This document shows, in pieces, positions 1 to 64,000 of a stretch of 64,000 nucleotides of DNA. The DNA lies in assembly GCF_000686945.1 (NCBI RefSeq), contig NZ_JMME01000012.1, forward strand, positions 1 through 64,000. Reading direction: 5' to 3'. The translations under genes and the position numbers were made by a program. The stretch comes from Selenomonas sp. AE3005 (GTDB lineage Bacteria > Bacillota > Negativicutes > Selenomonadales > Selenomonadaceae). Below the pieces are notes generated by a model that worked only from the letters and a program-made list of their open reading frames with translations, was not told the origin of the DNA and did not search any database. Within the stretch, counting starts at the first letter, position 1. Each line of letters opens with the position of its first letter.

Positions 1-237
1 GAGGACCGGAGTGGACGGACCGCCGGTGTACCAGTTGTTTCGCCAGAAGCATAGCTGGGTAGCTGCGTCCGGAAGGGATAAACGCTGAAAGCATCTAAGC
101 GTGAAGCCTGTCCCGAGATGAAGTATCTCATGGAGTAATCCAGTAAGATTCCTTGAAGAAGACAAGGTAGATAGGTTGGGAGTGGAAGTGCCGTAAGGCA
201 TGCAGCGGACCAATACTAATAAATCGAGGGCTTAACT
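1..237 (+). rRNA. 23S ribosomal RNA, 3' end (partial)
   Basis: This is the 3' terminal part of a large-subunit rRNA. It contains the conserved GGACGGACCG region, the AAGCATCTAAGCGTGAAGCC segment and the terminal AATCGAGGGCTTAAC typical of bacterial 23S ends. The rest lies upstream of the window. 5S and three tRNAs follow, so this is the tail of an rRNA operon. The exact 3' end is estimated to within a few bases. Confidence 0.96.
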
Positions 238-307
238 TTTAGCTAAAATGTTCAACATCGCAATTTCTTCTGTATAGTTTTGAATGTGCATAACATTCAA
301 TAAAATA

Positions 308-424
308 TCTGGTGACGATAGCTGAGTGGTTCCACCTGTTCCCATACCGAACACAGTAGTTAAGCACTCATACGCCGAAAGTACTTGTCTGGAGACGGAC
401 TGGGAGGATAGGGCGTTGCCAGTT
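308..424 (+). rRNA. 5S ribosomal RNA
   Basis: About 117 nt lie 70 nt after 23S. The sequence has the classic CCCATACCGAACACAG loop and GGGAGGATAGGG region, and its ends (CTGG and CCAG) pair to close the terminal helix. End positions are good to a few bases. Confidence 0.95.
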
Positions 425-446
425 TGTGCCCTTTGGGGTATTTCAT

Positions 447-523
447 GGCGGCTTTGGTGAAGCGGTTAACACACTGGATTGTGGCTCCAGCATGCATGGG
501 TTCGATCCCCATAAGTCGCCCCA
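447..523 (+). tRNA. tRNA-His (anticodon GTG)
   Basis: A full cloverleaf can be drawn. The anticodon stem CTGGA/TCCAG surrounds loop TTGTGGC (anticodon GTG), and the T arm is ATGGG-TTCGATC-CCCAT. The acceptor GCGGCTT pairs with AAGTCGC, and an extra 5' G faces the C discriminator, the hallmark of tRNA-His. CCA is encoded. It lies just after 5S. Confidence 0.96.
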
Positions 524-537
524 TTTTTTTAATATGT

Positions 538-613
<76 letters not shown>

Positions 614-618
614 TATAC

Positions 619-709
619 GGAGTGGTACTCAAGAGGCTGAAGAGGACGGTTTGCTAAATCGTTAGGCTGGGTAACCGGTGCGGAGGTTCGAATCCTCTCC
701 ACTCCGCCA
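619..709 (+). tRNA. tRNA-Ser (anticodon GCT)
   Basis: A 91-nt class II tRNA with a long variable arm. The acceptor stem is GGAGTGG/CCACTCC, the anticodon loop TTGCTAA gives GCT (serine AGY codons), the discriminator is G and CCA is encoded. It starts five bases after tRNA-Trp. Confidence 0.96.
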
Positions 710-720
710 CTTGCACTTTA

Positions 721-750
721 AAGTCATTGCTGAGGCAATGGCTTTTTTGT
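721..750 (+). terminator. Intrinsic terminator of the rRNA-tRNA operon
   Basis: A stem of about 10 bp (AAGTCATTGC with GCAATGGCTT) with loop TGAG runs into a T tract, right after tRNA-Ser. Confidence 0.85.
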
Positions 751-770
751 TATATAAAATGTATAATTGC

Positions 771-795
771 AAAAAAATAGAGCCTGAAAGGCTCT
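771..795 (-). terminator. Intrinsic terminator of the nlpC/P60 transcript
   Basis: On the minus strand AGAGCC-TTTCA-GGCTCT is followed by seven T (plus-strand A771-777), directly after the stop of the minus-strand gene. Confidence 0.8.
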
Positions 796-796
796 G

Positions 797-1570
797 TTAT
801 TTCACGATATGTTTGCCACCTAAGTAGCGTGGTGCCCAATAGGAGTCGTTTAAGGTGTCAACGCGGACGCCTTTGCTTGAGCTGGCGTGGATGAATTCAT
901 CATTGCCTAAGTATATGCCGCAATGAGATGCACCAGCCTCATAGGTGGTGAAAAAGACCAGGTCGCCGGGAACAAGCTGGCGGCTGTTTTTAGTGCGCAG
1001 GCCGAGCTTATACTGCTCATCGGCTGTACGCGGAATATTGATGCCATTTTTGGCAAATACATACTGCAGATAGCCGGAGCAGTCAAAGGCTTTGGGGGTG
1101 GCGCCACCGAACTGATAGGGCACACCGATATAGGACCGTGCGGTCTTTAACAGGGCATTTACCTTGTTTTGCGCCAATATGGGCTGATTGTTGGGAGCCA
1201 GAGGGCCACGGCTGGTCAGCACATCGCTGCCGGGCTTAGTGGCAGGCTGAGTAGCTGGTTTAGGGACATTGCTGCCCCATTCCACTTTTTTTGCCTTTTT
1301 GAGTGCCCGCCAGGTCGCGTTATTGACAATTCCCGTTATTTTTATTTTATTGTCGCGCTGAAATTCTGCTACGGCACGTTCGGTTTCCAGACCGTAAATA
1401 CCGTCAACGGAGGAAATGGTGTAGCCTACAGCCTGCAATTTTTTTTGCAACAGCAGCACATCATGACCGTGGGAGCCGGTTTGCAGGGTAGGGGAGGCAA
1501 AAACTGCAGTGCTGCCTATCCACATGGCAGTAACTACGGAAATGCCTATCTTTTTTAGCCGAGTGTTCAT
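797..1570 (-). CDS. Secreted NlpC/P60 peptidoglycan endopeptidase
   Basis: A 257-aa exported cell-wall hydrolase. A signal peptide (basic start, hydrophobic core, cleavage near VFA-SP at about residue 25) precedes a PG_binding_1 domain (about 30-92). A proline/threonine-rich linker leads to a C-terminal NlpC/P60 domain (about 138-257). The catalytic Cys164 (DCSGY), His216 (SHCGIYLG) and a third polar His228 (FIHAS) are all present. The family cleaves peptide stems of peptidoglycan, commonly between D-Glu and diaminopimelate. The start has an AAAGGA ribosome site. It is last in a minus-strand group behind a metal sensor and a mupG-like gene, with a gap of only 33 bp, so cotranscription is plausible. 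Confidence 0.9.
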   Translation of the reverse strand: MNTRLKKIGISVVTAMWIGSTAVFASPTLQTGSHGHDVLLLQKKLQAVGYTISSVDGIYGLETERAVAEFQRDNKIKITGIVNNATWRALKKAKKVEWGSNVPKPATQPATKPGSDVLTSRGPLAPNNQPILAQNKVNALLKTARSYIGVPYQFGGATPKAFDCSGYLQYVFAKNGINIPRTADEQYKLGLRTKNSRQLVPGDLVFFTTYEAGASHCGIYLGNDEFIHASSSKGVRVDTLNDSYWAPRYLGGKHIVK

Positions 1571-1603
1571 GCGGTTAATCCTTTCGTTTATTTATCCAGA
1601 AAA

Positions 1604-1972
1604 TTATTTTTCCTGTACATGCTCTAATCCCTGACGCATGAGTTTGACAACGTGGTCATCATCGAGGGAATAAAAAGCCTCTTTGCCGGATTTGCGAAAC
1701 TTTACAAGTCTGGCGGCACGCAGAACCCGGAGCTGATGTGATATGGCCGACTGTCCCATGTTCAGGGATTCTGCGATATCACATACGCATAGTTCTTCCT
1801 CTGCAACAAGCAGGGACAGGAGTTTTATCCGGGTTTTATCGCCAAGTATCTTAAACAGGTCAGCCAGATTCAGGCTGGTTTCGTCATCTAAGGTGTGCAG
1901 GGCACAATGTTTTAGTTTTTCAGGATGTGTATGATGAATGTCGCATAATTCAGCACTATTGTTTGTTTCCAT
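1604..1972 (-). CDS. ArsR/SmtB-family metal-sensing repressor
   Basis: A 122-aa winged-helix repressor. The start METNN at 1972 is chosen over a longer frame because AGGGAGGA lies just upstream of it. The recognition helix region reads GQSAISHQLRVLRAARLV. Two known metal sites are visible: the alpha-3 ELCVCD motif of ArsR/CadC, and a perfect alpha-5 D-x-H-x10-H-x2-E pattern near the C terminus, which is the zinc site of SmtB/CzrA. The N terminus is also His/Cys-rich. The likely inducers are Zn, Cd or Pb. No metal exporter is next to it, so its targets are elsewhere or it controls the flanking wall genes (inference). Confidence 0.92.
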   Translation of the reverse strand: METNNSAELCDIHHTHPEKLKHCALHTLDDETSLNLADLFKILGDKTRIKLLSLLVAEEELCVCDIAESLNMGQSAISHQLRVLRAARLVKFRKSGKEAFYSLDDDHVVKLMRQGLEHVQEK

Positions 1973-2025
1973 GTAATCCTCCCTAAAATAATCCGTAAGG
2001 ATATTATACCACAAGAGAATCGTAA

Positions 2026-3102
2026 TTATTCATGGAAGATAAAGGAAAATTTCCGACCGGGGGTGATGTACTGCAGGAGGTTTACTTCGGCCTCATCGAC
2101 CATCGCAGCTACATTGACATGGCTGTCAGCAGCCTGGGGATGACGTATAAGTTGGATTTCACCCATGAAATCACCGGCTGTGAGATTATCGATGGTAATG
2201 GCACCGATAGGGCGGACTATGCGGTTATCCGGGGCGACAATGCTTTGTGTGGCCGCCAGCAGCATCTGTCCTTCCTGGGCGCGAATGGCGTCACGGGCCT
2301 CGTCGGAACGTGCTGTAAAAGTATTATTCAGCAAATCGCGCAAAAATATATTATTGGTCAGCCACTGTGCACGCATGGTGACCTGACTTTCCCGTAACTG
2401 GCCAATGGCTTTTAAGTCACCTGCCTGCGGTGCATTGCCACCGAGAAAAACAAAGTCAATGCCTAAAGCCACCAGATGACGGGCGGCCACATCAGCCTCT
2501 TCCTGACGATGTTCTTCCAATGTAACTGTGGAAAAGTCATCTGTATCAGACGGTGTCTGGGCAGCAACAAACGCTCCTACACGCATGCCGGCACGATGAA
2601 TCAGTATATTTTTCCGCACGAGAAATTCTTCGCTGAGTCCTGTACCAGGACGGGGGTAAAAATCATGCATGGCCTCCACCTGTTGGAGATTGATGCGTTT
2701 TGCCAATAGCTGGCTGAGTACGCTGCTGGTCATGGTAGAGGCATTGAGCAGCAGGCGCAGCCCCTGATGATTATGAGAAAAGCGGATGATATCCTGCACA
2801 GCAAATTCATCGCTGAGACGTAATCCCTGAACGCCCAGCATTCTAAAAGCGGAGGATGATAACTCCTGCAGGCCCAGCCGTTCAAGGAGCATGGGGGTAA
2901 CATCCAGAATTATTTCCATGCCCAGAGCTTTGGCCTGATGTAAAAGCGGGTAGAGCAGGTCTTTGATATTTTCGCTGGCACAGGTCAGCCTGCTATAGGT
3001 GATGAGGAGGCGCTTAATCCCTGCCGCCGCTCCCTGCCTGAGCAGGCTGGCTTGTTTTTCTCCCTGCTCCCAGCCTAAATTTATTATTATCCCATTTTCC
3101 AT
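2026..3102 (-). CDS. MupG-family TIM-barrel protein (DUF871), putative 6-phospho-N-acetylmuramidase
   Basis: A 358-aa protein with the layout of the MupG/DUF871 family: a TIM barrel of about 240 residues and a C-terminal beta-rich domain of about 110. Family hallmarks include the early LLITYSRL strand and DFYPRPGTGLS near residue 147. Characterised MupG from Staphylococcus hydrolyses MurNAc-6-phosphate-GlcNAc during muropeptide recycling. The start codon follows AAGGAAGG at 8 bp. No PTS transporter or murQ is nearby, so the exact substrate is inferred from family. It is first in a minus-strand run with the metal sensor and an NlpC/P60 wall enzyme. Confidence 0.8.
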   Translation of the reverse strand: MENGIIINLGWEQGEKQASLLRQGAAAGIKRLLITYSRLTCASENIKDLLYPLLHQAKALGMEIILDVTPMLLERLGLQELSSSAFRMLGVQGLRLSDEFAVQDIIRFSHNHQGLRLLLNASTMTSSVLSQLLAKRINLQQVEAMHDFYPRPGTGLSEEFLVRKNILIHRAGMRVGAFVAAQTPSDTDDFSTVTLEEHRQEEADVAARHLVALGIDFVFLGGNAPQAGDLKAIGQLRESQVTMRAQWLTNNIFLRDLLNNTFTARSDEARDAIRAQEGQMLLAATQSIVAPDNRIVRPIGAITIDNLTAGDFMGEIQLIRHPQAADSHVNVAAMVDEAEVNLLQYITPGRKFSFIFHE

Positions 3103-3319
3103 AAGCCCATACCTTCCTTGTTGTGTATTATCTCACGGAACCTACTATATTTATTCGTGCTGAGTAAATAATAATCCTTTTGCAGATTAGTGGAAAAATT
3201 TTTTCGATAAAAGAAGGTTTTTAGATATGAATGTGGAATTAGAAAAGAGCAAGACATTACAGGGGTACACATTGGCTTCCGAATTTATGATTGTTATTTT
3301 AAGATGGGGAGGAATATAA

Positions 3320-3853
3320 ATGGCAGAGGATATTAAGAGCAGGGAAGAAATCAACACGCAGCTGACTTCAGCAATTGAAGAAATTGCTACGTCTACACAG
3401 ACGGTGTATGAGGCTGTAGAGCAGGTGGCCAAGAGTGCAATGGCACTGGCAAAAGCCGGTCAGGAATCGGTTGAGCAGGCCAAGCTCCTTCAGGAGAAAA
3501 ACGCTGATACAATCAAGGTTATTGATTTTATCACGAACATTGCCGGTCAGACAAACCTGCTTGGCTTGAATGCTGCAATTGAAGCAGCTCGTGCTGGTGA
3601 ACAGGGACGCGGCTTTGCCGTCGTTGCTGAAGAAGTTCGTAAACTGGCTGAACAGTCCCGTGAAGCTACGGAAAAGATTCAGTCCACACTGAACGAAATG
3701 AATAAGGCGGTTGAGGGGATTTCCAAGACCATTGAGACGACTGGTTCTATCAGCGAGGAACAGGCAGCATCCACAGAAGAAATCACAGCAAATCTGTCAC
3801 GCGTTACCAAAGCAGCAGAAGACTTGAAAAAATATATAGAAAATCTGAATTAA
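3320..3853 (+). CDS. Soluble methyl-accepting chemotaxis-type signalling domain protein
   Basis: A 177-aa protein that is almost only the cytoplasmic hairpin tip of a chemoreceptor: a coiled coil, then the highly conserved [19 protein letters not shown] and [18 protein letters not shown] region (about residues 74-115), then a return coiled coil. There is no transmembrane segment and no recognisable sensor domain. The family tip contacts CheA and CheW. A cytosolic signalling-only protein of this size could add to receptor arrays or act as a decoy (inference). The start has GGAGG. An intrinsic terminator follows, so it is monocistronic. Confidence 0.88.
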
Positions 3854-3867
3854 GTAATCTCGCATAA

Positions 3868-3910
3868 AACCTCATCCAAATGTCTTTGCAGCTTGGGTGA
3901 GGTTTGTTTG
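3868..3910 (+). terminator. Intrinsic terminator
   Basis: AAACCTCATCCAA pairs with TTGGGTGAGGTTT (one G-T wobble) and a T-rich tail follows, after the chemoreceptor-like gene. Confidence 0.8.
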
Positions 3911-3992
3911 CATTACAGGGAGTATATTTTTGCAGTATATCGATGGCAAAAAATAGTTGATATAGTTTTTAGCTGGCAAGGACGAAAATTGT

Positions 3993-5033
3993 ATGCAAAT
4001 ATCTCAAATGCGACAGACAATAGTGCTGGTCGTGGATGGCAACGAAATCGACCGCCTAAAACTTAAAAGAATATTGGAGCCGCGTGTGCAATTTTGTGAA
4101 GTTTCCTTCGGCAGCGAAGTGATGTCCTATTTAAATGAGCATCATGTTGATTTGCTGCTGTTGGCAGATAAACTTCCCGATACCGATGGATTTGATATCT
4201 TACGCAAGGTACATGGTGATGTGCGCTATAAGGATATGCCTGCCATCATTGTGACGGATGACCTTACTCAGAAAATGGAAGCTGCTGTAGCTATGGCCGG
4301 AGGCTTTGATATTATCCGCAAACCCTTTGTGCCGATTATCGTGGTAAAAAAGGTTGAACAGGTTCTTGAGCTGGAGTATCTGCACCGTAATCTTAAAGAG
4401 GAGGTACAGCGTCAGACACAATTGGCAGAGGACCGTTTAGCTGCCAGCGAACGGCTGTTCGAACAAACGGTAATGGCGCTGGCGAAAACCATCGATGCCA
4501 AGGATGCCTATACCAGAGGCCATTCTCAGCGTGTGGCCCGCTATGCGCGTCACATTGCCTTTAAGCTGGGCTGGCTGGAGGAGGAGCAGCGCCGTGTTTA
4601 TTTTATGGGGCTGCTGCATGACATCGGCAAAATCGGGGTGCCGGAATACATTATCAATAAAACTACCCGGCTTAATGATGAGGAGTATGGAAAAATCCAG
4701 CAGCATACCGTTATCGGCTCACAAATTTTGGACCTTGTTGCGGAGTTCCCGGAACTGGCCATTGGGGCGCGTTCCCATCATGAACGTTATGATGGCAAGG
4801 GCTATCCAGATGGTTTTGCCGGCAGCCAGATTCCGGTTTATGCCCGGGTTATTGCCGTGGCTGACGCCTATGATGCCATGACGTCGCGGCGCAGCTACCG
4901 TGATGTGCTGCCGCAGGATGTGGTGCGCAGTGAAATTGCCAAGGGGCGGGGCACGCAGTTTGATCCGCAGTTCGCGGATATAATGTTGCAAATAATTGAC
5001 GAAGATGAAGAGTATATACTGCATGAGCGTTGA
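3993..5033 (+). CDS. HD-GYP domain protein with degenerate receiver domain
   Basis: A 346-aa protein. Residues 9-125 are a receiver fold and about 150-340 an HD-GYP domain, the class that degrades cyclic di-GMP. The HD-GYP motifs are complete: HSQRVARYARH, LLHDIGKIGVP, HHERYDGKGYPDG and VADAYDAMTSRRSYR. The receiver is unusual. The position four before the conserved Pro62 is Ala58, where the phosphorylated Asp should be, with Asp59 next to it. The acidic pair near residue 15 is Asp-Gly. Thr88 and Lys110 are kept. Phosphorylation by a kinase is therefore doubtful and no kinase is adjacent. A terminator follows. Confidence 0.9.
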   Translation: MQISQMRQTIVLVVDGNEIDRLKLKRILEPRVQFCEVSFGSEVMSYLNEHHVDLLLLADKLPDTDGFDILRKVHGDVRYKDMPAIIVTDDLTQKMEAAVAMAGGFDIIRKPFVPIIVVKKVEQVLELEYLHRNLKEEVQRQTQLAEDRLAASERLFEQTVMALAKTIDAKDAYTRGHSQRVARYARHIAFKLGWLEEEQRRVYFMGLLHDIGKIGVPEYIINKTTRLNDEEYGKIQQHTVIGSQILDLVAEFPELAIGARSHHERYDGKGYPDGFAGSQIPVYARVIAVADAYDAMTSRRSYRDVLPQDVVRSEIAKGRGTQFDPQFADIMLQIIDEDEEYILHER

Positions 5034-5049
5034 GCATGTGGCTGAATTT

Positions 5050-5092
5050 AAAGACAGGATAGTTATGGCAGACCGCTATCCTGTCTTTTATT
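5050..5092 (+). terminator. Intrinsic terminator
   Basis: AAAGACAGGATAG pairs with CTATCCTGTCTTT around a 12-nt loop and runs into Ts, 17 bp after the HD-GYP gene. Confidence 0.85.
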
Positions 5093-5216
5093 GTTTTCGC
5101 TTATTTTTACTATGGAAAAAAATATTCATTTGCGCTATAATAAACAAGACAGAACAATACCCTGCTGCTTTCCCCAAGTGGTGTAAGGGAATTTTTGATA
5201 TGGGAGTGAATAACAG

Positions 5217-5984
5217 ATGTTTTTAGAAGAACGTCAGGAAATCATACTGAATATGCTGGCTCGCGATGGCAAGGTACGTGTGCGTGAGCTCAGTGAAAAA
5301 TTCAAGGTTACTGAGGACTGTATTCGTAAGGACTTAGGTGCGCTGGAGAAAAAAGGCAAACTCAAACGTACCTATGGCGGTGCTGTACGCATTCGTGAAA
5401 ACAGCCATATGCTGGAGGTCAGCAAGCATCGCAACACCGATGTAGAGGCCAAGCAGCGCATTGCCCAGGCCGCAGTGAAACTCATTCATGAGCGCGATAT
5501 GGTATTCCTGGATATTTCTACCAGCAATCTGGCTATTGCCGAACTGCTCGTCAAAATGGACCAGGATATCACTGTTGTTACCAACATGATTGATATTCTC
5601 GTAGTACTGGCCCGCAATCCGAAAATCCGTGTGGTCTTTGCCGGTGGTAAAATCAACAAAAGCCGCGATGGTTTCTGGGGCGGCATGACGCTGGACTTTA
5701 TTTCCCGTCTGAAACCGGATATTGCCTTTGTGGGTGCTGTAGGCGTAGACGTCAAAGAAAACAGTGTGTCTACCTACGATATTGATGACGGTATCAATAA
5801 GGCCGCTATCATTCGTCACAGCAAGAAGGCCTATGTAGTGGCTGAGGCTCGCAAGCTCAGTACGGACGGCAACTATAACTATACTACGCTTGATACCTTG
5901 TCCGGCTTGATTACTGACACTCTGCCGGCACAGGATATTCAGGAGGCCGCTGATTCTTACGGCGTGGAAATCATTCTGCCATGA
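5217..5984 (+). CDS. DeoR-family transcriptional regulator
   Basis: A 255-aa regulator. The N-terminal DeoR winged helix (about residues 3-57: MLARDGKVRVRELSEKF, then DCIRKDLGALEKKGKLKRTYGGA) is followed by a sugar-phosphate-sensing DeoRC domain (about 75-235). Members usually repress sugar or sugar-phosphate genes and respond to a phosphorylated intermediate. A GGGAG ribosome site precedes the ATG, and a TATAAT box lies about 85 bp upstream (near 5136). Its stop overlaps the start of the sulfatase-fold membrane enzyme by 4 bp (ATGA), so the two are translationally coupled and probably functionally linked. Confidence 0.92.
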   Translation: MFLEERQEIILNMLARDGKVRVRELSEKFKVTEDCIRKDLGALEKKGKLKRTYGGAVRIRENSHMLEVSKHRNTDVEAKQRIAQAAVKLIHERDMVFLDISTSNLAIAELLVKMDQDITVVTNMIDILVVLARNPKIRVVFAGGKINKSRDGFWGGMTLDFISRLKPDIAFVGAVGVDVKENSVSTYDIDDGINKAAIIRHSKKAYVVAEARKLSTDGNYNYTTLDTLSGLITDTLPAQDIQEAADSYGVEIILP

Positions 5985-7999
5985 GTATAAATTTCCCGAC
6001 GTGTTTGAGCTGGGAAAATTTTCATAGGATAATCGTGGAAGGACTGAAGGTATATGTTTTTTACCTGGCAGTCCTTTCCCTTTTCCGGCTCTTTTTTATT
6101 TTCTGGCTCCAGGATTATTGGGGGCCGCAGACAACAGGGGCCGATATCATGCTGGCGTTATGGCGTGGCAGCCGCTTGAGTATGCAGACGGCCGGGGCCA
6201 TTACCCTGCTGAGCTTTGTACCGGCCCTGCTGGCGCATTATCTTTGGCCCAAGGTGGAAAAATATTTGTGGCTCGGAATAAATGGCCTGCTGCTGCCTGT
6301 TTTAACCGTGCTGTACATGGCCAGTTTCCCCTATTACCGCATTTACCGCATGAATTTTAATCAGATGATATTCACGGGAATGAATGAGGACTGGGGGGCT
6401 TTGTTCTGGACGATGGTTGACCAGTATGGCCTGCCACTGCGGTTTGCCGGCGCCATGCTGCTGGCCTATGCACTCTGGCGCATACTGCGGAGTCTGCTGG
6501 CCTGGCGGCTGCCCCTGCTGCCCATTGCCCAATGGCCGCTGGCGGCAAAATTAGTGGTGCGTGCTGCCTTTATCGGTGTCGTTTATATTGCTGTCTTACT
6601 GGGGATTTTTGGCGGCAGTCTGGGCTGGCAGACAGCCGTGGACTGGGAAAATGCCGGGGTGACCAGGGACGAGTTTTTAAACGAGGCCATTTTGGACAAT
6701 CCGCAGGCCATTTACCGGGCTTATAATCTCAACAGCCGTATGCTGGCCTGTAATGGGCTGGACTTTACGGTGGAGGATATCAAACTGCTGGCCACGCAGC
6801 TCAGTGGCAAACAGGCTGATTCAGATAATCTCGATGATTATCTGCAGAAAAGCGTGGTGCAGGGGACGGACAAACCGCCCCGGCATGTTTTTGTAATTCT
6901 GTCAGAAAGTCTGGCCAACTGGCCGCTGCTGGCTGAATATAAGGATATACCCATTGCGGAGGACCTGCGCGCCTTGTTGGCGGAGGAAAATACGGATTAT
7001 TGTCCGGCTTTCCTGCCCAATGGGGCCAGTACCGTGTCGGCAGTGACGGGGGCGGTAACGGGACTGGCGGATGCCAACCTTTACCTGACCACCATGCCGG
7101 AATCCTTTGCGGCACCTTATCCCACTGCCAGTGCACCACAGATTGCCAAACTGGGCTATGACACCAACTTTTTCTATGCCGGCCCGGCTACCTGGGAACG
7201 CATTGGCGCTTTTACCACGGCACAGGGCTTTGCGCATTTTTATAGCCGCGGTGACTTCGGTGATGTGCCAGGGAGCGTCTGGGGCTGTGAGGACGAATGT
7301 CTGTACGCCAATGTGCTGGCACGACTGACAGAGGGACCGAGCTTTAATGTCATACTAAATGCCTCTAACCATAGTCCCTATGATGTGGACGTTCTGGCCA
7401 AGGGCTTTGACCAGGAGCGAACCCGGTCGGCTCTGCCGCCTGCTGCACAGCAGGATGAAGAACTGCTAAGAGAACTGGGGCATTACTGGTATGCCCAGCG
7501 TGAACTGGTGAAATTTGTCCGGGAAGTTAAAGAAAAATATCCCGACAGTCTGTTTATTATTGTCGGTGACCATGCTGACCGTTATAATATCGAAAAGCAG
7601 CCGGATATGTATGCCCGTTACGGGATTCCTTTTATTGTGACAGGGCAAAATATTCATAAAGGAACTCTGCTGGCCGACAGCGCCGGCAGTCAGATTGATA
7701 TATTCCCCACAGTGATGGAGCTCATTGCTCCGCAGGGACATGCTTATATGGCCTTAGGACAGAGTCTGACCACCACGAGCAATAAGGGCGTTAATTACGG
7801 CTTTTGGATTACGCGCAAGGCTATCGGCAAAGCCGATACCATACCGCTGGTGCCGGAATCCCTGAGTGGCGGGGAAACACCTGCCATCGATAACCAGGCC
7901 CTGCAGGACTATATCAACGCCATCCGCGCCATCTCCTGGTGGCGCCCTAAGTACGGCCCTGTTTTAGACCAAAAGATATTGGATGAAAAAGGAAGATAA
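5981..7999 (+). CDS. LTA synthase-like membrane sulfatase/phosphoglycerol transferase family protein
   Basis: A 672-aa protein. Four to five hydrophobic segments in the first 215 residues anchor it in the inner membrane. A large alkaline-phosphatase/sulfatase fold domain (about 295-610) probably faces the periplasm. Metal-site motifs are visible: VILSESLANW, a Ser/Thr-rich nucleophile region PNGASTVSAVTG, NASNHSPYD, and IIVGDHADRYN. In LtaS, OpgB and relatives this fold transfers glycerol phosphate or phosphoethanolamine to a glycan or lipid. Lipoteichoic acid is not expected in a diderm, so the acceptor may be an outer-membrane or periplasmic glycan (inference). It overlaps the DeoR gene by 4 bp and is followed after 2 bp by a Fic gene. 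Confidence 0.85.
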   Translation: MSINFPTCLSWENFHRIIVEGLKVYVFYLAVLSLFRLFFIFWLQDYWGPQTTGADIMLALWRGSRLSMQTAGAITLLSFVPALLAHYLWPKVEKYLWLGINGLLLPVLTVLYMASFPYYRIYRMNFNQMIFTGMNEDWGALFWTMVDQYGLPLRFAGAMLLAYALWRILRSLLAWRLPLLPIAQWPLAAKLVVRAAFIGVVYIAVLLGIFGGSLGWQTAVDWENAGVTRDEFLNEAILDNPQAIYRAYNLNSRMLACNGLDFTVEDIKLLATQLSGKQADSDNLDDYLQKSVVQGTDKPPRHVFVILSESLANWPLLAEYKDIPIAEDLRALLAEENTDYCPAFLPNGASTVSAVTGAVTGLADANLYLTTMPESFAAPYPTASAPQIAKLGYDTNFFYAGPATWERIGAFTTAQGFAHFYSRGDFGDVPGSVWGCEDECLYANVLARLTEGPSFNVILNASNHSPYDVDVLAKGFDQERTRSALPPAAQQDEELLRELGHYWYAQRELVKFVREVKEKYPDSLFIIVGDHADRYNIEKQPDMYARYGIPFIVTGQNIHKGTLLADSAGSQIDIFPTVMELIAPQGHAYMALGQSLTTTSNKGVNYGFWITRKAIGKADTIPLVPESLSGGETPAIDNQALQDYINAIRAISWWRPKYGPVLDQKILDEKGR

Positions 8000-8001
8000 T
8001 T

Positions 8002-8784
8002 ATGAGTTCAATCTATGAAAAGCTGAATACAGCCTTGGCTGAATTTAACCGTCTGGGCATAGCAGAACAATTTGATTATCAGAAGCTGTACCTGTATTCG
8101 ATTATCACGCATTCCACGGCTATTGAAGGCTCTACTGTTTCGGAAATAGAAAATACACTCATGTTTGATGAGGGAATTGTTCCTGGCGGTCATAATTTGA
8201 CGGAGCAGTTAATGAATCTTGATTTGAAAAGAGCGTATGATTATGTGAACAGTCAGCTGGCGGCCAAACCACTCATAACGGTGGATTTTTTAAAACACCT
8301 TTCTGCATTGGTTATGCGAAACACGGGCAGTAGTTATGCAACAGCTATTGGCAGTTTTGATTCCTCGTCAGGAGATTTGCGCCTGGTAAACGTAAGTGCT
8401 GGCAGAGGGGGGAAATCGTATTTAAGCTATCAAAAGGTGCCGCAAAGACTGGAGGATTTTTGTAAATGGCTGAATAGCGAACGGCAAAAAATATTTACCA
8501 ATGCTGCAGACATCTATGCATTATCCTTTGAAGCACATTATAGGCTGGTCTCCATTCACCCGTGGGTGGACGGCAATGGACGTACCAGTCGTTTGCTTAT
8601 GAATATGATTCAGATGGAACAAGGACTTCTGCCGAGTATCTTGAAGAAGGAAAACAAGGCTAAGTATATTGAAGCTTTGGCGGTTAGTCAGAATAATGAT
8701 GACAGCACCGTGTTTGTGGAATTTATGATGGACGCGATGGTGGAGTTCCTCAATAAGAGTATTGCGGAGTTTAATGCAGAATAA
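8002..8784 (+). CDS. Fic family protein (putative AMPylase) with N-terminal inhibitory helix
   Basis: A 260-aa Fic-fold protein. The catalytic loop HPWVDGNGR (residues 186-194) matches the HPFx(D/E)GN(G/K)R consensus, with catalytic His186. The N-terminal STAIEG (residues 38-43) matches the self-inhibition motif (S/T)xxxE(G/N), which marks a class II Fic protein regulated by its own Glu42. The family transfers AMP (rarely other groups) to proteins. It starts 2 bp after the sulfatase-fold gene and is read with it up to a bidirectional terminator. No separate antitoxin is needed in class II. The target is unknown. Confidence 0.92.
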   Translation: MSSIYEKLNTALAEFNRLGIAEQFDYQKLYLYSIITHSTAIEGSTVSEIENTLMFDEGIVPGGHNLTEQLMNLDLKRAYDYVNSQLAAKPLITVDFLKHLSALVMRNTGSSYATAIGSFDSSSGDLRLVNVSAGRGGKSYLSYQKVPQRLEDFCKWLNSERQKIFTNAADIYALSFEAHYRLVSIHPWVDGNGRTSRLLMNMIQMEQGLLPSILKKENKAKYIEALAVSQNNDDSTVFVEFMMDAMVEFLNKSIAEFNAE

Positions 8785-8827
8785 AAAAGCAGGATGGTTG
8801 CCGGGGAGCAACTATCCTGCTTTTTAT
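8783..8827. terminator. Bidirectional intrinsic terminator between convergent genes
   Basis: A 19-bp stem (AAAAAAGCAGGATGGTTGC with GCAACTATCCTGCTTTTT) has A and T runs on both sides. It serves both the fic gene and the converging XRE gene. Confidence 0.88.
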
Positions 8828-9195
8828 TTTACTGTGTTATCAGAAGAGGCTTTTCGTTCACGCTCGTGAAGCGCATCCAGAATTATATCGGCGAGTATCT
8901 TATTCTCTGCACTCAGCCCCAGATATTTTTGTATTTGGTCGTAATCGTGGGCGGCAAGTCCGGATATATGGTTTTCGAAAGAAGTTGCATCTTTGCCTAG
9001 AAGATAGTCGGTGGTAACACCAAATAGTGCAGTCAGTTCGTCAAGTTTGCGTACTGGGCGGCTGGTGCCACGCTCGTATTTGTTGTAAGCAGTTCGCGTC
9101 ATGCCTATGCGCTCGGCAACTTCTCGTTGTGACAGACCCTTTGCCTCGCGTAGAGTACGCAGCCTGTAAGCTGTGATATTCATGGAGAAATTCAC
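8824..9195 (-). CDS. XRE-family helix-turn-helix regulator
   Basis: A 123-aa protein with a Cro/CI-type HTH at residues about 8-62 (LRTLREAKGLSQREVAERIG, then YNKYERGTSRP and LTALFGVTTDYLLGK) and a C-terminal tail that may mediate oligomerisation. The called start is GTG at 9195. An ATG at 9183 is a possible alternative and neither ribosome site is strong. A minus-strand promoter (TTGTTA, 16-bp spacer, TATAAT) lies near 9263-9290, and a TGACTTGTCA palindrome sits between it and the gene, a candidate autoregulatory operator. It is divergent from the TM2 gene. Confidence 0.85.
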   Translation of the reverse strand: MNFSMNITAYRLRTLREAKGLSQREVAERIGMTRTAYNKYERGTSRPVRKLDELTALFGVTTDYLLGKDATSFENHISGLAAHDYDQIQKYLGLSAENKILADIILDALHERERKASSDNTVK

Positions 9196-9240
9196 TCTTT
9201 CATTTCACTTGTAGCGTATTGTTAGGAAATAAGTCGCATT

Positions 9241-9250
9241 TGACTTGTCA
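9241..9250. promoter_or_regulatory. Candidate operator TGACTTGTCA between divergent genes
   Basis: A TGAC-NN-GTCA palindrome lies between the minus-strand promoter and the start of the XRE gene, flanked by partly symmetric AAATAAG and CTTATTA. Its position fits a repressor site. It also belongs to a motif that recurs across the window. Confidence 0.4.
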
Positions 9251-9309
9251 TTTCTTATTATATGTGACAAAAAATCAATAACAAAGACGTGTATTAAATA
9301 CTCTAAGTA

Positions 9310-9338
9310 TTGACTGTATCATTTAATAAACATATAAT
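9310..9338 (+). promoter_or_regulatory. Sigma-70 promoter of the TM2 gene
   Basis: TTGACT and TATAAT are separated by exactly 17 bp, 87 bp upstream of the zinc-ribbon/TM2 gene. Confidence 0.7.
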
Positions 9339-9424
9339 GGAAATATGAAAAAGATGAATAGCAAAATATATGTTGGGATGGGTTTGGTAATTATATTAGA
9401 TATTAGATAATAGGGGGAATAAGC

Positions 9425-10543
9425 ATGTTTTGTAAGAATTGTGGAAAAGAAGTAACGGAACAGTCTAAATTTTGTCCGTATTGTGGGAAAAGTGTTTTTG
9501 AATTAGATAGCAAGGAAAAAATATATTATGTCTCTTCTAAGAATAGAACTGTAGCAATTTTATTAACTCTACTAGGATTTTTTGGGGTGGCAGGATTGCA
9601 ACGTATTTATGTTGGAAGATATATATGGGGATTTATATACATTTTTACTTTTGGCTTTTTCTTTATTGGAACAATGTATGATTTAATACAATTGTATTAT
9701 GAGAAGTTTAAGGATACAGACGGATTTCCTTTATATAGTAATGGTTCTATGAAGAAAAATTATCGTCATAGAACGCCACGTAAAAATCCTTCTATTGTGC
9801 ATTACGCTATAGCTATTATATGTGCATTATGGATATTAGGAACTAATATATTCATTATTAGCAGTACCAAGCCAAAGGTAGAAAAACAAAATACTGAAAG
9901 CCAAACAAACATTGAAGATAGAAAAAATGGTGAAGAAAAGGTACAGGTAGAGAATGAAAGTGTTGATGAAGATTTAAAAAAAATAGATATTGAAATAAAT
10001 TTAGATGATGTAGTCATTGAGGGAAAAAGAAAATTTTTAGTTAATGTACATAATAAGGCACAATATCCTTTTGATGGTATAGTACACGTATATGCCAAAG
10101 GAATGGGAGTAATGGATGGGCTATATGATGTAAAAGATTTACAGCCGGGGCAAACAAAGACATTTATTGGAAAAGGAAATGTTAATGAGTCTACTAGATT
10201 CAATACATCTATTAAGGGGAAATTCCAAAAGCAACAGAAAGATGATAATTTAAATTATAAAATAGTTAAGCGCTATGGTGGAAATACTATGATGACATAC
10301 TTTGTATACGTCACTGATTTCAGCGATGAAAATTTAACGGCAATTTCAAGAGAGATGAATAAAAAATATAGTGGAAAAGTACATGACTTGGAAGTACGTT
10401 TTACAAAAGTACAAAATAATCCTTCGCTGGATGATAGTGTAGCGATGTATTCTATTCATCCGATGAATAGGCAACTAAATCACAAACTTGTGTGGTTTAA
10501 TAATGCTGGAGATGTAGAACGTATAATTGCTACTATACCTTAA
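9425..10543 (+). CDS. Zinc-ribbon and TM2-domain membrane protein of unknown function
   Basis: A 372-aa protein. A zinc ribbon with two CxxC pairs (CKNCG at about 3-7, CPYCG at about 17-21) is followed by a TM2 domain (about 38-100: LLGFFGVAGLQRIYVGRYIWG, then the TMYDLIQLYY helix). A third membrane helix (about 126-146), an acidic/lysine-rich linker (about 150-190) and an unrecognised C-terminal domain (about 190-372) complete it. The gene is markedly AT-rich with A/T-ending codons, unlike its neighbours, which suggests recent transfer. It has its own promoter and a very strong terminator, so it is a self-contained unit. No function is assigned. Confidence 0.85.
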   Translation: MFCKNCGKEVTEQSKFCPYCGKSVFELDSKEKIYYVSSKNRTVAILLTLLGFFGVAGLQRIYVGRYIWGFIYIFTFGFFFIGTMYDLIQLYYEKFKDTDGFPLYSNGSMKKNYRHRTPRKNPSIVHYAIAIICALWILGTNIFIISSTKPKVEKQNTESQTNIEDRKNGEEKVQVENESVDEDLKKIDIEINLDDVVIEGKRKFLVNVHNKAQYPFDGIVHVYAKGMGVMDGLYDVKDLQPGQTKTFIGKGNVNESTRFNTSIKGKFQKQQKDDNLNYKIVKRYGGNTMMTYFVYVTDFSDENLTAISREMNKKYSGKVHDLEVRFTKVQNNPSLDDSVAMYSIHPMNRQLNHKLVWFNNAGDVERIIATIP

Positions 10544-10546
10544 GTA

Positions 10547-10595
10547 AGAAACGCGTGTATTCCCTGTGTGGATGGGAATACACGCGTTTCTTGCA
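10547..10595 (+). terminator. Strong intrinsic terminator
   Basis: AAGAAACGCGTGTATTCC pairs perfectly with GGAATACACGCGTTTCTT, an 18-bp stem with an 11-nt loop, just after the TM2 gene. The following T run is short. Confidence 0.7.
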
Positions 10596-10755
10596 GCTAA
10601 TATTTGAGAAAATTGTTTTCCATGATATAATGAAGGTACGGTTGGTGAGACGGCTTTCCCGTAAGCAATTACGGTGTGATATGGTAAAAGCCGGTCAAAT
10701 GTCAAAAGGAAGACAGCGCAAAATGCTTAATACTTAGTGTCTAAGGAGCGTTCTT

Positions 10756-11049
10756 TTGGTGGAGAATATTTATATTGACCGCATACGCCGGTTTGTACTG
10801 TCAATGCTGGCTGATGAAGATGTAAATGTATATCTTTTTGGCTCATGGGCAAGGGGTACCGCGCGTCATGGTTCGGATGTGGATGTGGCGGTAGAATTTT
10901 TGGGTGCTCCTAATGAGCGGAAAATTGCTGACTTGCGGGAGCAGCTGGAAGAATCGACCATTCCTTACCGTGTGGATATTGTAGATATGAGCAGGGCCGC
11001 AGAGTCATTGCGTGAAGAAATCAGAAGGGATGGCATTAGATGGAACTGA
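10756..11049 (+). CDS. MNT-type minimal nucleotidyltransferase (putative antitoxin or AMPylating subunit)
   Basis: A 97-aa protein with the minimal nucleotidyltransferase signature GSWARGTARHGSDVDVAV (about residues 33-50), which supplies the GSx10DxD catalytic motif, and a third acidic residue in the YRVDIVDM strand. The start is GTG, with AAGGAGCG 8 bp upstream. It overlaps the next gene by 10 bp. In MntA/HepT pairs the nucleotidyltransferase AMPylates and silences the HEPT toxin. The HI0073/HI0074 pairs look the same in sequence. A toxin-antitoxin role is therefore likely but unproven. Confidence 0.85.
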   Translation: MVENIYIDRIRRFVLSMLADEDVNVYLFGSWARGTARHGSDVDVAVEFLGAPNERKIADLREQLEESTIPYRVDIVDMSRAAESLREEIRRDGIRWN

Positions 11050-11432
11050 CAGACAGCAAGCGCTTTCAAGGGGCGGCCAGAGCATTGGCTCGTCTGCATG
11101 AAGTGGTGAGCAAGGATAATCTAAGCGAAATCGAGCGTGACGGGTTGATTCAGCGTTTTGAATTTTGTTTTGAAATCATGTGGAAATGCGGCAAGGATTA
11201 TTTGTATGACCGTGAAGGTTTGGATGCGTCCTCGCCCAAGAAGGTGATTCGCAGCCTGCGAGAGGTAGGAATTTTTAGTGACGAAGAAACAGAGCAGGCA
11301 TTAAAGATGGTGGATGACCGAAATTTGACTGCCCATACTTATGATGAGGATATGGCAAAAGAGTTGGCAGAGCGCATATATGTTTACGAATCTTTACTGC
11401 AAGAGTGGTATAGGAAAATGGTAAACGCCTAG
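11040..11432 (+). CDS. HI0074-family nucleotidyltransferase substrate-binding (HEPT-like) protein
   Basis: A 130-aa all-helical protein that pairs with the preceding nucleotidyltransferase. DRNLTAHTYDE near residue 96 gives an R-x4-H-x-Y motif, the catalytic signature of HEPT RNases. The N-terminal FEFCFEIMWKCGKDYL is typical of the HI0074 branch. The ATG lies inside the end of the partner gene (10-bp overlap), so the two are made together. It may be the toxin of a type VII-like module, or a substrate-binding subunit as first proposed for HI0074. Confidence 0.82.
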   Translation: MELTDSKRFQGAARALARLHEVVSKDNLSEIERDGLIQRFEFCFEIMWKCGKDYLYDREGLDASSPKKVIRSLREVGIFSDEETEQALKMVDDRNLTAHTYDEDMAKELAERIYVYESLLQEWYRKMVNA

Positions 11433-11478
11433 GCAAGACCTTTCAATGCAAACAGACTTAAAAGGAAGATAACGCAAA

Positions 11479-12378
11479 ATGCTGGATATTACGAATTGTA
11501 ATCTCTGCCCACGCCGTTGCGGAGTTAATCGCACAAAGCGCGTGGGCTTTTGCGGTGCGGGGGAAAAGGTGCGTATCGCACTGGTTTCCCTGCACCAATG
11601 GGAAGAACCCTGCCTGGTGGGCGCCAAGGGGGCAGGTACGGTATTTTTCTCCTATTGCAGCCTGCGCTGTATTTACTGTCAGAATCATGCTATAAGTCAT
11701 GGCGGTCAGGGCGTGGAAGTCACAACGGAGCGGCTGGCAGAGATTTTTCTGGAACAGCAGGCCCGGGGGGCGGCGACTTTGGATTTGGTCACGCCGACGC
11801 ACTATGTGCCGCAGATAATTACGGCCTTGGATATGGCCAAGGCGCGTGGCCTGACGTTGCCGGTGGTTTATAACTCCAGTGCGTATGAAAATGTGGAAAC
11901 CATAGAGGCCTTAAAGGGCTATGTTGATATTTACCTGCCGGATATGAAGTATATGAGCGCAGCCAGCGGCAAGGAGTATTCGGCAGCTTCGGATTATTTT
12001 GCGGCCGCCAGTGCCGCCATCACGCGCATGGTGGAGCAGGTGGGGCCTGTGCAATTTGCCGCGGACGGGCAGCTGCGGCGGGGGGTGTTAGTGCGTCACA
12101 TGGTTTTGCCGGGACATCGCCATGAAAGCATGGACATTGTAAAATGGCTGTGGGAAACTTTCGGCAAGACTGTTCAGGTTAGTCTGATGAATCAGTACAC
12201 CCCGATGTACAAAGCCGCAGAGCATAAGCCGCTCAACCGGCGGCTGACTACCTTTGAATACGATTCTGTCGTCGATTACGCCCTGCAGCTGGGTATGGAA
12301 AATGCCTATATACAGGAGCGGCGCAGTGCCTCGGCGGAATTTGTGCCTGACTTCAACGGGGCAGGTGTAGCGAAATGA
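11479..12378 (+). CDS. Radical SAM protein, PflX/pyruvate-formate-lyase-activating-like family
   Basis: A 299-aa protein. The radical SAM cluster motif CSLRCIYC (Cys60, Cys64, Cys67) binds a 4Fe-4S cluster and S-adenosylmethionine. An N-terminal cysteine set (C7, C10, C14 and C25, in NCNLCPRRCG and GFCGAG) is typical of the PflX-like branch and could hold a second metal site. The TIM-barrel core includes DLVTPTHYVPQI and DIYLPDMKY. Members are annotated as activating-enzyme homologues but their substrates are mostly unknown. No obvious glycyl radical enzyme is adjacent. A ribosome site (GGAAG) precedes the ATG. Confidence 0.85.
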   Translation: MLDITNCNLCPRRCGVNRTKRVGFCGAGEKVRIALVSLHQWEEPCLVGAKGAGTVFFSYCSLRCIYCQNHAISHGGQGVEVTTERLAEIFLEQQARGAATLDLVTPTHYVPQIITALDMAKARGLTLPVVYNSSAYENVETIEALKGYVDIYLPDMKYMSAASGKEYSAASDYFAAASAAITRMVEQVGPVQFAADGQLRRGVLVRHMVLPGHRHESMDIVKWLWETFGKTVQVSLMNQYTPMYKAAEHKPLNRRLTTFEYDSVVDYALQLGMENAYIQERRSASAEFVPDFNGAGVAK

Positions 12379-12471
12379 AATGTTGTTACAAAATATGTAC
12401 TAGGAAAATAAGGTAAAAACCTTTATAATAATAAGAGTGTTTATCAAATAATAGCAAAAGGGGATAGAGAA

Positions 12472-13749
12472 ATGCCATTTTCTAAGGATTTATTTGCTGA
12501 GATTATGCAGGAGTTCACGGTGGACAGTGAGCAGCTGCATGAGATTGCTGCTGATTTTCGTTATGACTTGCGTTTGGGCTTAAAGGACCCGGATTTATCA
12601 TCCCTGAGGATGTTGAAATCCTATGTGGGCCTGCCCACCGGCAAGGAGACCGGTGAATACCTGGCACTGGACTTTGGCGGCACGAACCTGCGTGTTTTAC
12701 GCATTAAGCTCATGGGACAGGGCAAGTTTGAAATTCTGAAAAAAGTGGCCAAACCCTTAAAAGTTGAGGGCGTTTACGACTATATCGGTGCTGAATCCAC
12801 GGCTGAGGAAATGTTTGATTTCATAGCCGCTCTGGTTGATGAGGCTATTGACGGTGACCATGAGAAGAAATACCTGCTGGGGCATACGTTCTCGTTCCCC
12901 TCGGAGCAGAGCAATCTTTACGACGCCAAGCTCATCATCTGGACGAAGGAATTTGCTACGCCGGGCGTTGAGGGCAAAGTGGTTAATGACCTGCTGAAAG
13001 AGGCACTGCACCGTCAGGGCATTGATAATGTCGAGCCGACGGCCGTTATCAATGATACGGTAGCTGTTCTGCTGGCCGCTGCCTACAAGCAGCCGGATAC
13101 TTATATTGGTTCGATTTACGCAACAGGCCATAACACCTGCTATCTGGAACCCTATGCTGAAAGCGCTGACGCTCCCATGATTATCAACATGGAATCGGGC
13201 GGCTTTATGAAACTCGTTCCCAACCGTTTTGACAAGGAATTTGACGCCGCCTCGGAAAAGCCGGGGGAACAGCGTCTGGAAAAAATGGTATCCGGCCGTT
13301 ATATGGGCGAACTCTTTGGTATGGCCCTGGCGGAACTGCTCGGCGAAAAGGGCAAAGCCTACGGCTTTACCAGCATTGATATGAGTGCTATCATCAGTGA
13401 GGCCGATAAAGTAGCTGAGATTGTCAAGGCCAAGACCGGCCATGAACTGACGGCTGATGACTGTGCCAAGGTACAGGAACTGGCCGGGGCGCTGGTAATC
13501 CGTTCGGCCCGTCTGGTTACGGCAACGTTTGTTGGCATTATCTGGCAGCTGGCCGGCAGTGACAAGGTGCAGAAACAGCACATTGCCATCGATGGTTCTG
13601 TATACGAAAAAATGCCGCTGGCCAAAGAAAACATCATGCGCGCCTTGTCTGAACTGCTCGGCGAGGACGCAGCTGCTATTGATACGGTTCTGGAAAACGG
13701 CGGCAGCGGCCTGGGGGCTGCCATCGCTGCGGCTATGTCCCAGAATTAA
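12472..13749 (+). CDS. Hexokinase of the eukaryote-type HK family
   Basis: A 425-aa sugar kinase that matches the eukaryotic hexokinase fold rather than bacterial glucokinases or ROK kinases. The phosphate-binding loop LALDFGGTNLRVL (about 64-76) is followed by LGHTFSFPSEQ (about 136-146), the sugar-contacting WTKEF (157-161) and INDTVAVLLA with the catalytic Asp195. A second ATP motif and GSVYEKMP occur near the C terminus. It phosphorylates glucose or other hexoses at C6, the first step of glycolysis. At 425 aa it is close to a single 50-kDa hexokinase domain. GGGGAT lies upstream, followed by a free-standing gene. Eukaryote-like hexokinases are rare in bacteria. Confidence 0.92.
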   Translation: MPFSKDLFAEIMQEFTVDSEQLHEIAADFRYDLRLGLKDPDLSSLRMLKSYVGLPTGKETGEYLALDFGGTNLRVLRIKLMGQGKFEILKKVAKPLKVEGVYDYIGAESTAEEMFDFIAALVDEAIDGDHEKKYLLGHTFSFPSEQSNLYDAKLIIWTKEFATPGVEGKVVNDLLKEALHRQGIDNVEPTAVINDTVAVLLAAAYKQPDTYIGSIYATGHNTCYLEPYAESADAPMIINMESGGFMKLVPNRFDKEFDAASEKPGEQRLEKMVSGRYMGELFGMALAELLGEKGKAYGFTSIDMSAIISEADKVAEIVKAKTGHELTADDCAKVQELAGALVIRSARLVTATFVGIIWQLAGSDKVQKQHIAIDGSVYEKMPLAKENIMRALSELLGEDAAAIDTVLENGGSGLGAAIAAAMSQN

Positions 13750-13783
13750 ATATTATCTACGGGCCGCGTGAAGGAACATTTCC

Positions 13784-15148
13784 ATGCAACAGGAACAATC
13801 ATTAAACTTAAATCTCTCCCAGCATCTGGTCATGTCGATGAAACTGCAGCAGGCAATTCAGATATTGCAGCTGTCAGCGCAGGACTTGAAAGCGGAGATT
13901 GAAAAAGAATATATGGAAAATCCGGCCTTGGAAATGGAGTACAGTGACGGGGTTACGGCTTCGCAGGGTGAAGTACTGCGGGCGGAAAACGTGGCGGCGC
14001 TGGCTGAATATCTGGAAGGTGACGGCAACGTTTCCACGGGCGGTTTTTATGAGCGTGACAATATGCTCGAATCCAATGCCTCGGTGGATATTACCCTGGA
14101 ACGGGAATTGCTGGAGCAGGCTGAATTTGCCTGCGCTAGTGACGAGGAGCTGGCCGTTGCCACATTTATCATCGGTTCCATTGATGACTGGGGTTATCTG
14201 ACACTGACTACCGCGGAAATCGCTGCGGCCATGCAGGTGACAGAAGAACGGGTGGAGCAGGTGCTGCACATAGTCCAGGGCTTTGAACCTGTTGGCGTTG
14301 GGGCCAGAAATCTGGCTGAATGCCTGCGCCTGCAGGCCCAAAGTCAGGGAATTTACGATGGGCTGGTGGCTGCCATTATCGACAAACATCTGGAGGCTGT
14401 AGCCGAGGCGCGCGTAAAAGAAATTGCCGCCAGTGAGGGCTGCAAGCCGGCAGAAGTGCAGCTGGCTGTGGATATTGTCCGCAAGCTCGACCCTAAGCCT
14501 GGCAGTGCCTACAGCAGTGAGACGGCCAATTACATCACGCCTGATGTGGTGGTGGAAAAGACGCTGCAGGGCTATCAGGTGAGCCTGAATGATACCTACA
14601 TTCCCCAGCTTAAGATATCGCCGATGTATAAACAGGCTGAGGATTATGACCAGGAAACGCAGAAGTATATCAGCAAACGTCTTAATGCTGCCACGTGGCT
14701 TATCAACAGCATTGAGCAGCGCCGCAGTACCATAAAAAAAGTGGTGGAGGAAATCCTGCGTGTCCAGCAGGACTTTTTGGCGCAGGGAATGAAAAAACTG
14801 CACCCTCTGACTATGAAAGATGTGGCGGAGGCTATCGGCGTCCATGAATCAACGGTCAGCCGGGCTGTGGCCAATAAATATGTGGAATTGCCCGGCGGGG
14901 TTATCGCTCTGCGGAAATTTTTTACTGCCAACCTGGCGAAAAATGACGAGGGCGAGGACTTTATCGCTGGTCAGGCCAAGGCCGTTATCAAGGAGCTTAT
15001 CGAAGGGGAAAATCCCCAAAAGCCCCTGAGTGACCAGAAACTCTGCGAGTTGTTAAAGGCCAGAAAAATGACGCTGTCCCGGCGTACGGTTATGAAATAC
15101 AGGGAGGCCCTGGGCTATCCTTCATCGGTAAAGCGCAAGCGCTATTAA
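13784..15148 (+). CDS. rpoN: RNA polymerase sigma-54 factor
   Basis: A 454-aa protein with all three RpoN regions. The glutamine-rich activator-interacting region I (LVMSMKLQQAIQILQLSAQDL, about 14-34) and the core-binding domain (about 100-290) come first. The DNA-binding domain carries an HTH (TMKDVAEAIGVHESTVSRAV) and, near the C terminus, the RpoN box LSRRTVMKYRE. It directs transcription of activator-dependent promoters with -24/-12 elements. GGAACA lies before the ATG. The gap to hexokinase is only 34 bp, so partial cotranscription is possible. A perfect terminator follows. Confidence 0.96.
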   Translation: MQQEQSLNLNLSQHLVMSMKLQQAIQILQLSAQDLKAEIEKEYMENPALEMEYSDGVTASQGEVLRAENVAALAEYLEGDGNVSTGGFYERDNMLESNASVDITLERELLEQAEFACASDEELAVATFIIGSIDDWGYLTLTTAEIAAAMQVTEERVEQVLHIVQGFEPVGVGARNLAECLRLQAQSQGIYDGLVAAIIDKHLEAVAEARVKEIAASEGCKPAEVQLAVDIVRKLDPKPGSAYSSETANYITPDVVVEKTLQGYQVSLNDTYIPQLKISPMYKQAEDYDQETQKYISKRLNAATWLINSIEQRRSTIKKVVEEILRVQQDFLAQGMKKLHPLTMKDVAEAIGVHESTVSRAVANKYVELPGGVIALRKFFTANLAKNDEGEDFIAGQAKAVIKELIEGENPQKPLSDQKLCELLKARKMTLSRRTVMKYREALGYPSSVKRKRY

Positions 15149-15160
15149 ACTTTTATATGC

Positions 15161-15200
15161 AAAAAAGCTGACATGTCAAAAATGACATGTCAGCTTTTTT
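15161..15200. terminator. Perfect palindromic terminator (possibly bidirectional)
   Basis: An 18-bp perfect stem around an AAAA loop, with A6 at one end and T6 at the other. It ends rpoN and can also end the minus-strand small gene. Each arm contains the self-palindrome TGACATGTCA (15169-15178 and 15183-15192). Confidence 0.92.
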
Positions 15201-15223
15201 GTCTTACGATATATGAAAGCAAA

Positions 15224-15373
15224 TTAGTTTTCGCTTTTCTCAGCCTTGGAAAGTTTTGCACAAGCAGTGGCAATGCGGTCGATAAAGTCATACTCCATAG
15301 AAGTAGCCTCAAAAGCCTCAGCGAACTCACGACTGCCTAATTTCTGGTCGAGAATCTTTTCGCAATCACGCAT
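15224..15373 (-). CDS. Small hypothetical protein, 49 aa
   Basis: A 49-aa frame starting MRDCEKILDQK and ending KLSKAEKSEN, predicted helical and charged. AAGGAGGTG lies 10 bp upstream of its ATG, and it ends just before the shared bidirectional terminator. Those two signals make it more credible than an average short ORF. No family is recognised. The central helices recall small antitoxin-like or regulator fragments, but that is only impression. Confidence 0.6.
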   Translation of the reverse strand: MRDCEKILDQKLGSREFAEAFEATSMEYDFIDRIATACAKLSKAEKSEN

Positions 15374-15577
15374 GGTCTGAAAACACCTCCTTGAATTTGT
15401 TGGTACATCTTAGTACCTGCTAACAGAAATATATTATAGCAGGTACTAAGAAAAATGCAAGGGGTTTTATAAAAATTGCTTATAGAAAATCCTGATAGCA
15501 TATAAATAAATATTATATAGCCCCGTGACGCCTTGGTCTGCAAGGTGTCACGGGGCTATCAGGCCTGGTATATTTTT

Positions 15578-16987
15578 TTATGCCAGATACATGCTTTCGC
15601 TGATAGTATTGGCCAGCTCTTCTTCATTCATATCTTTGGTGTCTTTAGGAGCAGCCTCGTAAACGTCGATACGTTTTTTAATGAACTGGGTATCAATGTT
15701 GCCCGTGCGGAAGTAGGTATCCTTGAGGATATTTTTGTGGAGGGATACGGTGGTCTTTACGCCGTCAATGCGGAATTCCTTGAGTGCGCGTTCCATGATT
15801 TTGATGGCGTCACCGCGAGTGCGGCCATGCACGATGATTTTGGCAATCATGGAATCGTAGTACGGCTCGATGGACAGACCTGCCGTTACGCCGGAGTCAA
15901 AGCGGACACGCGGGCCGCTGGGTTCATGCAGGAAGGAAATCTGTCCCGGGCAGGGCATGAAGTTGTTTTCCGGGTCCTCAGCGTTGATACGGCACTCGAT
16001 GGCATGACCGGCAAATTTTACATCGCTCTGAGTGATTTCCAAAGCCTCACCGGCAGCAATGCGAATCTGTGTGCGTACGAGGTCAATGCCGGTTACGGCC
16101 TCGGTAATGCCATGTTCTACCTGAATGCGCGGATTGATTTCCATGAAGTAGAACTCATTATTGGAGAGGTCGAGCAGGAACTCAACCGTACCGATGTTGG
16201 AGTAATGAACGCTCTTGGCAGCCTTTACAGCCAGATGGCCGACGCGGTCGCGCATATCCTGTGTCAGAGCGATGGACGGCGATTCTTCGAGCAGTTTCTG
16301 GTTGCGGCGCTGGAGGGAGCATTCACGCTCGCCGAGGTGCAGGACTTCACCGTAGTTATCGGCCACAATCTGCACTTCGATATGACGGGAACGTTCAATA
16401 TAATGTTCAAAGTAGTATTTCGTCTTGGTGATATCAACCAGCAGGGTTAAGATATTTTTCAGGTCATTTTCGTCACGGGCTACGCACATGCCTTTGCCAC
16501 CGCCACCGGAAACGGGCTTAAGGATTACAGGATAGCCGACTTCCTCAGCTACCTTGAGGGCCTCCTCGTTGTCGGTGAGAGGGTCGCTGCCCTTAGCCAT
16601 CGGAATGCCGGAGGGAGCAATGGAGGCACGGGCGATATCTTTGTCGCCTACCAGACGAATGGTTTCCGGCATGGGGCCAATCCAGGTAATGCCGGCGTTC
16701 GTTACCTGTTCAGCAAAATCGGCGTCCTCGGAGAGGAAACCATAGCCGGGGTGAATAGCGTCGGCGTGGGTTTCACGGGCGGCACGTAAAATAGCGTCTT
16801 TATTGAGATAGCTTTCCAGAGCGTCAGCCGGGCCGACATTGACAGCCATATCAGCCAGACGTACATGCAGGGCATTGGCGTCAGCCTCAGAGTAGACAGC
16901 TACGGTTTCAATGTCCAGCTCCTGGCAGGCACGAATGATGCGGACGGCGATTTCGCCACGGTTAGCAATAAGAATGCGTTTGAACAT
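15578..16987 (-). CDS. accC: Biotin carboxylase subunit (acetyl-CoA or pyruvate carboxylase type)
   Basis: A 469-aa protein with the complete biotin carboxylase layout: the N-terminal domain (KRILIANRGEIAVRIIRACQ), an ATP-grasp domain with glycine-rich PVSGGGGKGM (about 160-169), ERECSLQRRNQKLLEESPS, and the C-terminal biotin-carboxylase domain (about 335-445). It carboxylates biotin on a carrier using ATP and bicarbonate. The active-site segment reads MEINPRIQVEHGITE, and the INPR wording is more like pyruvate-carboxylase-type subunits than AccC (usually MNTRIQVEH). No accB, accA/D or pycB is next to it, so its partner is uncertain and the symbol is provisional. Ribosome site AGGAGG. Confidence 0.85.
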   Translation of the reverse strand: MFKRILIANRGEIAVRIIRACQELDIETVAVYSEADANALHVRLADMAVNVGPADALESYLNKDAILRAARETHADAIHPGYGFLSEDADFAEQVTNAGITWIGPMPETIRLVGDKDIARASIAPSGIPMAKGSDPLTDNEEALKVAEEVGYPVILKPVSGGGGKGMCVARDENDLKNILTLLVDITKTKYYFEHYIERSRHIEVQIVADNYGEVLHLGERECSLQRRNQKLLEESPSIALTQDMRDRVGHLAVKAAKSVHYSNIGTVEFLLDLSNNEFYFMEINPRIQVEHGITEAVTGIDLVRTQIRIAAGEALEITQSDVKFAGHAIECRINAEDPENNFMPCPGQISFLHEPSGPRVRFDSGVTAGLSIEPYYDSMIAKIIVHGRTRGDAIKIMERALKEFRIDGVKTTVSLHKNILKDTYFRTGNIDTQFIKKRIDVYEAAPKDTKDMNEEELANTISESMYLA

Positions 16988-17261
16988 AGGATTACCTCCT
17001 AAAAAAAGTTACAACTAGATTGATATTATTCGCGATTGTTGCATCAAGTTGTACATCAACAGGTATTAGAACCTGCTGCTAAAACAACTATGTCATGAAT
17101 TGTAGCACAATTTCATTTTACGGTCAATGATAATGTGAGGCTATGAGGATTATTCTTTAAAAGAATAATGAATGTTGTATACAAGAAATTTTCACTTTTA
17201 TGAGGTATAGTGTGATATCATAAAGTAAGTTGTTGTCAGGTACCGCTATGAGGAAGATTAT
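16988..17261. other. Divergent intergenic region between accC-like gene and uvrC
   Basis: A 274-bp AT-rich gap holding the two divergent promoters. CAGGT-ATTAGA-ACCTG (17057-17072) is a short inverted repeat on the accC side that could be an operator. A TATAGT-like -10 sits near 17205 before uvrC. Nothing else is recognised. Confidence 0.4.
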
Positions 17262-19088
17262 ATGACGGACATCGTTGCGGAAAAGTTAAAACTGCTGCCG
17301 GATAAGCCGGGAGTTTATATAATGAAGAACGCCGAGGGGCGGATTATATATGTTGGTAAAGCTATTGTGCTGAAAAACCGGGTACGGCAGTATTTTCAGT
17401 CCGGCAAGAATCATACGCCCAAGGTAAGGGCGATGGTTTCCCATATCGCTGACTTTGAGATAATCATGACGGCCTCGGAAGTAGAGGCGCTGATTTTAGA
17501 GTGCAATCTGATAAAAAAGCACCGGCCGCGGTATAATATCAGCCTGAAGGACGATAAAAGCTATCCGTATGTGAAGGTTACCCTGCAGGAGGATTTTCCC
17601 CGGGTGTTTATTACGCGCCGTATCTTAAAAGACGGAGCGCGGTATTTTGGCCCTTATACCAATGCCACGGCGGTACATGAAAGCCTCAAACTTTTGCGGC
17701 GGCTGTTCCCGTTGCGTACCTGCAAGCACCTGCAGGAGCGGCCGTGCCTGGAATATCATATCAAGCGGTGTCTGGCTCCCTGTGCCGGCAAGGTGGCAAA
17801 AAGCGATTATGCGGCCATGATTCGGGCGGTGCTGCTGTTTTTGGAAGGCCGCACCGAAGATGTGGAAAAGGAATTGCAGTTTCGTATGGAGCAGGCGGCG
17901 GCAAGCTATAATTTTGAGGTGGCTGCCAGACTACGCGACCAGCTGCAGGCTGTACAAAAAGTGGCGGAAAAGCAGAATATCGTCACAGGTGCCGGCGACC
18001 AGGACGCGGTGGGGCTGGCCCGTTCGGAAATCGGTGTCGTGGTGCAGATATTCTTTATCCGGGCCGGCAAAATGATTGGCCGGGAACATTTCTTAATGCA
18101 GGGCAGTGAGGACGAAAGTGACGGCGAACTGCTGGCGGCCTTTTTGCAGCAGTATTATCACCGCGCCACATTTATCCCTCGGGAAGTATTACTGCCGCTG
18201 CCTGTCCCGGAGACGGAGCAGGCTTTGTTGGAACGCTGGCTGTCAGAGAAGAAACAAAAAGCCAAGGTACAGCTTATCGTTCCCCAGCGCGGTACGAAAA
18301 AAGATATTGTGGAGATGGCCGCGTCCAATGCGGAAAAATATCTGCATGATGAGGCGGCGCGTATAAAACAGGCTAATGACCAGACTTTGGGTGCGGTGGA
18401 GGAACTGGGGCGTTATTTAGGCCTCGCCAAGGCCCCTGACCGCATGGAGTGCTTTGATATTTCCCATAATCAGGGCAGTGAAACAGTGGCGTCCATGGTG
18501 GTGTTTGAAGGCGGCCTGCCCAAGAAGTCAGACTATCGGCGCTTTAAGATTCAAAGCACGGAGGGCAAGCCGGACGATTTCCTGTCGATGCGGGAAGTTA
18601 CGACGCGCCGTTATGTGGATTTGCCGGAGGAAGAACTGCCTGACCTGATTATTATCGATGGCGGCAAGGGGCAGTTATCGTCGGCGCTGGAGATTATCCG
18701 CAAGGTGGCCGGACATAAAAACGTGCCGGTGGTGGGCCTGGCCAAGCAGTTTGAACTCGTGTTTACGGAGGGCAATCCGGAGCCGGTGGTACTGCCGCGG
18801 CATAGTCAGGCGCTTTATCTTATCCAACGGATTCGCGATGAGGCGCATAGATTTGCCATTACTTACCACCGTAAACTGCGCGGCAAGCGCAATCTGGTAT
18901 CAGTGCTAGACCATATTGTCGGCATTGGCCCAAAACGGCGGCAGGCACTTTGGAATCATTTTGGCAGTATCGGCAGGATAAAAGCTGCCGGTGTGGAGGA
19001 ACTGGCGCAGGCACCGGGCATGAACCGGCCGGCGGCCGAGGCAGTGTTTAATTTCTTTGCGGCTCAGGCAGAGTTGCGGGGAAAGTGA
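17262..19088 (+). CDS. uvrC: Excinuclease ABC subunit C
   Basis: A 608-aa nucleotide-excision repair endonuclease. The N-terminal GIY-YIG nuclease (GVYIMKNAEGRIIYVGKA, about 16-33) makes the 3' incision. A UVR coiled-coil motif (about 200-235) binds UvrB. The RNase H-like UvrC domain, with ECFDISHNQG and LIIDGGKGQL, makes the 5' incision, and tandem helix-hairpin-helix motifs (IVGIGPKRRQALWNHFGS, then APGMNRPAAEAVFNFF) bind DNA. Length is normal for the family. It is followed at 30 bp by the PHP phosphoesterase. Confidence 0.97.
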   Translation: MTDIVAEKLKLLPDKPGVYIMKNAEGRIIYVGKAIVLKNRVRQYFQSGKNHTPKVRAMVSHIADFEIIMTASEVEALILECNLIKKHRPRYNISLKDDKSYPYVKVTLQEDFPRVFITRRILKDGARYFGPYTNATAVHESLKLLRRLFPLRTCKHLQERPCLEYHIKRCLAPCAGKVAKSDYAAMIRAVLLFLEGRTEDVEKELQFRMEQAAASYNFEVAARLRDQLQAVQKVAEKQNIVTGAGDQDAVGLARSEIGVVVQIFFIRAGKMIGREHFLMQGSEDESDGELLAAFLQQYYHRATFIPREVLLPLPVPETEQALLERWLSEKKQKAKVQLIVPQRGTKKDIVEMAASNAEKYLHDEAARIKQANDQTLGAVEELGRYLGLAKAPDRMECFDISHNQGSETVASMVVFEGGLPKKSDYRRFKIQSTEGKPDDFLSMREVTTRRYVDLPEEELPDLIIIDGGKGQLSSALEIIRKVAGHKNVPVVGLAKQFELVFTEGNPEPVVLPRHSQALYLIQRIRDEAHRFAITYHRKLRGKRNLVSVLDHIVGIGPKRRQALWNHFGSIGRIKAAGVEELAQAPGMNRPAAEAVFNFFAAQAELRGK

Positions 19089-19118
19089 TTTTAATATAGC
19101 AGGGTTGTGTGATATATA

Positions 19119-19982
19119 ATGAAAAAAATTGATTTACATGTACATTCTTTGGTATCCGATGGCAGTTTTATGCCCGGGGAATTGGCTGCTCATGCCAAAG
19201 CGCAGGGGCTGTCGGCTTTTGCCCTTACAGACCATGATGTGATTGCCGGCAACGACGAGGCGCAGGCGGCAGCAGCGGCTGTGGGGATAGAGTTTATTCC
19301 CGGCATGGAAATGACGGTAGAGTTCAAGGGGCATAAGCTGCATATTGTATGTTTGGGCTTTGACGCACAGCACCCGGAGTTTCAGCGCCTGTATAAAAAG
19401 ATTCGTTCGGTCAAAGAGGGGAAGATTCCCGAGATTGTGGAATATGTCCGCCGTAAGGGTGTGGCTATTACCATGGATCAGGTGGAGCAGTTTGCCTATA
19501 AGGGGCTGCTTGACAGGTATGCGGTAATGCGTTATCTGGTATCGCTGAAAATGTATGACCGCGCCCAGCCTTTATGGGACAATTATCTTGACCCGGCCGT
19601 GGTGGCGATGGGACTAAATGTGAACATCACCGCTGAGGAGGCGCTGCCGATTATCAAACAGGCCGGCGGCGTGACGTCGCTCGCGCATTTCCATAAGAAA
19701 ATTGGTCTGGGGGAACTGGATAACCGCCAGCAGCAGGAACAGGCAATTGTGGAGCTGCACCAACTGGGGCTTGATGGCATGGAAAGATATTATCCCAACT
19801 ATACCGCTGATGATGCAGAATTTGCGGCACAGATGATTGCCAAATATGATTTAATGCCTACGGGCGGCACGGATTTCCATGGAACGAACCGGCCCGGGAT
19901 TGAGATGGGGAGCGGTTTAGACGGCAATATGGCCGTGCCGTATGAGTTTTTTCAGGAAGTTAAGTCACGGCTCAACAAGTAA
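19119..19982 (+). CDS. PHP-domain phosphoesterase (RNase AM/TrpH-like)
   Basis: A 287-aa polymerase-and-histidinol-phosphatase family metal enzyme. Metal ligands are visible in DLHVHSLVSDG (about 5-15), LTDHDVIAGN (about 36-45), GMEMTVEF, SLAHFHKK and the C-terminal GTDFHGTN. This branch includes YciV/RNase AM, which acts as a 5'-3' exonuclease on short nucleic acids and also dephosphorylates 3',5'-bisphosphonucleotides. It sits 30 bp after uvrC and may be cotranscribed with it. The exact substrate is inferred from family only. Confidence 0.88.
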   Translation: MKKIDLHVHSLVSDGSFMPGELAAHAKAQGLSAFALTDHDVIAGNDEAQAAAAAVGIEFIPGMEMTVEFKGHKLHIVCLGFDAQHPEFQRLYKKIRSVKEGKIPEIVEYVRRKGVAITMDQVEQFAYKGLLDRYAVMRYLVSLKMYDRAQPLWDNYLDPAVVAMGLNVNITAEEALPIIKQAGGVTSLAHFHKKIGLGELDNRQQQEQAIVELHQLGLDGMERYYPNYTADDAEFAAQMIAKYDLMPTGGTDFHGTNRPGIEMGSGLDGNMAVPYEFFQEVKSRLNK

Positions 19983-20047
19983 TTTTTTTCATTGGCAGGA
20001 TTTAGACTGAATCAGCTAGAAGTTCCTAACTAGTAACAGAGTGTTGT

Positions 20048-20145
20048 GGTACTTTTCTTTGGCGCAAAGAAAAGTACCCAAAAGAAAACAGCGGACTGAA
20101 ATCACATCACGTGATTTACGTCCGCGAGCGCTCATCCATGAGCGC
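20048..20145 (+). repeat. Cluster of three consecutive hairpins in an intergenic region
   Basis: Three hairpins lie end to end: a perfect 13-bp stem GGTACTTTTCTTT/AAAGAAAAGTACC with loop GGCGC (20048-20078); a 15-bp stem with two mismatches starting GCGGAC (20091-20125, loop ATCAC); and an 8-bp stem GCGCTCAT/ATGAGCGC (20128-20145). No T run follows. They precede rubredoxin by 52 bp. They may be a structured leader, or a dispersed palindromic repeat unit. Confidence 0.6.
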
Positions 20146-20197
20146 GGGGTTACGATATATATTTATTTATTGGTTTGTGGTGTTAGGAGGGCTTTTG

Positions 20198-20356
20198 ATG
20201 AAGACTTGGGTTTGTACGGTTTGTGGCTGGATTTATGATGAGGCCAAGGGTGACAGTGAGTATGATTTGGCACCGGGCGTGGCTTTTGCGGATTTGCCGG
20301 AGGATTTTGTCTGCCCTCTGTGCGGCGTAGGCAAGGATATGTTTGAAGAACAATAG
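20198..20356 (+). CDS. Rubredoxin
   Basis: A 52-aa iron-only electron carrier. The start at ATG 20198 is set by TAGGAGGG and by the family start MKTWVCTVCGW. Two CxxC pairs (CTVCG and CPLCG) bind a single iron, and the core DLPEDFVCPLCGVGK is canonical. In anaerobes rubredoxin donates electrons to rubrerythrin and oxygen or superoxide reductases. No such partner is adjacent. A strong terminator follows. Confidence 0.96.
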   Translation: MKTWVCTVCGWIYDEAKGDSEYDLAPGVAFADLPEDFVCPLCGVGKDMFEEQ

Positions 20357-20370
20357 CATAGTTGTCATGT

Positions 20371-20402
20371 AAAATGACCGGTCAATTTGACCGGTCATTT
20401 TT
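20371..20402. terminator. Palindromic terminator after rubredoxin
   Basis: AAAATGACCGGTCAA pairs with TTGACCGGTCATTTT. Both arms are themselves TGAC-NN-GTCA palindromes (20375-20384 and 20388-20397), as in the rpoN terminator. Confidence 0.88.
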
Positions 20403-20478
20403 CTTGTTAGCAGGTCATAAGACTATTAAACAAATTTATGATATGATAAAAAATAATAAAAATATTTGTCGCTTTTTA

Positions 20479-20537
20479 TTGATTTTTTTATATTGCTTTG
20501 TTATAATTATCACGTAGTGAATCATAAGCGTGATTCA
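20479..20537 (+). promoter_or_regulatory. Promoter and candidate operator of malate dehydrogenase
   Basis: TTGATT (20479-20484) and TATAAT (20502-20507) are 17 bp apart. Just downstream TGAATCA-TAAGCG-TGATTCA (20518-20537) is a perfect 7-bp inverted repeat overlapping the expected transcription start, the position of a repressor operator. Confidence 0.6.
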
Positions 20538-20625
20538 TAGTTATAGCCATTCCGAAAGCGGTTTCCTTTATTGAATTTACAGACTTTTGGCAATCGCTTT
20601 CTAATTCTTAAGGAGGCATTTGATT

Positions 20626-21594
20626 ATGAAGGTAACAGTTGTTGGTGCAGGTAACGTAGGCGCTACCGTAGCAAATGTGCTGGCAGTAAAGAATTTCTGC
20701 AGCGAAGTTATGCTGGTGGACATTAAGAAGGGCTTTGCCGAAGGTAAGGCTATGGACATCATGCAGACGGCACATCTTCTGAACTTTGACACCACGGTAA
20801 CGGGCGTTACGGCTGAAATCGGTGACGAAAACGGTTATGCACCGACGGAAGGTTCCGATGTTGTGGTTGTTACTTCCGGTATGCCGCGTAAACCGGGCAT
20901 GACGCGTGAAGAACTCATCGGCGTAAATGCAAAAATCGTCAAAGGTGTTGTTGACCAGGCGCTGAAGTATTCTCCGAACGCTATCTTCATCATCATCTCC
21001 AACCCGATGGACGCTATGACGTTCCTGACTCTGAAAGATTCCAAGCTGCCGCGCAACCGTGTACTCGGCCAGGGCGGTATGCTCGACAGCAGCCGTTTCC
21101 GTTATTTCCTGTCCAAGGCTCTGCAGGATGCTGGCTATCCGGCAACGCCGACCGACATCGATGGCACGGTTATCGGCGGTCACAGCGACAAGACCATGGT
21201 TCCTCTGACGAGCCTGGCTACTTATCGCGGCATTCCTGTTACGCAGCTGCTCAGCAAAGAACAGCTTGATGACGCTGTAGCTCAGACGAAGGTTGGCGGT
21301 GCAACGCTGACCGGCCTGCTCGGTACTTCTGCCTGGTATGCTCCGGGCGCTGCTGCAGCCGCTATGGTTGAGGCTATCGCTCTCGATGCCAAGAAACTCA
21401 TGCCCTGCTGCGTATACCTCGATGGCGAATACGGCGAAAAAGACCTCTGCATCGGCGTACCCGTTATCCTCGGTAAGAACGGCATGGAAAAAATCGTTGA
21501 ATACAAGTTGGAAGGCGACGAAAAAGCTAAGTTTGATGAAAGCGTAGCTGCTGCCCGCAACACCAACTCCAAACTCGGCGATGCTTTGAAATAA
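20626..21594 (+). CDS. mdh: Malate dehydrogenase
   Basis: A 322-aa NAD-dependent oxidoreductase of the LDH/MDH superfamily. The start at ATG 20626 has AAGGAGG at 9 bp; the in-frame TTG at 20620 is too close. The Rossmann motif VVGAGNVGATVAN (about 6-18) is followed by the substrate loop SGMPRKPGMTREEL, where Arg occupies the position that selects malate/oxaloacetate over lactate. The catalytic region GQGGMLDSSRFRYFLS and VIGGHSDKTMVPL hold the active-site Arg, Asp and His. In Negativicutes it serves the succinate-propionate pathway (knowledge-based). It has its own promoter and terminator. Confidence 0.95.
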   Translation: MKVTVVGAGNVGATVANVLAVKNFCSEVMLVDIKKGFAEGKAMDIMQTAHLLNFDTTVTGVTAEIGDENGYAPTEGSDVVVVTSGMPRKPGMTREELIGVNAKIVKGVVDQALKYSPNAIFIIISNPMDAMTFLTLKDSKLPRNRVLGQGGMLDSSRFRYFLSKALQDAGYPATPTDIDGTVIGGHSDKTMVPLTSLATYRGIPVTQLLSKEQLDDAVAQTKVGGATLTGLLGTSAWYAPGAAAAAMVEAIALDAKKLMPCCVYLDGEYGEKDLCIGVPVILGKNGMEKIVEYKLEGDEKAKFDESVAAARNTNSKLGDALK

Positions 21595-21608
21595 GCATAT
21601 TTAACATG

Positions 21609-21650
21609 GCCCCCGTTGACCGTAAAAAGTCAACGGGGGGTATTTTTTTT
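21609..21650 (+). terminator. Intrinsic terminator of mdh
   Basis: CCCCGTTGAC pairs with GTCAACGGGG around CGTAAAAA, followed by eight Ts. Confidence 0.92.
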
Positions 21651-21729
21651 CGCGCCCTATTAAGTTCTGTCCAAAATATGACGATATACCTCTTAAGAAG
21701 GGCGGCCTGTGGCAAGGGAGGTGTTTGTC

Positions 21730-22017
21730 ATGTTAGACCGGATTGAGCGTGTCGCCCGGGTAAAAGGCGTGGATTCAGGGATAAACCGTTCTTTTGAGCG
21801 TAAGGAAGGCTATAATGATGACAAGAAAAATAAACAGTCATTTGCAAACGCGCTGACGAAAGAAATGGAAAAAGAGGTGCGTCCTGCCAATGAGGCAGGT
21901 ATAGGCGTACCGAATGCTTATCGGCTGGAACTGTCTACACGGCCAACGCAGTCGTTATTTTACCGGGAATATGTTGACCTCAGCGAAGTTGAAGGGAAGA
22001 TAAATGTTACCGGATAA
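21730..22017 (+). CDS. Hypothetical protein, 95 aa
   Basis: A 95-aa hydrophilic protein starting MLDRIERVARVKGVDSG. The start at 21730 is set by AAGGGAGGTG just upstream. The frame reads on to a normal stop and is followed by an intrinsic terminator, so it is a real gene. It contains a charged DDKKNKQSF stretch and no membrane segment. It has no recognisable domain, and I do not know the family. Confidence 0.7.
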   Translation: MLDRIERVARVKGVDSGINRSFERKEGYNDDKKNKQSFANALTKEMEKEVRPANEAGIGVPNAYRLELSTRPTQSLFYREYVDLSEVEGKINVTG

Positions 22018-22068
22018 TGGGGGATTATTCTATATGGGGACTAAACAGGAAAGTCTTATAATGATTTT

Positions 22069-22116
22069 GCCGTAACCAGGCTGTAGGGATTGTTGGCTGG
22101 TTACGGCATTTTTATT
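22069..22116 (+). terminator. Intrinsic terminator
   Basis: GCCGTAACCAG pairs with CTGGTTACGGC across a 17-nt loop, then a T run, 51 bp after the 95-aa gene. Confidence 0.88.
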
Positions 22117-22188
22117 TGACGACAATGCTGCTGTTAAGGTAAGATTACGCTATAGTTTACTGATAGAGAAGAGAGGAAAGCGCAGCTT

Positions 22189-22698
22189 ATGCCTGAGGAA
22201 CAGACGTTAAAAGATGATGAATATTATATGCAGGAGGCCCTGCAGGAGGCGCAGCTGGCGTATGACCTGGCAGAGGTGCCTATTGGGGCGGTGCTCGTGG
22301 ATAATGCCACCGGGGAGATTGTCACCCGTGGCCATAATATGCGCGAAATATGGCATGACGCTACCGCTCATGCGGAACTCATTGCCATTCAAAAGGCCTG
22401 TAAGGACTTGGGACGCTGGCGGTTGTCGGGGCTGACGCTCTATGTTACCATTGAACCATGTCCTATGTGTGCCGGCGCTATCGTCATGAGCCGGGTGGAC
22501 AGGGTGGTCTATGGCAGTACTGACAGCCGGGCCGGTGCCTGTGAGTCGGTATTTAATATCCCCGGCAATGAACATCTGAACCACCGGCCGGAAATCACCG
22601 CCGGCGTTCTGCAGGCAGAATGTGCTGGTATTATGAAACGTTTCTTTAAGGAACGGCGTGCCCAGAAGAAACAGGCAAAACAGGCAGCGCAGGAGTGA
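22189..22698 (+). CDS. tadA: tRNA-specific adenosine deaminase
   Basis: A 169-aa zinc deaminase. The catalytic HAELIAIQ (about 65-72) holds the zinc His and the proton-shuttling Glu. PCPMCAGAIVMSR (about 94-106) supplies the two zinc cysteines. The YGSTDSRAGACESVFNI segment is specific to TadA, which converts A34 to inosine in tRNA-Arg(ACG). A basic lysine/glutamine tail follows. It is 16 bp upstream of nagB, so the two may share a transcript. Confidence 0.95.
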   Translation: MPEEQTLKDDEYYMQEALQEAQLAYDLAEVPIGAVLVDNATGEIVTRGHNMREIWHDATAHAELIAIQKACKDLGRWRLSGLTLYVTIEPCPMCAGAIVMSRVDRVVYGSTDSRAGACESVFNIPGNEHLNHRPEITAGVLQAECAGIMKRFFKERRAQKKQAKQAAQE

Positions 22699-22714
22699 GA
22701 GGGGAGGCAGGAAA

Positions 22715-23476
22715 ATGCGGATTATCATCACGGATTCCTATGAAAAGATGGGGCTGGAGGCGGCTAATATTGTCGCCGGGCAGATTTATCTGAAACCCAA
22801 CAGCGTGCTGGGACTGGCGACAGGCAGCACACCTGTGTCCATGTACCAGCGGCTGGCTGCCGTGCATAAGAGTGTAGGTCTGGATTTTTCCGAGGTGACG
22901 ACCTTCAATCTCGATGAATACATCGGCATGAGTCCGGAAAATCCCCAGAGTTATCATTACTTTATGCAGGAAAATTTCTTCCGTCATATCAATATCCGCC
23001 CGGAAAATGTATTTTTGCCCAACGGCATGGCGGCAGATATGACAGCAGAAGGAAAGCGCTATGAAAAGCTGATAGAGGCCAGGGGCGGCATTGATTTGCA
23101 GGTGCTTGGTATCGGTCAGAATGCCCATATCGGCTTTAATGAGCCGGACGTAAAATTTGCCGCAACCACGCATAAGGTGGAGCTCGACGAGGAAACCATA
23201 CAGGCCAATTCCCGGTTCTTTGCCAGTGCTGATGAAGTGCCGCGCTATGCTATCAGTATGGGGATAAAGACCATTATGATGGCTGAACATGTAATTTTGC
23301 TGGCCAATGGCAGCAATAAGGCAGCAGCGGTGTACAAGGCCGTCTGCGGTGATGTGACACCGGAGGCGCCGGCGTCTATCCTGCAGCTGCATCGTGATGT
23401 GGCGGTTATCGTTGATGAAGAGGCAGCAGCTCTCCTGCCGGAGCAGATTCCCGGTATCAGTATCACGCATAAATAA
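22715..23476 (+). CDS. nagB: Glucosamine-6-phosphate deaminase
   Basis: A 253-aa isomerase-deaminase converting glucosamine-6-phosphate to fructose-6-phosphate and ammonia. The start at 22715 follows GGGGAGG. The conserved phosphate loop is LGLATGSTPVSMYQ. FNLDEYIG carries the catalytic Asp, GIGQNAHIGFNEP the His-Glu pair, and YAISMGIKTIM closes the site. It feeds amino sugars from wall recycling or diet into glycolysis, which fits with the mupG-like gene near the start of the window. nagA is not adjacent. A terminator follows. Confidence 0.95.
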   Translation: MRIIITDSYEKMGLEAANIVAGQIYLKPNSVLGLATGSTPVSMYQRLAAVHKSVGLDFSEVTTFNLDEYIGMSPENPQSYHYFMQENFFRHINIRPENVFLPNGMAADMTAEGKRYEKLIEARGGIDLQVLGIGQNAHIGFNEPDVKFAATTHKVELDEETIQANSRFFASADEVPRYAISMGIKTIMMAEHVILLANGSNKAAAVYKAVCGDVTPEAPASILQLHRDVAVIVDEEAAALLPEQIPGISITHK

Positions 23477-23479
23477 TTA

Positions 23480-23526
23480 CAGCCCTGAGTAAAATTCCGC
23501 GTAAGAATCTTACTCAGGGCTGTTTA
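23480..23526 (+). terminator. Intrinsic terminator of nagB
   Basis: A 14-bp stem, ACAGCCCTGAGTAA with TTACTCAGGGCTGT, then TTTAAT. It lies between convergent genes and may work both ways. Confidence 0.85.
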
Positions 23527-23537
23527 ATATTGACTTG

Positions 23538-24242
23538 TCAAATATCCCAATGCAGGTTGTCGGGGTTCGGGGTTGCCTTATCCACCTGTGTCAATATCCA
23601 GGAGGCGTTGTCATGGGTAGCGGCAAAGGCTTTGTCAAGGCCGGCCTGATAGCTGGCAGGAATTTCCATGGAATGCAGGGCCATGTGCATATAGTCCTTG
23701 GCCACCAGGGTGACGCCGCGTTCAGCGGAGAGCTGGGCTTTGAAACGGTAGCCGTAGTAGAGGTAGCTGTTGTGTTCGATGGGAATATCCTTGTAGGCGG
23801 CGATACGTTCGTCAGCCTCTGTTTCCGCGTCAGCAGTCATGTCCATCTGGTGCATGAGGTTCCAGCGGTCAGCCCATAACTCGCCGCGCAGAATGTACTT
23901 GTAGAGGAAATCCGTGGATTCGGCCAGTTCAATGGCCATATTGATATGACGCAGGGCGTCATCGTGCTGGCCTAAAGAGCGTTCCAGACTGCTGAGACGC
24001 TGCAGGGCAAAGACCTTTTCTTCCACTTCCTCCGCGATATCTTCGTTGGGCTCAGCCTCAACCACGCTATGGAACAGTTCCAGCGCCTCGTCATTTTTAT
24101 CAATACCTTCCATCGCGAGGAAATGAGCCAGACGGGCCCGGGCGCGCCAGCTATCCATACCACCGGCAAACAGGTTTTCCGGCGGCTTGGCCGGGGAATC
24201 CATTACCACATGGACAAGTTTATGAAATTCATCTTGTGTCAT
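23538..24242 (-). CDS. TPR-like hypothetical protein
   Basis: A 234-aa soluble, helical, acidic protein. Helical pairs such as NDEALELFHSVVEAEPN and GQHDDALRHINMAIELAE look like tetratricopeptide repeats at about 50-125, which usually mediate protein contacts. The C-terminal part has no recognised domain. The start is preceded by AGGAGA. The stop overlaps a TGACTTGTCA palindrome. It is divergent from the amidase gene. Function unknown. Confidence 0.72.
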   Translation of the reverse strand: MTQDEFHKLVHVVMDSPAKPPENLFAGGMDSWRARARLAHFLAMEGIDKNDEALELFHSVVEAEPNEDIAEEVEEKVFALQRLSSLERSLGQHDDALRHINMAIELAESTDFLYKYILRGELWADRWNLMHQMDMTADAETEADERIAAYKDIPIEHNSYLYYGYRFKAQLSAERGVTLVAKDYMHMALHSMEIPASYQAGLDKAFAATHDNASWILTQVDKATPNPDNLHWDI

Positions 24243-24434
24243 AACTATCTCCTATCATAAAAATCCGCAGATTGTTTTTGTACAGATTTTATTCTATATA
24301 ATAAGTATTGACACGTCAACTGCAGCAGCTTTAATCTTCCTGTAATACTATGGTGTTATGATGATTTTAGCTATGGCAAAACTTGAATTATTGCGTTATA
24401 ATAAACAATATGTGTCCTGTAATGGAGGGGTTCT

Positions 24435-25592
24435 ATGCGAAGGATATTATTTTTAGCATATATGGCAGCCCTCTGTTTGCTGTTGCCACTTGCTACGGCC
24501 GCAGCGGCGGAGAGTGATTTTGGCGAACGGATAAATGGCATGGCGGAAGTGACGGGGCTGCGCGAGAGCAGTGATGGTGATAAGACACGTATCGTCATAG
24601 ACGCCACCCGGGAAGTCACCTACAAAAAAATGGTACTGTCAAGTCCCGACAGGGTGGTGGTGGATATTGCCAACGCCTGGCTGTCACCTGAGGTGAAAAG
24701 GTCCATCGACATAGACAATACCTTTGTGGGCAAGGTAAAGATTGCCCAGTTTGACCCTAAAACCGTGCGTGTGGTGGTAGAAACCAAGGTGGGGCAAAAC
24801 AATTATCAGGTATTTACCCTGAACAGTGGTTCCGTGCCCGGACGGGTGGTTATGGACTTTGGCAATCTGGAAGATTCTGACGATGTTAAGATTGACTGGT
24901 CAAAAAAGACTACAGAGCCGATAGAACCACAGCCCGAGCAGGAAAAGCCCATGCCCCGGGCTGGCGGCGGCAGTGCCGATGAAGATGTGGATACGGCGAT
25001 TAACGGCATTACCGGTTTAAAAGGCCGGGTAATCGTCATTGACCCCGGTCACGGTGGCAGCGATTCGGGCGCTATCGGCCCCACGGGCGTTATGGAAAAG
25101 AGCATTACGCTCCGCGTCGGCAACGAGCTGCGCCGCCTGCTGACACAGGAAGGGGCGACGGTCTATATGACCAGGTCGACGGATAAAGAGGTCTCGCCCA
25201 AGCGGAGCAAGGCCACAGATATTGAGGAGCTGCAGGCCCGCTGTGATGTGGCCAATCAAAAGAACGCTGATATATTTGTTTCCATTCACATGGATTCCTT
25301 TACCAATGACGCGGCCAAGGGAACTACCGGTTATTATTATTCCCTCGGCAACAAGCGTTCCCGCATTCTGGCTGACAAGATTCGGGCCGGGGTTATTGAC
25401 CAGCTCGGCACGCAGAGCCGCGGTACGCAAAGCTCGAATTTTTATGTAGTAAAACACACGGATATGCCTGCAACTCTTGTGGAACTGGCTTTCATTTCCA
25501 ACAAGAATGAGGAACAGCTGATGAACAGTGAGGACGGTATTAAGAAAGCCGCCCAGGGCATTGCCGATGGTATCGCCGATTATTTCGGCTAA
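24435..25592 (+). CDS. N-acetylmuramoyl-L-alanine amidase with AMIN domain
   Basis: A 385-aa exported zinc amidase that cleaves the MurNAc-peptide bond of peptidoglycan. A signal peptide ends near AAAA-ES (about 25). An AMIN domain (about 37-140), which localises such enzymes to the septum or envelope, and a proline-rich linker follow. The Amidase_3 domain (about 195-385) has the zinc ligands in VIDPGHGGSDSG, MEKSITL and FVSIHMDSF, and the catalytic Glu in LVELAFISN. This is the AmiC-like arrangement. GGAGGGG precedes the start. It has its own promoter (TATAAT near 24392). Confidence 0.94.
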   Translation: MRRILFLAYMAALCLLLPLATAAAAESDFGERINGMAEVTGLRESSDGDKTRIVIDATREVTYKKMVLSSPDRVVVDIANAWLSPEVKRSIDIDNTFVGKVKIAQFDPKTVRVVVETKVGQNNYQVFTLNSGSVPGRVVMDFGNLEDSDDVKIDWSKKTTEPIEPQPEQEKPMPRAGGGSADEDVDTAINGITGLKGRVIVIDPGHGGSDSGAIGPTGVMEKSITLRVGNELRRLLTQEGATVYMTRSTDKEVSPKRSKATDIEELQARCDVANQKNADIFVSIHMDSFTNDAAKGTTGYYYSLGNKRSRILADKIRAGVIDQLGTQSRGTQSSNFYVVKHTDMPATLVELAFISNKNEEQLMNSEDGIKKAAQGIADGIADYFG

Positions 25593-25620
25593 TTTGAAAG
25601 TGAGGATTTAACAGATACCC

Positions 25621-26820
25621 ATGGAAGAACAGAATACCCAGATGACTCAGGCTGAAACACTGGCCCAGATGATGGCCGCAGATATGGAGGAGCGTAAAAA
25701 GGCGCTGTATCGTCATAAGATGCCGGCGCAAAATACGCTTAAGGATATGCTGACGGCTATGACTAAAGCGGAACTTGATGATATCCGCTTTAATCTCAAT
25801 GTTTCCGGTACCAGCTCGCTGAAAAAGGCAGAACTGGTGGAACGCCTGGTGCCGGAAGTGCTGAATTTTGCCCGTCTTTGGCTGCCTTCTATCCTGTTGG
25901 AGGAGTATGAATGTTTCCAGCATTTCCTTATCAACAAGGGGCAGAGCACGGAATTGCGCGATGATGATGTGCGGCTGGATTATTTGCGCGGACTGGGCAT
26001 GATTTCCTGTGCCAAGGACGGCGATAAGCTCGTCTGGTATATGCCTGAGGAAATTCGTGACGAGTTCAAAAAAATCAATTCGCCCACGTTTGAGGCCCTG
26101 GCTACGATGAATACGGAAATAACCCGCCTGGCTGCCGGTGCACTGTTCTTCTATGGCTATATGGATTATGAGGCCCTCTACACTTTGGTGGCCGGTCATT
26201 TGGAACCCAACCAGCGTGAGGATTTGTCCTTTAAGGATTTTGTCGGCGTTATGCTGAATGCCTCCTGCTGGACCAATACCATTGTTGCGCTGCCGCAGGG
26301 TGTTAAGTATTATACCCTCATTGACGAGGACGCGCTGGAACGGGAACAGCTTAAGCACAGCAATCTGGATTTTGCACCGTTTACGTACACGCAGCTTTTT
26401 GAGGCCGGTACGGAGAACCATATTGACGATACCAATGCGTATAAGGCGCTGGCACAGTTCTTTATGACGGCGCATGACTGTGATGTGCTGAAGGCGGCTG
26501 ATATCGTTGGTGAGATTTATATACTGCTGCAGAACGGCGGCAGTATGCAGGAGGCTGCGGAATACTTGGAGCAGCTGGGCATGATGAAGGACGATGCCAA
26601 GGCCCGGGCCGTAGTTCCCCTGCTGATTGCCTTCAACAATGAAACCCATCTGTGGCCGCTTAAAGGTCATACGCCGAGTGAACTGTTTGCCAAAAGCGGT
26701 ATGGGCCAGGTGATTCCCTTCGAGGAAGTGCGCCGCCAGAAGGTAGGCCGCAATGACCCCTGTCCCTGCGGCAGTGGCAAGAAATATAAGAACTGCTGTC
26801 TTTCAAAGGATGAAAACTAA
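25621..26820 (+). CDS. SEC-C metal-binding motif protein of unknown function
   Basis: A 399-aa soluble protein. Its last 25 residues are a SEC-C zinc motif ([16 protein letters not shown]), as at the end of SecA and many nucleic-acid-associated proteins. An early helical segment (about 47-77) with [20 protein letters not shown] resembles a SAP/Rho-N-like helical domain that can bind nucleic acid. The middle (about 80-370) is unrecognised. The stop codon shares one base with the start of the MATE transporter, so the genes are coupled. Confidence 0.78.
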
Positions 26821-28160
26821 TGAGAGAGGCTCATGGCTATAAGGCAAAAGCACGACAGTTTTTTGTGGTGCTTTTGCCCATCTTTATAACCCAGTTGTCC
26901 CTGATGGCAACCGGGTTTTTTAATACGGTGATGGCCGGTCATATCAGTCAGGAGGACTTGGCAGGTGTGGCCGTGGGGGTTAATCTTTTCATGCCGTTTT
27001 TCGGCAGTTTTCTGGGGATTATCTCCGGGCTGACACCGACGATTTCCCAGTTATATGGGGCGTCCAAACAGGAGAAAATCGGCTTTATTGTCAAGCAGGG
27101 CTTTTACTGGGCTCTGGCCTTGGGCGTGGGCTTTGTAGCGCTCGGGTGGCTGACGGTGCCACAGCTTTTGCCGCTGCTTAATCTGGAGCCGAAGGTGGCG
27201 TATATCACCAGTCATTATCTGATGGCGTTGTCTATCGGCATTATCCCCATATTTATTTCCGCCGTACTCCGCAATTTCATTGACGCGCATGGCTATACCC
27301 GGATTACCATGTGTGTGACCATGTGTACCGTGCCTACCAATATCACCTTGAATTACATATTTATGTACGGCCTGTGCGGTGTGCCGGCTTTTGGCGGCAT
27401 TGGCGCCGGTATCGGTTCGGCGGTAACGCTGACCTTGAACCTGCTGCTCAATATTCTGGTGGTTACCCGTTTAGAGCCGTTCCGCAGTTATCATGTATTC
27501 CGTCATTTGCCGGGGATAAATCTCACTGAATGGAAAAAGCAGCTGGGGGTTGGCCTGCCTATCGGGGCGACGATGTTTTGTGAGCAGAGTATTTTCGGAG
27601 CGGTGGGGCTGTTTATGACAGCTTATGGCACGACGGTTGTGGCCGCACATCAGGCCGCGATGAATTTTACGACCATTGTCTATATGCTGCCCCTGGCCGT
27701 GAGCATGACCTTGACCATACTGGTGGGCTTTGAGGTCGGGGCTAAGCGCCTGAACGACGCCCGGCAGTATATAAAGCTTAGCCGCTATCTGACCTTTGGT
27801 ACGGTGGGGATTTTGGCGCTGGTGCTGGTTCAGTTTCGGGACGAAATCGCCGCCTTTTACACCACGAGCCCCGAGGTGCAGCCTGTTCTGGCCGGGTTCC
27901 TAGCTTATGCGGTATTCATGCAGTTTGCCGACAGTATCAACGCTCCGCTGCAGGGCGCATTGCGTGGCTTTAAGGACGTGCATGTCACCCTGCTGCTGGC
28001 GATTCTTTCCTTTTGGCTTATCGGCCTGCCCTTAGGCTGGGGGCTGGCCCGGTTCACCACCTTGGGGGCTTATGGCTATTGGATTGGACTTATCGCCGGC
28101 GTGCTGATTGGTGCGGTTCTGCTCCAGCTGCGTCTGCTGAAGGTTGAGCAGAAACTATAA
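26820..28160 (+). CDS. MATE-family multidrug/sodium antiporter
   Basis: A 446-aa inner-membrane exporter with twelve predicted helices in two MatE repeats (about 14-175 and 235-400). Family features include the opening QLSLMATGFFNTVMAGHIS, the second-repeat VGLPIGATMFCEQSIFG, and LQGALRGFKD near the C terminus. It expels cationic drugs or metabolites using a sodium or proton gradient. The ATG overlaps the stop of the SEC-C gene, and a LysR regulator follows in the same direction. Confidence 0.94.
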   Translation: MREAHGYKAKARQFFVVLLPIFITQLSLMATGFFNTVMAGHISQEDLAGVAVGVNLFMPFFGSFLGIISGLTPTISQLYGASKQEKIGFIVKQGFYWALALGVGFVALGWLTVPQLLPLLNLEPKVAYITSHYLMALSIGIIPIFISAVLRNFIDAHGYTRITMCVTMCTVPTNITLNYIFMYGLCGVPAFGGIGAGIGSAVTLTLNLLLNILVVTRLEPFRSYHVFRHLPGINLTEWKKQLGVGLPIGATMFCEQSIFGAVGLFMTAYGTTVVAAHQAAMNFTTIVYMLPLAVSMTLTILVGFEVGAKRLNDARQYIKLSRYLTFGTVGILALVLVQFRDEIAAFYTTSPEVQPVLAGFLAYAVFMQFADSINAPLQGALRGFKDVHVTLLLAILSFWLIGLPLGWGLARFTTLGAYGYWIGLIAGVLIGAVLLQLRLLKVEQKL

Positions 28161-28272
28161 TTATGAAATGAAAAATATTGCCCTTTTATAATAAAAAAAG
28201 TATAATATCCTTATATAACCAGTTTCGTTATAGAAAGTATGAAATTTTTGTATAGCAAGAAAGAGGCAGGAT

Positions 28273-29160
28273 ATGGATATTAAGGATATGCGGGCATTTT
28301 ATGCCATTGTCGAGGAGGGCAACATCAGTCATGCAGCACAAAGGCTGGACATTGCCCAGCCTGCCCTGTCACGGCAGATGAAACGCCTGGAAAATTCGCT
28401 GGGGGTGCAGCTTTTTGAACGGGGCAGCCGCCGCATTCGCCTGACTGATGCCGGCCGGGTGATGTATTCCCGGGTGGAACATATTTTAGGCATGGTGGAC
28501 GGCACTGTCCGGGAGATTACGGAAATCGGCTCGGGCGTGGCCGGCTCTATCCGCCTGGGGACGATTACCACTTCCGGGGCCATGCTGCTGCCGGAACTAA
28601 TCTCGGAGTTTCATTCACGCTATCCCCATGTTACCTATCAGATTTGGGAGGCCGAGGGAGCACGCATTCTGGAACTGCTTGACAACCGGGTTATTGAAAT
28701 CGGCATTACCCGTACGCAGGTGGATTCCAAGGTCTACGAGTCCATTGTGCTGCCCAATGAGCCCCTGGTGCTCATTATGAACAAGGAGCAGGAAATCGGC
28801 AGCCAGAAGGATAAGGTAAACCTGTTGGAGTTAAAGGACAAGCCCATCATCATTCCCCTGCGCTGGCAGTCGGTCTTCATCGCTAATTGCCGCAAGCTGG
28901 GCTTTGAACCACATATAATCTGTGTCAGCGACAGTATCGTGCAGGATTTGCTGCTGACCAAGATGGGCGTGGGCATGGCTTTACTGCCGGTGTCCTCCAA
29001 AACGCTGCTTACAGACGGCAACCTCATTTACAAAAAGCTGGTGGAGCCGGAAATGAGTACCCACACGGTTATCGCCTGGCTGAAAAACCGCACCTTATCG
29101 TCTTCCAGTGAGCACCTTATCCGGCTGTTCCGGGAGATGTATTTAGGCGAAAAAGGTTAA
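28273..29160 (+). CDS. LysR-family transcriptional regulator
   Basis: A 295-aa regulator. The N-terminal winged HTH (MRAFYAIVEEGNISHAAQRL, then QPALSRQMKRLENSLGVQLFER, about 5-60) and the C-terminal periplasmic-binding-like effector domain (about 90-290) are complete. Promoter-like TATAAT sequences lie at about 28185-28210. It lies 112 bp after the MATE gene in the same direction rather than divergent, so it need not regulate it. A terminator follows. Confidence 0.93.
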   Translation: MDIKDMRAFYAIVEEGNISHAAQRLDIAQPALSRQMKRLENSLGVQLFERGSRRIRLTDAGRVMYSRVEHILGMVDGTVREITEIGSGVAGSIRLGTITTSGAMLLPELISEFHSRYPHVTYQIWEAEGARILELLDNRVIEIGITRTQVDSKVYESIVLPNEPLVLIMNKEQEIGSQKDKVNLLELKDKPIIIPLRWQSVFIANCRKLGFEPHIICVSDSIVQDLLLTKMGVGMALLPVSSKTLLTDGNLIYKKLVEPEMSTHTVIAWLKNRTLSSSSEHLIRLFREMYLGEKG

Positions 29161-29181
29161 TATTATGTTTTGATTAGAAAT

Positions 29182-29220
29182 GAACGGCAAGACTTTTCAA
29201 ATCTTGCCGTTCGTTATATT
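29182..29220 (+). terminator. Intrinsic terminator of the LysR gene
   Basis: GAACGGCAAGA pairs with TCTTGCCGTTC around a 9-nt loop, with a moderate T-rich tail. Confidence 0.75.
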
Positions 29221-29259
29221 ATATATGTAAGTGCCTAAAAATAGCAGGAGGGATTGTTG

Positions 29260-29952
29260 ATGGCGAACCCGAAAATTTTTATTGTAGAAGATGAACAGCG
29301 CATTGCGCGTTTTTTGCAGATTGAGCTGGAACACGAGGGCTATAATACGGCTACGGAAAGTAATGGCCGCCGCGCTTTGGACCGCATTGTCCAGGGGGAT
29401 TTTCAGCTGGTGCTGCTGGATTTAATGCTGCCGGAAATGGATGGCATTGAAATCTGCCGTCTGGTACGCGAAGTGTCCGATGTGCCCATCATTATGCTGA
29501 CCGCCCGCGATGATGTCGAGGATAAGGTAAAGGGGCTGGATATCGGCGCCGATGACTACATCACCAAGCCGTTTGCCATGCAGGAACTGCTGGCCCGGAT
29601 TCGCCGTGCTCTGCGTCTCCATTACAAGGAGAAAAACGATGACGTAAACGTAGGGGAACGCCTGTCGGTCAAGGACCTGGTCATGTACCCGAGCCTTTAC
29701 GAAGTACGGGTTAAGGGCGAAAATGTCACCCTGACCAAGAAGGAATACGCGCTGCTGGAATACCTCCTGCGGAACAAGCGCAATGTTTTGAGCCGTGAAC
29801 AGATTCTCCAGTCTGTCTGGGGATATGATTATAACGGTGATACTAATGTGGTGGATGTGTATATTCGTTACCTGCGGGCCAAAATCGATGATAAGTTTGA
29901 GGAAAAATACATTCATACGATACGGGGCGTAGGATATGTTGTTAGGGATTAA
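29260..29952 (+). CDS. OmpR/PhoB-family response regulator
   Basis: A 230-aa regulator. The start at ATG 29260 is preferred because of CAGGAGGG. The receiver (about 4-118) has the acidic pair in VEDEQ, the phosphorylated Asp in LVLLDLMLPEMDG, and Lys in TKPFAMQEL. The winged-helix DNA-binding domain (about 135-230) has YALLEYLLRNKRNVLSREQIL and NVVDVYIRYLRAKID. It overlaps its kinase by 17 bp. The signal is unknown. This is the ArlR/CusR-like branch by general appearance. Confidence 0.94.
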   Translation: MANPKIFIVEDEQRIARFLQIELEHEGYNTATESNGRRALDRIVQGDFQLVLLDLMLPEMDGIEICRLVREVSDVPIIMLTARDDVEDKVKGLDIGADDYITKPFAMQELLARIRRALRLHYKEKNDDVNVGERLSVKDLVMYPSLYEVRVKGENVTLTKKEYALLEYLLRNKRNVLSREQILQSVWGYDYNGDTNVVDVYIRYLRAKIDDKFEEKYIHTIRGVGYVVRD

Positions 29953-31381
29953 AGCCTGGCTGCGCCATCCCCGACTCATGTTCAACCGTTTGCGTTATGC
30001 ACAGATTTCTACCAAGATTACCTGCTTTTATGCGGCGGTACTGCTGCTGGTGCTGATTCTCACCAGTACCCTGACGGGCCTGGGCGTCTACTTTTCATTT
30101 TATCATCAGGCCGAGGTGGAGCTGGAAATCAGCATGAACCGCGTACTTGACAGCCTGGAGCAGGGCAGGATTATCGGCAGTGATTTTGGCCGGGATGATA
30201 TGGTACTGCCGGGGGTGGTACTGCGGATTACCGATAATGCCGGCAAAGTGGTTTATGAAAACGACAGCCACTATCCGCCGCTGAGCCGTATTGAAGAACA
30301 TACGGTGAAAAATCCGCCTTTTTGGGCCAATAAGAACATGAGTGTGGTGGAGTTTCGCAATGCTACCCTGTATCATGCCCGGATGGATGTAGAGTACCGC
30401 GGTCAGATTTACAGGATGCATTTCTTTAAGACCATCACGGCGGAACGTCATTTCTTGGAAACCCTGCAAAAGATACTCTTTTTGATGACGATTCTGGGAT
30501 TCTTCCTGGCGTTGATTGCCGGGTTCTTTGTCAGCCGCCGCATTTTGCAGCCCATTCGGGAAATGACCTCTACGGCGCGCAAAATCGAAGTGGAAAAAAT
30601 GGACCGGCGCATTGTCGTGCCACCGGCGCATGATGAGCTCACAGAATTGGCGGAGACCTTCAACCACATGCTGGACAGGCTCGAGGACGGCTTTAAGCAG
30701 CAGCAGCGTTTCGTTTCTGACGCCTCGCACGAATTGCGTACCCCGGTTACGGTTATTCTGGGGTATTCGGATTTGCTGTCCCGCTGGGGGCGTTCTGACC
30801 CGGCTATTCTGGATGAGGGGATAAGCTCTATCCGTTCCGAGGCGGAAAACATGCAGCAGCTGATTGAAAAATTGCTGTTCCTGGCCAGAGCTGACCAAAA
30901 ACGTCAGGTGCTGCACAAGGAAAGCATTGAACTCAGCGAGCTTATTGCCGATGTTATGAAGAAGATGGAACTGGTGACCAAAGACCATCATGTGGAATTG
31001 CTGGCTAACGATGACGGCATGATTTACGGTGACGTGGTGACCATGCGGCAGATGCTCAGAATTTTTCTGGATAACAGCACTAAATACACGCCTAAGGGCG
31101 GACATATTACCGTATCCTCCCGGCGGGTGGCGGATGGCAAATTCATGCAGGTTGACCTGTCAGATGATGGCCTCGGGATTGCACCGGAAAACCAGCAAAA
31201 GGTTTTTGAACGCTTTTATCGGGTGGATTCTTCCCGTACCAAAGCCGAAGGCGGTGTCAGTGGTACAGGCTTGGGCCTGTCCATTGCCAGCTGGATTGCC
31301 GAGCAGCATGATATAAAAATTTCCATGACCAGTGCCTTGGGCAAAGGAACAACCATACATTTACAGATTCCTGTCATATAA
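29936..31381 (+). CDS. Membrane sensor histidine kinase
   Basis: A 481-aa kinase. TM1 (about 28-54), an extracytoplasmic sensor loop of about 125 residues and TM2 (about 180-203) are followed by HAMP (about 204-255). The HisKA domain carries the phosphorylated His in SDASHELRTPVTV. The HATPase_c domain has the N box (FLDNSTKYT), G1 (LSDDGLGI), the F box, and G2 (GTGLGLSIA). It autophosphorylates and passes the phosphate to the regulator encoded just upstream. The ATG is inside the regulator gene (17-bp overlap), giving coupled expression. Confidence 0.94.
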   Translation: MLLGIKAWLRHPRLMFNRLRYAQISTKITCFYAAVLLLVLILTSTLTGLGVYFSFYHQAEVELEISMNRVLDSLEQGRIIGSDFGRDDMVLPGVVLRITDNAGKVVYENDSHYPPLSRIEEHTVKNPPFWANKNMSVVEFRNATLYHARMDVEYRGQIYRMHFFKTITAERHFLETLQKILFLMTILGFFLALIAGFFVSRRILQPIREMTSTARKIEVEKMDRRIVVPPAHDELTELAETFNHMLDRLEDGFKQQQRFVSDASHELRTPVTVILGYSDLLSRWGRSDPAILDEGISSIRSEAENMQQLIEKLLFLARADQKRQVLHKESIELSELIADVMKKMELVTKDHHVELLANDDGMIYGDVVTMRQMLRIFLDNSTKYTPKGGHITVSSRRVADGKFMQVDLSDDGLGIAPENQQKVFERFYRVDSSRTKAEGGVSGTGLGLSIASWIAEQHDIKISMTSALGKGTTIHLQIPVI

Positions 31382-31423
31382 TCAATTATGGAAAGATAGT
31401 ATAGATATTCATAAGATAGCTAA

Positions 31424-31474
31424 AAGCCTCACAACAGAGTTAGGACAAGCCTTACTCTGTTGTGAGGTTTTTTA
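31424..31474 (+). terminator. Intrinsic terminator of the two-component operon
   Basis: A long stem (AGCCTCACAACAGAGTTAGG with CCTTACTCTGTTGTGAGGTT) is followed by a T run. Confidence 0.9.
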
Positions 31475-31558
31475 GTTGCATTAGGCAAACTCATGTTAAT
31501 TATGGATTTATGCACATGTATCTGCGGATTGTGAATGAACAGTTTCTGTCATAAGGAT

Positions 31559-31600
31559 GGGCGGCGTTGACCAGCCAGATTGACCAGTCAACGCCGCCCC
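31559..31600. repeat. GC-rich hairpin with TGACCAGTCA
   Basis: GGCGGCGTTGAC pairs with GTCAACGCCGCC around a loop of about 16 nt. The 3' arm overlaps the palindrome TGACCAGTCA (31581-31590). There is no long T run, so it is not clearly a terminator. It lies at the start of the accessory insert. Confidence 0.55.
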
Positions 31601-31687
31601 ATTTGCGATTTATAAAATTCCTTTGCAATCAGGGATTCCTCTAAAATGAACTTGTTACTAACATAGTTTTGAATGGAGGAATTGCTT

Positions 31688-31819
31688 ATGAAAAAGAACA
31701 ACAATGGTACTGTATACGGTTACATTCGTGTATCTACTGTCTCACAGAGGGATGACCTCACGGCAAAACTCATCTCCAATCTGGTCATTCAAGTCGTATC
31801 TTTTTGTAGGCAAAAATAA
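31688..31819 (+). pseudogene. Truncated serine recombinase (resolvase/invertase), N-terminal fragment
   Basis: A 43-codon frame whose first 23 residues match the start of serine recombinases: YGYIRVSTVSQRDD includes the catalytic-serine motif R-V-S-T. GGAGGAATT precedes the ATG. After RDD the resemblance ends and the frame runs into unrelated sequence and a stop, so about 75-90% of a normal resolvase is missing. A minus-strand open frame (31742-31930) begins at the same junction with KKRGRPRVY. It may be the edge of a second element. This is debris of a mobile element. Confidence 0.75.
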
Positions 31820-32340
31820 AAGAGTCTCACAGGTCACCATCCCGAAGACTCTCCTACCGGTGTAAACTCGTGGTCTACCCCTCTTTTTCGTTTGTAGGTT
31901 AATTATACCATTTCCGTTATATACTAGCAAGAAATTTTACGCAAAAATTCTAAGGATGGCAAACCTTGCAGGCCACATACCCGTCATTAACTGCTGCCTC
32001 CCGGGAACTATATGGAATGAAATTATCCGGGTGCTTGATGGTGCGGCGGGTAATGTAAACTCCCCCTTAAATATCCCGATTTCCTACATTTTTATGTATA
32101 GTATGTTCGCGGTTTTTGCGGGAAATCCTCTTTCGTGTCTGTGTTGGCGTGGACGGCCCAGCTGTCCACCCAAGCCAGCGGACACCCGTTGCCTGTAACG
32201 GGCTGTGCGTGGGGGCGGTCTGTATGCGGAGGCGTCAGTCCGCCCCTGCCTGACTTGTTAGCGTCTTATTGATTCGGGATAAGGGTGGGTAACGCCCTTT
32301 CCAAATTAGATGACCGGTCAAGTTGACCAGTCAACCGCCT
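31820..32340. other. Gene-free, hairpin-rich stretch of the accessory insert
   Basis: No credible gene is present. It contains GC-rich hairpins GTGGAC/GTCCAC (32149-32169), CCCGTT/AACGGG (32185-32202) and GGGCGG/CCGCCC (near 32212-32246), then two adjacent TGAC-NN-GTCA palindromes (32311-32320 and 32324-32333). Between 31860 and 31960 is an AT-rich tract with a minus-strand TATAAT. The composition is a patchwork, consistent with insertion remnants. Confidence 0.5.
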
Positions 32341-32352
32341 GCTTACGTTAAT

Positions 32353-32449
32353 TTAACTCGTTTTAACTCATCTTTAACTCGTTTTTAACTCGTGTAGTCG
32401 TTTCGTTTCCATATTTTAACTCGACTAATTGAGTTAAATGAGTTATAAT
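32353..32449 (+). repeat. Array of TTAACTC repeats over the promoter of the AlbA_2 gene
   Basis: Five direct copies of TTAACTC (four within 32353-32392, one at 32416) are followed by two inverted copies (GAGTTAA near 32430 and GAGTTAT near 32440). The last inverted copy overlaps a TATAAT -10 box (about 32444). This is a typical arrangement for cooperative binding of a regulator, plausibly the downstream protein itself. Confidence 0.75.
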
Positions 32450-32482
32450 CTATATTAGATATAGAGAGTTGGAGGTGAGGGC

Positions 32483-34135
32483 ATGAGAACTATACCGACA
32501 AAAGAAACTCTGGAAATAGAATTCAAAAGTGATGTGAAATCCTATCCTGACCGTGATTTAGTTGAAGAAATTGTTGGCATGACCAATACCGTTGGTGGTG
32601 TGCTGTTTCTTGGCGTGGAAGATGACGGAACGATTACAGGTATTCAAAAAAAACATAAAGATGCTGTTGGCGTAACTGCATTGATTGCCAATAGTACCGT
32701 TCCGCCTATATCGGTCAGGGCAGAAGTGATAAAGGAAGAAAAGGAAGTTTTAAAGATAGAAATTCCCCGGAGCCGGGGGGTTGTGTCCACTTCTTCAGGG
32801 AAAATCCTGCGTCGTCGTCTCAAGCTAGATGGGTCACCAGAAGTGATTCCGATGTATTCCTATGAAATTCCTTCCAGGCTGTCTGAACTGGGATTATTGG
32901 ACTTTTCCGCACAACCGTTGGCAGGTGCAGTGCTCGATGACTTGGATCCGAATCAAAGAATTCGCTTGCGAAGGATAATCCAGAATAGACAGGGCGGTGA
33001 AAAGGCACTTCTCACGTTGCCGGATGATGAGTTGGATATTGCCCTTCGTCTGGTTACAGAGGTAGCCGGAAAATATGTTCCGACCATGACCGGTATGCTG
33101 CTGATTGGCAAAGAAGAGCGCATCGCGGAACTGATGCCAACAGCAAGGTCAACCTTTCAAGTCCTGGAGGGGACGGCAGTTCGTATCAATGAGGAGAGTT
33201 CAAAACCACTTTTGGAGCTGTTTGAAAACTATGAGACGTACTTAAAAGCATGGAATCCTGAGAGAGAAACGGAATATGGCCTCTTTCGAATTCCCATTCC
33301 AGAGTTTGACTGGGCTGCCTATCGAGAAGGTTTGGTGAATGCTTTCTGCCATAGAGACTATACTATGCTCGGCAGTGTGCGCGTATTGATTGATGATGAA
33401 GGCATGGTCATCAGCAATCCAGGTGGGTTCATTGATGGTGTAAATTTGAAAAACCTGTTGACTGTGGAACCGCATGGCAGAAATCCGGCGCTGGCAGATG
33501 CCATGAAACGAATTGGTTTGGCGGAAAAAACCGGACGCGGGATTGACCGTATTTATGAAGGTTCGATTATATTTGGCAGACCATGGCCTGATTATACGGA
33601 ATCGACAAGCCGTACGGTAAAGCTGTTTATTCAGCGGGCAAAAGCAAATCTGCCGTTTGCTAAACTTATTGCGGATGAACAAAGACGCCAACAAAAACCG
33701 TTGTCTATCTATACCTTGATGATTTTGTCACTGCTCAATGGTGAAAGAAGATGCAGTCTGGATAGAATCATAGAAGTTACCAATCTTAGTGAAAATAAAG
33801 TAAGAGCTGCTGTGGAAAACATGATTGAGACTGGTTTGTTAGAGGCATCTGGAAATGGCAAAAATCGTTCGTTCATTTTAGGGAAGAATGTTTATCGGGA
33901 AAAAAATGAATCGATAAAGTACGTTCGGCAGACTGATATTGACAGTATCAGACGTCCGGAACTGATTATGAAGTTGGCAAAGACCCAACAGGGTATCATT
34001 ACGAAACAGGATGTTATCGATTTGTTCAAAATATCTCCAGCACAAGCATATTCGTTGCTTAAACAGCTAAAAAATGAAAATAAGATTACATTGTTAAATG
34101 GGGGGAAATATGCTAGGTACAGGATTGTCGAGTGA
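32483..34135 (+). CDS. Schlafen-like AlbA_2 domain protein with RecG-type ATP-binding region
   Basis: A 550-aa protein. The N-terminal AlbA_2/Schlafen-type putative DNA-binding domain (about 8-125) has the family start ETLEIEFKSD and NTVGGVLFLGVEDDG. A middle domain ends in a HATPase_c_4-like region (about 275-385: FCHRDYTMLGSVRVLIDDEG, NPGGFIDGV, EKTGRGIDRIYEG). C-terminal winged-helix segments (about 405-550) follow. Such proteins are often transcription regulators or defence-associated. The TTAACTC array at its promoter suggests autoregulation (inference). It lies beside a resolvase fragment, so it was probably acquired. Confidence 0.85.
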   Translation: MRTIPTKETLEIEFKSDVKSYPDRDLVEEIVGMTNTVGGVLFLGVEDDGTITGIQKKHKDAVGVTALIANSTVPPISVRAEVIKEEKEVLKIEIPRSRGVVSTSSGKILRRRLKLDGSPEVIPMYSYEIPSRLSELGLLDFSAQPLAGAVLDDLDPNQRIRLRRIIQNRQGGEKALLTLPDDELDIALRLVTEVAGKYVPTMTGMLLIGKEERIAELMPTARSTFQVLEGTAVRINEESSKPLLELFENYETYLKAWNPERETEYGLFRIPIPEFDWAAYREGLVNAFCHRDYTMLGSVRVLIDDEGMVISNPGGFIDGVNLKNLLTVEPHGRNPALADAMKRIGLAEKTGRGIDRIYEGSIIFGRPWPDYTESTSRTVKLFIQRAKANLPFAKLIADEQRRQQKPLSIYTLMILSLLNGERRCSLDRIIEVTNLSENKVRAAVENMIETGLLEASGNGKNRSFILGKNVYREKNESIKYVRQTDIDSIRRPELIMKLAKTQQGIITKQDVIDLFKISPAQAYSLLKQLKNENKITLLNGGKYARYRIVE

Positions 34136-34183
34136 ACTGTAAACAACAGGTAGGAAGTTTTATGATGCGTGGCTATATATAGT

Positions 34184-34226
34184 AGCAAAAAGCCTGGTAC
34201 CATTTGAACGTACCAGGCTTTTTGCT
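34184..34226. terminator. Intrinsic terminator
   Basis: A 17-bp perfect stem, AGCAAAAAGCCTGGTAC with GTACCAGGCTTTTTGCT, with T and A runs suited to both directions. Confidence 0.85.
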
Positions 34227-34412
34227 GTTGAAATATTATGTTGCCTGCCAGTAATCCGTCACTCCATGGGCAATGGCTATGCTGATAGTGATAACCAACT
34301 TCCATTATAGAGAGGCTTTTTTCTTATACAGCAGGATTTTGTTAATTTGTGTAGAATTAACACCAATATTGGAAAAAAGAAACTGGTGACTACAGGAAAG
34401 GATGATAGGTCT

Positions 34413-35270
34413 ATGAAGGTTTTGGTCACGGGTGTGACCGGTCAGCTGGGACACGATTGTGTAAACGAGTTTATGAGCCGGGGCATAGAAGTCCGGGGCG
34501 TGTCCAGCCGGGATTTTTCCCTTACAGATGAAACGGCCGTAAAAAATTATCTTGCAGAATACAGGCCGGACGTAGTGATTCATGCGGCAGCCTATACGGC
34601 TGTAGATAAGGCTGAGGACGAGCAGGATGTGTGCATGGCTGTCAATGCGGACGGAACCCGGTACATTGCGCAGGCTTGCCAGGATATAGATGCGAAACTT
34701 ATTTATATCAGTACGGATTACGTATTCCCCGGGGAAGGGGAAGCTGATTATGAAGTGGCTGATACCAAAGGCCCTGTAAATGTTTATGGCCGGTCAAAAC
34801 TGGCCGGGGAACAGGCTGTGCAGGAACTGCTCACGAAATACTTCATTGTACGTATTTCCTGGGTGTTTGGCATCAATGGCAAAAACTTCATTCGGACGAT
34901 GTTAAAGCTGGCGGCCAGCCACAAGGAACTGACGGTGGTGGACGACCAGGTGGGTTCTCCGACATATACCAGGGACTTGGCTATTTTACTGGCCGATATG
35001 GCCGCTACGGAAAAATATGGTATTTATCATGCCACCAATGAAGGCGTATGCTCCTGGGCGGAGCTGGCGGAGGAAGTATTCCGTCAGGCCGGAAAAGAGG
35101 TCACAGTTACCCCGGTACCGTCAAGTGCTTATCCCACCAAGGCGCAGCGGCCGAAAAATTCCCGGCTGAGCAAGGCGTCGCTGACGGCGGCTGGCTTTTC
35201 TCTTTTGCCGCGCTGGCAGGATGCTGTGGGCCGGTATTTGATAGAATTGCAAAGTGTTGACAACTTATGA
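34413..35270 (+). CDS. rfbD: dTDP-4-dehydrorhamnose reductase
   Basis: A 285-aa SDR-fold reductase, the last step of dTDP-L-rhamnose synthesis for surface polysaccharide. The start at 34413 (MKVLVTGVTGQLG) follows AGGAAAGGA; the open frame extends further upstream without a ribosome site. It has the nucleotide motif TGVTGQLG (about 6-13), HAAAYTAVDKAE, the catalytic Y/K in NVYGRSKLAGE, RISWVFG, and the C-terminal TKAQRPKNSRLS typical of RfbD/RmlD. rfbA, rfbB and rfbC are not adjacent, so the pathway is split. Confidence 0.94.
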   Translation: MKVLVTGVTGQLGHDCVNEFMSRGIEVRGVSSRDFSLTDETAVKNYLAEYRPDVVIHAAAYTAVDKAEDEQDVCMAVNADGTRYIAQACQDIDAKLIYISTDYVFPGEGEADYEVADTKGPVNVYGRSKLAGEQAVQELLTKYFIVRISWVFGINGKNFIRTMLKLAASHKELTVVDDQVGSPTYTRDLAILLADMAATEKYGIYHATNEGVCSWAELAEEVFRQAGKEVTVTPVPSSAYPTKAQRPKNSRLSKASLTAAGFSLLPRWQDAVGRYLIELQSVDNL

Positions 35271-35285
35271 CTTGGTGGTGTTCGC

Positions 35286-35328
35286 GAGTCGTGTACATGT
35301 CTGGTAAATGTGTACGCGGCTCTTTTTA
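35286..35328 (+). terminator. Intrinsic terminator of rfbD
   Basis: GAGTCGTGTACA pairs with TGTGTACGCGGCTC (with mismatches) and is followed by TTTTTA. Confidence 0.75.
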
Positions 35329-35465
35329 TATAATAGCAAAAGTTCACCGTAAATAAACATTTTTACACCTAAGACCTTGCAAAAGTGTAATGTTTGATAT
35401 ATACTAACACATGTATCTTATAGATGAACGCACTTATTACAAAATATTTAGGGAGGATGATTAGC

Positions 35466-36713
35466 GTGTTCAGAAAGATTGGCAGAAAGTATCAGGAAAC
35501 TGCGCTCATCAAGCTAATCGCGGTCGGTTTAGTAATCGGCATTATCATAGCTTTGGCAGCACCGCAAATGGTGCCTCTGGTAGCTATTTTTGGTGATTTG
35601 TTTGTCAGAGCCTTAAAAGGGGTAGCCCCTATCTTAGTCTTTGTTTTGGTTATGAACGCCATGGCACAGAAAAATGCTGATGCCAGCGCGTCCATGCGCC
35701 CGATTGTGAAGTTGTATGTCATTGCAACTTTCCTGGCATCACTGGTGGCTGTAGCATATTCTTTTGCGTTCCCCACCACGCTGCACCTGCAGCTGGCTGA
35801 TGCAAAACTCACGCCGCCGAGCGGAATTTTGGAAGTATTGCATAACTTGGTGCTGAATGTAGTGGATAACCCCATTCATGCCATAGCCAGTGCCAATTAC
35901 ATCGGCATTCTGGCCTGGGGTGTGCTGACCGGTGTGGCTTTGCATAGTGCCTCAGATACGACCAAAGCAGCTTTGCAGGATTTTGCCAAGGCTGTAACCA
36001 AGCTCGTACAGTGGGTAATCCGTCTGGCTCCCTTCGGGATTATGGGGCTGGTGGCGGACGCTATTGGTACTAATGGCGCAGATGCTATCATGGGTTATTT
36101 CCATCTGCTGGCTGTGCTGCTGGGGGCTTTCTTCTCAGTGGCGCTCATCATGAATCCGCTGATTGTGTTCCTGCATATCCGCCGCAATCCTTATCCACTG
36201 GTACTCACGACTTTACGGGAAAGCGGTATTTATGCCTTCTTTACACGCAGCTCGGCTGCTAATATCCCTGTGAATATGGACCTCTGCGAGCGTCTGCATC
36301 TCAACAAGGATACGTATTCGATTTCCATTCCCCTTGGGGCTACCATCAATATGAGTGGGGCGGCTATCACCATTGCGGTGCTGTCCCTGGCATGTGCCCA
36401 TACCCTGGGGATTAACGTAGACCTGCCCACGGCGCTGCTGCTGTGCATTATCGCCACGGTAGGTGCCTGCGGTGCCTCCGGCGTAGCTGGCGGTTCCCTG
36501 CTGCTCATTCCGGTGGCCTGCTCCTCTTTCGGTATCAGCAATGATATTGCCATGCAGGTGGTAGGCGTCGGTTTCATCATCGGCGTGCTGCAGGATTCCT
36601 GTGAAACGGCGCTCAACAGTTCCAGTGATGTGCTCTTTACCGCTACGGCGGAACTGACTCAAAAGGCCAAAGAAGGCACATTGACAGCTGAAGATTTGGT
36701 AGCGAAAAATTGA
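35466..36713 (+). CDS. sstT: Serine/threonine:sodium symporter
   Basis: A 415-aa inner-membrane dicarboxylate/amino-acid:cation symporter of the SstT branch. The GTG start at 35466 has AGGGAGG at 9 bp and gives the usual length (about 414). An upstream in-frame extension lacks a ribosome site. Eight helices plus two hairpin loops are expected. Family signatures include [40 protein letters not shown] and the C-terminal [18 protein letters not shown]. It imports serine and threonine with sodium. Confidence 0.95.
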
Positions 36714-36729
36714 TAGCTAATAGTTAATT

Positions 36730-36766
36730 CAGGCCGCTGTCCTTAGGGACAGCGGCCTGTTGCTGT
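36730..36766 (+). terminator. Hairpin terminator of sstT
   Basis: A perfect 13-bp stem, CAGGCCGCTGTCC with GGACAGCGGCCTG, loop TTAG. The tail is only moderately T-rich. Confidence 0.7.
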
Positions 36767-36845
36767 TGAGGGTGGAAAAATACTATCATATAGAGTATAA
36801 TATATTAAAATATTTCCATCACACATGGACAAAGAAGGCGGTAGT

Positions 36846-37412
36846 ATGGATTTACAGCAGCGGAACTGGCGTAAGCCGTTGGCTGGAGTGGTACTTTTGC
36901 TGTTGCTGCTAACAGGGGCTTGGTGTGTTAATGATACGCCAGAGCCTCCTGTTGTGCTGCAAAAAGAACCTGAAAGGAATAAAGCCGGACAAGGGCCGGC
37001 AGAGGTTAAGGGACTGGCTGAGGCAGATAACAGCAAGCCGCTGCGCAATCCCTTTTCCCTGCTGCATGAAACAGAGGCGGAGGCCGGAAGGCTGGCAGCT
37101 GGGCCGGAAGAACCTGTGCTGTCAGGTGGGAAAGATACAGCCAAGGCCGCGCCGTCAGCACAGTCGGTACAGGCACAGCCGGCAAAATCTAAGGCCGTTG
37201 ATGATATTGTCCTGTGTGGAATCGCTGAGGGAGCCGGTGGGCGGCTGGCTCTGGTGCGTGTGGGCGGCACGACGGCGGCGGTAGCAGCTGGTGAGATGGT
37301 GCAGGGCTGGCAGATTACAGCCATTGGCACGTCCTCAGTGGTGGCCTGCCGTGACGGACAGGAGCGTAATTTAGCGATAACATCCGATAGGGAAGGGGCT
37401 GGGGAAAAATGA
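36846..37412 (+). CDS. PilP/GspC-like inner-membrane protein
   Basis: A 188-aa protein: a short cytoplasmic start, one membrane helix (about 10-29), a long proline/alanine-rich periplasmic linker (about 30-120), and a C-terminal domain of about 65 residues (VLCGIAEGAGGRLALVRVGG, then GEMVQGWQITAIGTSSVVA). This resembles the homology-region or PilP fold that bridges to a secretin. It overlaps the secretin by 4 bp, which supports that role. The start could also be ATG at 36825. Family assignment rests on architecture and context rather than strong sequence identity. Confidence 0.7.
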   Translation: MDLQQRNWRKPLAGVVLLLLLLTGAWCVNDTPEPPVVLQKEPERNKAGQGPAEVKGLAEADNSKPLRNPFSLLHETEAEAGRLAAGPEEPVLSGGKDTAKAAPSAQSVQAQPAKSKAVDDIVLCGIAEGAGGRLALVRVGGTTAAVAAGEMVQGWQITAIGTSSVVACRDGQERNLAITSDREGAGEK

Positions 37413-38743
37413 TACGTCTTTGGCAGAGAATTATCGGCAGTTGTTTGTTAGGCTGGCTTTGGGGGAGTGCTGCCTGGTGCGGTGCTGAGCCGGTACATAT
37501 GAACGTACAGGACGCCGACGCCGGGGCCGTACTTATGTCAGCTGCCCGGCTGGGAGGTTATAATCTGATTTTAGGCGATGCTGCTCTGGGCAAAGTTACC
37601 CTGCGGATTGAGGAGGAACCGCAGCGTATTATGGAGCTGGTGGCTGCCTCGCAGGGCCTGCTGCTCGAACGCTATGATAATGTCTATGTGGTAACATCAC
37701 CGGCCAAGAACGGCCGCAACCGCCGGGTGCATGTCTATAAGTCACGCTATGCTAATCCCCATGATTTGGCCAGAGTGGCAAATTTATCTTTATCGTTGGC
37801 AGGAAAATCAGATAATCTGACGAAAGATAAAACTAATGGCAAGTCTGCGCAGGTTAAAGCGGCTGACAGCAGTAATGCAGAAAGGCAGCGCGTTATTGTG
37901 GACGATGCCACGGAATCGGTGGTCTTTTACGGGACGGAGGCTGAGGCCCGTGAACTGGATACGGTTCTTAGACGGCTGGACGTGCCTGCTGAGCAGGTGT
38001 TGCTGGAGGCCAAAGTAGTGGCATTATCCAAGAACGCCGCCAAGGACCTGGGCATAGAATGGGAATGGTCCAAGCTGCCCAATTACCCGGAACACAGCAA
38101 GACTTATCATAATGCGGGTAAAAGCAATGAGCGCATTGATTACGATACCAAACGCTCATATAAAGGGAAAACGGGTAATATTCCCGGAATTATTCAATTC
38201 GGCCGCGGGCCGGAAGGATATCCCTTTGAATTTTACTTTGGTGCCAAGCTGAATGCCCTGTTGTCAGATGGCAAGGCGGATATATTGGCCCGCCCTAATA
38301 TCACCACCATTCAGGGGCATGAGGCTGTGATTAACATTGGCGGTGATGTGCCGGTGCCTACTCAGTCGGTAACGGATTCCACCACGACCACGACGGTGAC
38401 ATACCGTCAGGCCGGAATTATCCTGCGGTGTACACCGCGCGTAAATGCCAATGGCGAAATAACGGCACAGGTGCATACCGAGGTCAGCACGCCGGAGTTT
38501 GTCACGGATTTGAAGGCGTATCGTTTTCAAAAGCGCAGTGCTGATACAACCGTGCGTCTGCAGGACGGGGAAACCATGGTTATCGGCGGCCTCATTGGCA
38601 GTGAGGATTCACGTACCATGAGCAAGATACCCTTTTTAGGGGATATCCCTATATTAGGCGCGTTTTTTAAACATGTACAACATAGTCACACGGAGTCGGA
38701 GGTCATGATTTTCCTCAAAGCTCACGTGCTGCCTAAAACATAG
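37409..38743 (+). CDS. Secretin (GspD/PilQ family)
   Basis: A 444-aa outer-membrane channel protein. A signal peptide (cleavage near WCGA-EP, about 26) precedes an N-terminal secretin/STN-type domain (about 28-95), an N1-like domain (about 105-190) and the secretin core (about 195-440). Core motifs are LLSDGKADILARPNITTIQGHEA, VTYRQAGIILRCTPRVN and TTVRLQDGETMVIGGLI. It would form a gated ring for a type II system, type IV pilus or competence machine. At 444 aa it is short, with few N domains. No ATPase, platform protein or pilin genes are nearby. Confidence 0.9.
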   Translation: MIRLWQRIIGSCLLGWLWGSAAWCGAEPVHMNVQDADAGAVLMSAARLGGYNLILGDAALGKVTLRIEEEPQRIMELVAASQGLLLERYDNVYVVTSPAKNGRNRRVHVYKSRYANPHDLARVANLSLSLAGKSDNLTKDKTNGKSAQVKAADSSNAERQRVIVDDATESVVFYGTEAEARELDTVLRRLDVPAEQVLLEAKVVALSKNAAKDLGIEWEWSKLPNYPEHSKTYHNAGKSNERIDYDTKRSYKGKTGNIPGIIQFGRGPEGYPFEFYFGAKLNALLSDGKADILARPNITTIQGHEAVINIGGDVPVPTQSVTDSTTTTTVTYRQAGIILRCTPRVNANGEITAQVHTEVSTPEFVTDLKAYRFQKRSADTTVRLQDGETMVIGGLIGSEDSRTMSKIPFLGDIPILGAFFKHVQHSHTESEVMIFLKAHVLPKT

Positions 38744-38771
38744 TTATGAATGAATATGGAGGGCTGTAATC

Positions 38772-39443
38772 ATGGCGATAAAGATACTGATAGCAGATGA
38801 CCATACGCTGCTGCGGCAAGGGATAAAGCGTGTACTGAACTTTGAGGACGGTTTTGAGGTCATCGGTGAGGCTGAGGACGGTCAGGAGGCCGTGGCCCGG
38901 ACCTTGATGCTGCAACCGGATATTCTGCTGCTCGATATCAATATGCCGGGACTCAGCGGTCTGGAGGTTGTAACCCAGTTAAAGAAGGCTGAGTGTGAAA
39001 CGAAAATCATTGCCCTCACTATCCACGACAGTGACAATTATGTGCTGGAAATGCTGAAAAATGGTGCGCTGGGCTATCTGCTGAAAGATGTAGAGCCGGC
39101 GGTGCTGGTGAAGGCCATTCACATGGTAAATGACGGTAATCCCTTTGTTTATCCGCAGCTTGCGGAACGCTTGTTTGGCAGTACCTCCGTAACTGATGAT
39201 GTGGAAACGCGGGCCAAGGAAATGCTGGATGAAAGCCGCGGTGAACGACTTACAGCCCGGGAGATGGATGTGCTGGAATGTGTGGCCAAGGGCTATTCCA
39301 ATCAGGATATCGCCAAGGCGTTGGGCCTGAGTGAAAAAACGGTCAAAAATCACATGACCAGGGTTCTGCGGAAACTGAAGGTGGAGGACCGGACACAGGC
39401 TTTGGTTTATGTGCTGAAAAATAAAATCATATCTTTGGATTGA
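38772..39443 (+). CDS. NarL/LuxR-family response regulator
   Basis: A 223-aa regulator. The receiver (about 4-120) has DDHTLLRQG, phosphorylated Asp in LLLDINMPGLSG, and LKDVEP. A C-terminal LuxR-type HTH (about 155-215) has LTAREMDVLECVAKGYSNQDIAKALGLSEKTVKNHM. GGAGGG precedes the start. No kinase is adjacent, so it is an orphan. It lies 28 bp after the secretin and could be cotranscribed with it. Confidence 0.93.
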   Translation: MAIKILIADDHTLLRQGIKRVLNFEDGFEVIGEAEDGQEAVARTLMLQPDILLLDINMPGLSGLEVVTQLKKAECETKIIALTIHDSDNYVLEMLKNGALGYLLKDVEPAVLVKAIHMVNDGNPFVYPQLAERLFGSTSVTDDVETRAKEMLDESRGERLTAREMDVLECVAKGYSNQDIAKALGLSEKTVKNHMTRVLRKLKVEDRTQALVYVLKNKIISLD

Positions 39444-39780
39444 ATTGTGCGGCTGCAAAGCCCCATAAGGCCGGGAACTGCATTTTCTTTTCTTTGGTAA
39501 CTTTGATGCTGATGCGCGTGTATGAAATCAATATGTCCGGCAGTCTTTTCCTTACCCTGTGGGTTTCGGTGTGCATTATGGCCAGGGAGAATAATATGCT
39601 GGAAGAAGAGAAATACTTCGCCTGATTTTCTTGTATAAATCTCCAAAAGCAGAAGTCGAAAAATTGTTGATTTCTGCTTTTTTTTCATGGCTGTATAGGG
39701 TATAATAAAAGCAGTATAAAATTATGAATTCGATTCGTAATTGAGAGGTGTTCACAAACGGCAAAGTGGAAGGTGATAAG
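39444..39780 (+). other. Gap after the LuxR regulator, with a terminator and a doubtful small frame
   Basis: A 337-bp gap. A plus-strand frame from 39440 to 39625 (TTG start) ends with SGSLFLTLWVSVCIMAREN, which could be one membrane helix, but no ribosome site supports any of its starts. A terminator-like hairpin AAAAGCAGAA/TTCTGCTTTT with T8 lies at 39645-39685. A TATAAT-like box near 39705 probably starts the tetrapyrrole operon. Confidence 0.4.
39645..39685 (+). terminator. Intrinsic terminator before the tetrapyrrole operon
   Basis: AAAAGCAGAA pairs with TTCTGCTTTT across a 17-nt loop, followed by a run of Ts. Confidence 0.8.
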
Positions 39781-40443
39781 GTGCTTTATCCGCTGAATTT
39801 GGAACTGGAAGGCAGGAAATGTGCCATCATCGGCGGTGGACAGGTGGCAGCCCGTAAAGCTGCCGGCTTGCTGGCTGCCGGTGCCCAGGTGACGGTTATT
39901 GCACCGCAAATTGCCGACAGCCTGCAAAAGCTGGTTGCCGCCGGGCGGATAAAATGGCTGCAGGAATCGTACCAGCAGGGTATGCTGCAGGCGCTGGCAC
40001 CGCTTTTGGTGTTTTGTACGGCAGATGATAAAGCGGCCAATCAGGCGGCTCTTAGCGAGGCACGGCAGCTGGGGGCTCTGGTCAATGCGGCGTCTTTGCC
40101 GGAGCAGACGGATTTTACGGTACCTTCCCATATTGAGCGGGGGGATTTGCTGCTGACGGTTTCTACCGGCGGTGTGAGTCCTGCCTTTGCCAAACTCCTG
40201 CGTGAGCGGCTGGAGAGGGAATACCCGGTGTATTTTGGTGAATTTTTGGTACGGCTGGCAGCCTTGCGGCAGGAGGTAAAGGGGATTCCTGGCGGCAGCA
40301 GGGAACATGAACGCTTGTGGCGGCTGGCTCTTAGCGATGGTATTATAGATTTGGTGAGAGATGGTCATTTGGACCAGGCGGAGGAAGAGATAAGAAATGG
40401 AATTACTAATGCTGGGATTAAACCACAAGACGGCACCTGTTGA
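39781..40443 (+). CDS. Precorrin-2 dehydrogenase/sirohydrochlorin ferrochelatase (SirC/CysG N-terminal type)
   Basis: A 220-aa protein. The GTG start at 39781 follows GGAAGG at 7 bp; the open frame extends upstream without a good site. The NAD-binding motif CAIIGGGQVAARKAAGLL (about 14-31), NAASLPEQTDFTVPS and STGGVSPAFAKLLRERLE (about 122-139) are typical. It oxidises precorrin-2 to sirohydrochlorin and may insert iron to make sirohaem. The end overlaps hemA by 47 bp, tying it to the tetrapyrrole operon. Confidence 0.9.
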   Translation: MLYPLNLELEGRKCAIIGGGQVAARKAAGLLAAGAQVTVIAPQIADSLQKLVAAGRIKWLQESYQQGMLQALAPLLVFCTADDKAANQAALSEARQLGALVNAASLPEQTDFTVPSHIERGDLLLTVSTGGVSPAFAKLLRERLEREYPVYFGEFLVRLAALRQEVKGIPGGSREHERLWRLALSDGIIDLVRDGHLDQAEEEIRNGITNAGIKPQDGTC

Positions 40444-41716
40444 TGTCCGGGAAAGGTTTTCCATTCCGAAAGCGGCAGTGAAAAATGGCCTGGCTAATCT
40501 GGGAGCCTATGAGGGGATTTTAGAGGCGGTTGTACTCTCCACCTGCAATCGCAGTGAAATGTATGCAGTGGTGGACGATGCACAAAGGGATTTAGCCACT
40601 TTGAAACAGTTCCTGTTTGACCTGACGGGGAATGAAGAAGATATTGACGAATATCTTTATACTTACGTCAATGAAGAATGCATTGAGCATTTGTTCCGGG
40701 TAGCGTCAAGCCTTGATTCTTTGGTACTGGGCGAAGGACAGATTCTTTCCCAGGTCAAGGAGGCCTATGCCATGGGCCGGGAGGCCGGTACTACCAGTAC
40801 GGTACTTAATACGCTGTTTCATCGGGCGATTGCCACGGGCAAGCGCGTGCGTACGGAAACGAGAATTCAGTTTAATTCCGTATCGGTCAGCTACGCCGCT
40901 GTGGAGCTGGCCCGGGAGGCTTTGGGCGAACTGCATGAGGCCAGTGCGCTGATTTTTGGTGCCGGAAAGATGGCCGAACTCACGGCGCAGCATTTAATTT
41001 CCCGGGGCGTTAAGAAAATCTATGTAGCCAACCGTCATATTGAACGGGCGCAGCTGTTGGCTGAGCAGTTTAATGGCGAGGCTGTTCCCTTTGACGAGGC
41101 GATGAAACGGGCCGTTGACGTAGATGTGATTGTCACTTCTACGGGGGCGCCGCATTATGTCATCAAGTCTTGGGAAACGCGGCAGCTGATGTCCAAACGT
41201 AAGGGACGTCCCCTGTTTTTGATTGACATTGCCGTACCGCGCGATGTGGACCCGGAAGTGGGCGATATCAAGGGCGTGACACTTTATAATATCGACGCTT
41301 TGGAAGAAGTGGTAGATGAACACATCGAGGAACGCCGGCAGGAGGCCAGACAGGCGGAAATAATTGTGGCCGAGGAAGTGGCGTCCATTGAGGATAAGTT
41401 CCAGTACCTGTCGTTCCGTCCCCTGATGGCTCTGTTATCTGACCGCTGCGAGCGCATTCGCCAGCGTGAGGTCAAACGGGCCAGCTCCAAACTGCCGGAC
41501 CTTACAGATGATGAATGGCGGCAGGTGGAACACATGAGCCGCATGATTGTGCGCAAGATTCTGCGCATGCCCATGATGAAACTCAACGCCTCCGCTGGTA
41601 CGGAAAATGAACAGTTTTATATCGATGCTATGCGGAAATTATTCAAATTAGACATGATAGGAGAGACGGCTACCAGTGAAGAAAGACACAATCGTTATCG
41701 GTACGCGGAGCAGTAA
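40397..41716 (+). CDS. hemA: Glutamyl-tRNA reductase
   Basis: A 439-aa NADPH enzyme that makes glutamate-1-semialdehyde from Glu-tRNA, the first committed C5-pathway step. The start MELLMLGLNHKTAPVDVRE is canonical, and the catalytic Cys50 lies in VVLSTCNRSEMY. SLVLGEGQILSQVKEAY, the Rossmann segment ALIFGAGKMAELTAQHL and DIAVPRDVDPEVG follow, with a C-terminal dimerisation domain. It overlaps the preceding gene by 47 bp and hemC by 41 bp. These long overlaps suggest strict coupling. Confidence 0.97.
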   Translation: MELLMLGLNHKTAPVDVRERFSIPKAAVKNGLANLGAYEGILEAVVLSTCNRSEMYAVVDDAQRDLATLKQFLFDLTGNEEDIDEYLYTYVNEECIEHLFRVASSLDSLVLGEGQILSQVKEAYAMGREAGTTSTVLNTLFHRAIATGKRVRTETRIQFNSVSVSYAAVELAREALGELHEASALIFGAGKMAELTAQHLISRGVKKIYVANRHIERAQLLAEQFNGEAVPFDEAMKRAVDVDVIVTSTGAPHYVIKSWETRQLMSKRKGRPLFLIDIAVPRDVDPEVGDIKGVTLYNIDALEEVVDEHIEERRQEARQAEIIVAEEVASIEDKFQYLSFRPLMALLSDRCERIRQREVKRASSKLPDLTDDEWRQVEHMSRMIVRKILRMPMMKLNASAGTENEQFYIDAMRKLFKLDMIGETATSEERHNRYRYAEQ

Positions 41717-42617
41717 GCTGGCCTTATGGCAGGCTGAATACATACAGAGCCGCTTGGAAGAGCAGTATCCGGGCCTTAAGGTGGAACTAAAGAAAATGAC
41801 CACCAAGGGGGATAAGATTCTCGACGCCCCCTTGGCCAAAATCGGCGGTAAGGGGCTCTTTACCAAGGAGCTCGAAATGGATATGCTCTCAGGCGGCATT
41901 GACCTGGCTGTACACAGCCTGAAGGATATGCCCACGGAACTGCCGGCAGGCTTGTGCCTGACGGCAGTGACCAAACGCTTTGACCCCGGTGACGCAGTGG
42001 TTAGCCCCGAGTTTAAAACCCTGGAGAATTTACCTCAGGGAGCAAAAGTAGGAACTTCCAGTCTGCGCCGAAAGGCGCAGCTTTTGCATGTTCGGCCGGA
42101 TTTAAATATCTGTGATTTACGGGGCAATGTGAATACGCGTCTGGCCAAACTGGAAAGTGAAAACTTTGCGGCCATCATTTTAGCAGTAGCCGGTCTGAAA
42201 CGCTTGGGCTTTGGCGACCGCATTACCGAGGTGCTGCCACGGGCAATGGTTCTGCCGGCTGTCGGACAGGGCGCATTGGCCATTGAAACCCGGGAAGACG
42301 ATACGGATATGCGGGAATTGCTGGCCTTCCTCAATGACGAGGCTACAGTGCAGTGCACCCGGGCAGAACGCGCCTTTTTAGGCCGGGTTGAAGGCGGTTG
42401 TCAGGTGCCGGTAGGAGTTTATGCTGTGCCTGACACCCAGCCGGAGCATATCGTCGTGGAGGCTGTGATTGCCTCGCTGGACGGCCAGCGGCTCTACCGT
42501 GATAAAATCAGCGGCAAGGCCTGTGAGGCTGAGGCCTTAGGCGTGGAACTGGCAGAAAAACTGCTGGCAGCTGGCGGCGAGGAAATTTTACAGGAAATCG
42601 GTTTATTGCAGAACTAA
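41676..42617 (+). CDS. hemC: Hydroxymethylbilane synthase (porphobilinogen deaminase)
   Basis: A 313-aa enzyme joining four porphobilinogen molecules. The GTG start inside hemA has GGAGAG upstream. Motifs are IGTRSSKLALWQAEYI, GKGLFTKELEMDML, AVHSLKDMPTELP, GTSSLRRKAQLL, LRGNVNTRLAKLE and EGGCQVPVGVYA, whose Cys carries the dipyrromethane cofactor. Length is typical. It is third in the operon. Confidence 0.97.
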   Translation: MKKDTIVIGTRSSKLALWQAEYIQSRLEEQYPGLKVELKKMTTKGDKILDAPLAKIGGKGLFTKELEMDMLSGGIDLAVHSLKDMPTELPAGLCLTAVTKRFDPGDAVVSPEFKTLENLPQGAKVGTSSLRRKAQLLHVRPDLNICDLRGNVNTRLAKLESENFAAIILAVAGLKRLGFGDRITEVLPRAMVLPAVGQGALAIETREDDTDMRELLAFLNDEATVQCTRAERAFLGRVEGGCQVPVGVYAVPDTQPEHIVVEAVIASLDGQRLYRDKISGKACEAEALGVELAEKLLAAGGEEILQEIGLLQN

Positions 42618-42637
42618 TAGAAAAGGGATGACAATAT

Positions 42638-44146
42638 ATGGCAGGAATGGTTTATTTAGTAGGCGCAGGCCCGGGAGATTACCGGCTCATCAGCTTGAAG
42701 GCTGTGGATTGCCTGAAAATGGCGGACGTAGTTGTTTATGACCGTCTGGCTGATGACCGCATTTTGCGCTGGGCGCCGGCTGAGGCTGAGTACATCTATG
42801 TGGGCAAAGCCTCCAGCAATCACACCATGAAACAGGAAGATATCAACCAGCTCCTGGTGGATAAAGCCAAAGAGGGCAAGTGCGTGGTACGCCTTAAGGG
42901 CGGCGACCCCTTTGTGTTTGGACGCGGCGGCGAAGAAGGACTGCTCCTGCGGCAAAACAATCTGCCCTTTGAAATCGTGCCGGGTATAACCTCGGCAATT
43001 TCTGTTCCTGCCTATGCCGGCATACCTGTAACCCACCGGGCGGTAGCTACTTCTTTTGCCGTGGTGACAGGTCATGAGGACCCGACCAAAGGGGAAAGCA
43101 ATATGCGCTGGGAACACCTCGCTATGGGTGTGGATACGCTCGTGTTCCTGATGGGCGTGGCCAATCTGCCGCATATCACGAGCAAGCTGATGGAGAACGG
43201 CCGCAGTGCCGATACACCGGCGGCCGTAATCCGCTGGGGTACTAAGCCGGAACAGCGCACGTTGATTACCACGGTGGGCAAGGCAGCCGAAGATGTAGCG
43301 AAAAACGGTATTAAACCGCCGGCTATCTTTATCGTCGGCGAAGTCGTGAAACTGCGTGACAGTCTGCAGTGGTTTGATAATCTCGCCCAGCGTCCCCTGT
43401 TCGGCAAGCGGATTCTCGTGACGAGAGCGCGCAGCCAGGCCTCAAAACTTACGGCTAAGCTGGAAAATCTGGGGGCCGAGGTAATCGAAGTGCCGGCTAT
43501 TACCATAACTGACCCTGTTGATTTGTATGCGGCGCTTGACCAGGCCATCGGCCAGCTGCAGGATTATCACTGGGTGATGTTCACCAGTGCCAATGGCGTA
43601 AAACATTTCTTTGCACGTCTGTTGCAGGCTGGCAAGGACGCCCGTGCCCTGGGGTATGCCAAAATAGCCGCCATCGGTTCGGCTACGGCGGCCGAGCTGA
43701 AAAAATACGGACTGGTTGCTGATGTTGTTCCCGGGGAATACCGCGCTGAAGGCATTATCGAGGCTATGAAGGGCAAGCTGCCGCCGCATGCGAAAATTCT
43801 TTTACCCAGAGCCGAGGAGGCCCGGGAAATTTTGCCGGAAAAACTTCGGGAAATGGGCGCCGAGGTGGATGTAGTTTCTGCCTATCGCACTGTGTGCGCG
43901 GCTGCCGATGGCGAGGCCTTGACGTCAGAACTTAACGAAGGGCGCATTGATATGGTGACGTTCACGAGTTCGTCCACAGTCAAAAATCTCGTAAATATTA
44001 TCGGTTCGGCAGATTTGCTGAACGGTGTAAAAACGGCCTGCATTGGCCCTGTTACGGCTGATACTGCTAAATCCCTGGGTATTGAGCCGGATATTATTGC
44101 CAAAGAATATACCATTGATGGTCTGGTGGAGGCCATCTGCAAATAA
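42638..44146 (+). CDS. cobA-hemD: Fused uroporphyrinogen-III C-methyltransferase and uroporphyrinogen-III synthase
   Basis: A 502-aa bifunctional fusion. The N-terminal half (about 1-245) is a SAM-dependent [59 protein letters not shown], and MGVANLP. The C-terminal half (about 250-500) is Hem[28 protein letters not shown], and [13 protein letters not shown]. HemD closes the ring to uroporphyrinogen III and SUMT methylates it to precorrin-2, so this one chain makes and diverts the branch-point intermediate. Such fusions are common in clostridia and Negativicutes. Confidence 0.96.
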
Positions 44147-44163
44147 TAGGAGATGTTATAGCC

Positions 44164-45144
44164 ATGTATGAACAGAAACTCCGTCCGCGCCGTATGCGTA
44201 TCAGCCCGGCCATGCGTGCCATGGTCAGGGAAACCAGCCTGTCGGTGAAGGACTTCGTCTATCCGCTGTTTGTCGTGCCAGGTGAGGGCGTCCGCGAGGA
44301 AATTCCCTCAATGCCGGGCTGTTTCCATCTGTCTGTGGATGAGGCCGTCAAGACGGCAAAGGAATGCTGGGAACTGGGCATTCCGTCCGTGGAAGTTTTC
44401 GGCATTCCCGAATACAAGGACGCTGATGGCAGCAGTGCCTGGGATATGACAAGCCCTGTACAGCGCGCCATTAAAGCCATCAAGGCTGAAGTGCCGGAAC
44501 TCATGATTGTCGGTGACGTCTGCATGTGCGAATACACCGACCACGGCCACTGCGGCCATCTCGAAGGCCATTATGTGGACAATGACAAGACGCTGAAACT
44601 TTTGCAGAAGGTGGCCGTGTCGCAGGCACAGTGCGGTGTGGATATCATCGCGCCGTCTGATATGATGGACGGCCGTGTGGCGGCTATCCGCGAGGCTTTG
44701 GATGAAAATGGATTCCAGAATGTCTCCATTATGAGCTATGCAGTCAAATACGCCTCAGGCTACTATGGGCCTTTCCGTGATGCCGCTGACAGCGCACCGG
44801 CCTTCGGTGACCGCCGTCAGTATCAGATGGATCCGGCTAATGCCCACGAGGCTATCAAAGAAGTGGACCTCGATATTGCCGAAGGTGCGGATATCATCAT
44901 GGTAAAACCGGCACTGGCTTATTTGGATATTGTGCGTCAGGTGCGTGACCATATTCATCATCCGGTGGCTGTTTACAACGTCAGCGGTGAATATGCGATG
45001 GTCAAAGCGGCTGCGAAAAACGGCTGGATTGATGAAAAGCGCATTGTCATGGAAACGCTGCTGTCCATGAAACGTGCCGGGGCAGATATCATCATCACTT
45101 ACCATGCTATGGACGTGGCCCGTTGGCTGAAGGAGGAGAACTGA
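44164..45144 (+). CDS. hemB: Delta-aminolevulinic acid dehydratase (porphobilinogen synthase)
   Basis: A 326-aa enzyme joining two 5-aminolevulinate molecules. Family motifs are [17 protein letters not shown] near the start, LFVVPGEG, the Cys-rich zinc site [30 protein letters not shown], the Schiff-base lysine regions [16 protein letters not shown] and [12 protein letters not shown], and [13 protein letters not shown]. The three cysteines mark the zinc-dependent type. GGAGAT lies upstream. Its stop shares one base with the hemL start. Confidence 0.97.
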
Positions 45145-46463
45145 TGCTGAATCTTGCAAAATCCGCCGCTGCCTTTGCTGAGGCCAAAGAACTTATGCCC
45201 GGCGGGGTCAACAGCCCCGTGCGTTCCTATAAGAGCGTGGACTGCAATCCGCCGTTTATCGACCATGCTTTAGGCGATAAGATTTATGATATTGACGGCA
45301 ATGAATACATTGACTATGTTGGTTCCTGGGGGCCGATGGTCGTGGGACACGCTCATCCGAAAGTTGTAAAAGCTCTGCAGGAGGCAGCAACCCGTGGCAC
45401 CAGCTACGGCGCACCGACCTGCATTGAATCGGAACTGGCCAAGCTCGTGATGGAGGTTTATCCGTCCATCGAAACCATCCGCATGGTCAACTCCGGCACC
45501 GAGGCCACTATGAGTGCCTTGCGTCTGGCCCGTGGCTATACGGGCCGGGAAAAGATTGTCAAATTCATCGGCTGCTACCACGGTCACAGCGACAGCCTGC
45601 TCGTCAATGCCGGTTCCGGTATGGCCACCTTCGGCGTGCCGAGTTCGCCGGGCGTGACGAAGGGCACGGCACAGGATACGATTTCCGTACCCTACAATGA
45701 CGAAGAGGCCATTACGAAAGTGATGGAAGAAGTCGGAGACGAAGTGGCTGCGGTCATCGTGGAGCCGGTGGCTGGCAACATGGGGCTCGTTCTGCCAAAA
45801 CAGGGCTATCTTAGAAAACTCCGTGACCTTACGGAAAAACACGGTGCGCTGTTGATTTTTGATGAGGTTATGTGCGGTTTCCGCGCGTCCCTGGGCGGCG
45901 CACAGGCAGCCTATGGCATTACGCCGGATTTGACCTGCCTGGGCAAAATAATCGGCGGCGGCCTGCCTGTAGCTGCTTATGGCGGCCGCAAGGATATCAT
46001 GGCGCAGGTGTCACCGTCCGGCCCGGTATATCAGGCTGGCACGCTTTCTGGCAATCCGCTGGCCATGACGGCAGGACTCGCTACGCTGCAGATAATCACC
46101 GCTGAACCGGAAGAAGGTAAAGCTGATTACAGCCGTGAACTGACCTTAAAAACGAAGAAACTGCTCCTCGGCTGGCAGGAAAAAGCCAAAGCCGCAGGCG
46201 TGGCCATTCAGGCCCATCAGGCTGGCTCCATGTTCGGTATCTTCTTCAGTGAAAAAGATGTACTGAACTACGAGGACTCCTGCAATGCCGACCAGGAAAA
46301 ATTCAAGGTCTGGTTCAAGACCATGCTCGAACAGGGCATTTACCTTGCCCCGTCCCAGTTTGAAACCCTCTTTATGAGCGGTGCCCATACGGACGAGGAT
46401 ATAGACAGAACCATTGCAGCGGCAGAAAAAGCATTTGCAGCTGTAGCGGCTATGGGAAAATAA
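45144..46463 (+). CDS. hemL: Glutamate-1-semialdehyde 2,1-aminomutase
   Basis: A 439-aa PLP enzyme that converts glutamate-1-semialdehyde to 5-aminolevulinate, completing the C5 route begun by hemA. The ATG at 45144 follows AGGAGGAG. Motifs are [41 protein letters not shown] (shown in two parts: [11 protein letters not shown] and [11 protein letters not shown]), [18 protein letters not shown] and the PLP lysine in [13 protein letters not shown]. It is last in the tetrapyrrole operon. A terminator follows. Confidence 0.97.
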
Positions 46464-46469
46464 AATATG

Positions 46470-46506
46470 ATAAGGAAGGTCTGTTGGTCAGGCCTTCTTT
46501 TTTATG
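46470..46506 (+). terminator. Intrinsic terminator of the tetrapyrrole operon
   Basis: AAGGAAGGTCTG pairs with a CAGGCCTTCTTT arm (one G-T) and runs into Ts. Confidence 0.82.
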
Positions 46507-46654
46507 GGGAAGAAAATGTATAAGATGAAAAATCAAAATAGTTTGAAATTTAATGGTGGTATTGTATAATATAAAGTAGATGGGCTGTCAGGCTGAATTA
46601 GAATAGCGTGACAGGATATGTAAAGGAGGACATTAAAACGGAGGAGGGTAAATC

Positions 46655-47059
46655 ATGAGGTCGTATGCAGCGAAGTTGTTTGCGTTCTTAGTTCTAGTCT
46701 TGCTCTGCACGGCGTTAATGCCGTCGGCGGCTCAGGCAAGGCCGGTTATCAAGTTCACCATTGAGCATGTCTATATGCATCAGGCAGGCGAGGTGGAAGT
46801 TGTCGGCTACTTTGAAAACAGCGGCGATCAGGGGGCTTATGTCAAGTGGACGGACATTGACCTTAAACTGATTGCTGACAACGGCCAACTGATGTGGGCA
46901 GATACCGGCATTCGCCACTATGTGAACGATATCTTTGTTCCTGCCAATGAATATGTAGCATACACCTGCTACATTCAGAATCCGGATATCCCCGAATACC
47001 ACGGCAAATATCGTCACCGCTGGCATACCAGTACACATTGGGAAAAGGCGGCAGGCTGA
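46655..47059 (+). CDS. Secreted hypothetical protein, 134 aa
   Basis: A signal peptide (MRSYAAKLFAFLVLVLLC, cleavage near AQA-RP at about 28) is followed by about 105 residues predicted as a beta-rich periplasmic domain (VEVVGYFENSGDQGAYVKWT, then NEYVAYTCYIQNPDIPEY). The pattern of a negotiable-length strand set with a polar loop is reminiscent of small immunoglobulin-like folds, but no family is recognised. GAGGAGGG lies before the start. First of three exported unknowns in a row. Confidence 0.7.
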   Translation: MRSYAAKLFAFLVLVLLCTALMPSAAQARPVIKFTIEHVYMHQAGEVEVVGYFENSGDQGAYVKWTDIDLKLIADNGQLMWADTGIRHYVNDIFVPANEYVAYTCYIQNPDIPEYHGKYRHRWHTSTHWEKAAG

Positions 47060-47083
47060 GTCAGTAGCAGGAGGTGGCTGCAA

Positions 47084-47959
47084 ATGTACATAAATAAATT
47101 AAGACACAGGACGTTGCGGTCTGTGCTGGTAATAGGAGCGGCAACGTGTTTCCTCAGTGGCGCCGTGGATACGGAATCTGCTATGGCGGCCGCAAATACT
47201 GCTATGGCGCAGACACGCAATGCGGCGGTCAGTGAGTACAGTATTCAGCCCATTGCCGGAACCTGGCGCGAGGCAGGCGCGGCTGACGCACGTACCCTGG
47301 TTATCTATGCCGATGGCAGTTATGAAATGACCTGCAAAGAGCGCAAAGCCTTTGGCAAAGTAAAGGTAACGGCGGAAGAACATCCGGACGGTTCCAAATC
47401 ATATTGGTATTCGTTTTTGGAAAGCGGCGGTGTAGTTCTTGAGGATAAGAACACAGCCTCGCCCTGGTATTCAGCGTACACGAGTGCTAATGAACAATGG
47501 GCGGCCTTTGCCAAAGATAACAAAGCGGCGGTTCAGACAGACCTTTTCTCAGGGCATGATGGTGCCATGCATTTTGTGCGCTATGCTGAAAATGGCTATG
47601 CCGGAACAGGTCTGGGTATCAAGGCGGATGATTATGTTGGTATCTGGAGTTGTGGACGCTGCAATGCTGTAATCAGCCGGGAAGGTGACGGCTATCGGGT
47701 AGAAATTCAGTGGGCCAGCAGTGCGGCCGAGGGCAGCCGCTGGGTTTATCACTGCACCTATGATAATTATGCGGCGATTCTTTTCAGCAACGGCAATGGC
47801 ACACGTACGGACTATGTCTATTCGGAAGAAGGCGTGAGCAAGGATACCATGGCCTACAATGATGGGCGTGCTATCTTTGTACTGCGTGCGGGGAAAATGA
47901 TATGGCAGGACAAAAAGGAAAACACGGATAATGGTGTAGAGTTTATCAAACTACCCTGA
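47084..47959 (+). CDS. Secreted hypothetical protein, 291 aa
   Basis: An N-terminal signal or anchor (about 1-35, with possible cleavage near SAMAAA) precedes two similar-looking lipocalin-like halves: GTWREAGAADARTLVIYADGSY (given in parts: GTWREAG, LVIYADGSYEM) near residue 58, and DDYVGIWSCGRC near residue 185. Both open with a G-x-W start and continue as strands. A possible internal duplication is therefore suggested. AGGAGG precedes the ATG. No known family is recognised. Confidence 0.68.
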   Translation: MYINKLRHRTLRSVLVIGAATCFLSGAVDTESAMAAANTAMAQTRNAAVSEYSIQPIAGTWREAGAADARTLVIYADGSYEMTCKERKAFGKVKVTAEEHPDGSKSYWYSFLESGGVVLEDKNTASPWYSAYTSANEQWAAFAKDNKAAVQTDLFSGHDGAMHFVRYAENGYAGTGLGIKADDYVGIWSCGRCNAVISREGDGYRVEIQWASSAAEGSRWVYHCTYDNYAAILFSNGNGTRTDYVYSEEGVSKDTMAYNDGRAIFVLRAGKMIWQDKKENTDNGVEFIKLP

Positions 47960-48015
47960 TAAGCAGCTTTATGCCTGTGTGGCTGATGAAAAGCATTTCG
48001 TGGAGGTGCAGGGAG

Positions 48016-48804
48016 ATGATGGTGTTAAAGCGGCTTTATGTTCTGCTTTTGGCAGCATGGCTTTGTGCAGGTGTGGTATCAGCAGCCCCTCTGCAGGTGC
48101 AGGAGCAGCTGGATATTATGGCGCGGACGGCAAATGGTGAAAAAGGCTGGTTTGTCCAGCCAGCGCAGGATAAGGAATGGAACAAGTGGCATTACGCAGT
48201 GACTGATTTAAACCATGACGGCAATCTGGAGATATTGCTGGCGAAGGAAGGCAGTTTTGACGGAACACAAGAGCTGCGATGTGAAGAATTCAACGAAGGA
48301 AAATGGACGTGCCATGGGGGCATTCATTTGGTGGGCGGCTCGCATATGCCGGAAATTTTGACCGGTGAGGAAACGGGGCAATTCACTGTGTTGTATGATG
48401 CCCGGGAAAAGCGTTATGTCTATCTCTTTACCGAAACCATCATGCATGGCGAGTTCGAGGCCGTGCATACCCGTTATGCTGTTTGGCTGAATGGTGTTCT
48501 GCAGGTTGAGGAGCTGGGCTATTCGACCTGGCAGCTGTCCGGCTATGATGGCAGTGTCAAGCAGTATTATTACCTGCCCCGCTGGCGGACAGCTGAGACA
48601 GAAAGCGCGCAGAGAATCAGTGCAGACCGCTATGCACAGCTTGCCAGGGAGCGATTCCCGGACAGCGTCGAGCAGACGGCGCAAATCAAATGGATAAAAG
48701 CAGGGGCACTATGGTACGCGCTAAAAAGTGGCAAGGCATATAAGGAACTGAATGATTCCTTTAACGTATTTGCCCAAAGTACCGCGATGGAGGCAAAAAC
48801 TTAA
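48016..48804 (+). CDS. Secreted hypothetical protein with one EF-hand-like calcium loop, 262 aa
   Basis: The start at ATG 48016 follows TGGAGG; the open frame extends upstream. A signal peptide (cleavage near VSA-AP, about 24) is followed by AVTDLNHDGNLEILLA (about 60-75), a D-x-N-x-D-G-N-x-E loop like VCBS/FG-GAP or dockerin-type calcium sites. The rest is beta-rich with many aromatic residues. The third exported unknown in a row (gaps 24 and 56 bp), probably cotranscribed. Function unknown. Confidence 0.68.
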   Translation: MMVLKRLYVLLLAAWLCAGVVSAAPLQVQEQLDIMARTANGEKGWFVQPAQDKEWNKWHYAVTDLNHDGNLEILLAKEGSFDGTQELRCEEFNEGKWTCHGGIHLVGGSHMPEILTGEETGQFTVLYDAREKRYVYLFTETIMHGEFEAVHTRYAVWLNGVLQVEELGYSTWQLSGYDGSVKQYYYLPRWRTAETESAQRISADRYAQLARERFPDSVEQTAQIKWIKAGALWYALKSGKAYKELNDSFNVFAQSTAMEAKT

Positions 48805-48984
48805 CCTGGAAAATCTTAGGCAGCAGGACCAGCCCCTGGCAGGATAATATCTTGTTAGGGGCTGATTCAGGCAGTAAAAGCAAGGCAGAAATGACGGGGA
48901 AAATGCCTGCGCATTGTCCGATGAGCCTAAATAATCTAACAAATTGACATATGTCCTAATCTCTGCTATTCTGTTACCGTTATA
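48805..48984 (+). other. Gap before the guanine riboswitch
   Basis: It holds one hairpin CAGCCCCT/AGGGGCTG (about 48826-48862) without a T run, which may still end the upstream transcript. A promoter for the permease mRNA should lie near 48950-48975 (TTGACA at 48945 is a candidate -35). No gene seen. Confidence 0.4.
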
Positions 48985-49058
48985 TTCTTGTATAAGCCCA
49001 TTGATATGGAATGGGCGTTTCTACCAGGCAACCGTAAATTGTCATAGCCTACAAGAAG
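48985..49058 (+). promoter_or_regulatory. Purine riboswitch, guanine/hypoxanthine type
   Basis: The aptamer matches the purine class. P1 is TTCTTGTA/TACAAGAA, and the core begins TATAA. P2 is GCCCATT with AATGGGC and its loop GATATGG. J2/3 is GTTTCTACC, P3 follows with loop CCGTAAA, and J3/1 is GCCTA. The pyrimidine that pairs with ligand is C (the C before TA), which specifies guanine or hypoxanthine rather than adenine. It lies about 90 nt before an NCS2 purine permease. A T-rich segment (TTCTTTTTTCTTG near 49086) can pair with the 3' P1 strand and may form the switch. Confidence 0.92.
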
Positions 49059-49146
49059 AACGGAGCATTTATGGGTATAAAAGGCTTCTTTTTTCTTGAC
49101 GGCATCTATGATTGCCTGTTTAAGAAAGAGGAGGCTTTTATTTTTT

Positions 49147-50478
49147 ATGCAAGTGCAAGCAAGTCAGTCTTTCCTGGAGCGGTTCTTTAAACTCCGGGAA
49201 AAGGAAACCACGGTGAAAACAGAGGTCATCGCTGGTTTTACCACGTTTATCGCTTTGGCCTACATCATGTTCGTAAATCCGAACATTTTGGCCGACGCCG
49301 GTGTGCCCAAAGAGGCAGCTATTGCGTCCACTATTTGGATTGCGGCGCTCTCGACTATGATGATGGGCGTATTTGCTAACTATCCGGTGGCATTGGCTCC
49401 GGGTATGGGGTTAAATGCATTCTTTGCCTATTACGTCTGCGGCGTGCTGGGACTGCATTGGACGGTAGCGTTAGGTGCGGTATTCTTCTCTGGTTTGCTG
49501 TTTTTACTTTTGACTATCAGTCATGTACGGCAGGCGATTATCAACGCTGTGCCTCAGAATCTGCGCGTGGCAATTGGTGTGGGTATCGGCCTGTTTATCG
49601 CTTTTATTGGTTTGAAGGGCACAGGCCTCATTGTCAGTGACCCGGCCACGTTCATTACGCTTGGCCATGTGACGAAACCGGAAACGGCTATGTCCCTGTT
49701 TGGTCTGGTACTTACCGGTGTGCTGATGGCCCGCGATGTGCAGGGCTCTATCCTGATTGGTATCATCGCTACGACAATTTTGTCCATGGTGCTGGGTTAT
49801 TCCCCGGTGCCCCAGGGCTTTAATGATGTTATCAGCACCAGTCTGCCGCACATGGGAGAAACCTTTGGCAAGCTGGATATTATGGGTGCTTGGAACTACG
49901 GTATTCTCTCCATTATCTTCACCTTTACGGTGGTGGAACTGTTCGATAACATGGGTACGCTTATCGGTCTTACTGCTAAGGCCAAACTGGTGAAAAAAGA
50001 TGGCGAGATTGAGAACCTCGACAGAGCTTTGAACACTGACGCTGTCGGGACGATTTTCTCCGCTATCTTCGGTACTTCCACGGTAACTTCCTACATTGAA
50101 AGTGCTGCCGGTATCGCCGCCGGTGGTAAGACGGGCCTTACGGCAGTGACCGTGGCCGTGCTGTTCCTTATCTCCCTGCTCTTTGCACCGCTGATTGGCC
50201 TCGTGCCGGGATATGCCACGGCACCGCCGCTGATTCTTGTCGGTGCGCTGATGATGTCGGAAGTGGGCAAGGTAAACTTTGCCGACTTCACCGATGGCCT
50301 GCCGGCCTTCCTGACTATCATCATGATGCCGCTGACCTCGTCCATCGCCAACGGTTTTGCTTTCGGTTTCATCAGCTTTGCGTTCATGAAAACCCTCTCC
50401 GGCAAACCGAAGGAAGTAAGCCCCATTATGTGGCTCGTCAGCATTGCTTTTATGGTTAACCTGTTTATGCGTTCCTAA
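49147..50478 (+). CDS. NCS2-family guanine/hypoxanthine permease (AzgA-like)
   Basis: A 443-aa inner-membrane purine importer. The start MQVQASQSFLERFFKL follows GAGGAGG at 12 bp. The AzgA branch signatures are KTEVIAGFTTFIALAYIMFVNP (in two parts: KTEVIAGFTTF and LAYIMFVNP), AIASTIWIAALSTMMMG, PGMGLNAFFAYYVC, DNMGTLIGLT, FGTSTVTSYIESAAGIAAGG and FADFTDGLPAFLTIIMMPLT. About 12-14 helices are expected. A guanine riboswitch in its leader fits uptake that is shut off when guanine is plentiful. Confidence 0.94.
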   Translation: MQVQASQSFLERFFKLREKETTVKTEVIAGFTTFIALAYIMFVNPNILADAGVPKEAAIASTIWIAALSTMMMGVFANYPVALAPGMGLNAFFAYYVCGVLGLHWTVALGAVFFSGLLFLLLTISHVRQAIINAVPQNLRVAIGVGIGLFIAFIGLKGTGLIVSDPATFITLGHVTKPETAMSLFGLVLTGVLMARDVQGSILIGIIATTILSMVLGYSPVPQGFNDVISTSLPHMGETFGKLDIMGAWNYGILSIIFTFTVVELFDNMGTLIGLTAKAKLVKKDGEIENLDRALNTDAVGTIFSAIFGTSTVTSYIESAAGIAAGGKTGLTAVTVAVLFLISLLFAPLIGLVPGYATAPPLILVGALMMSEVGKVNFADFTDGLPAFLTIIMMPLTSSIANGFAFGFISFAFMKTLSGKPKEVSPIMWLVSIAFMVNLFMRS

Positions 50479-50490
50479 AAAAAAGAAACG

Positions 50491-50528
50491 AAAGCCTTCC
50501 TGAGAATATTCGGGAAGGCTTTTTGAGC
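50491..50528 (+). terminator. Intrinsic terminator of the purine permease
   Basis: AAAGCCTTCC pairs with GGGAAGGCTTT (slight offset), then T5. Confidence 0.88.
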
Positions 50529-50586
50529 TTTTTAGTGGTATATGTTACAATAACGATAAGCAAAAACTGGGGAAGGGGCAGACGTG

Positions 50587-53500
50587 ATGGCATATTCCAA
50601 TTTTGATTTTTTGGCGGAAAAATTCCCGGTATTGGCTCATTTGGGGCGGTTGGCAGAAAAGTATTTATACAGCGACTCCAATTCTTGCTTATTTAAATTG
50701 GGCATGATGGGGGAAACCATGATTAAACTGATGTTTGATTATGATGGGATTGAATTACCCCGAGAGGATAAAGCTGTAAATCGTATCAATAAATTACGGC
50801 ATGAAGAATTGCTGGATAGTGATATGGCGGCATTATTTCATGCTTTGCGGAAAGTACGTAATTTGGCGGGGCATGAAGGCTATGAATCAGTGGCCGAAGC
50901 CCGTAACTACCTGGGGATTACTTACAGTTTGGCGGAATGGTTTATGCAGACCTATGGCGATTACACATACAAAAATCGCCCTTTTGTCATGCCGGCAGAG
51001 AATCTCGAGCCAGTTAGGACAGATGTCGTCGCTGAGTCAGAGTTAGAAAAAATCCTCATGCAGCAAGCGGCGGAAAAGGCAGCCCAAGCTCCACGGGTAA
51101 AGAAAGCCGACAGACAGAAATACGCGCAAAAGGCTGCGAACAGGCGGTATAAATCCGAGGCAGAAACCCGTGTGCTCATTGATGAACAGTTACGGCAGGT
51201 GGGTTGGGAAGCTGATACGGAGAAACTGCGCTATAGCAAAGGAATAAGACCGCAAAAGGGGAGATGTATAGCCATTGCGGAATGGCCCACGGATTCTGCA
51301 AGTGGCAAAGGGGGCTTTGCAGATTATGCGCTGTTTATTGACTTAAAGCTGGTGGCTATCATCGAGGCCAAGGCCGAGCACAAAGACGTAGCTGCTGTTA
51401 TTGATGGGCAGTGCAAGGAATATCCCCAATATATCAAGGCCGAGCATAAGGAATATATTGCAGGCAAGTGGGGAAAGTATCAGGTGCCGTTCACTTTTGC
51501 TACCAATGGCAAGCCTTATTTGGAACAGCTGCGGACGAAATCAGGTATATGGTTCCTTGACCTGCGGAACAAGACCAACAGACCAGAACCCCTGCGTGGC
51601 TGGTTTAGTCCCTTGGGGCTGATGGAGCTTATGGCCCGTGATATTGGGGCTGGTGATGAAAAATTAAAGGCCATGCCCTATGCACTGCTGCAGGACCCGG
51701 ATGGCCTCAACCTGCGTCCTTATCAGGTGGCCGCTATTAGAGCGGCGGAAACAGCTATATTGAATGGTAGTCAGCGGATTTTGCTGGCCATGGCTACAGG
51801 TACAGGCAAGACCCGTACCGTGCTGGGCATGATTTACCGTTTTTTGAAAACAGGCCGTTTTCAGCGTATATTGTTCCTTGTTGACCGCAATTCTTTAGGA
51901 ACACAGGCGCATGATGTATTCAAGGATGTGAAACTTGAGGAGCTCATGTCCTTAAGCCAAATCTATAATATAAAAGGACTGGACGAAAAACTTATCGACA
52001 AAGAGACGAGAGTACAGGTCGCAACCGTGCAGGGCATGATACAGCGCATTCTTTATAATGATGATGAGGAAAAGCCTGCCGTGTCCGATTACGATCTGAT
52101 TATCGTAGATGAAGCACATCGTGGTTATACCTTGGATAAAATGATGGATGAGGCCGAGATTGTCTACCGCGATCAACGCGATTTCCAAAGCAAATATCGC
52201 GCTGTTATAGAGTATTTTACAGCGGTAAAAATTGCGCTTACGGCAACGCCGGCTTTGCATACTACCCAAATCTTTGGTGAGCCTGTGTTTAAATACACCT
52301 ACAGGGAAGCAGTAATTGATGGTTTTCTGGTGGATTATGACGCACCGCATATTATCAAGACTAGTCTGAGTGAAAGCGGTATTCATTATGCCAAGGGTGA
52401 CAGCATAGCTGTTTATGACCCGGCCACGGGAGAAATTACCAACAGTGAGGCCTTGGAAGATGAGCTGGATTTTGATGTAGAAAGTTTCAACCGTCAAATA
52501 ATCGTACCTGATTTTAACCGCAAGGTATTGGCAGAAATAGCCAAAGATATAGACCCCACAGATGAAAATGGGGGCAAGACCCTGATTTATGCGGTAAATG
52601 ATGCTCATGCTGATATGATTGTGGATATATTACGCGAAATTTACGCAGCTATGGATATTGATCAAGATGCTATTAAGAAGATAACAGGCAGTATCGAAAA
52701 CGGAAATCAAAAGAAAATACAGGAAGTTATCCGCTGTACGAAAAATAACCATTATCCCAGCATAATTGTAACCGTTGACCTGTTGACAACAGGTATTGAC
52801 ATTCCGTCTATCTGCCGTCTGGTATTTATGCGGCGAGTCAAATCGCGTATCTTGTTTGAGCAGATGTTGGGGCGTGCTACGCGTCTATGCCCGGAGATAG
52901 GCAAAGACCATTTTGAAATTTATGACCCCGTAGGTACTTTTGCCAGTTTGGAAAAGGTCAGTACTATGAAACCTGTCGTAGCGAATCCTGCGGCAACGAT
53001 TTCCGGACTTATAGATACTTTGATGGAAACGGCAGATGATGATAAGGCTGTCCTGACCCATCAGATAGAGCAGCTGCTGGCTAAAATACAGCGTAAAGGC
53101 CGCAAACTAACAAAGGAACAGGAAGAACAGTTCACCGCAATGACGGGCAGTAAGACTTATGCGGATTATGTTAAGCGCCTTTCAGAGCAGGAATGTGAAA
53201 ATGCCAAAGCGCAACTCATCAAAGACAAAGCGGCGTTTCGTTTTCTGGAAAGTTATGTTCAGCCACAAAGACCGGTTATCGTATCTGATAAAAAGGATAA
53301 AATTACTTATCATGGGAAAGCCTACGGAACAGGACAACAGCGCCCGGAAGATTATTTGGATGAGTTTACCGCCTATATTAAAGAAAATATAAATGAAGTG
53401 GCGGCATTAAACATCATCTGCACCAAACCGGCGGAACTTACCCGGCAGAGTTTGAAAGAACTTGCTATGCTGCTTGACCGTGAAGGCTATGCACCTGCTC

Positions 53501-53859
53501 AGCTTGATTCAGCGATAACAGCCCTTAACGCCGAAGAAGCCGGTGCGGATATCATCAGTATTATCCGTCGTTATGGTATTGGTGCCCGGCTTATGAATCA
53601 CAGAGAGAAAGTGGAGCAGGCCGTAAAACGGCTAAAAGCTAATCATAATTTCAACAAAATGCAGGAAACATGGATAAAGCTTATGCAGGATTACCTTATC
53701 AATGAGCCCGTACTGAACAGGGATTCGCTGGATGAGGATCCCCGTTTGCGCAAACGGGGCGGGTCAGCGCAGGCGGATAAATTGCTGAATGGTGAACTGG
53801 GAAATATCATTGCAGAACTAAATGACTATATGTATGACGATGGAGGCAGAAGCGCGTGA
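50587..53859 (+). CDS. hsdR: Type I restriction enzyme R subunit
   Basis: A 1090-aa motor and nuclease subunit. An N-terminal helical DUF4145-like domain (about 1-125) precedes a PD-(D/E)xK nuclease (about 190-300) with FADYALFIDLKLVAIIEAK. The SF2 translocase (about 375-850) has Walker A MATGTGKTRT, IIVDEAHRGY, LTATPALH and motif VI EQMLGRATR. A C-terminal EcoEI-type domain (about 900-1085) follows. It cuts unmodified DNA remote from the recognition site. A GTG two codons upstream (50584) is an alternative start. It overlaps hsdM by 4 bp. Confidence 0.95.
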   Translation: MAYSNFDFLAEKFPVLAHLGRLAEKYLYSDSNSCLFKLGMMGETMIKLMFDYDGIELPREDKAVNRINKLRHEELLDSDMAALFHALRKVRNLAGHEGYESVAEARNYLGITYSLAEWFMQTYGDYTYKNRPFVMPAENLEPVRTDVVAESELEKILMQQAAEKAAQAPRVKKADRQKYAQKAANRRYKSEAETRVLIDEQLRQVGWEADTEKLRYSKGIRPQKGRCIAIAEWPTDSASGKGGFADYALFIDLKLVAIIEAKAEHKDVAAVIDGQCKEYPQYIKAEHKEYIAGKWGKYQVPFTFATNGKPYLEQLRTKSGIWFLDLRNKTNRPEPLRGWFSPLGLMELMARDIGAGDEKLKAMPYALLQDPDGLNLRPYQVAAIRAAETAILNGSQRILLAMATGTGKTRTVLGMIYRFLKTGRFQRILFLVDRNSLGTQAHDVFKDVKLEELMSLSQIYNIKGLDEKLIDKETRVQVATVQGMIQRILYNDDEEKPAVSDYDLIIVDEAHRGYTLDKMMDEAEIVYRDQRDFQSKYRAVIEYFTAVKIALTATPALHTTQIFGEPVFKYTYREAVIDGFLVDYDAPHIIKTSLSESGIHYAKGDSIAVYDPATGEITNSEALEDELDFDVESFNRQIIVPDFNRKVLAEIAKDIDPTDENGGKTLIYAVNDAHADMIVDILREIYAAMDIDQDAIKKITGSIENGNQKKIQEVIRCTKNNHYPSIIVTVDLLTTGIDIPSICRLVFMRRVKSRILFEQMLGRATRLCPEIGKDHFEIYDPVGTFASLEKVSTMKPVVANPAATISGLIDTLMETADDDKAVLTHQIEQLLAKIQRKGRKLTKEQEEQFTAMTGSKTYADYVKRLSEQECENAKAQLIKDKAAFRFLESYVQPQRPVIVSDKKDKITYHGKAYGTGQQRPEDYLDEFTAYIKENINEVAALNIICTKPAELTRQSLKELAMLLDREGYAPAQLDSAITALNAEEAGADIISIIRRYGIGARLMNHREKVEQAVKRLKANHNFNKMQETWIKLMQDYLINEPVLNRDSLDEDPRLRKRGGSAQADKLLNGELGNIIAELNDYMYDDGGRSA

Positions 53860-55280
53860 CAACACAGGAGATTGTAGGCAAATTATGGAAACTTTGTGAT
53901 GTACTGCGTGATGATGGTATTACCTATCATCAGTATGTGACAGAGCTTACCTATATCTTGTTTTTGAAAATGGCCAAAGAGACAGGCGCGGAAAACAGCA
54001 TTCCCGAGGGGTACCGGTGGAATGACCTGGCCGTAAAGGATGGTCTGGAACTAAAAAAATTCTATAAGAAACTGTTGGAGTATCTGGGTACGGAATGTCA
54101 GGGACGCATTCGCGAAATCTATAACGGAGCCAGTACCAGCATCGACGAACCGGCCAATCTCAAAAAGCTTATTACTTCCATTGATGAACTGGACTGGTAT
54201 AGTGCCAGAGAGGAAGGCTTGGGTAATCTCTATGAAGGGTTGTTGGAGAAAAACGCCAATGAGAAGAAATCTGGTGCTGGACAGTATTTCACGCCGCGTC
54301 CGCTAATTGATGTGATGACGAAGCTTATCAAACCACAGGCAGGGGAGAAGTGTAATGATCCGGCCTGCGGTACTTTTGGCTTTATGATAGCTGCCTTCCA
54401 ATATGTTTACGAACATACCAACAGTTTTATGGATCTTGATGGTGACCAGTCACAGTTTGAATATGAAAAGGCTTTTACCGGTTGTGAACTGGTACACGAT
54501 ACGCATCGGTTGGCACTGATGAATGCCATGCTGCACGACATTGAGGGAAAGATTACGTTAGGTGATACCCTCTCGCCTTTGGGCAAGTTTCAGACCGGCT
54601 ATGATGTGGTGCTGACCAATCCGCCGTTTGGGACGAAGAAGGGCGGCGAACGCGCTACGCGTGATGATTTGGAAGTGCTTACCAGTAACAAGCAGCTGAA
54701 CTTTTTGCAGCATATCTACAAGAGTCTTAACAAAAATGGCCGGGCGGCGGTAGTCCTGCCGGATAATGTGCTCTTTGCCGATGGTGATGGGGCTAAAATC
54801 CGTGCGAACCTCATGCACAAGTGCAATCTTCACACCATTTTACGTCTGCCGACAGGTATTTTCTATGCGCAGGGTGTTAAAACGAATGTGCTGTTCTTTA
54901 CCAGAGGGACGACGGATAAGGATAATACCAAGGAAGTTTGGTTCTACGACCTGCGCACCAATATGCCGTCCTTCGGCAAGACCAATCCCTTGAAGCAGGA
55001 GCACTTCGCGGACTTTATGAAGGCCTACGAAGCCGAGGACAGAAACAAGGTGGAGGACGAACGCTGGAGCGTGGTGAGCCGCGCAGAAATCGCGGCCAAG
55101 GGAGACAGCCTTGACCTGGGACTCATCAAAGATGACAGCATCGTGGATTACGAAGACCTGCCTGACCCATTGGAAGCTGCGGAGAATGCTGCCGATACAT
55201 TGGAAGAAGCCGTAGATATGTTGCGGGCGGTGGCTAAAGAGCTGAAACAGTTGGAGGCGTATGAAATATCCCTAAGATAA
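53856..55280 (+). CDS. hsdM: Type I restriction-modification methylase subunit
   Basis: A 474-aa N6-adenine methyltransferase. The N-terminal helical HsdM_N domain (about 5-120) is followed by the catalytic domain: GQYFTPRPLIDVMTKL, SAM motif I NDPACGTFGFMIAAF, and motif IV VVLTNPPFGTKK. The NPPF tetrapeptide marks N6-adenine methylation. The GTG start lies inside the end of hsdR. It makes the protective mark with HsdS and is part of the restriction complex. Confidence 0.95.
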   Translation: MTTQEIVGKLWKLCDVLRDDGITYHQYVTELTYILFLKMAKETGAENSIPEGYRWNDLAVKDGLELKKFYKKLLEYLGTECQGRIREIYNGASTSIDEPANLKKLITSIDELDWYSAREEGLGNLYEGLLEKNANEKKSGAGQYFTPRPLIDVMTKLIKPQAGEKCNDPACGTFGFMIAAFQYVYEHTNSFMDLDGDQSQFEYEKAFTGCELVHDTHRLALMNAMLHDIEGKITLGDTLSPLGKFQTGYDVVLTNPPFGTKKGGERATRDDLEVLTSNKQLNFLQHIYKSLNKNGRAAVVLPDNVLFADGDGAKIRANLMHKCNLHTILRLPTGIFYAQGVKTNVLFFTRGTTDKDNTKEVWFYDLRTNMPSFGKTNPLKQEHFADFMKAYEAEDRNKVEDERWSVVSRAEIAAKGDSLDLGLIKDDSIVDYEDLPDPLEAAENAADTLEEAVDMLRAVAKELKQLEAYEISLR

Positions 55281-55313
55281 TAAGAGGCAAATAGAATATG
55301 GAGGAATTGTAAG

Positions 55314-55625
55314 ATGGCTGATATAGATGCTCGTGTTTTCACATTGGAAAACATTACGGCGCTGGTTAAGCCGGTAGCTGAAAAATATCATGTTAAGGAA
55401 ATATATCTGTTTGGCTCTTATGCACGGGGCGAGGCAGATGAGAATAGTGACTTGGATTTTTTGGTTTTTGGTGGTGAAGGATTCAAGCTGACTAGTGTAT
55501 TGGCCTTAGGCGAGGAGTTACGAGAAGTCCTCAAGAAAAAAGTTGATATATTTGAAATTCGGGAAGTTAACCAGGATAGCGATTTTTACAGAACTATTAT
55601 GAGGGAAAAGGTGTTAGTGGCATGA
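55314..55625 (+). CDS. MNT-type nucleotidyltransferase (putative type VII antitoxin)
   Basis: A 103-aa minimal nucleotidyltransferase with GSYARGEADENSDLDFLV (about 40-57), giving the GSx10DxD catalytic motif, and a third acidic residue in KVDIFEI. GGAGG precedes the ATG. It overlaps the HEPT gene by 4 bp. In characterised MntA/HepT systems the antitoxin adds AMP units to a tyrosine of the HEPT toxin. It sits between hsdM and hsdS, 33 bp after hsdM. Confidence 0.9.
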   Translation: MADIDARVFTLENITALVKPVAEKYHVKEIYLFGSYARGEADENSDLDFLVFGGEGFKLTSVLALGEELREVLKKKVDIFEIREVNQDSDFYRTIMREKVLVA

Positions 55626-55963
55626 AACATTCTGACCAACAACGGGTTAACAAGATTTATGAGTATGCCAGCAAGTTAACTAAATATGTGCGAGATAATA
55701 ACATTACCCGTGAAGCTCTGCTGACGGATTTTTCTTTGCAGTGGCTGGTAACAACACCACTATACAACATCGGTGAACATGCATATAATTTATCAGCCGA
55801 ATATAAAGCCGAGCATAATGATATACCTTGGACCATGATTTCCGGTTTAAGGCATCGCTTAGTCCATGATTATGATGGTACGAACTGGAAAATGATTGTG
55901 GAAGTGGTATTTGACGATATACCTGCTTTACTAGTACAGTTAGAAGAGTTGGTGGAGAAGTAG
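55622..55963 (+). CDS. HepT-like (DUF86) ribonuclease toxin
   Basis: A 113-aa helical HEPT protein. GLRHRLVHDYDG (about 77-88) supplies the RNase motif R-x4-H-x-Y, with the tyrosine that MntA would AMPylate. It partners the preceding nucleotidyltransferase (ATGA overlap). In known pairs the free toxin cleaves tRNA or mRNA. Its place inside a restriction operon suggests addiction or defence backup for the hsd genes (inference). Confidence 0.9.
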   Translation: MKHSDQQRVNKIYEYASKLTKYVRDNNITREALLTDFSLQWLVTTPLYNIGEHAYNLSAEYKAEHNDIPWTMISGLRHRLVHDYDGTNWKMIVEVVFDDIPALLVQLEELVEK

Positions 55964-56139
55964 CCATATTTTTCGAAGTGCTTGGGCGTGGGGCAGATAC
56001 TTGTGCTTGCGCTTAGCCGTCTGGCAAAAAGCAGTTATTAACGCCTAAAGTCAAACGCTCCCGTGCAACAGTCTCTCCACGCCGCTCAACAAAGGAAGAA
56101 AGCGGATAATATCAACAAACACGAAAGGTGCCGAGTATC

Positions 56140-57480
56140 ATGGCAAAGAAACAACAGACAATAGAAGAAAAATTACAAGCGGCACTGGTGCCAGTCGAGG
56201 AACAGCCATATAAGGTGCCGGAGAATTGGTGCTGGGTGAGGTTGGGGCGTTTGGCAAATGTCAAGGGGGGAAAACGTGTTCCAAAGGGAAATAGCTTAGT
56301 GGATGAAAAAACCAATCATCCATATATAAGGGTGACGGATTTTCAAGACATGGGAATTGATGTTTCTGCGATAAAGTACATTGATGATGTAGTGTTTGAA
56401 AAAATCAAGAATTATACTATTGCTCGAACAGACATATATATATCTATTGCAGGAAGCATAGGTAAGGTAGGAATAATTCCAGAGTTTTTAGATGGTGCTA
56501 ATCTTACCGAAAATGCTGCAAAGATAACCAATATAAATGGCGTTACGCAAAAGATGCTTTTATGGTATTTGACTTGTAATAATGCGCAAAATCAAATGAT
56601 TGGTGCTACAATATCAACCACGCAACCGAAATTGGCTTTGTTTAGAATTGAAAATATTTCTGTTCCATTGCCCCCATGTAACGAACAATATCGCATAGTC
56701 GCTCGTATCGAATCCCTTTTTGCCAAGCTGGACGAAGCCAAAGAGAAAATACAGGAAGTTCTTGACGGAGCAGACCTGCGTCGTGCCGCTATTCTTCATC
56801 AGGCTTTCACAGGCAAGCTGACGGAGAAGTGGAGACGGGAAAATGGAGTGAGTGATGGAAGCTGGGATAAAGTACCATTAGGAAATGTTATAGAATTATT
56901 GTCGGGGCAGGATTTTAAGCCAACAGACTATAATGACGCAAAAAAAGGTATTCCATATATAACAGGAGCTAGCAATTTTGATGATGGCGTGATTATCAAT
57001 CGTTGGACAGAAAAGCCAACTGTGATAGCTAAAAGAGATGATATCTTGTTAGTTTGTAAAGGCTCGGGGTATGGAAAGACAATTATTGCAGATTTTGAGC
57101 AGGCACATATTGCTAGACAGATAATGGCATTAAGAGTAAAAGAGGGTATAATTAACAAATATGTGCTTTATTTCTTGATGGATAAGTATGATGAGATAAG
57201 AAATAGTGGGCAGGGATTGATACCAGGGATTTCAAGAAAAGTTGTACTAGGTATGAACATATTTAAGATATCAATGCCGGAACAACAGGAAATCGTCCGC
57301 CTGCTGGACAATCTGCTCTCCCGTGAACAATCAACGGTCACCGCTTGCGAAGAGGCCCTGACTACCATCGACACCCTCAAAAAATCCATCCTCGCCCGCG
57401 CCTTCCGTGGCGAGCTGGGCACAAATGACCATAGCGAAGCCAGCGCCAAAGAGTTGCTGCAAGAAATACTAGCAAGCTAG
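56140..57480 (+). CDS. hsdS: Type I restriction-modification specificity subunit
   Basis: A 446-aa specificity protein with two target recognition domains. TRD1 (about 20-180) begins VPENWCWVRLGRLANVKGG. A conserved helical spacer (about 187-235: RIVARIESLFAKLDEAKEKI, then DLRRAAILHQAFTGKLTEKW) separates it from TRD2 (about 245-390), and a second helix (about 395-440) repeats the spacer (EQQEIVRLLDNLL, DTLKKSILARAFRGEL). The TRDs are visibly more AT-rich than the spacers, as expected of shuffled specificity modules. The start at 56140 has AAAGGTG upstream. It is separated from hsdM by the MNT/HEPT pair and 176 bp of non-coding DNA. Confidence 0.94.
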   Translation: MAKKQQTIEEKLQAALVPVEEQPYKVPENWCWVRLGRLANVKGGKRVPKGNSLVDEKTNHPYIRVTDFQDMGIDVSAIKYIDDVVFEKIKNYTIARTDIYISIAGSIGKVGIIPEFLDGANLTENAAKITNINGVTQKMLLWYLTCNNAQNQMIGATISTTQPKLALFRIENISVPLPPCNEQYRIVARIESLFAKLDEAKEKIQEVLDGADLRRAAILHQAFTGKLTEKWRRENGVSDGSWDKVPLGNVIELLSGQDFKPTDYNDAKKGIPYITGASNFDDGVIINRWTEKPTVIAKRDDILLVCKGSGYGKTIIADFEQAHIARQIMALRVKEGIINKYVLYFLMDKYDEIRNSGQGLIPGISRKVVLGMNIFKISMPEQQEIVRLLDNLLSREQSTVTACEEALTTIDTLKKSILARAFRGELGTNDHSEASAKELLQEILAS

Positions 57481-57490
57481 AGTGCAGAAT

Positions 57491-57531
57491 TTGACTAGTC
57501 AAACTTGACCTGTCAAAACTTGACAAGTCAA
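57491..57531. repeat. Three tandem TTGAC-NN-GTCAA palindromes
   Basis: TTGACTAGTCAA (57491-57502), TTGACCTGTCAA (57505-57516) and TTGACAAGTCAA (57520-57531) lie at centre spacings of 14 and 15 bp directly after hsdS. The centres differ while the arms are constant, as in protein-binding sites. Confidence 0.8.
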
Positions 57532-57548
57532 ATCCAGCCAGACAACTA

Positions 57549-57752
57549 GCCGCCAGCGGGAATGCTTGCCAAAGCGGAGCGTCAGGCGAGGGAGCGTAAA
57601 GAAAAAACTCTTTTGCCCACCTTAATATCCTGTCGAAAAGTCTACTGTTTGAGCATAGCGAGTTTTGACTTTTCGGCATGGTTAGTTAAGGGACAAAAGA
57701 GTTTTTTTAGCGAGCCACCGAGCACCGCGTGGCAAGCATTCCCACTGGCGGC
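57549..57752. repeat. 204-bp nested inverted repeat (MITE-like element)
   Basis: The outer arms of 23 bp (57549-57571, starting GCCGCCAGCGGG, and 57730-57752, ending ACTGGCGGC) differ by one base. Inner arms AAAAAACTCTTTTG-CCC (57602-57617) and GGGACAAAAGAGTTTTTT (57689-57706) match with one gap. Innermost TCGAAAAGTC (57633-57642) pairs with GACTTTTCGG (57667-57676). The whole could fold into one long hairpin. No ORF of its own; resembles a non-autonomous palindromic element or a structured RNA. Confidence 0.75.
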
Positions 57753-57783
57753 GTATTAGACAAATAAGGCGGTGGTAAATAAA

Positions 57784-57872
57784 CAGCCCGACTTCCCGAA
57801 GAAAGTCAGGCTTTTAGGACGAATGAAATTGTATAGGCCGTGAGGGAGTGGTTACCCTAACGGCTTTTTACT
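57784..57872 (+). terminator. Two successive terminator-like hairpins
   Basis: AGCCCGACTT/AAGTCAGGCT with TTTTA (57784-57816), and GCCGTGAGGG/ACCCTAACGGC-type stem followed by CTTTTTAC (57837-57872). They insulate rplU from the hsd locus. Confidence 0.75.
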
Positions 57873-57906
57873 TTTCTAGATAAGGAAAAACATTATATTA
57901 TTTTCC

Positions 57907-57935
57907 TTGACAACCTAGCAGGCCTATGCTAGTAT
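57907..57935 (+). promoter_or_regulatory. Sigma-70 promoter of the rplU operon
   Basis: TTGACA and TAGTAT are separated by exactly 17 bp, upstream of the L21 leader. Confidence 0.78.
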
Positions 57936-57944
57936 TACTAACTG

Positions 57945-58062
57945 TAGACGCATGAAGTGCGTCTTGATTTGGGTTTTAAAAGCCCATCCCCAACCGCACA
58001 GCGAGGCTGTTGAAACTGCCTTGTGGCAGTGCCGTAGTTGGCGAGTAATCTTATAGGGAGGT
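57945..58062 (+). promoter_or_regulatory. Ribosomal protein L21 leader-like structured 5' UTR
   Basis: A roughly 125-nt leader between the promoter and rplU with three visible hairpins: GACGCA/TGCGTC (57947-57963), GGGTTTT/AAAAGCCC (57971-57985) and ACTGCC/GGCAGT (58015-58030). CCCCAAC and GTTGG near the ends can pair to enclose the last. Position and style fit the known Firmicutes L21 leader, thought to give autoregulation by L21. Not confirmed by a covariance model here. Confidence 0.65.
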
Positions 58063-58068
58063 GTTTTC

Positions 58069-58380
58069 ATGTACGCAATTATCAAAACTGGTGGCAAGCA
58101 GTACAAAGTCGCTGAAGGTGATGTAATCATGGTGGAGAAGCTCTCCGCTGCTGAAGGCGAAGCTGTAGTGTTTGATGAAGTTCTGACGGTAGTAAACGAC
58201 GGTGATGTCAAAGTTGGCAAGCCGGTTGTTGCTGGTGCCAAGGTAACGGGCAAGGTAGAAGCTCAGGGCAAGGACAAGAAGATTCTGGTCTTCAAGTACA
58301 AGGCTAAGAGCAACTATCGTAAACGTCAGGGTCATCGTCAGCCGTTCACGAAGGTTGTTATCGAAAAGATTGAAGCTTAA
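58069..58380 (+). CDS. rplU: 50S ribosomal protein L21
   Basis: A 103-aa protein with canonical start [18 protein letters not shown], and the C-terminal [20 protein letters not shown] that contacts 23S rRNA. AGGGAGGTG precedes it. First gene of the rplU-prp-rpmA operon. Confidence 0.98.
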
Positions 58381-58383
58381 TCC

Positions 58384-58704
58384 ATGATTAAGGTGAAAAT
58401 CTTTAAAGAGTCAGCAGGACGTATTGTTGGCTTTGAAGTTGCCGGCCATAGCGGTACGGCAGAGCGTGGTCAGGACATTGTCTGTGCCGGAGTTTCGGCT
58501 CTGACGCAGACGGCATTGTTGGGACTGGGCGAGCATCTGCATCGCGAAATGGATTATTCCGTAGCGAGTGGAAAGCTCAAAATGCAGCTCAAGGGTGCTC
58601 CCGATGAACTGACAGAAACGCTTTTACAAACAATGCTTCTAGGACTGATGGAGATTGCTAAGCTCAGTCCGGAAGGTGTACGAATTCAAGAACAGCGGAG
58701 GTGA
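58384..58704 (+). CDS. prp: Ribosomal-processing cysteine protease Prp
   Basis: A 106-aa YsxB-family protease encoded between L21 and L27. [20 protein letters not shown] (about 22-41) holds the catalytic His22 and Cys35. In Firmicutes Prp removes an N-terminal extension from L27, and such an extension is present in the next gene. It starts 3 bp after rplU. Confidence 0.95.
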
Positions 58705-58709
58705 ATTCC

Positions 58710-59000
58710 ATGTTTACTTTTGATTTGCAGTTATTCGCACATAAAAAGGGTGTTAGCTCCACGCGTAACGGCCGCGACAGCCATTCCAAGCGTCTTGGCG
58801 TTAAGGAACAGGCTGGTACGGTTGTAACTGCTGGCAGCATTCTGGTTCGTCAGCGCGGCACGCACTTCCATCCGGGCCACAATGTTGGTATCGGTAAGGA
58901 TGACACTCTGTTCGCAAAGGTTGCCGGCAAGGTTGCTTTCGAGCGCAAAGGCCGCTACCAGCGTCAGGTCAGCGTTTATACGGCTGAAGAAGCTATGTAA
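58710..59000 (+). CDS. rpmA: 50S ribosomal protein L27 with cleavable N-terminal extension
   Basis: A 96-aa precursor. The start at ATG 58710 follows GGAGGTG at about 8 bp. The first nine residues MFTFDLQLF, before [15 protein letters not shown], match the extension removed by Prp (cleavage after F9). Mature L27 starts AHKKG and reaches the peptidyl-transferase centre, so cleavage is needed for function in species that have it. The rest is canonical ([18 protein letters not shown]-like segment). Confidence 0.96.
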
Positions 59001-59012
59001 GACAAATACTCG

Positions 59013-59130
59013 GTACCTGCGCTTTTTAAGCGCAGGTATTGTTGTATTATATATGGAACGGCGTTAAGTTGCGTTGTAGTGCATAAAGGCAAGGGCCGGT
59101 ATTGAACGCAATGCCGGCTCTTGCCTTTGT
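59013..59130 (+). terminator. Two hairpins after rpmA, the second a probable terminator
   Basis: GTACCTGCGCT/AGCGCAGGTAT (59013-59040) has a weak tail. AAAGGCAAGGGCCGG pairs with CCGGCTCTTGCCTTT (59085-59128) just before obgE and is stronger. Confidence 0.65.
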
Positions 59131-59152
59131 TCATTATTGATGTGGAGGAAAT

Positions 59153-60433
59153 ATGCAGTTTATTGATAGAACCCGTGTTATTGTGAAGGCCGGTGACGGT
59201 GGTCATGGTAAGTCGGCGTTTAGAAGAGAGAAGTTTGTACCGAAGGGCGGTCCGTCCGGTGGCGATGGCGGCCGGGGCGGCGATGTTATTTTTATCGTCG
59301 ACCAGAATATGAACACCCTGCTGGATTTCCGTTTTCATCGGAAGTTTACGGCGAAGAACGGGGAAAATGGCGATATCAAGAATCAGTATGGTGCCAATGC
59401 ACCGGCCTGCTATGTCAAGGTACCGCCCGGAACGATTGTGAAGGACGAGGCTACGGGCAAGGTATTGGCTGACCTGACGGAAATCGGTCAGGAGGCTGTA
59501 GTCTGCAAAGGCGGCCGTGGCGGCCGCGGCAATGCGAAGTTTGCCAACTCGGCCAACCGTACGCCGACCTTTGCGGAATTCGGTGAACCGGGTGAGGCCA
59601 AGAATCTGATTCTGGAATTGAAACTGCTCGCGGATGTCGGCCTGGTCGGCTATCCGAGCGTGGGTAAGTCGAGCCTGGTGGCCAGCTGTTCGGCAGCCCG
59701 TCCTGAGATTGCGGAGTATCACTTTACAACGATTACGCCGGTGCTCGGTGTGGTTAAGACAGACTACGAAAAGAGCTTTGTCATGGCCGATATCCCGGGC
59801 CTTATCGAAGGCGCTGCTGACGGCGTGGGCCTTGGTCATGACTTCCTGCGCCATGTAGAGCGTACGAAATTGATTCTGCACATTGTGGACGCATCTGGTC
59901 TGGAAGGCCGTGACCCAATTGATGATTATCATAAAATCAATGCAGAGCTCAAAAAGTACAGCGAAAAGATTGCCCGCCGTACGCAGGTGCTCGTAGCGAA
60001 CAAGATTGACCTGCCGGAGGCGCAGGAAAATCTGCCGCGTCTTAAGAAACTGGCTGAGGAAAACGGCTTGAAGTTCTTTGCAATTTCCGCGGCTACGCGC
60101 GAAGGTGTGCAGGAGCTTATCGATTACACCGGTGAATGGCTGGATAACTATGTGGAAGAGCCGGAAACGGAAGAAGAAGTCGTAGTTTATGACGAGAATG
60201 AGGAAGACCCGGACAAGATTACCATTTCCCGTAATATCAGCGGTGAACTGGTGGTATCCGGCCAGAATATCGAAAAACTCGTGAAGATGACCAACTTCCT
60301 CAACGATGAGGCTGTTCGCCGTTTCCAGTACATCTGGCGCATTAAGAACCTGGATGAAAAGCTCCGGGAAAAGGGTGCTAAAGAAGGCGACACCATTCAT
60401 ATCGGGGAAATGGAATTTGAATTCCGCGACTAA
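59153..60433 (+). CDS. obgE: Obg-family GTPase
   Basis: A 426-aa essential GTPase in large-subunit assembly and stress control. The glycine-rich Obg domain (about 1-158, with GGPSGGDGGRGGDVIF and GGRGGRGNAKFANS) precedes the G domain (about 159-330): G1 GYPSVGKSSL, G2 TTITPVLG, G3 ADIPGLIEGAADG, G4 NKIDL, and G5 SAAT. A C-terminal OCT domain (about 345-426) follows. GGAGGA lies before the start. It heads a run with yhbY, proB and proA. Confidence 0.97.
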   Translation: MQFIDRTRVIVKAGDGGHGKSAFRREKFVPKGGPSGGDGGRGGDVIFIVDQNMNTLLDFRFHRKFTAKNGENGDIKNQYGANAPACYVKVPPGTIVKDEATGKVLADLTEIGQEAVVCKGGRGGRGNAKFANSANRTPTFAEFGEPGEAKNLILELKLLADVGLVGYPSVGKSSLVASCSAARPEIAEYHFTTITPVLGVVKTDYEKSFVMADIPGLIEGAADGVGLGHDFLRHVERTKLILHIVDASGLEGRDPIDDYHKINAELKKYSEKIARRTQVLVANKIDLPEAQENLPRLKKLAEENGLKFFAISAATREGVQELIDYTGEWLDNYVEEPETEEEVVVYDENEEDPDKITISRNISGELVVSGQNIEKLVKMTNFLNDEAVRRFQYIWRIKNLDEKLREKGAKEGDTIHIGEMEFEFRD

Positions 60434-60467
60434 GGCGGTTGAGTAAGGAAATTACGGAGGAATAAAT

Positions 60468-60770
60468 TTGTTAAGAAATTCTTTAACGGGCAAGCAGAAG
60501 AGCTTTTTGCGTTCCATGGGGCAGAAATTGGAACCCGTGGTTATGATGGGCAAGGAAGGTGTGACACCGACAGTTGTACAGGCAGCGCAGGAGGCCATTA
60601 AAAAGCGCGAACTCATTAAGGTACGTGTGCTGCAGAACTGTATGGAAGAGCCGGAAGATGCCATCACCATGCTGGCTGAACGTGCGGATGTGAATCTCGT
60701 ACAGATTATCGGCCGCAATGGTCTGCTCTTCAAGCGCAACTACGAAAAGCCGAAAATCGAATTGCCGTAA
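60468..60770 (+). CDS. yhbY: YhbY-type CRM-domain RNA-binding protein
   Basis: A 100-aa CRM-domain protein that associates with pre-50S particles. The start is TTG with GGAGG at 7 bp. The fold has SLTGKQKSFLRSMGQKLEPV, the GxxG loop MGKEGVT, and IQIIGRNGLLFKRN-like C-terminal strands (here LVQIIGRNGLLF). Its place next to obgE fits a ribosome assembly role. Confidence 0.94.
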   Translation: MLRNSLTGKQKSFLRSMGQKLEPVVMMGKEGVTPTVVQAAQEAIKKRELIKVRVLQNCMEEPEDAITMLAERADVNLVQIIGRNGLLFKRNYEKPKIELP

Positions 60771-60792
60771 ATAAAAATATGGAGGCCTGGTT

Positions 60793-61923
60793 ATGGGAAA
60801 TGCACGTCAGCGTCTGCAAGAGGCCAAGCGTATCGTGGTGAAGGTTGGCACAAGCACCCTGACCCATGAAACGGGAAAATTAAATCTGAATCGTATTGAT
60901 AAGCTGATACGCGAAATTGCTGACCTGAAAAATCAAGGCAAGGAAATGATTCTGGTGTCCTCAGGAGCTATTGCCGCCGGCTTGGGAAAATTAGGGCTGG
61001 ACAAAAAGCCTGATTCTATCCCGGAAAAGCAGGCGGTGGCCGCCATTGGTCAGGGCGTGCTCATGCATATCTACGAGAAACTCTTTGCCGAATACGGGCA
61101 GGTGATGGGACAGGTGCTGCTGACCAAGGAAAACTCTGTGCAGCACCACCAGTACATTCATTCCCGTAATTCCCTGCTGGCGCAGCTGGCCATGGGGGCG
61201 GTACCGGTCATCAATGAAAATGACGCGGTGGCGGTCGATGAAATTAAGATTGGCGACAATGACAATCTGTCCGCGATGGTGGCGACTTTAGTAGATGCTG
61301 ACGCGCTGATAATCTTGTCGGATATCGAGGGACTGTATACGGCTAACCCGGCAACACACCCCGAGGCCGAACTTATCAGTGAAATCCCGGAAATTACCCC
61401 GCAGGTGGAATCTATTGCCGGTGGGGCTGGTTCCAAGCTCGGGACCGGCGGCATGATGACCAAGATTCAGGCCGCCCAGATTGCCATGAGTGCCGGCGTG
61501 ACCATGGTTATTGCCTCCGGTTCCCGTGAGGGAGTATTGCGTGAGGTTTTGACCGGTCAAAATATCGGCACAGTGTTCCCGGCCCGGGAATCACATCTGC
61601 GTGTGCGCAAGTCCTGGCTGGCCTTTGGCAAGCGTCTGGCCGGGGAAATCGTAGTGGACGCCGGTTGTGCCGCCGCTATGCGTGACAAGGGCAGCAGTCT
61701 TTTGCCTGCCGGCGTCGTGGCCTGTGCCGGTGATTTTGCTGCTGGCAGTACCGTTCGCGTATTGACAGAAACGCAGCAGGAAATTGCCCGTGGTATTGTG
61801 AATTTTGACATGTCAACGCTCAGCCGGGTTATGGGGCATAAGAGCGAAGAAATTACCCGTCTGGTAGGCGAAAATGTACCGGAGGAAGTTATCCACCGGG
61901 ATAATATGGTTCTAATGGTTTGA
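60793..61923 (+). CDS. proB: Glutamate 5-kinase
   Basis: A 376-aa amino-acid kinase with a C-terminal PUA domain, the first step of proline synthesis. Motifs are VVKVGTSTLT (about 15-24), LVSSGAIAAGLGKLG, PVINENDAVAVDEI, DNDNLSAMVATLVDADALI (in two parts: DNDNLSAMVA and LVDADALI), and GTGGMMTKIQAA. The PUA domain is at about 280-355. It is usually feedback-inhibited by proline. It is followed by proA at 17 bp. Confidence 0.97.
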   Translation: MGNARQRLQEAKRIVVKVGTSTLTHETGKLNLNRIDKLIREIADLKNQGKEMILVSSGAIAAGLGKLGLDKKPDSIPEKQAVAAIGQGVLMHIYEKLFAEYGQVMGQVLLTKENSVQHHQYIHSRNSLLAQLAMGAVPVINENDAVAVDEIKIGDNDNLSAMVATLVDADALIILSDIEGLYTANPATHPEAELISEIPEITPQVESIAGGAGSKLGTGGMMTKIQAAQIAMSAGVTMVIASGSREGVLREVLTGQNIGTVFPARESHLRVRKSWLAFGKRLAGEIVVDAGCAAAMRDKGSSLLPAGVVACAGDFAAGSTVRVLTETQQEIARGIVNFDMSTLSRVMGHKSEEITRLVGENVPEEVIHRDNMVLMV

Positions 61924-61940
61924 CATTAGGGGGAATGACA

Positions 61941-63194
61941 ATGGATATTCAGGCAGAATTACGGCGCCGGGCACAGGCGGCCAAAGAGGCATCTTATAAG
62001 CTGGGCGTTTTATCCACCGCGGTGAAAAATCAGGCTCTGCTGGCCATGGCTGACGCTCTGGAACAGGGCTGCGATAAGATTCTGGCAGCTAATGCACAGG
62101 ATATGACAGCTGCCCGGGAAAAGGGGATTAAGAAATCATATCTTGACCGGCTGCTGCTCGATGAGAGCCGTATTGCCGGTATGGCCGAAGGCCTGCGGCA
62201 GACGGCCGCCCTGCCTGACCCCATTGGCCAGGAGGACGCCGGTTCAGTGCGTCCTAACGGGCTCTCCATCCGCCGGGTGCATGTGCCTTTAGGCGTGGTT
62301 GGCATCATCTACGAGGCCCGTCCTAATGTGACCGCTGACGCTTTGGGCTTATGCCTGAAATCAGGTAATGCGGTGCTGCTCAGAGGCGGCAGTGAGGCTT
62401 TGCAGTCCAATATTGCCATCAGCAGCCTGCTGGCCAAAGCCGCCTATACTCATGGCATTCCCGAGGGCGCTGTACAGTTCGTGGATTTTACGGACAGGGA
62501 GGCTGTCGGGGTTATGACGCATTTGACGGGGCTTTTGGATGTCATCATTCCCCGGGGTGGTGCCGGCCTGATTAAACGTGTGGTTGAAGACAGTTCTGTG
62601 CCGGTCATTGAAACGGGTACCGGTGTTTGTCACACCTTTGTGGACGAAAGTGCTGATTTTAAGATGGCTTTAGATATTGCCATCAATGCCAAGACCAGCC
62701 GTCCTTCTGTCTGCAATGCCATGGAAACCCTGCTGGTGCATGAGCATATTGCGCCTGAGTTCCTGCCACAGCTCAGCCAGGCTATGGCGGAAAAAGGTGT
62801 AGAACTGCGCGGTTGTGACAAGGCAAGAGCTGTCTGTCCGGATATGCAGCCAGCCGAAGAAATTGACTGGTCAACGGAGTATGGTGATTTAATTCTGTCG
62901 GTCAAAGTCGTAGCTGACGTGACGGCGGCCATTGCCCATATTAACCGTTACAATACCGGACATTCTGAAACCATTGTCACCAATGATTTGGTGAATGCTG
63001 CGCGATTCCAGCAGGAAGTGGACGCAGCGGCGGTGTATGTCAATGCCTCCACGCGTTTTACGGACGGCTTTGAGTTCGGCTTTGGTGCGGAAATCGGTAT
63101 CAGTACACAGAAACTGCATGCCCGCGGTCCGATGGGACTGATGGAGCTGACCAGCACCAAGTATCTGATTAACGGCAACGGACAGGTTCGCTAG
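61941..63194 (+). CDS. proA: Gamma-glutamyl phosphate reductase
   Basis: A 417-aa NADPH-dependent reductase, the second step of proline synthesis. The start at ATG 61941 has GGGGG at 7 bp; ATG 61935 is too close. Motifs are VPLGVVGIIYEARPNVTADA, LRGGSEALQSN, DVIIPRGGAGLI, and the catalytic Cys in TGTGVCHTFVD. The stop overlaps the start of a small membrane protein gene by one base. Confidence 0.97.
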   Translation: MDIQAELRRRAQAAKEASYKLGVLSTAVKNQALLAMADALEQGCDKILAANAQDMTAAREKGIKKSYLDRLLLDESRIAGMAEGLRQTAALPDPIGQEDAGSVRPNGLSIRRVHVPLGVVGIIYEARPNVTADALGLCLKSGNAVLLRGGSEALQSNIAISSLLAKAAYTHGIPEGAVQFVDFTDREAVGVMTHLTGLLDVIIPRGGAGLIKRVVEDSSVPVIETGTGVCHTFVDESADFKMALDIAINAKTSRPSVCNAMETLLVHEHIAPEFLPQLSQAMAEKGVELRGCDKARAVCPDMQPAEEIDWSTEYGDLILSVKVVADVTAAIAHINRYNTGHSETIVTNDLVNAARFQQEVDAAAVYVNASTRFTDGFEFGFGAEIGISTQKLHARGPMGLMELTSTKYLINGNGQVR

Positions 63195-63349
63195 TGCGTA
63201 AGCTGTATGGCTACATAAGAACCTGGCGTGCTTATGTAAAGACACCCAAGGGGAGCCATGATACCAGGGATTACGGCAGGGCGCTGCTGCTCATCGCAGC
63301 TACCGTGCTGCTTGTCTGGCTCCTGCTTTATATCGGGGGAGGATTTTAA
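63194..63349 (+). CDS. Small membrane protein, 51 aa
   Basis: A GTG-started frame of 51 aa exactly bridging proA and nadD. A basic N-terminal half (MRKLYGYIRTWRAYVKTPKG) is followed by a single hydrophobic helix (about 30-47: ALLLIAATVLLVWLLLYI) and GGGF. The start overlaps the proA stop (TAGTG), and its own end carries the GGGGAGG ribosome site of nadD, so it is embedded in the operon. No family recognised. Topology by the positive-inside rule would put the N terminus in the cytoplasm. Confidence 0.7.
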   Translation: MRKLYGYIRTWRAYVKTPKGSHDTRDYGRALLLIAATVLLVWLLLYIGGGF

Positions 63350-63351
63350 TT

Positions 63352-63954
63352 ATGGGAGAGCGAATCGGCATAATGGGCGGCACTTTTGACCCTATCCATA
63401 TCGCTCATTTGGTCATTGCCGAGGAGGCGCGGCAGGCATATAAACTGGACCGGGTAATCTTTATCCCGGCCTATATTCCGCCCCATAAACTGGATAGAAA
63501 AATCACCGGTGTATATGACCGCGTGAAGATGACAGAATTGGCCATTGCAGATAATCCGGCTTTTTCCTTGTCGCTGATGGAAATTGAACGGCAGGGCCCG
63601 TCGTACTCCCTGCTGACCATTAAGGAATTGCAGCGTGAGTATGGCCATGAGGCTGAGTTTTACTTCATTACCGGCAGTGACTCCATAAACGAACTGCATA
63701 CCTGGTATCATGCTGAGGAACTGGTGCGGGCGTGTCATTTTATCGGCACTACCCGGCCGGACAGTCCGCTGGACGAGGCAGCTTTAGCTGAGCGCTGGGG
63801 AGAATTGTGGAGCCGTATTCACCTGTTGCCAATACCGCAGCTGGATATATCATCGACAATGCTGCGGCAGCGGCTGGCAAAAGGTGAGTCGGTACGGTAT
63901 TTCCTGCCCTTCCCGGTGGCTGCGTATATTGCGGAAATGGGGCTGTATCAATGA
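63352..63954 (+). CDS. nadD: Nicotinate-nucleotide adenylyltransferase
   Basis: A 200-aa nucleotidyltransferase that adenylates nicotinate mononucleotide in NAD synthesis. Motifs are IGIMGGTFDPIHIAHL (about 5-20), the adenylyl-transfer H-x-x-H; ITGSDSINELHTWY; and the C-terminal LDISSTMLRQRLAKG (ISSTxxR). GGGAGGA lies 7 bp upstream. It overlaps the next gene by 4 bp (ATGA), the usual nadD-yqeK pairing. Confidence 0.97.
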   Translation: MGERIGIMGGTFDPIHIAHLVIAEEARQAYKLDRVIFIPAYIPPHKLDRKITGVYDRVKMTELAIADNPAFSLSLMEIERQGPSYSLLTIKELQREYGHEAEFYFITGSDSINELHTWYHAEELVRACHFIGTTRPDSPLDEAALAERWGELWSRIHLLPIPQLDISSTMLRQRLAKGESVRYFLPFPVAAYIAEMGLYQ

Positions 63955-64000
63955 GTATGAGCATGGATTATGAAAGTATGCGGAGCCTGCTGCAAAAGAG
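63951..64000 (+). CDS. Start of a gene in the yqeK position (partial)
   Basis: ATG overlaps the nadD stop by 4 bp and opens MSMSMDYESMRSLLQK up to the window edge. In Firmicutes the gene at this position encodes the HD-domain YqeK phosphohydrolase. Only 16 codons are visible, so the identity rests on gene order. ATGs at 63957 and 63963 are other possible starts. Confidence 0.6.
   Translation, partial: MSMSMDYESMRSLLQK

Follow-up and report, generated by a model that had tools for sequence, protein, structure and literature searches.

Long hairpins that recur in several phyla are already known, skipping-rope RNA (RF02924) being one such family, and the hairpin described here is likewise long and likewise found in several phyla. 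In E. coli, matS is given as GTGACRNYGTCAC, with 23 sites (PMC6907758). REP/REPIN elements with TnpA-REP (RAYT) are presented in PMC6006769 as dispersed extragenic hairpins that often form inverted pairs, a trait that they share with the hairpins of this study, and GNA loops with at least two G-C pairs are described in PMC4686876 as extraordinarily stable DNA mini-hairpins.

The window, that is, the whole stretch of 64,000 nucleotides that was analysed, carries behind hsdS three copies of the palindrome TTGACNNGTCAA followed by a nested hairpin with a conserved tip. Like matS, TTGACNNGTCAA is a short palindrome with a TGAC..GTCA frame that is concentrated on the replication-terminus side, but its consensus is distinct from that of matS and it is arrayed at 12–15 bp and spans about half of the chromosome. 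MatP (PF06303) had no match at E 0.1 in any of the 22 genus genomes, while the E. coli control was detected, and MatP is not supported as the binder of the palindrome. A literature search found no published name for the TTGACNNGTCAA motif, and for the tip core and side boxes it gave only titles that appear unrelated, and no name.

The hairpin family differs from REP/REPIN, as described in PMC6006769, in its cross-phylum tip and locus-specific arms. By inspection, no GTAG or GTGG was present 5' of the hairpin foot in 14 aligned copies, in which the feet on the two strands are ACTAG/CC and TAC/GCC. The Y1 HUH transposase (PF01797) had no match in the tip carriers G005, G010, G011 and G017; other tip-carrying genomes have IS200-sized matches, in the genome of the window (G000) the one match is partial and carries a stop, and for Bacteroides ihuae, a species with the tip (L113), PF01797 was not detected in the control genome. 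A Y1/RAYT transposase was rejected as the driver because it is missing from several tip-carrying genomes. The covariance model of skipping-rope RNA matches elsewhere in G000 (C10:95028-95117, 56.4 bits, above the cut-off) and not the window hairpin, which was absent from the matches with E up to 10 (best 150 of 202 candidates scored) and from the window matches with E up to 1, so that this identity is not supported. No Rfam family reached its gathering score over the hairpins of the window and of the loci scanned, where only sub-threshold microRNA-type matches were obtained. Unlike integron attC, the hairpin family has its conserved part at the tip and not at the ends.

Layout and folding of the locus behind hsdS

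The palindrome array (57491..57531, no strand assigned) consists of three exact TTGACNNGTCAA copies that a pattern scan placed at 57491, 57505 and 57520, in steps of 14 and 15 bp, in agreement with the even spacing described in the earlier note. The hairpin element (CAACTAG...GCGTA), a member of the subfamily that we call family 1, extends from 57543 to 57755 with its core (tip) strand on the plus strand, and was aligned with 13 other copies. An inverted-repeat search recovered the nested arms that had been described, all given on the plus strand: outer arms of 23 nt and 96% complementarity at 57549..57571 and 57730..57752, second arms at 57602..57618 and 57691..57707, the latter followed by a run of seven T, and innermost arms at 57631..57642 and 57667..57678. 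On the same strand lie a 5' internal-loop box, AAAGCGGAGCGT...GCGTAAAGAA (57570..57603), which is kept across the hairpin family, and the near-universal tip CTGTTTGAGCATAGCGAGTTT (57645..57665), recognised by cross-phylum matches and by loop and pair counts. The window tip is CTGTYTGAGCGNAGCGAGTTT with one change and has the loop ATA against the usual GNA.

When folded as RNA, 57481-57810 formed a long hairpin and, over the palindromes, a second, small one (-134.7 kcal/mol, z -9.9), and none of 100 shuffles folded equally well, as had been anticipated from the arms. Folded alone as DNA, the 216-nt element had z -8.7 (plus strand) and -9.7 (minus strand), with 0 of 200 shuffles per strand as good. 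In line with the statement that the element has no ORF, the hairpin is non-coding: the sole ORF of at least 80 aa listed over it, of 100 aa on the minus strand (57377-57679) and overlapping hsdS, is taken as spurious.

Comparison with the relative G013 delimited a segment at 50535..57775 (no strand assigned) with hsdR, hsdM, two small genes, hsdS (names from translations), the palindromes and the hairpin. This segment has no counterpart in G013, where a permease gene directly adjoins the rplU leader, and GTGGT is found at both of its ends. The tip strand of the window copy is the same as that of hsdS and lies 165 bp beyond the hsdS stop; the closest antisense stop is 1310 bp away, which makes this copy an exception to the placement found in its clade (see below). 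Either the hairpin came in with the hsd island, or its antisense host gene was lost. Inside the hsd locus, an MNT-like nucleotidyltransferase gene and a HEPN-like gene (55314-55963), named from translations, are likely a toxin-antitoxin pair. Directly before rplU, 57982-58056 resembles the ribosomal protein L21 leader at a score below threshold, and the gap before this leader, a variable insertion spot, differs in sequence among G003, G004, G005, G010, G017 and G020.

Two dispersed features and the distribution of the palindrome

A search with the 262-bp query in 60 genomes, of which 22 (own included) belong to the genus and 38 do not, gave a match in 21; up to 12 candidates were scored per genome, so that copy numbers from this search are lower bounds. 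The hairpin was matched in the own genome and in eleven more genus members, the matches in seven others (G001, G002, G009, G012, G018, G019 and G021) were confined to the first 48 bases, that is, to the palindromes, and in G025 and G049, outside the genus, only the tip was matched. Separate pattern counts showed that palindrome and hairpin are each dispersed independently. These data show well that the palindrome array and the hairpin are two genome-wide features; the claim that they form one element is not supported, in view of the seven genus genomes with palindrome matches only, and of G010, where tips and palindromes mostly occupy opposite halves of the chromosome. A blastn search with the 216-bp hairpin element at E 1e-5 gave no match among 72,556 plasmid and 50,697 phage records.

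The palindrome is not confined to this place: the window holds 11 exact copies and 17 with up to one mismatch, against 1.6 expected and a maximum of 6 over 100 shuffles. Exact copies number 126 in G000, 214 in G010 and 105 in G017, against 4, 7 and 4 for a control with the reversed motif, and against the 23 matS sites given in PMC6907758 (a comparison that concerns G000 and G010). Nineteen of the 22 genus genomes have 44-214 copies, the low-copy members G007, G014 and G015 have 2, 4 and 6, and counts in the 38 non-genus genomes range over 0-7, the same as in their controls (0-7). The TTGACNNGTCAA motif is genus-specific.

In the closed relative G010, GC skew over 40 sampled stretches of 20 kb indicates an origin at about 0.53 Mb and a terminus at about 1.8 Mb. 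Of 59 sampled sites, 46 fall in the terminus half and 13 in the origin half. When site positions were ranked against those of the sampled stretches, the test reached only p 0.007, and this with clustered sites that are not mutually independent. On the 3.0-Mb contig of G017, 76 among the 86 sites listed (105 in the genome) lie at 0.8-2.4 Mb, around the skew maximum at about 1.5 Mb that marks the terminus. The sampled G010 sites are less often coding than the DNA as a whole (38/59, or 64%, vs 88%) and more often in gaps (19 vs 6.6 expected), with no preference for divergent gaps (2 vs 1.3 expected). A transcription-factor regulon was ruled against by this lack of promoter preference in G010.

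Adjacent sites are frequently 12-15 bp apart, also inside genes, and 37 of the 59 exact G010 sites have another site (up to one mismatch) within 60 bp. Intragenic arrays were found at L221:1617-1661, L226:12593-12650, L238:18253-18298, L220:16077-16106 and L256:6948-6978, in hosts that translations name as ftsK, mutL-like, helicase-like and a radical-SAM tail; they mainly follow 15-bp in-frame steps that code for xDxSx repeats. The ftsK ORF, where the array lies in the linker, carries one to four sites (up to one mismatch) in 10 of 21 genomes and none in the other 11, and the position is not the same in all carriers.

The genus-specific copy number, the terminus-half distribution, the presence of sites both within and between genes and the 12-15-bp phasing lead us to read the palindrome as a mark of a chromosome domain. 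A putative dimeric DNA-binding protein would bind the TTGACNNGTCAA arrays, and the bound sites would mark the terminus half in a MatP/matS-like manner with another sequence and another protein. The width of the TTGACNNGTCAA domain, about half of the chromosome and wider than a Ter macrodomain, counts against this reading.

Structure, placement and spread of the hairpin family

The multiple copies for which a check had been proposed were found: tips with up to one mismatch number 16 in G000, 31 in G010, 31 in G011, 13 in G017 and 8 in G004, with no control hits. Two of the 31 tips of G010 are the same place read twice, which leaves 30 distinct. The 4.7 kb compared at the end of its 2.83-Mb contig C1 repeat the start (L210, L317) with 99.9% identity, an untrimmed circular overlap.

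We aligned 14 copies (13 distinct) of the subfamily of the window on a structure from RNAalifold, with the tip pairs substituted by hand. The alignment has 68 pairs, 97.7% of cells paired and 22 pairs with both sides changed, counts that, like those of the mismatch and clade-placement sets below, come partly from the same locus in several species and are not independent events. Pairing, both-side changes and covariation score were each reached by 0 of 500 shuffles, whereas the number of pair types was equalled by 20 of 500; partners slid out of register were paired at 33-46% (38-41% for a shift of one column). The tip itself covaries: of its two pairs, the outer one reads G-C in 44 of 62 unique tips, A-T in 17 and A-C in one; the loop is GNA in 49, ANA in 12 and TGA in one. 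The tip could also fold as RNA. Read on the tip strand, stem mismatches are more often G.A than C.T, with 163:47 in the genus-centred set (43 rows, of which G025 and G049 contribute four) and 197:56 in 75 of 106 cross-phylum stems, and for this reason the tip strand is probably the fold under selection. The corresponding G.T to A.C ratios are 82:78 and 112:55. One copy, L028 (G011:C13:10691-10908), joins at its tip an arm of one subfamily to an arm of another, and looks as though two copies had recombined there.

Of 37 tips in the clade formed by G000 and its relatives, 33 come after an opposite-strand ORF, at 97-131 bp from its stop codon, and none has a same-strand stop within 160 bp. Four tips deviate, namely the window copy, a tip at 224 bp and two for which the search gave no opposite-strand stop. 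This placement at the ends of other genes argues against the suggestion that the hsd island uses the hairpin for integration. In G010, 25 of 32 listed tips (up to two mismatches, one place counted twice) are at 85-150 bp from such a stop. All 17 close tip pairs (less than 1 kb) are ordered minus then plus by hand count, as expected if there is one tip per convergent gene. Behind alr, G000, G008, G011 and G020 have a hairpin pair; in most genomes of the sister clade a short terminator-like hairpin takes this place, and G014 has almost no gap. A single intact tip is kept there in G005 and G016, in G010 and G003 the two members of the pair stand apart, with other sequence between them, and neither the pair nor, by eye, the same neighbour is present in G004, G013 and G017. 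The terminator-like stem GCCGCCAGC/GCTGGCGGC behind alr in G009 (L283) and G021 (L278) equals the outer arms that the window's subfamily has at this locus, a match that may reflect ancestry or chance.

When named genomes were scanned for exact copies of CTGTYTGAGCGNAGCGAGTTT, at least 118 stretches had one. Among the matches listed, the carriers named in 80 titles include Bacteroidota, Proteobacteria, Bacillota, Nitrospirota, one Vogelbacteria and one Gastranaerophilales genome, and many are metagenome bins; a Selenomonas ruminantium record (L067) has inner arms closely similar to those of the window hairpin. Two viral contigs also carry the tip. The arms that flank the tip exceed 99% of swapped-arm controls in complementarity in 78 of 114 cases; the remaining 36 are not set apart from the controls by this test, and arms at different loci are 31% identical. 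Cross-phylum tips are nearer to gene ends than to gene starts (34:10, for the 44 of 128 with a boundary within 150 bp), with a near even orientation of the nearest ends (19 antisense and 15 sense stops). In 28 of 132 cases the tip is followed within 260 bp by a second short motif that resembles a hairpin. In several Bacteroidota (L056, L063, L085, L095, L109 and others) its stems are TTTTGGTTACTTTTG/CAAAAGTAAC, and CTTGA[T/C/A] before it and [A/G/T]TCAAG in its loop, which covary by eye, could form a pseudoknot.

Readings of the hairpin and their meaning

Structure, covariation, placement at a fixed distance and the terminator-like hairpins that hold the alr place in sister species suggest that the family acts at gene ends. 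The hairpins would be bidirectional terminator/insulator cassettes, in which the selected folded form would be the tip strand, antisense to the gene served, as suggested by the G.A mismatches and the GNA-type mini-hairpin, and the tip may bind a factor. They resemble bidirectional intrinsic terminators in place, between a stop codon and a convergent gene, as do the terminator-like hairpins behind alr, and differ in being about 200 bp long and nested, with a conserved tip and short T runs. The longest T run in the scanned stretch beside the stems has a median of 4 in the tip sense and 3 in the antisense, and a terminator scan, whose 8-base loop limit would miss them, flagged no site inside the inner stems of the window hairpin; on these two grounds a plain terminator is disfavoured. 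Terminator function alone requires no conserved tip, which also counts against the terminator reading, as do the near even orientation to genes across phyla and the deviating placement of the window copy. We nevertheless favour, tentatively and at a little less than an even chance, that a putative terminus-half binding-site array and a gene-end terminator/insulator hairpin met by chance behind hsdS.

The main rival, which we consider unlikely on balance, sees the hairpin as a non-autonomous mobile element: a putative trans-acting recombinase that reads the tip would have inserted it, as folded single-stranded DNA, into terminator hairpins, whose stems then became the outer arms. It would account for one tip on unrelated arms across many phyla, for the GNA mini-hairpin (as described in PMC4686876) at the tip and the better folding of its strand, for the restriction of the pair behind alr to one clade, for the GCCGCCAGC...GCTGGCGGC stems that G009 and G021 share with the family-1 outer arms, although that match may be chance, and for the G011 copy that unites two subfamilies at the tip. 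Of the two marks of a MITE, inverted repeats are present, and a target-site duplication was not evident in the flanks of the alr and hsd loci, which are too diverged for a clean comparison; many copies stand at the same loci in several species, so that movement must be rare; and Y1 transposase is absent from G005, G010, G011 and G017. Among 798 ORFs at 120 tip loci no mobile-type gene recurs: the largest shared neighbour groups are ABC-type (8 loci), tRNA synthetase (5) and sensor kinase (5), generic families that rule against a linked autonomous gene.

It seems improbable that the two features are complementary chromosome-organising marks, hairpins or cruciforms for the origin half and palindromes for the terminus half, even though the origin half of G010 holds 26 of the 31 listed tips (25 of 30 distinct), none lies in 1.205-2.526 Mb, and the palindromes show the reverse pattern (Mann-Whitney p 1e-10). 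Two of 13 tips in G017 are near the terminus, the seven genus genomes with palindrome matches have no hairpin matches, and placement at gene ends accounts for the hairpins more directly. By hand count, 21 of 31 G010 tips are on the leading-strand template, a bias that gene orientation may explain. A trans-acting or antisense small RNA appears very improbable to us: compensatory changes in the stems and the excess of G.T over A.C in cross-phylum stems would fit it, but the two are about equal in the genus-centred set, gene orientation is near-random across phyla, no Rfam family matches, and the sole promoter-like site beside the window copy precedes rplU and occurs at chance rate. A broader reading, that CTGTYTGAGCGNAGCGAGTTT is the recognition sequence of a widely shared folded-DNA factor (a putative recombinase or gene-end binding protein), combined in the genus with marking of the chromosome by two unrelated repeat systems, of which tip hairpins would occupy the origin half and TTGACNNGTCAA arrays the terminus half, is in our judgement rather doubtful.

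A 21-nt tip kept across phyla on divergent arms implies a shared recogniser and provides an exact probe for finding one. With the palindrome, terminus-domain organisation can readily be tested in bacteria that lack MatP, and the three genus members without the motif and the seven with palindrome but without hairpin matches are natural controls for such a test.
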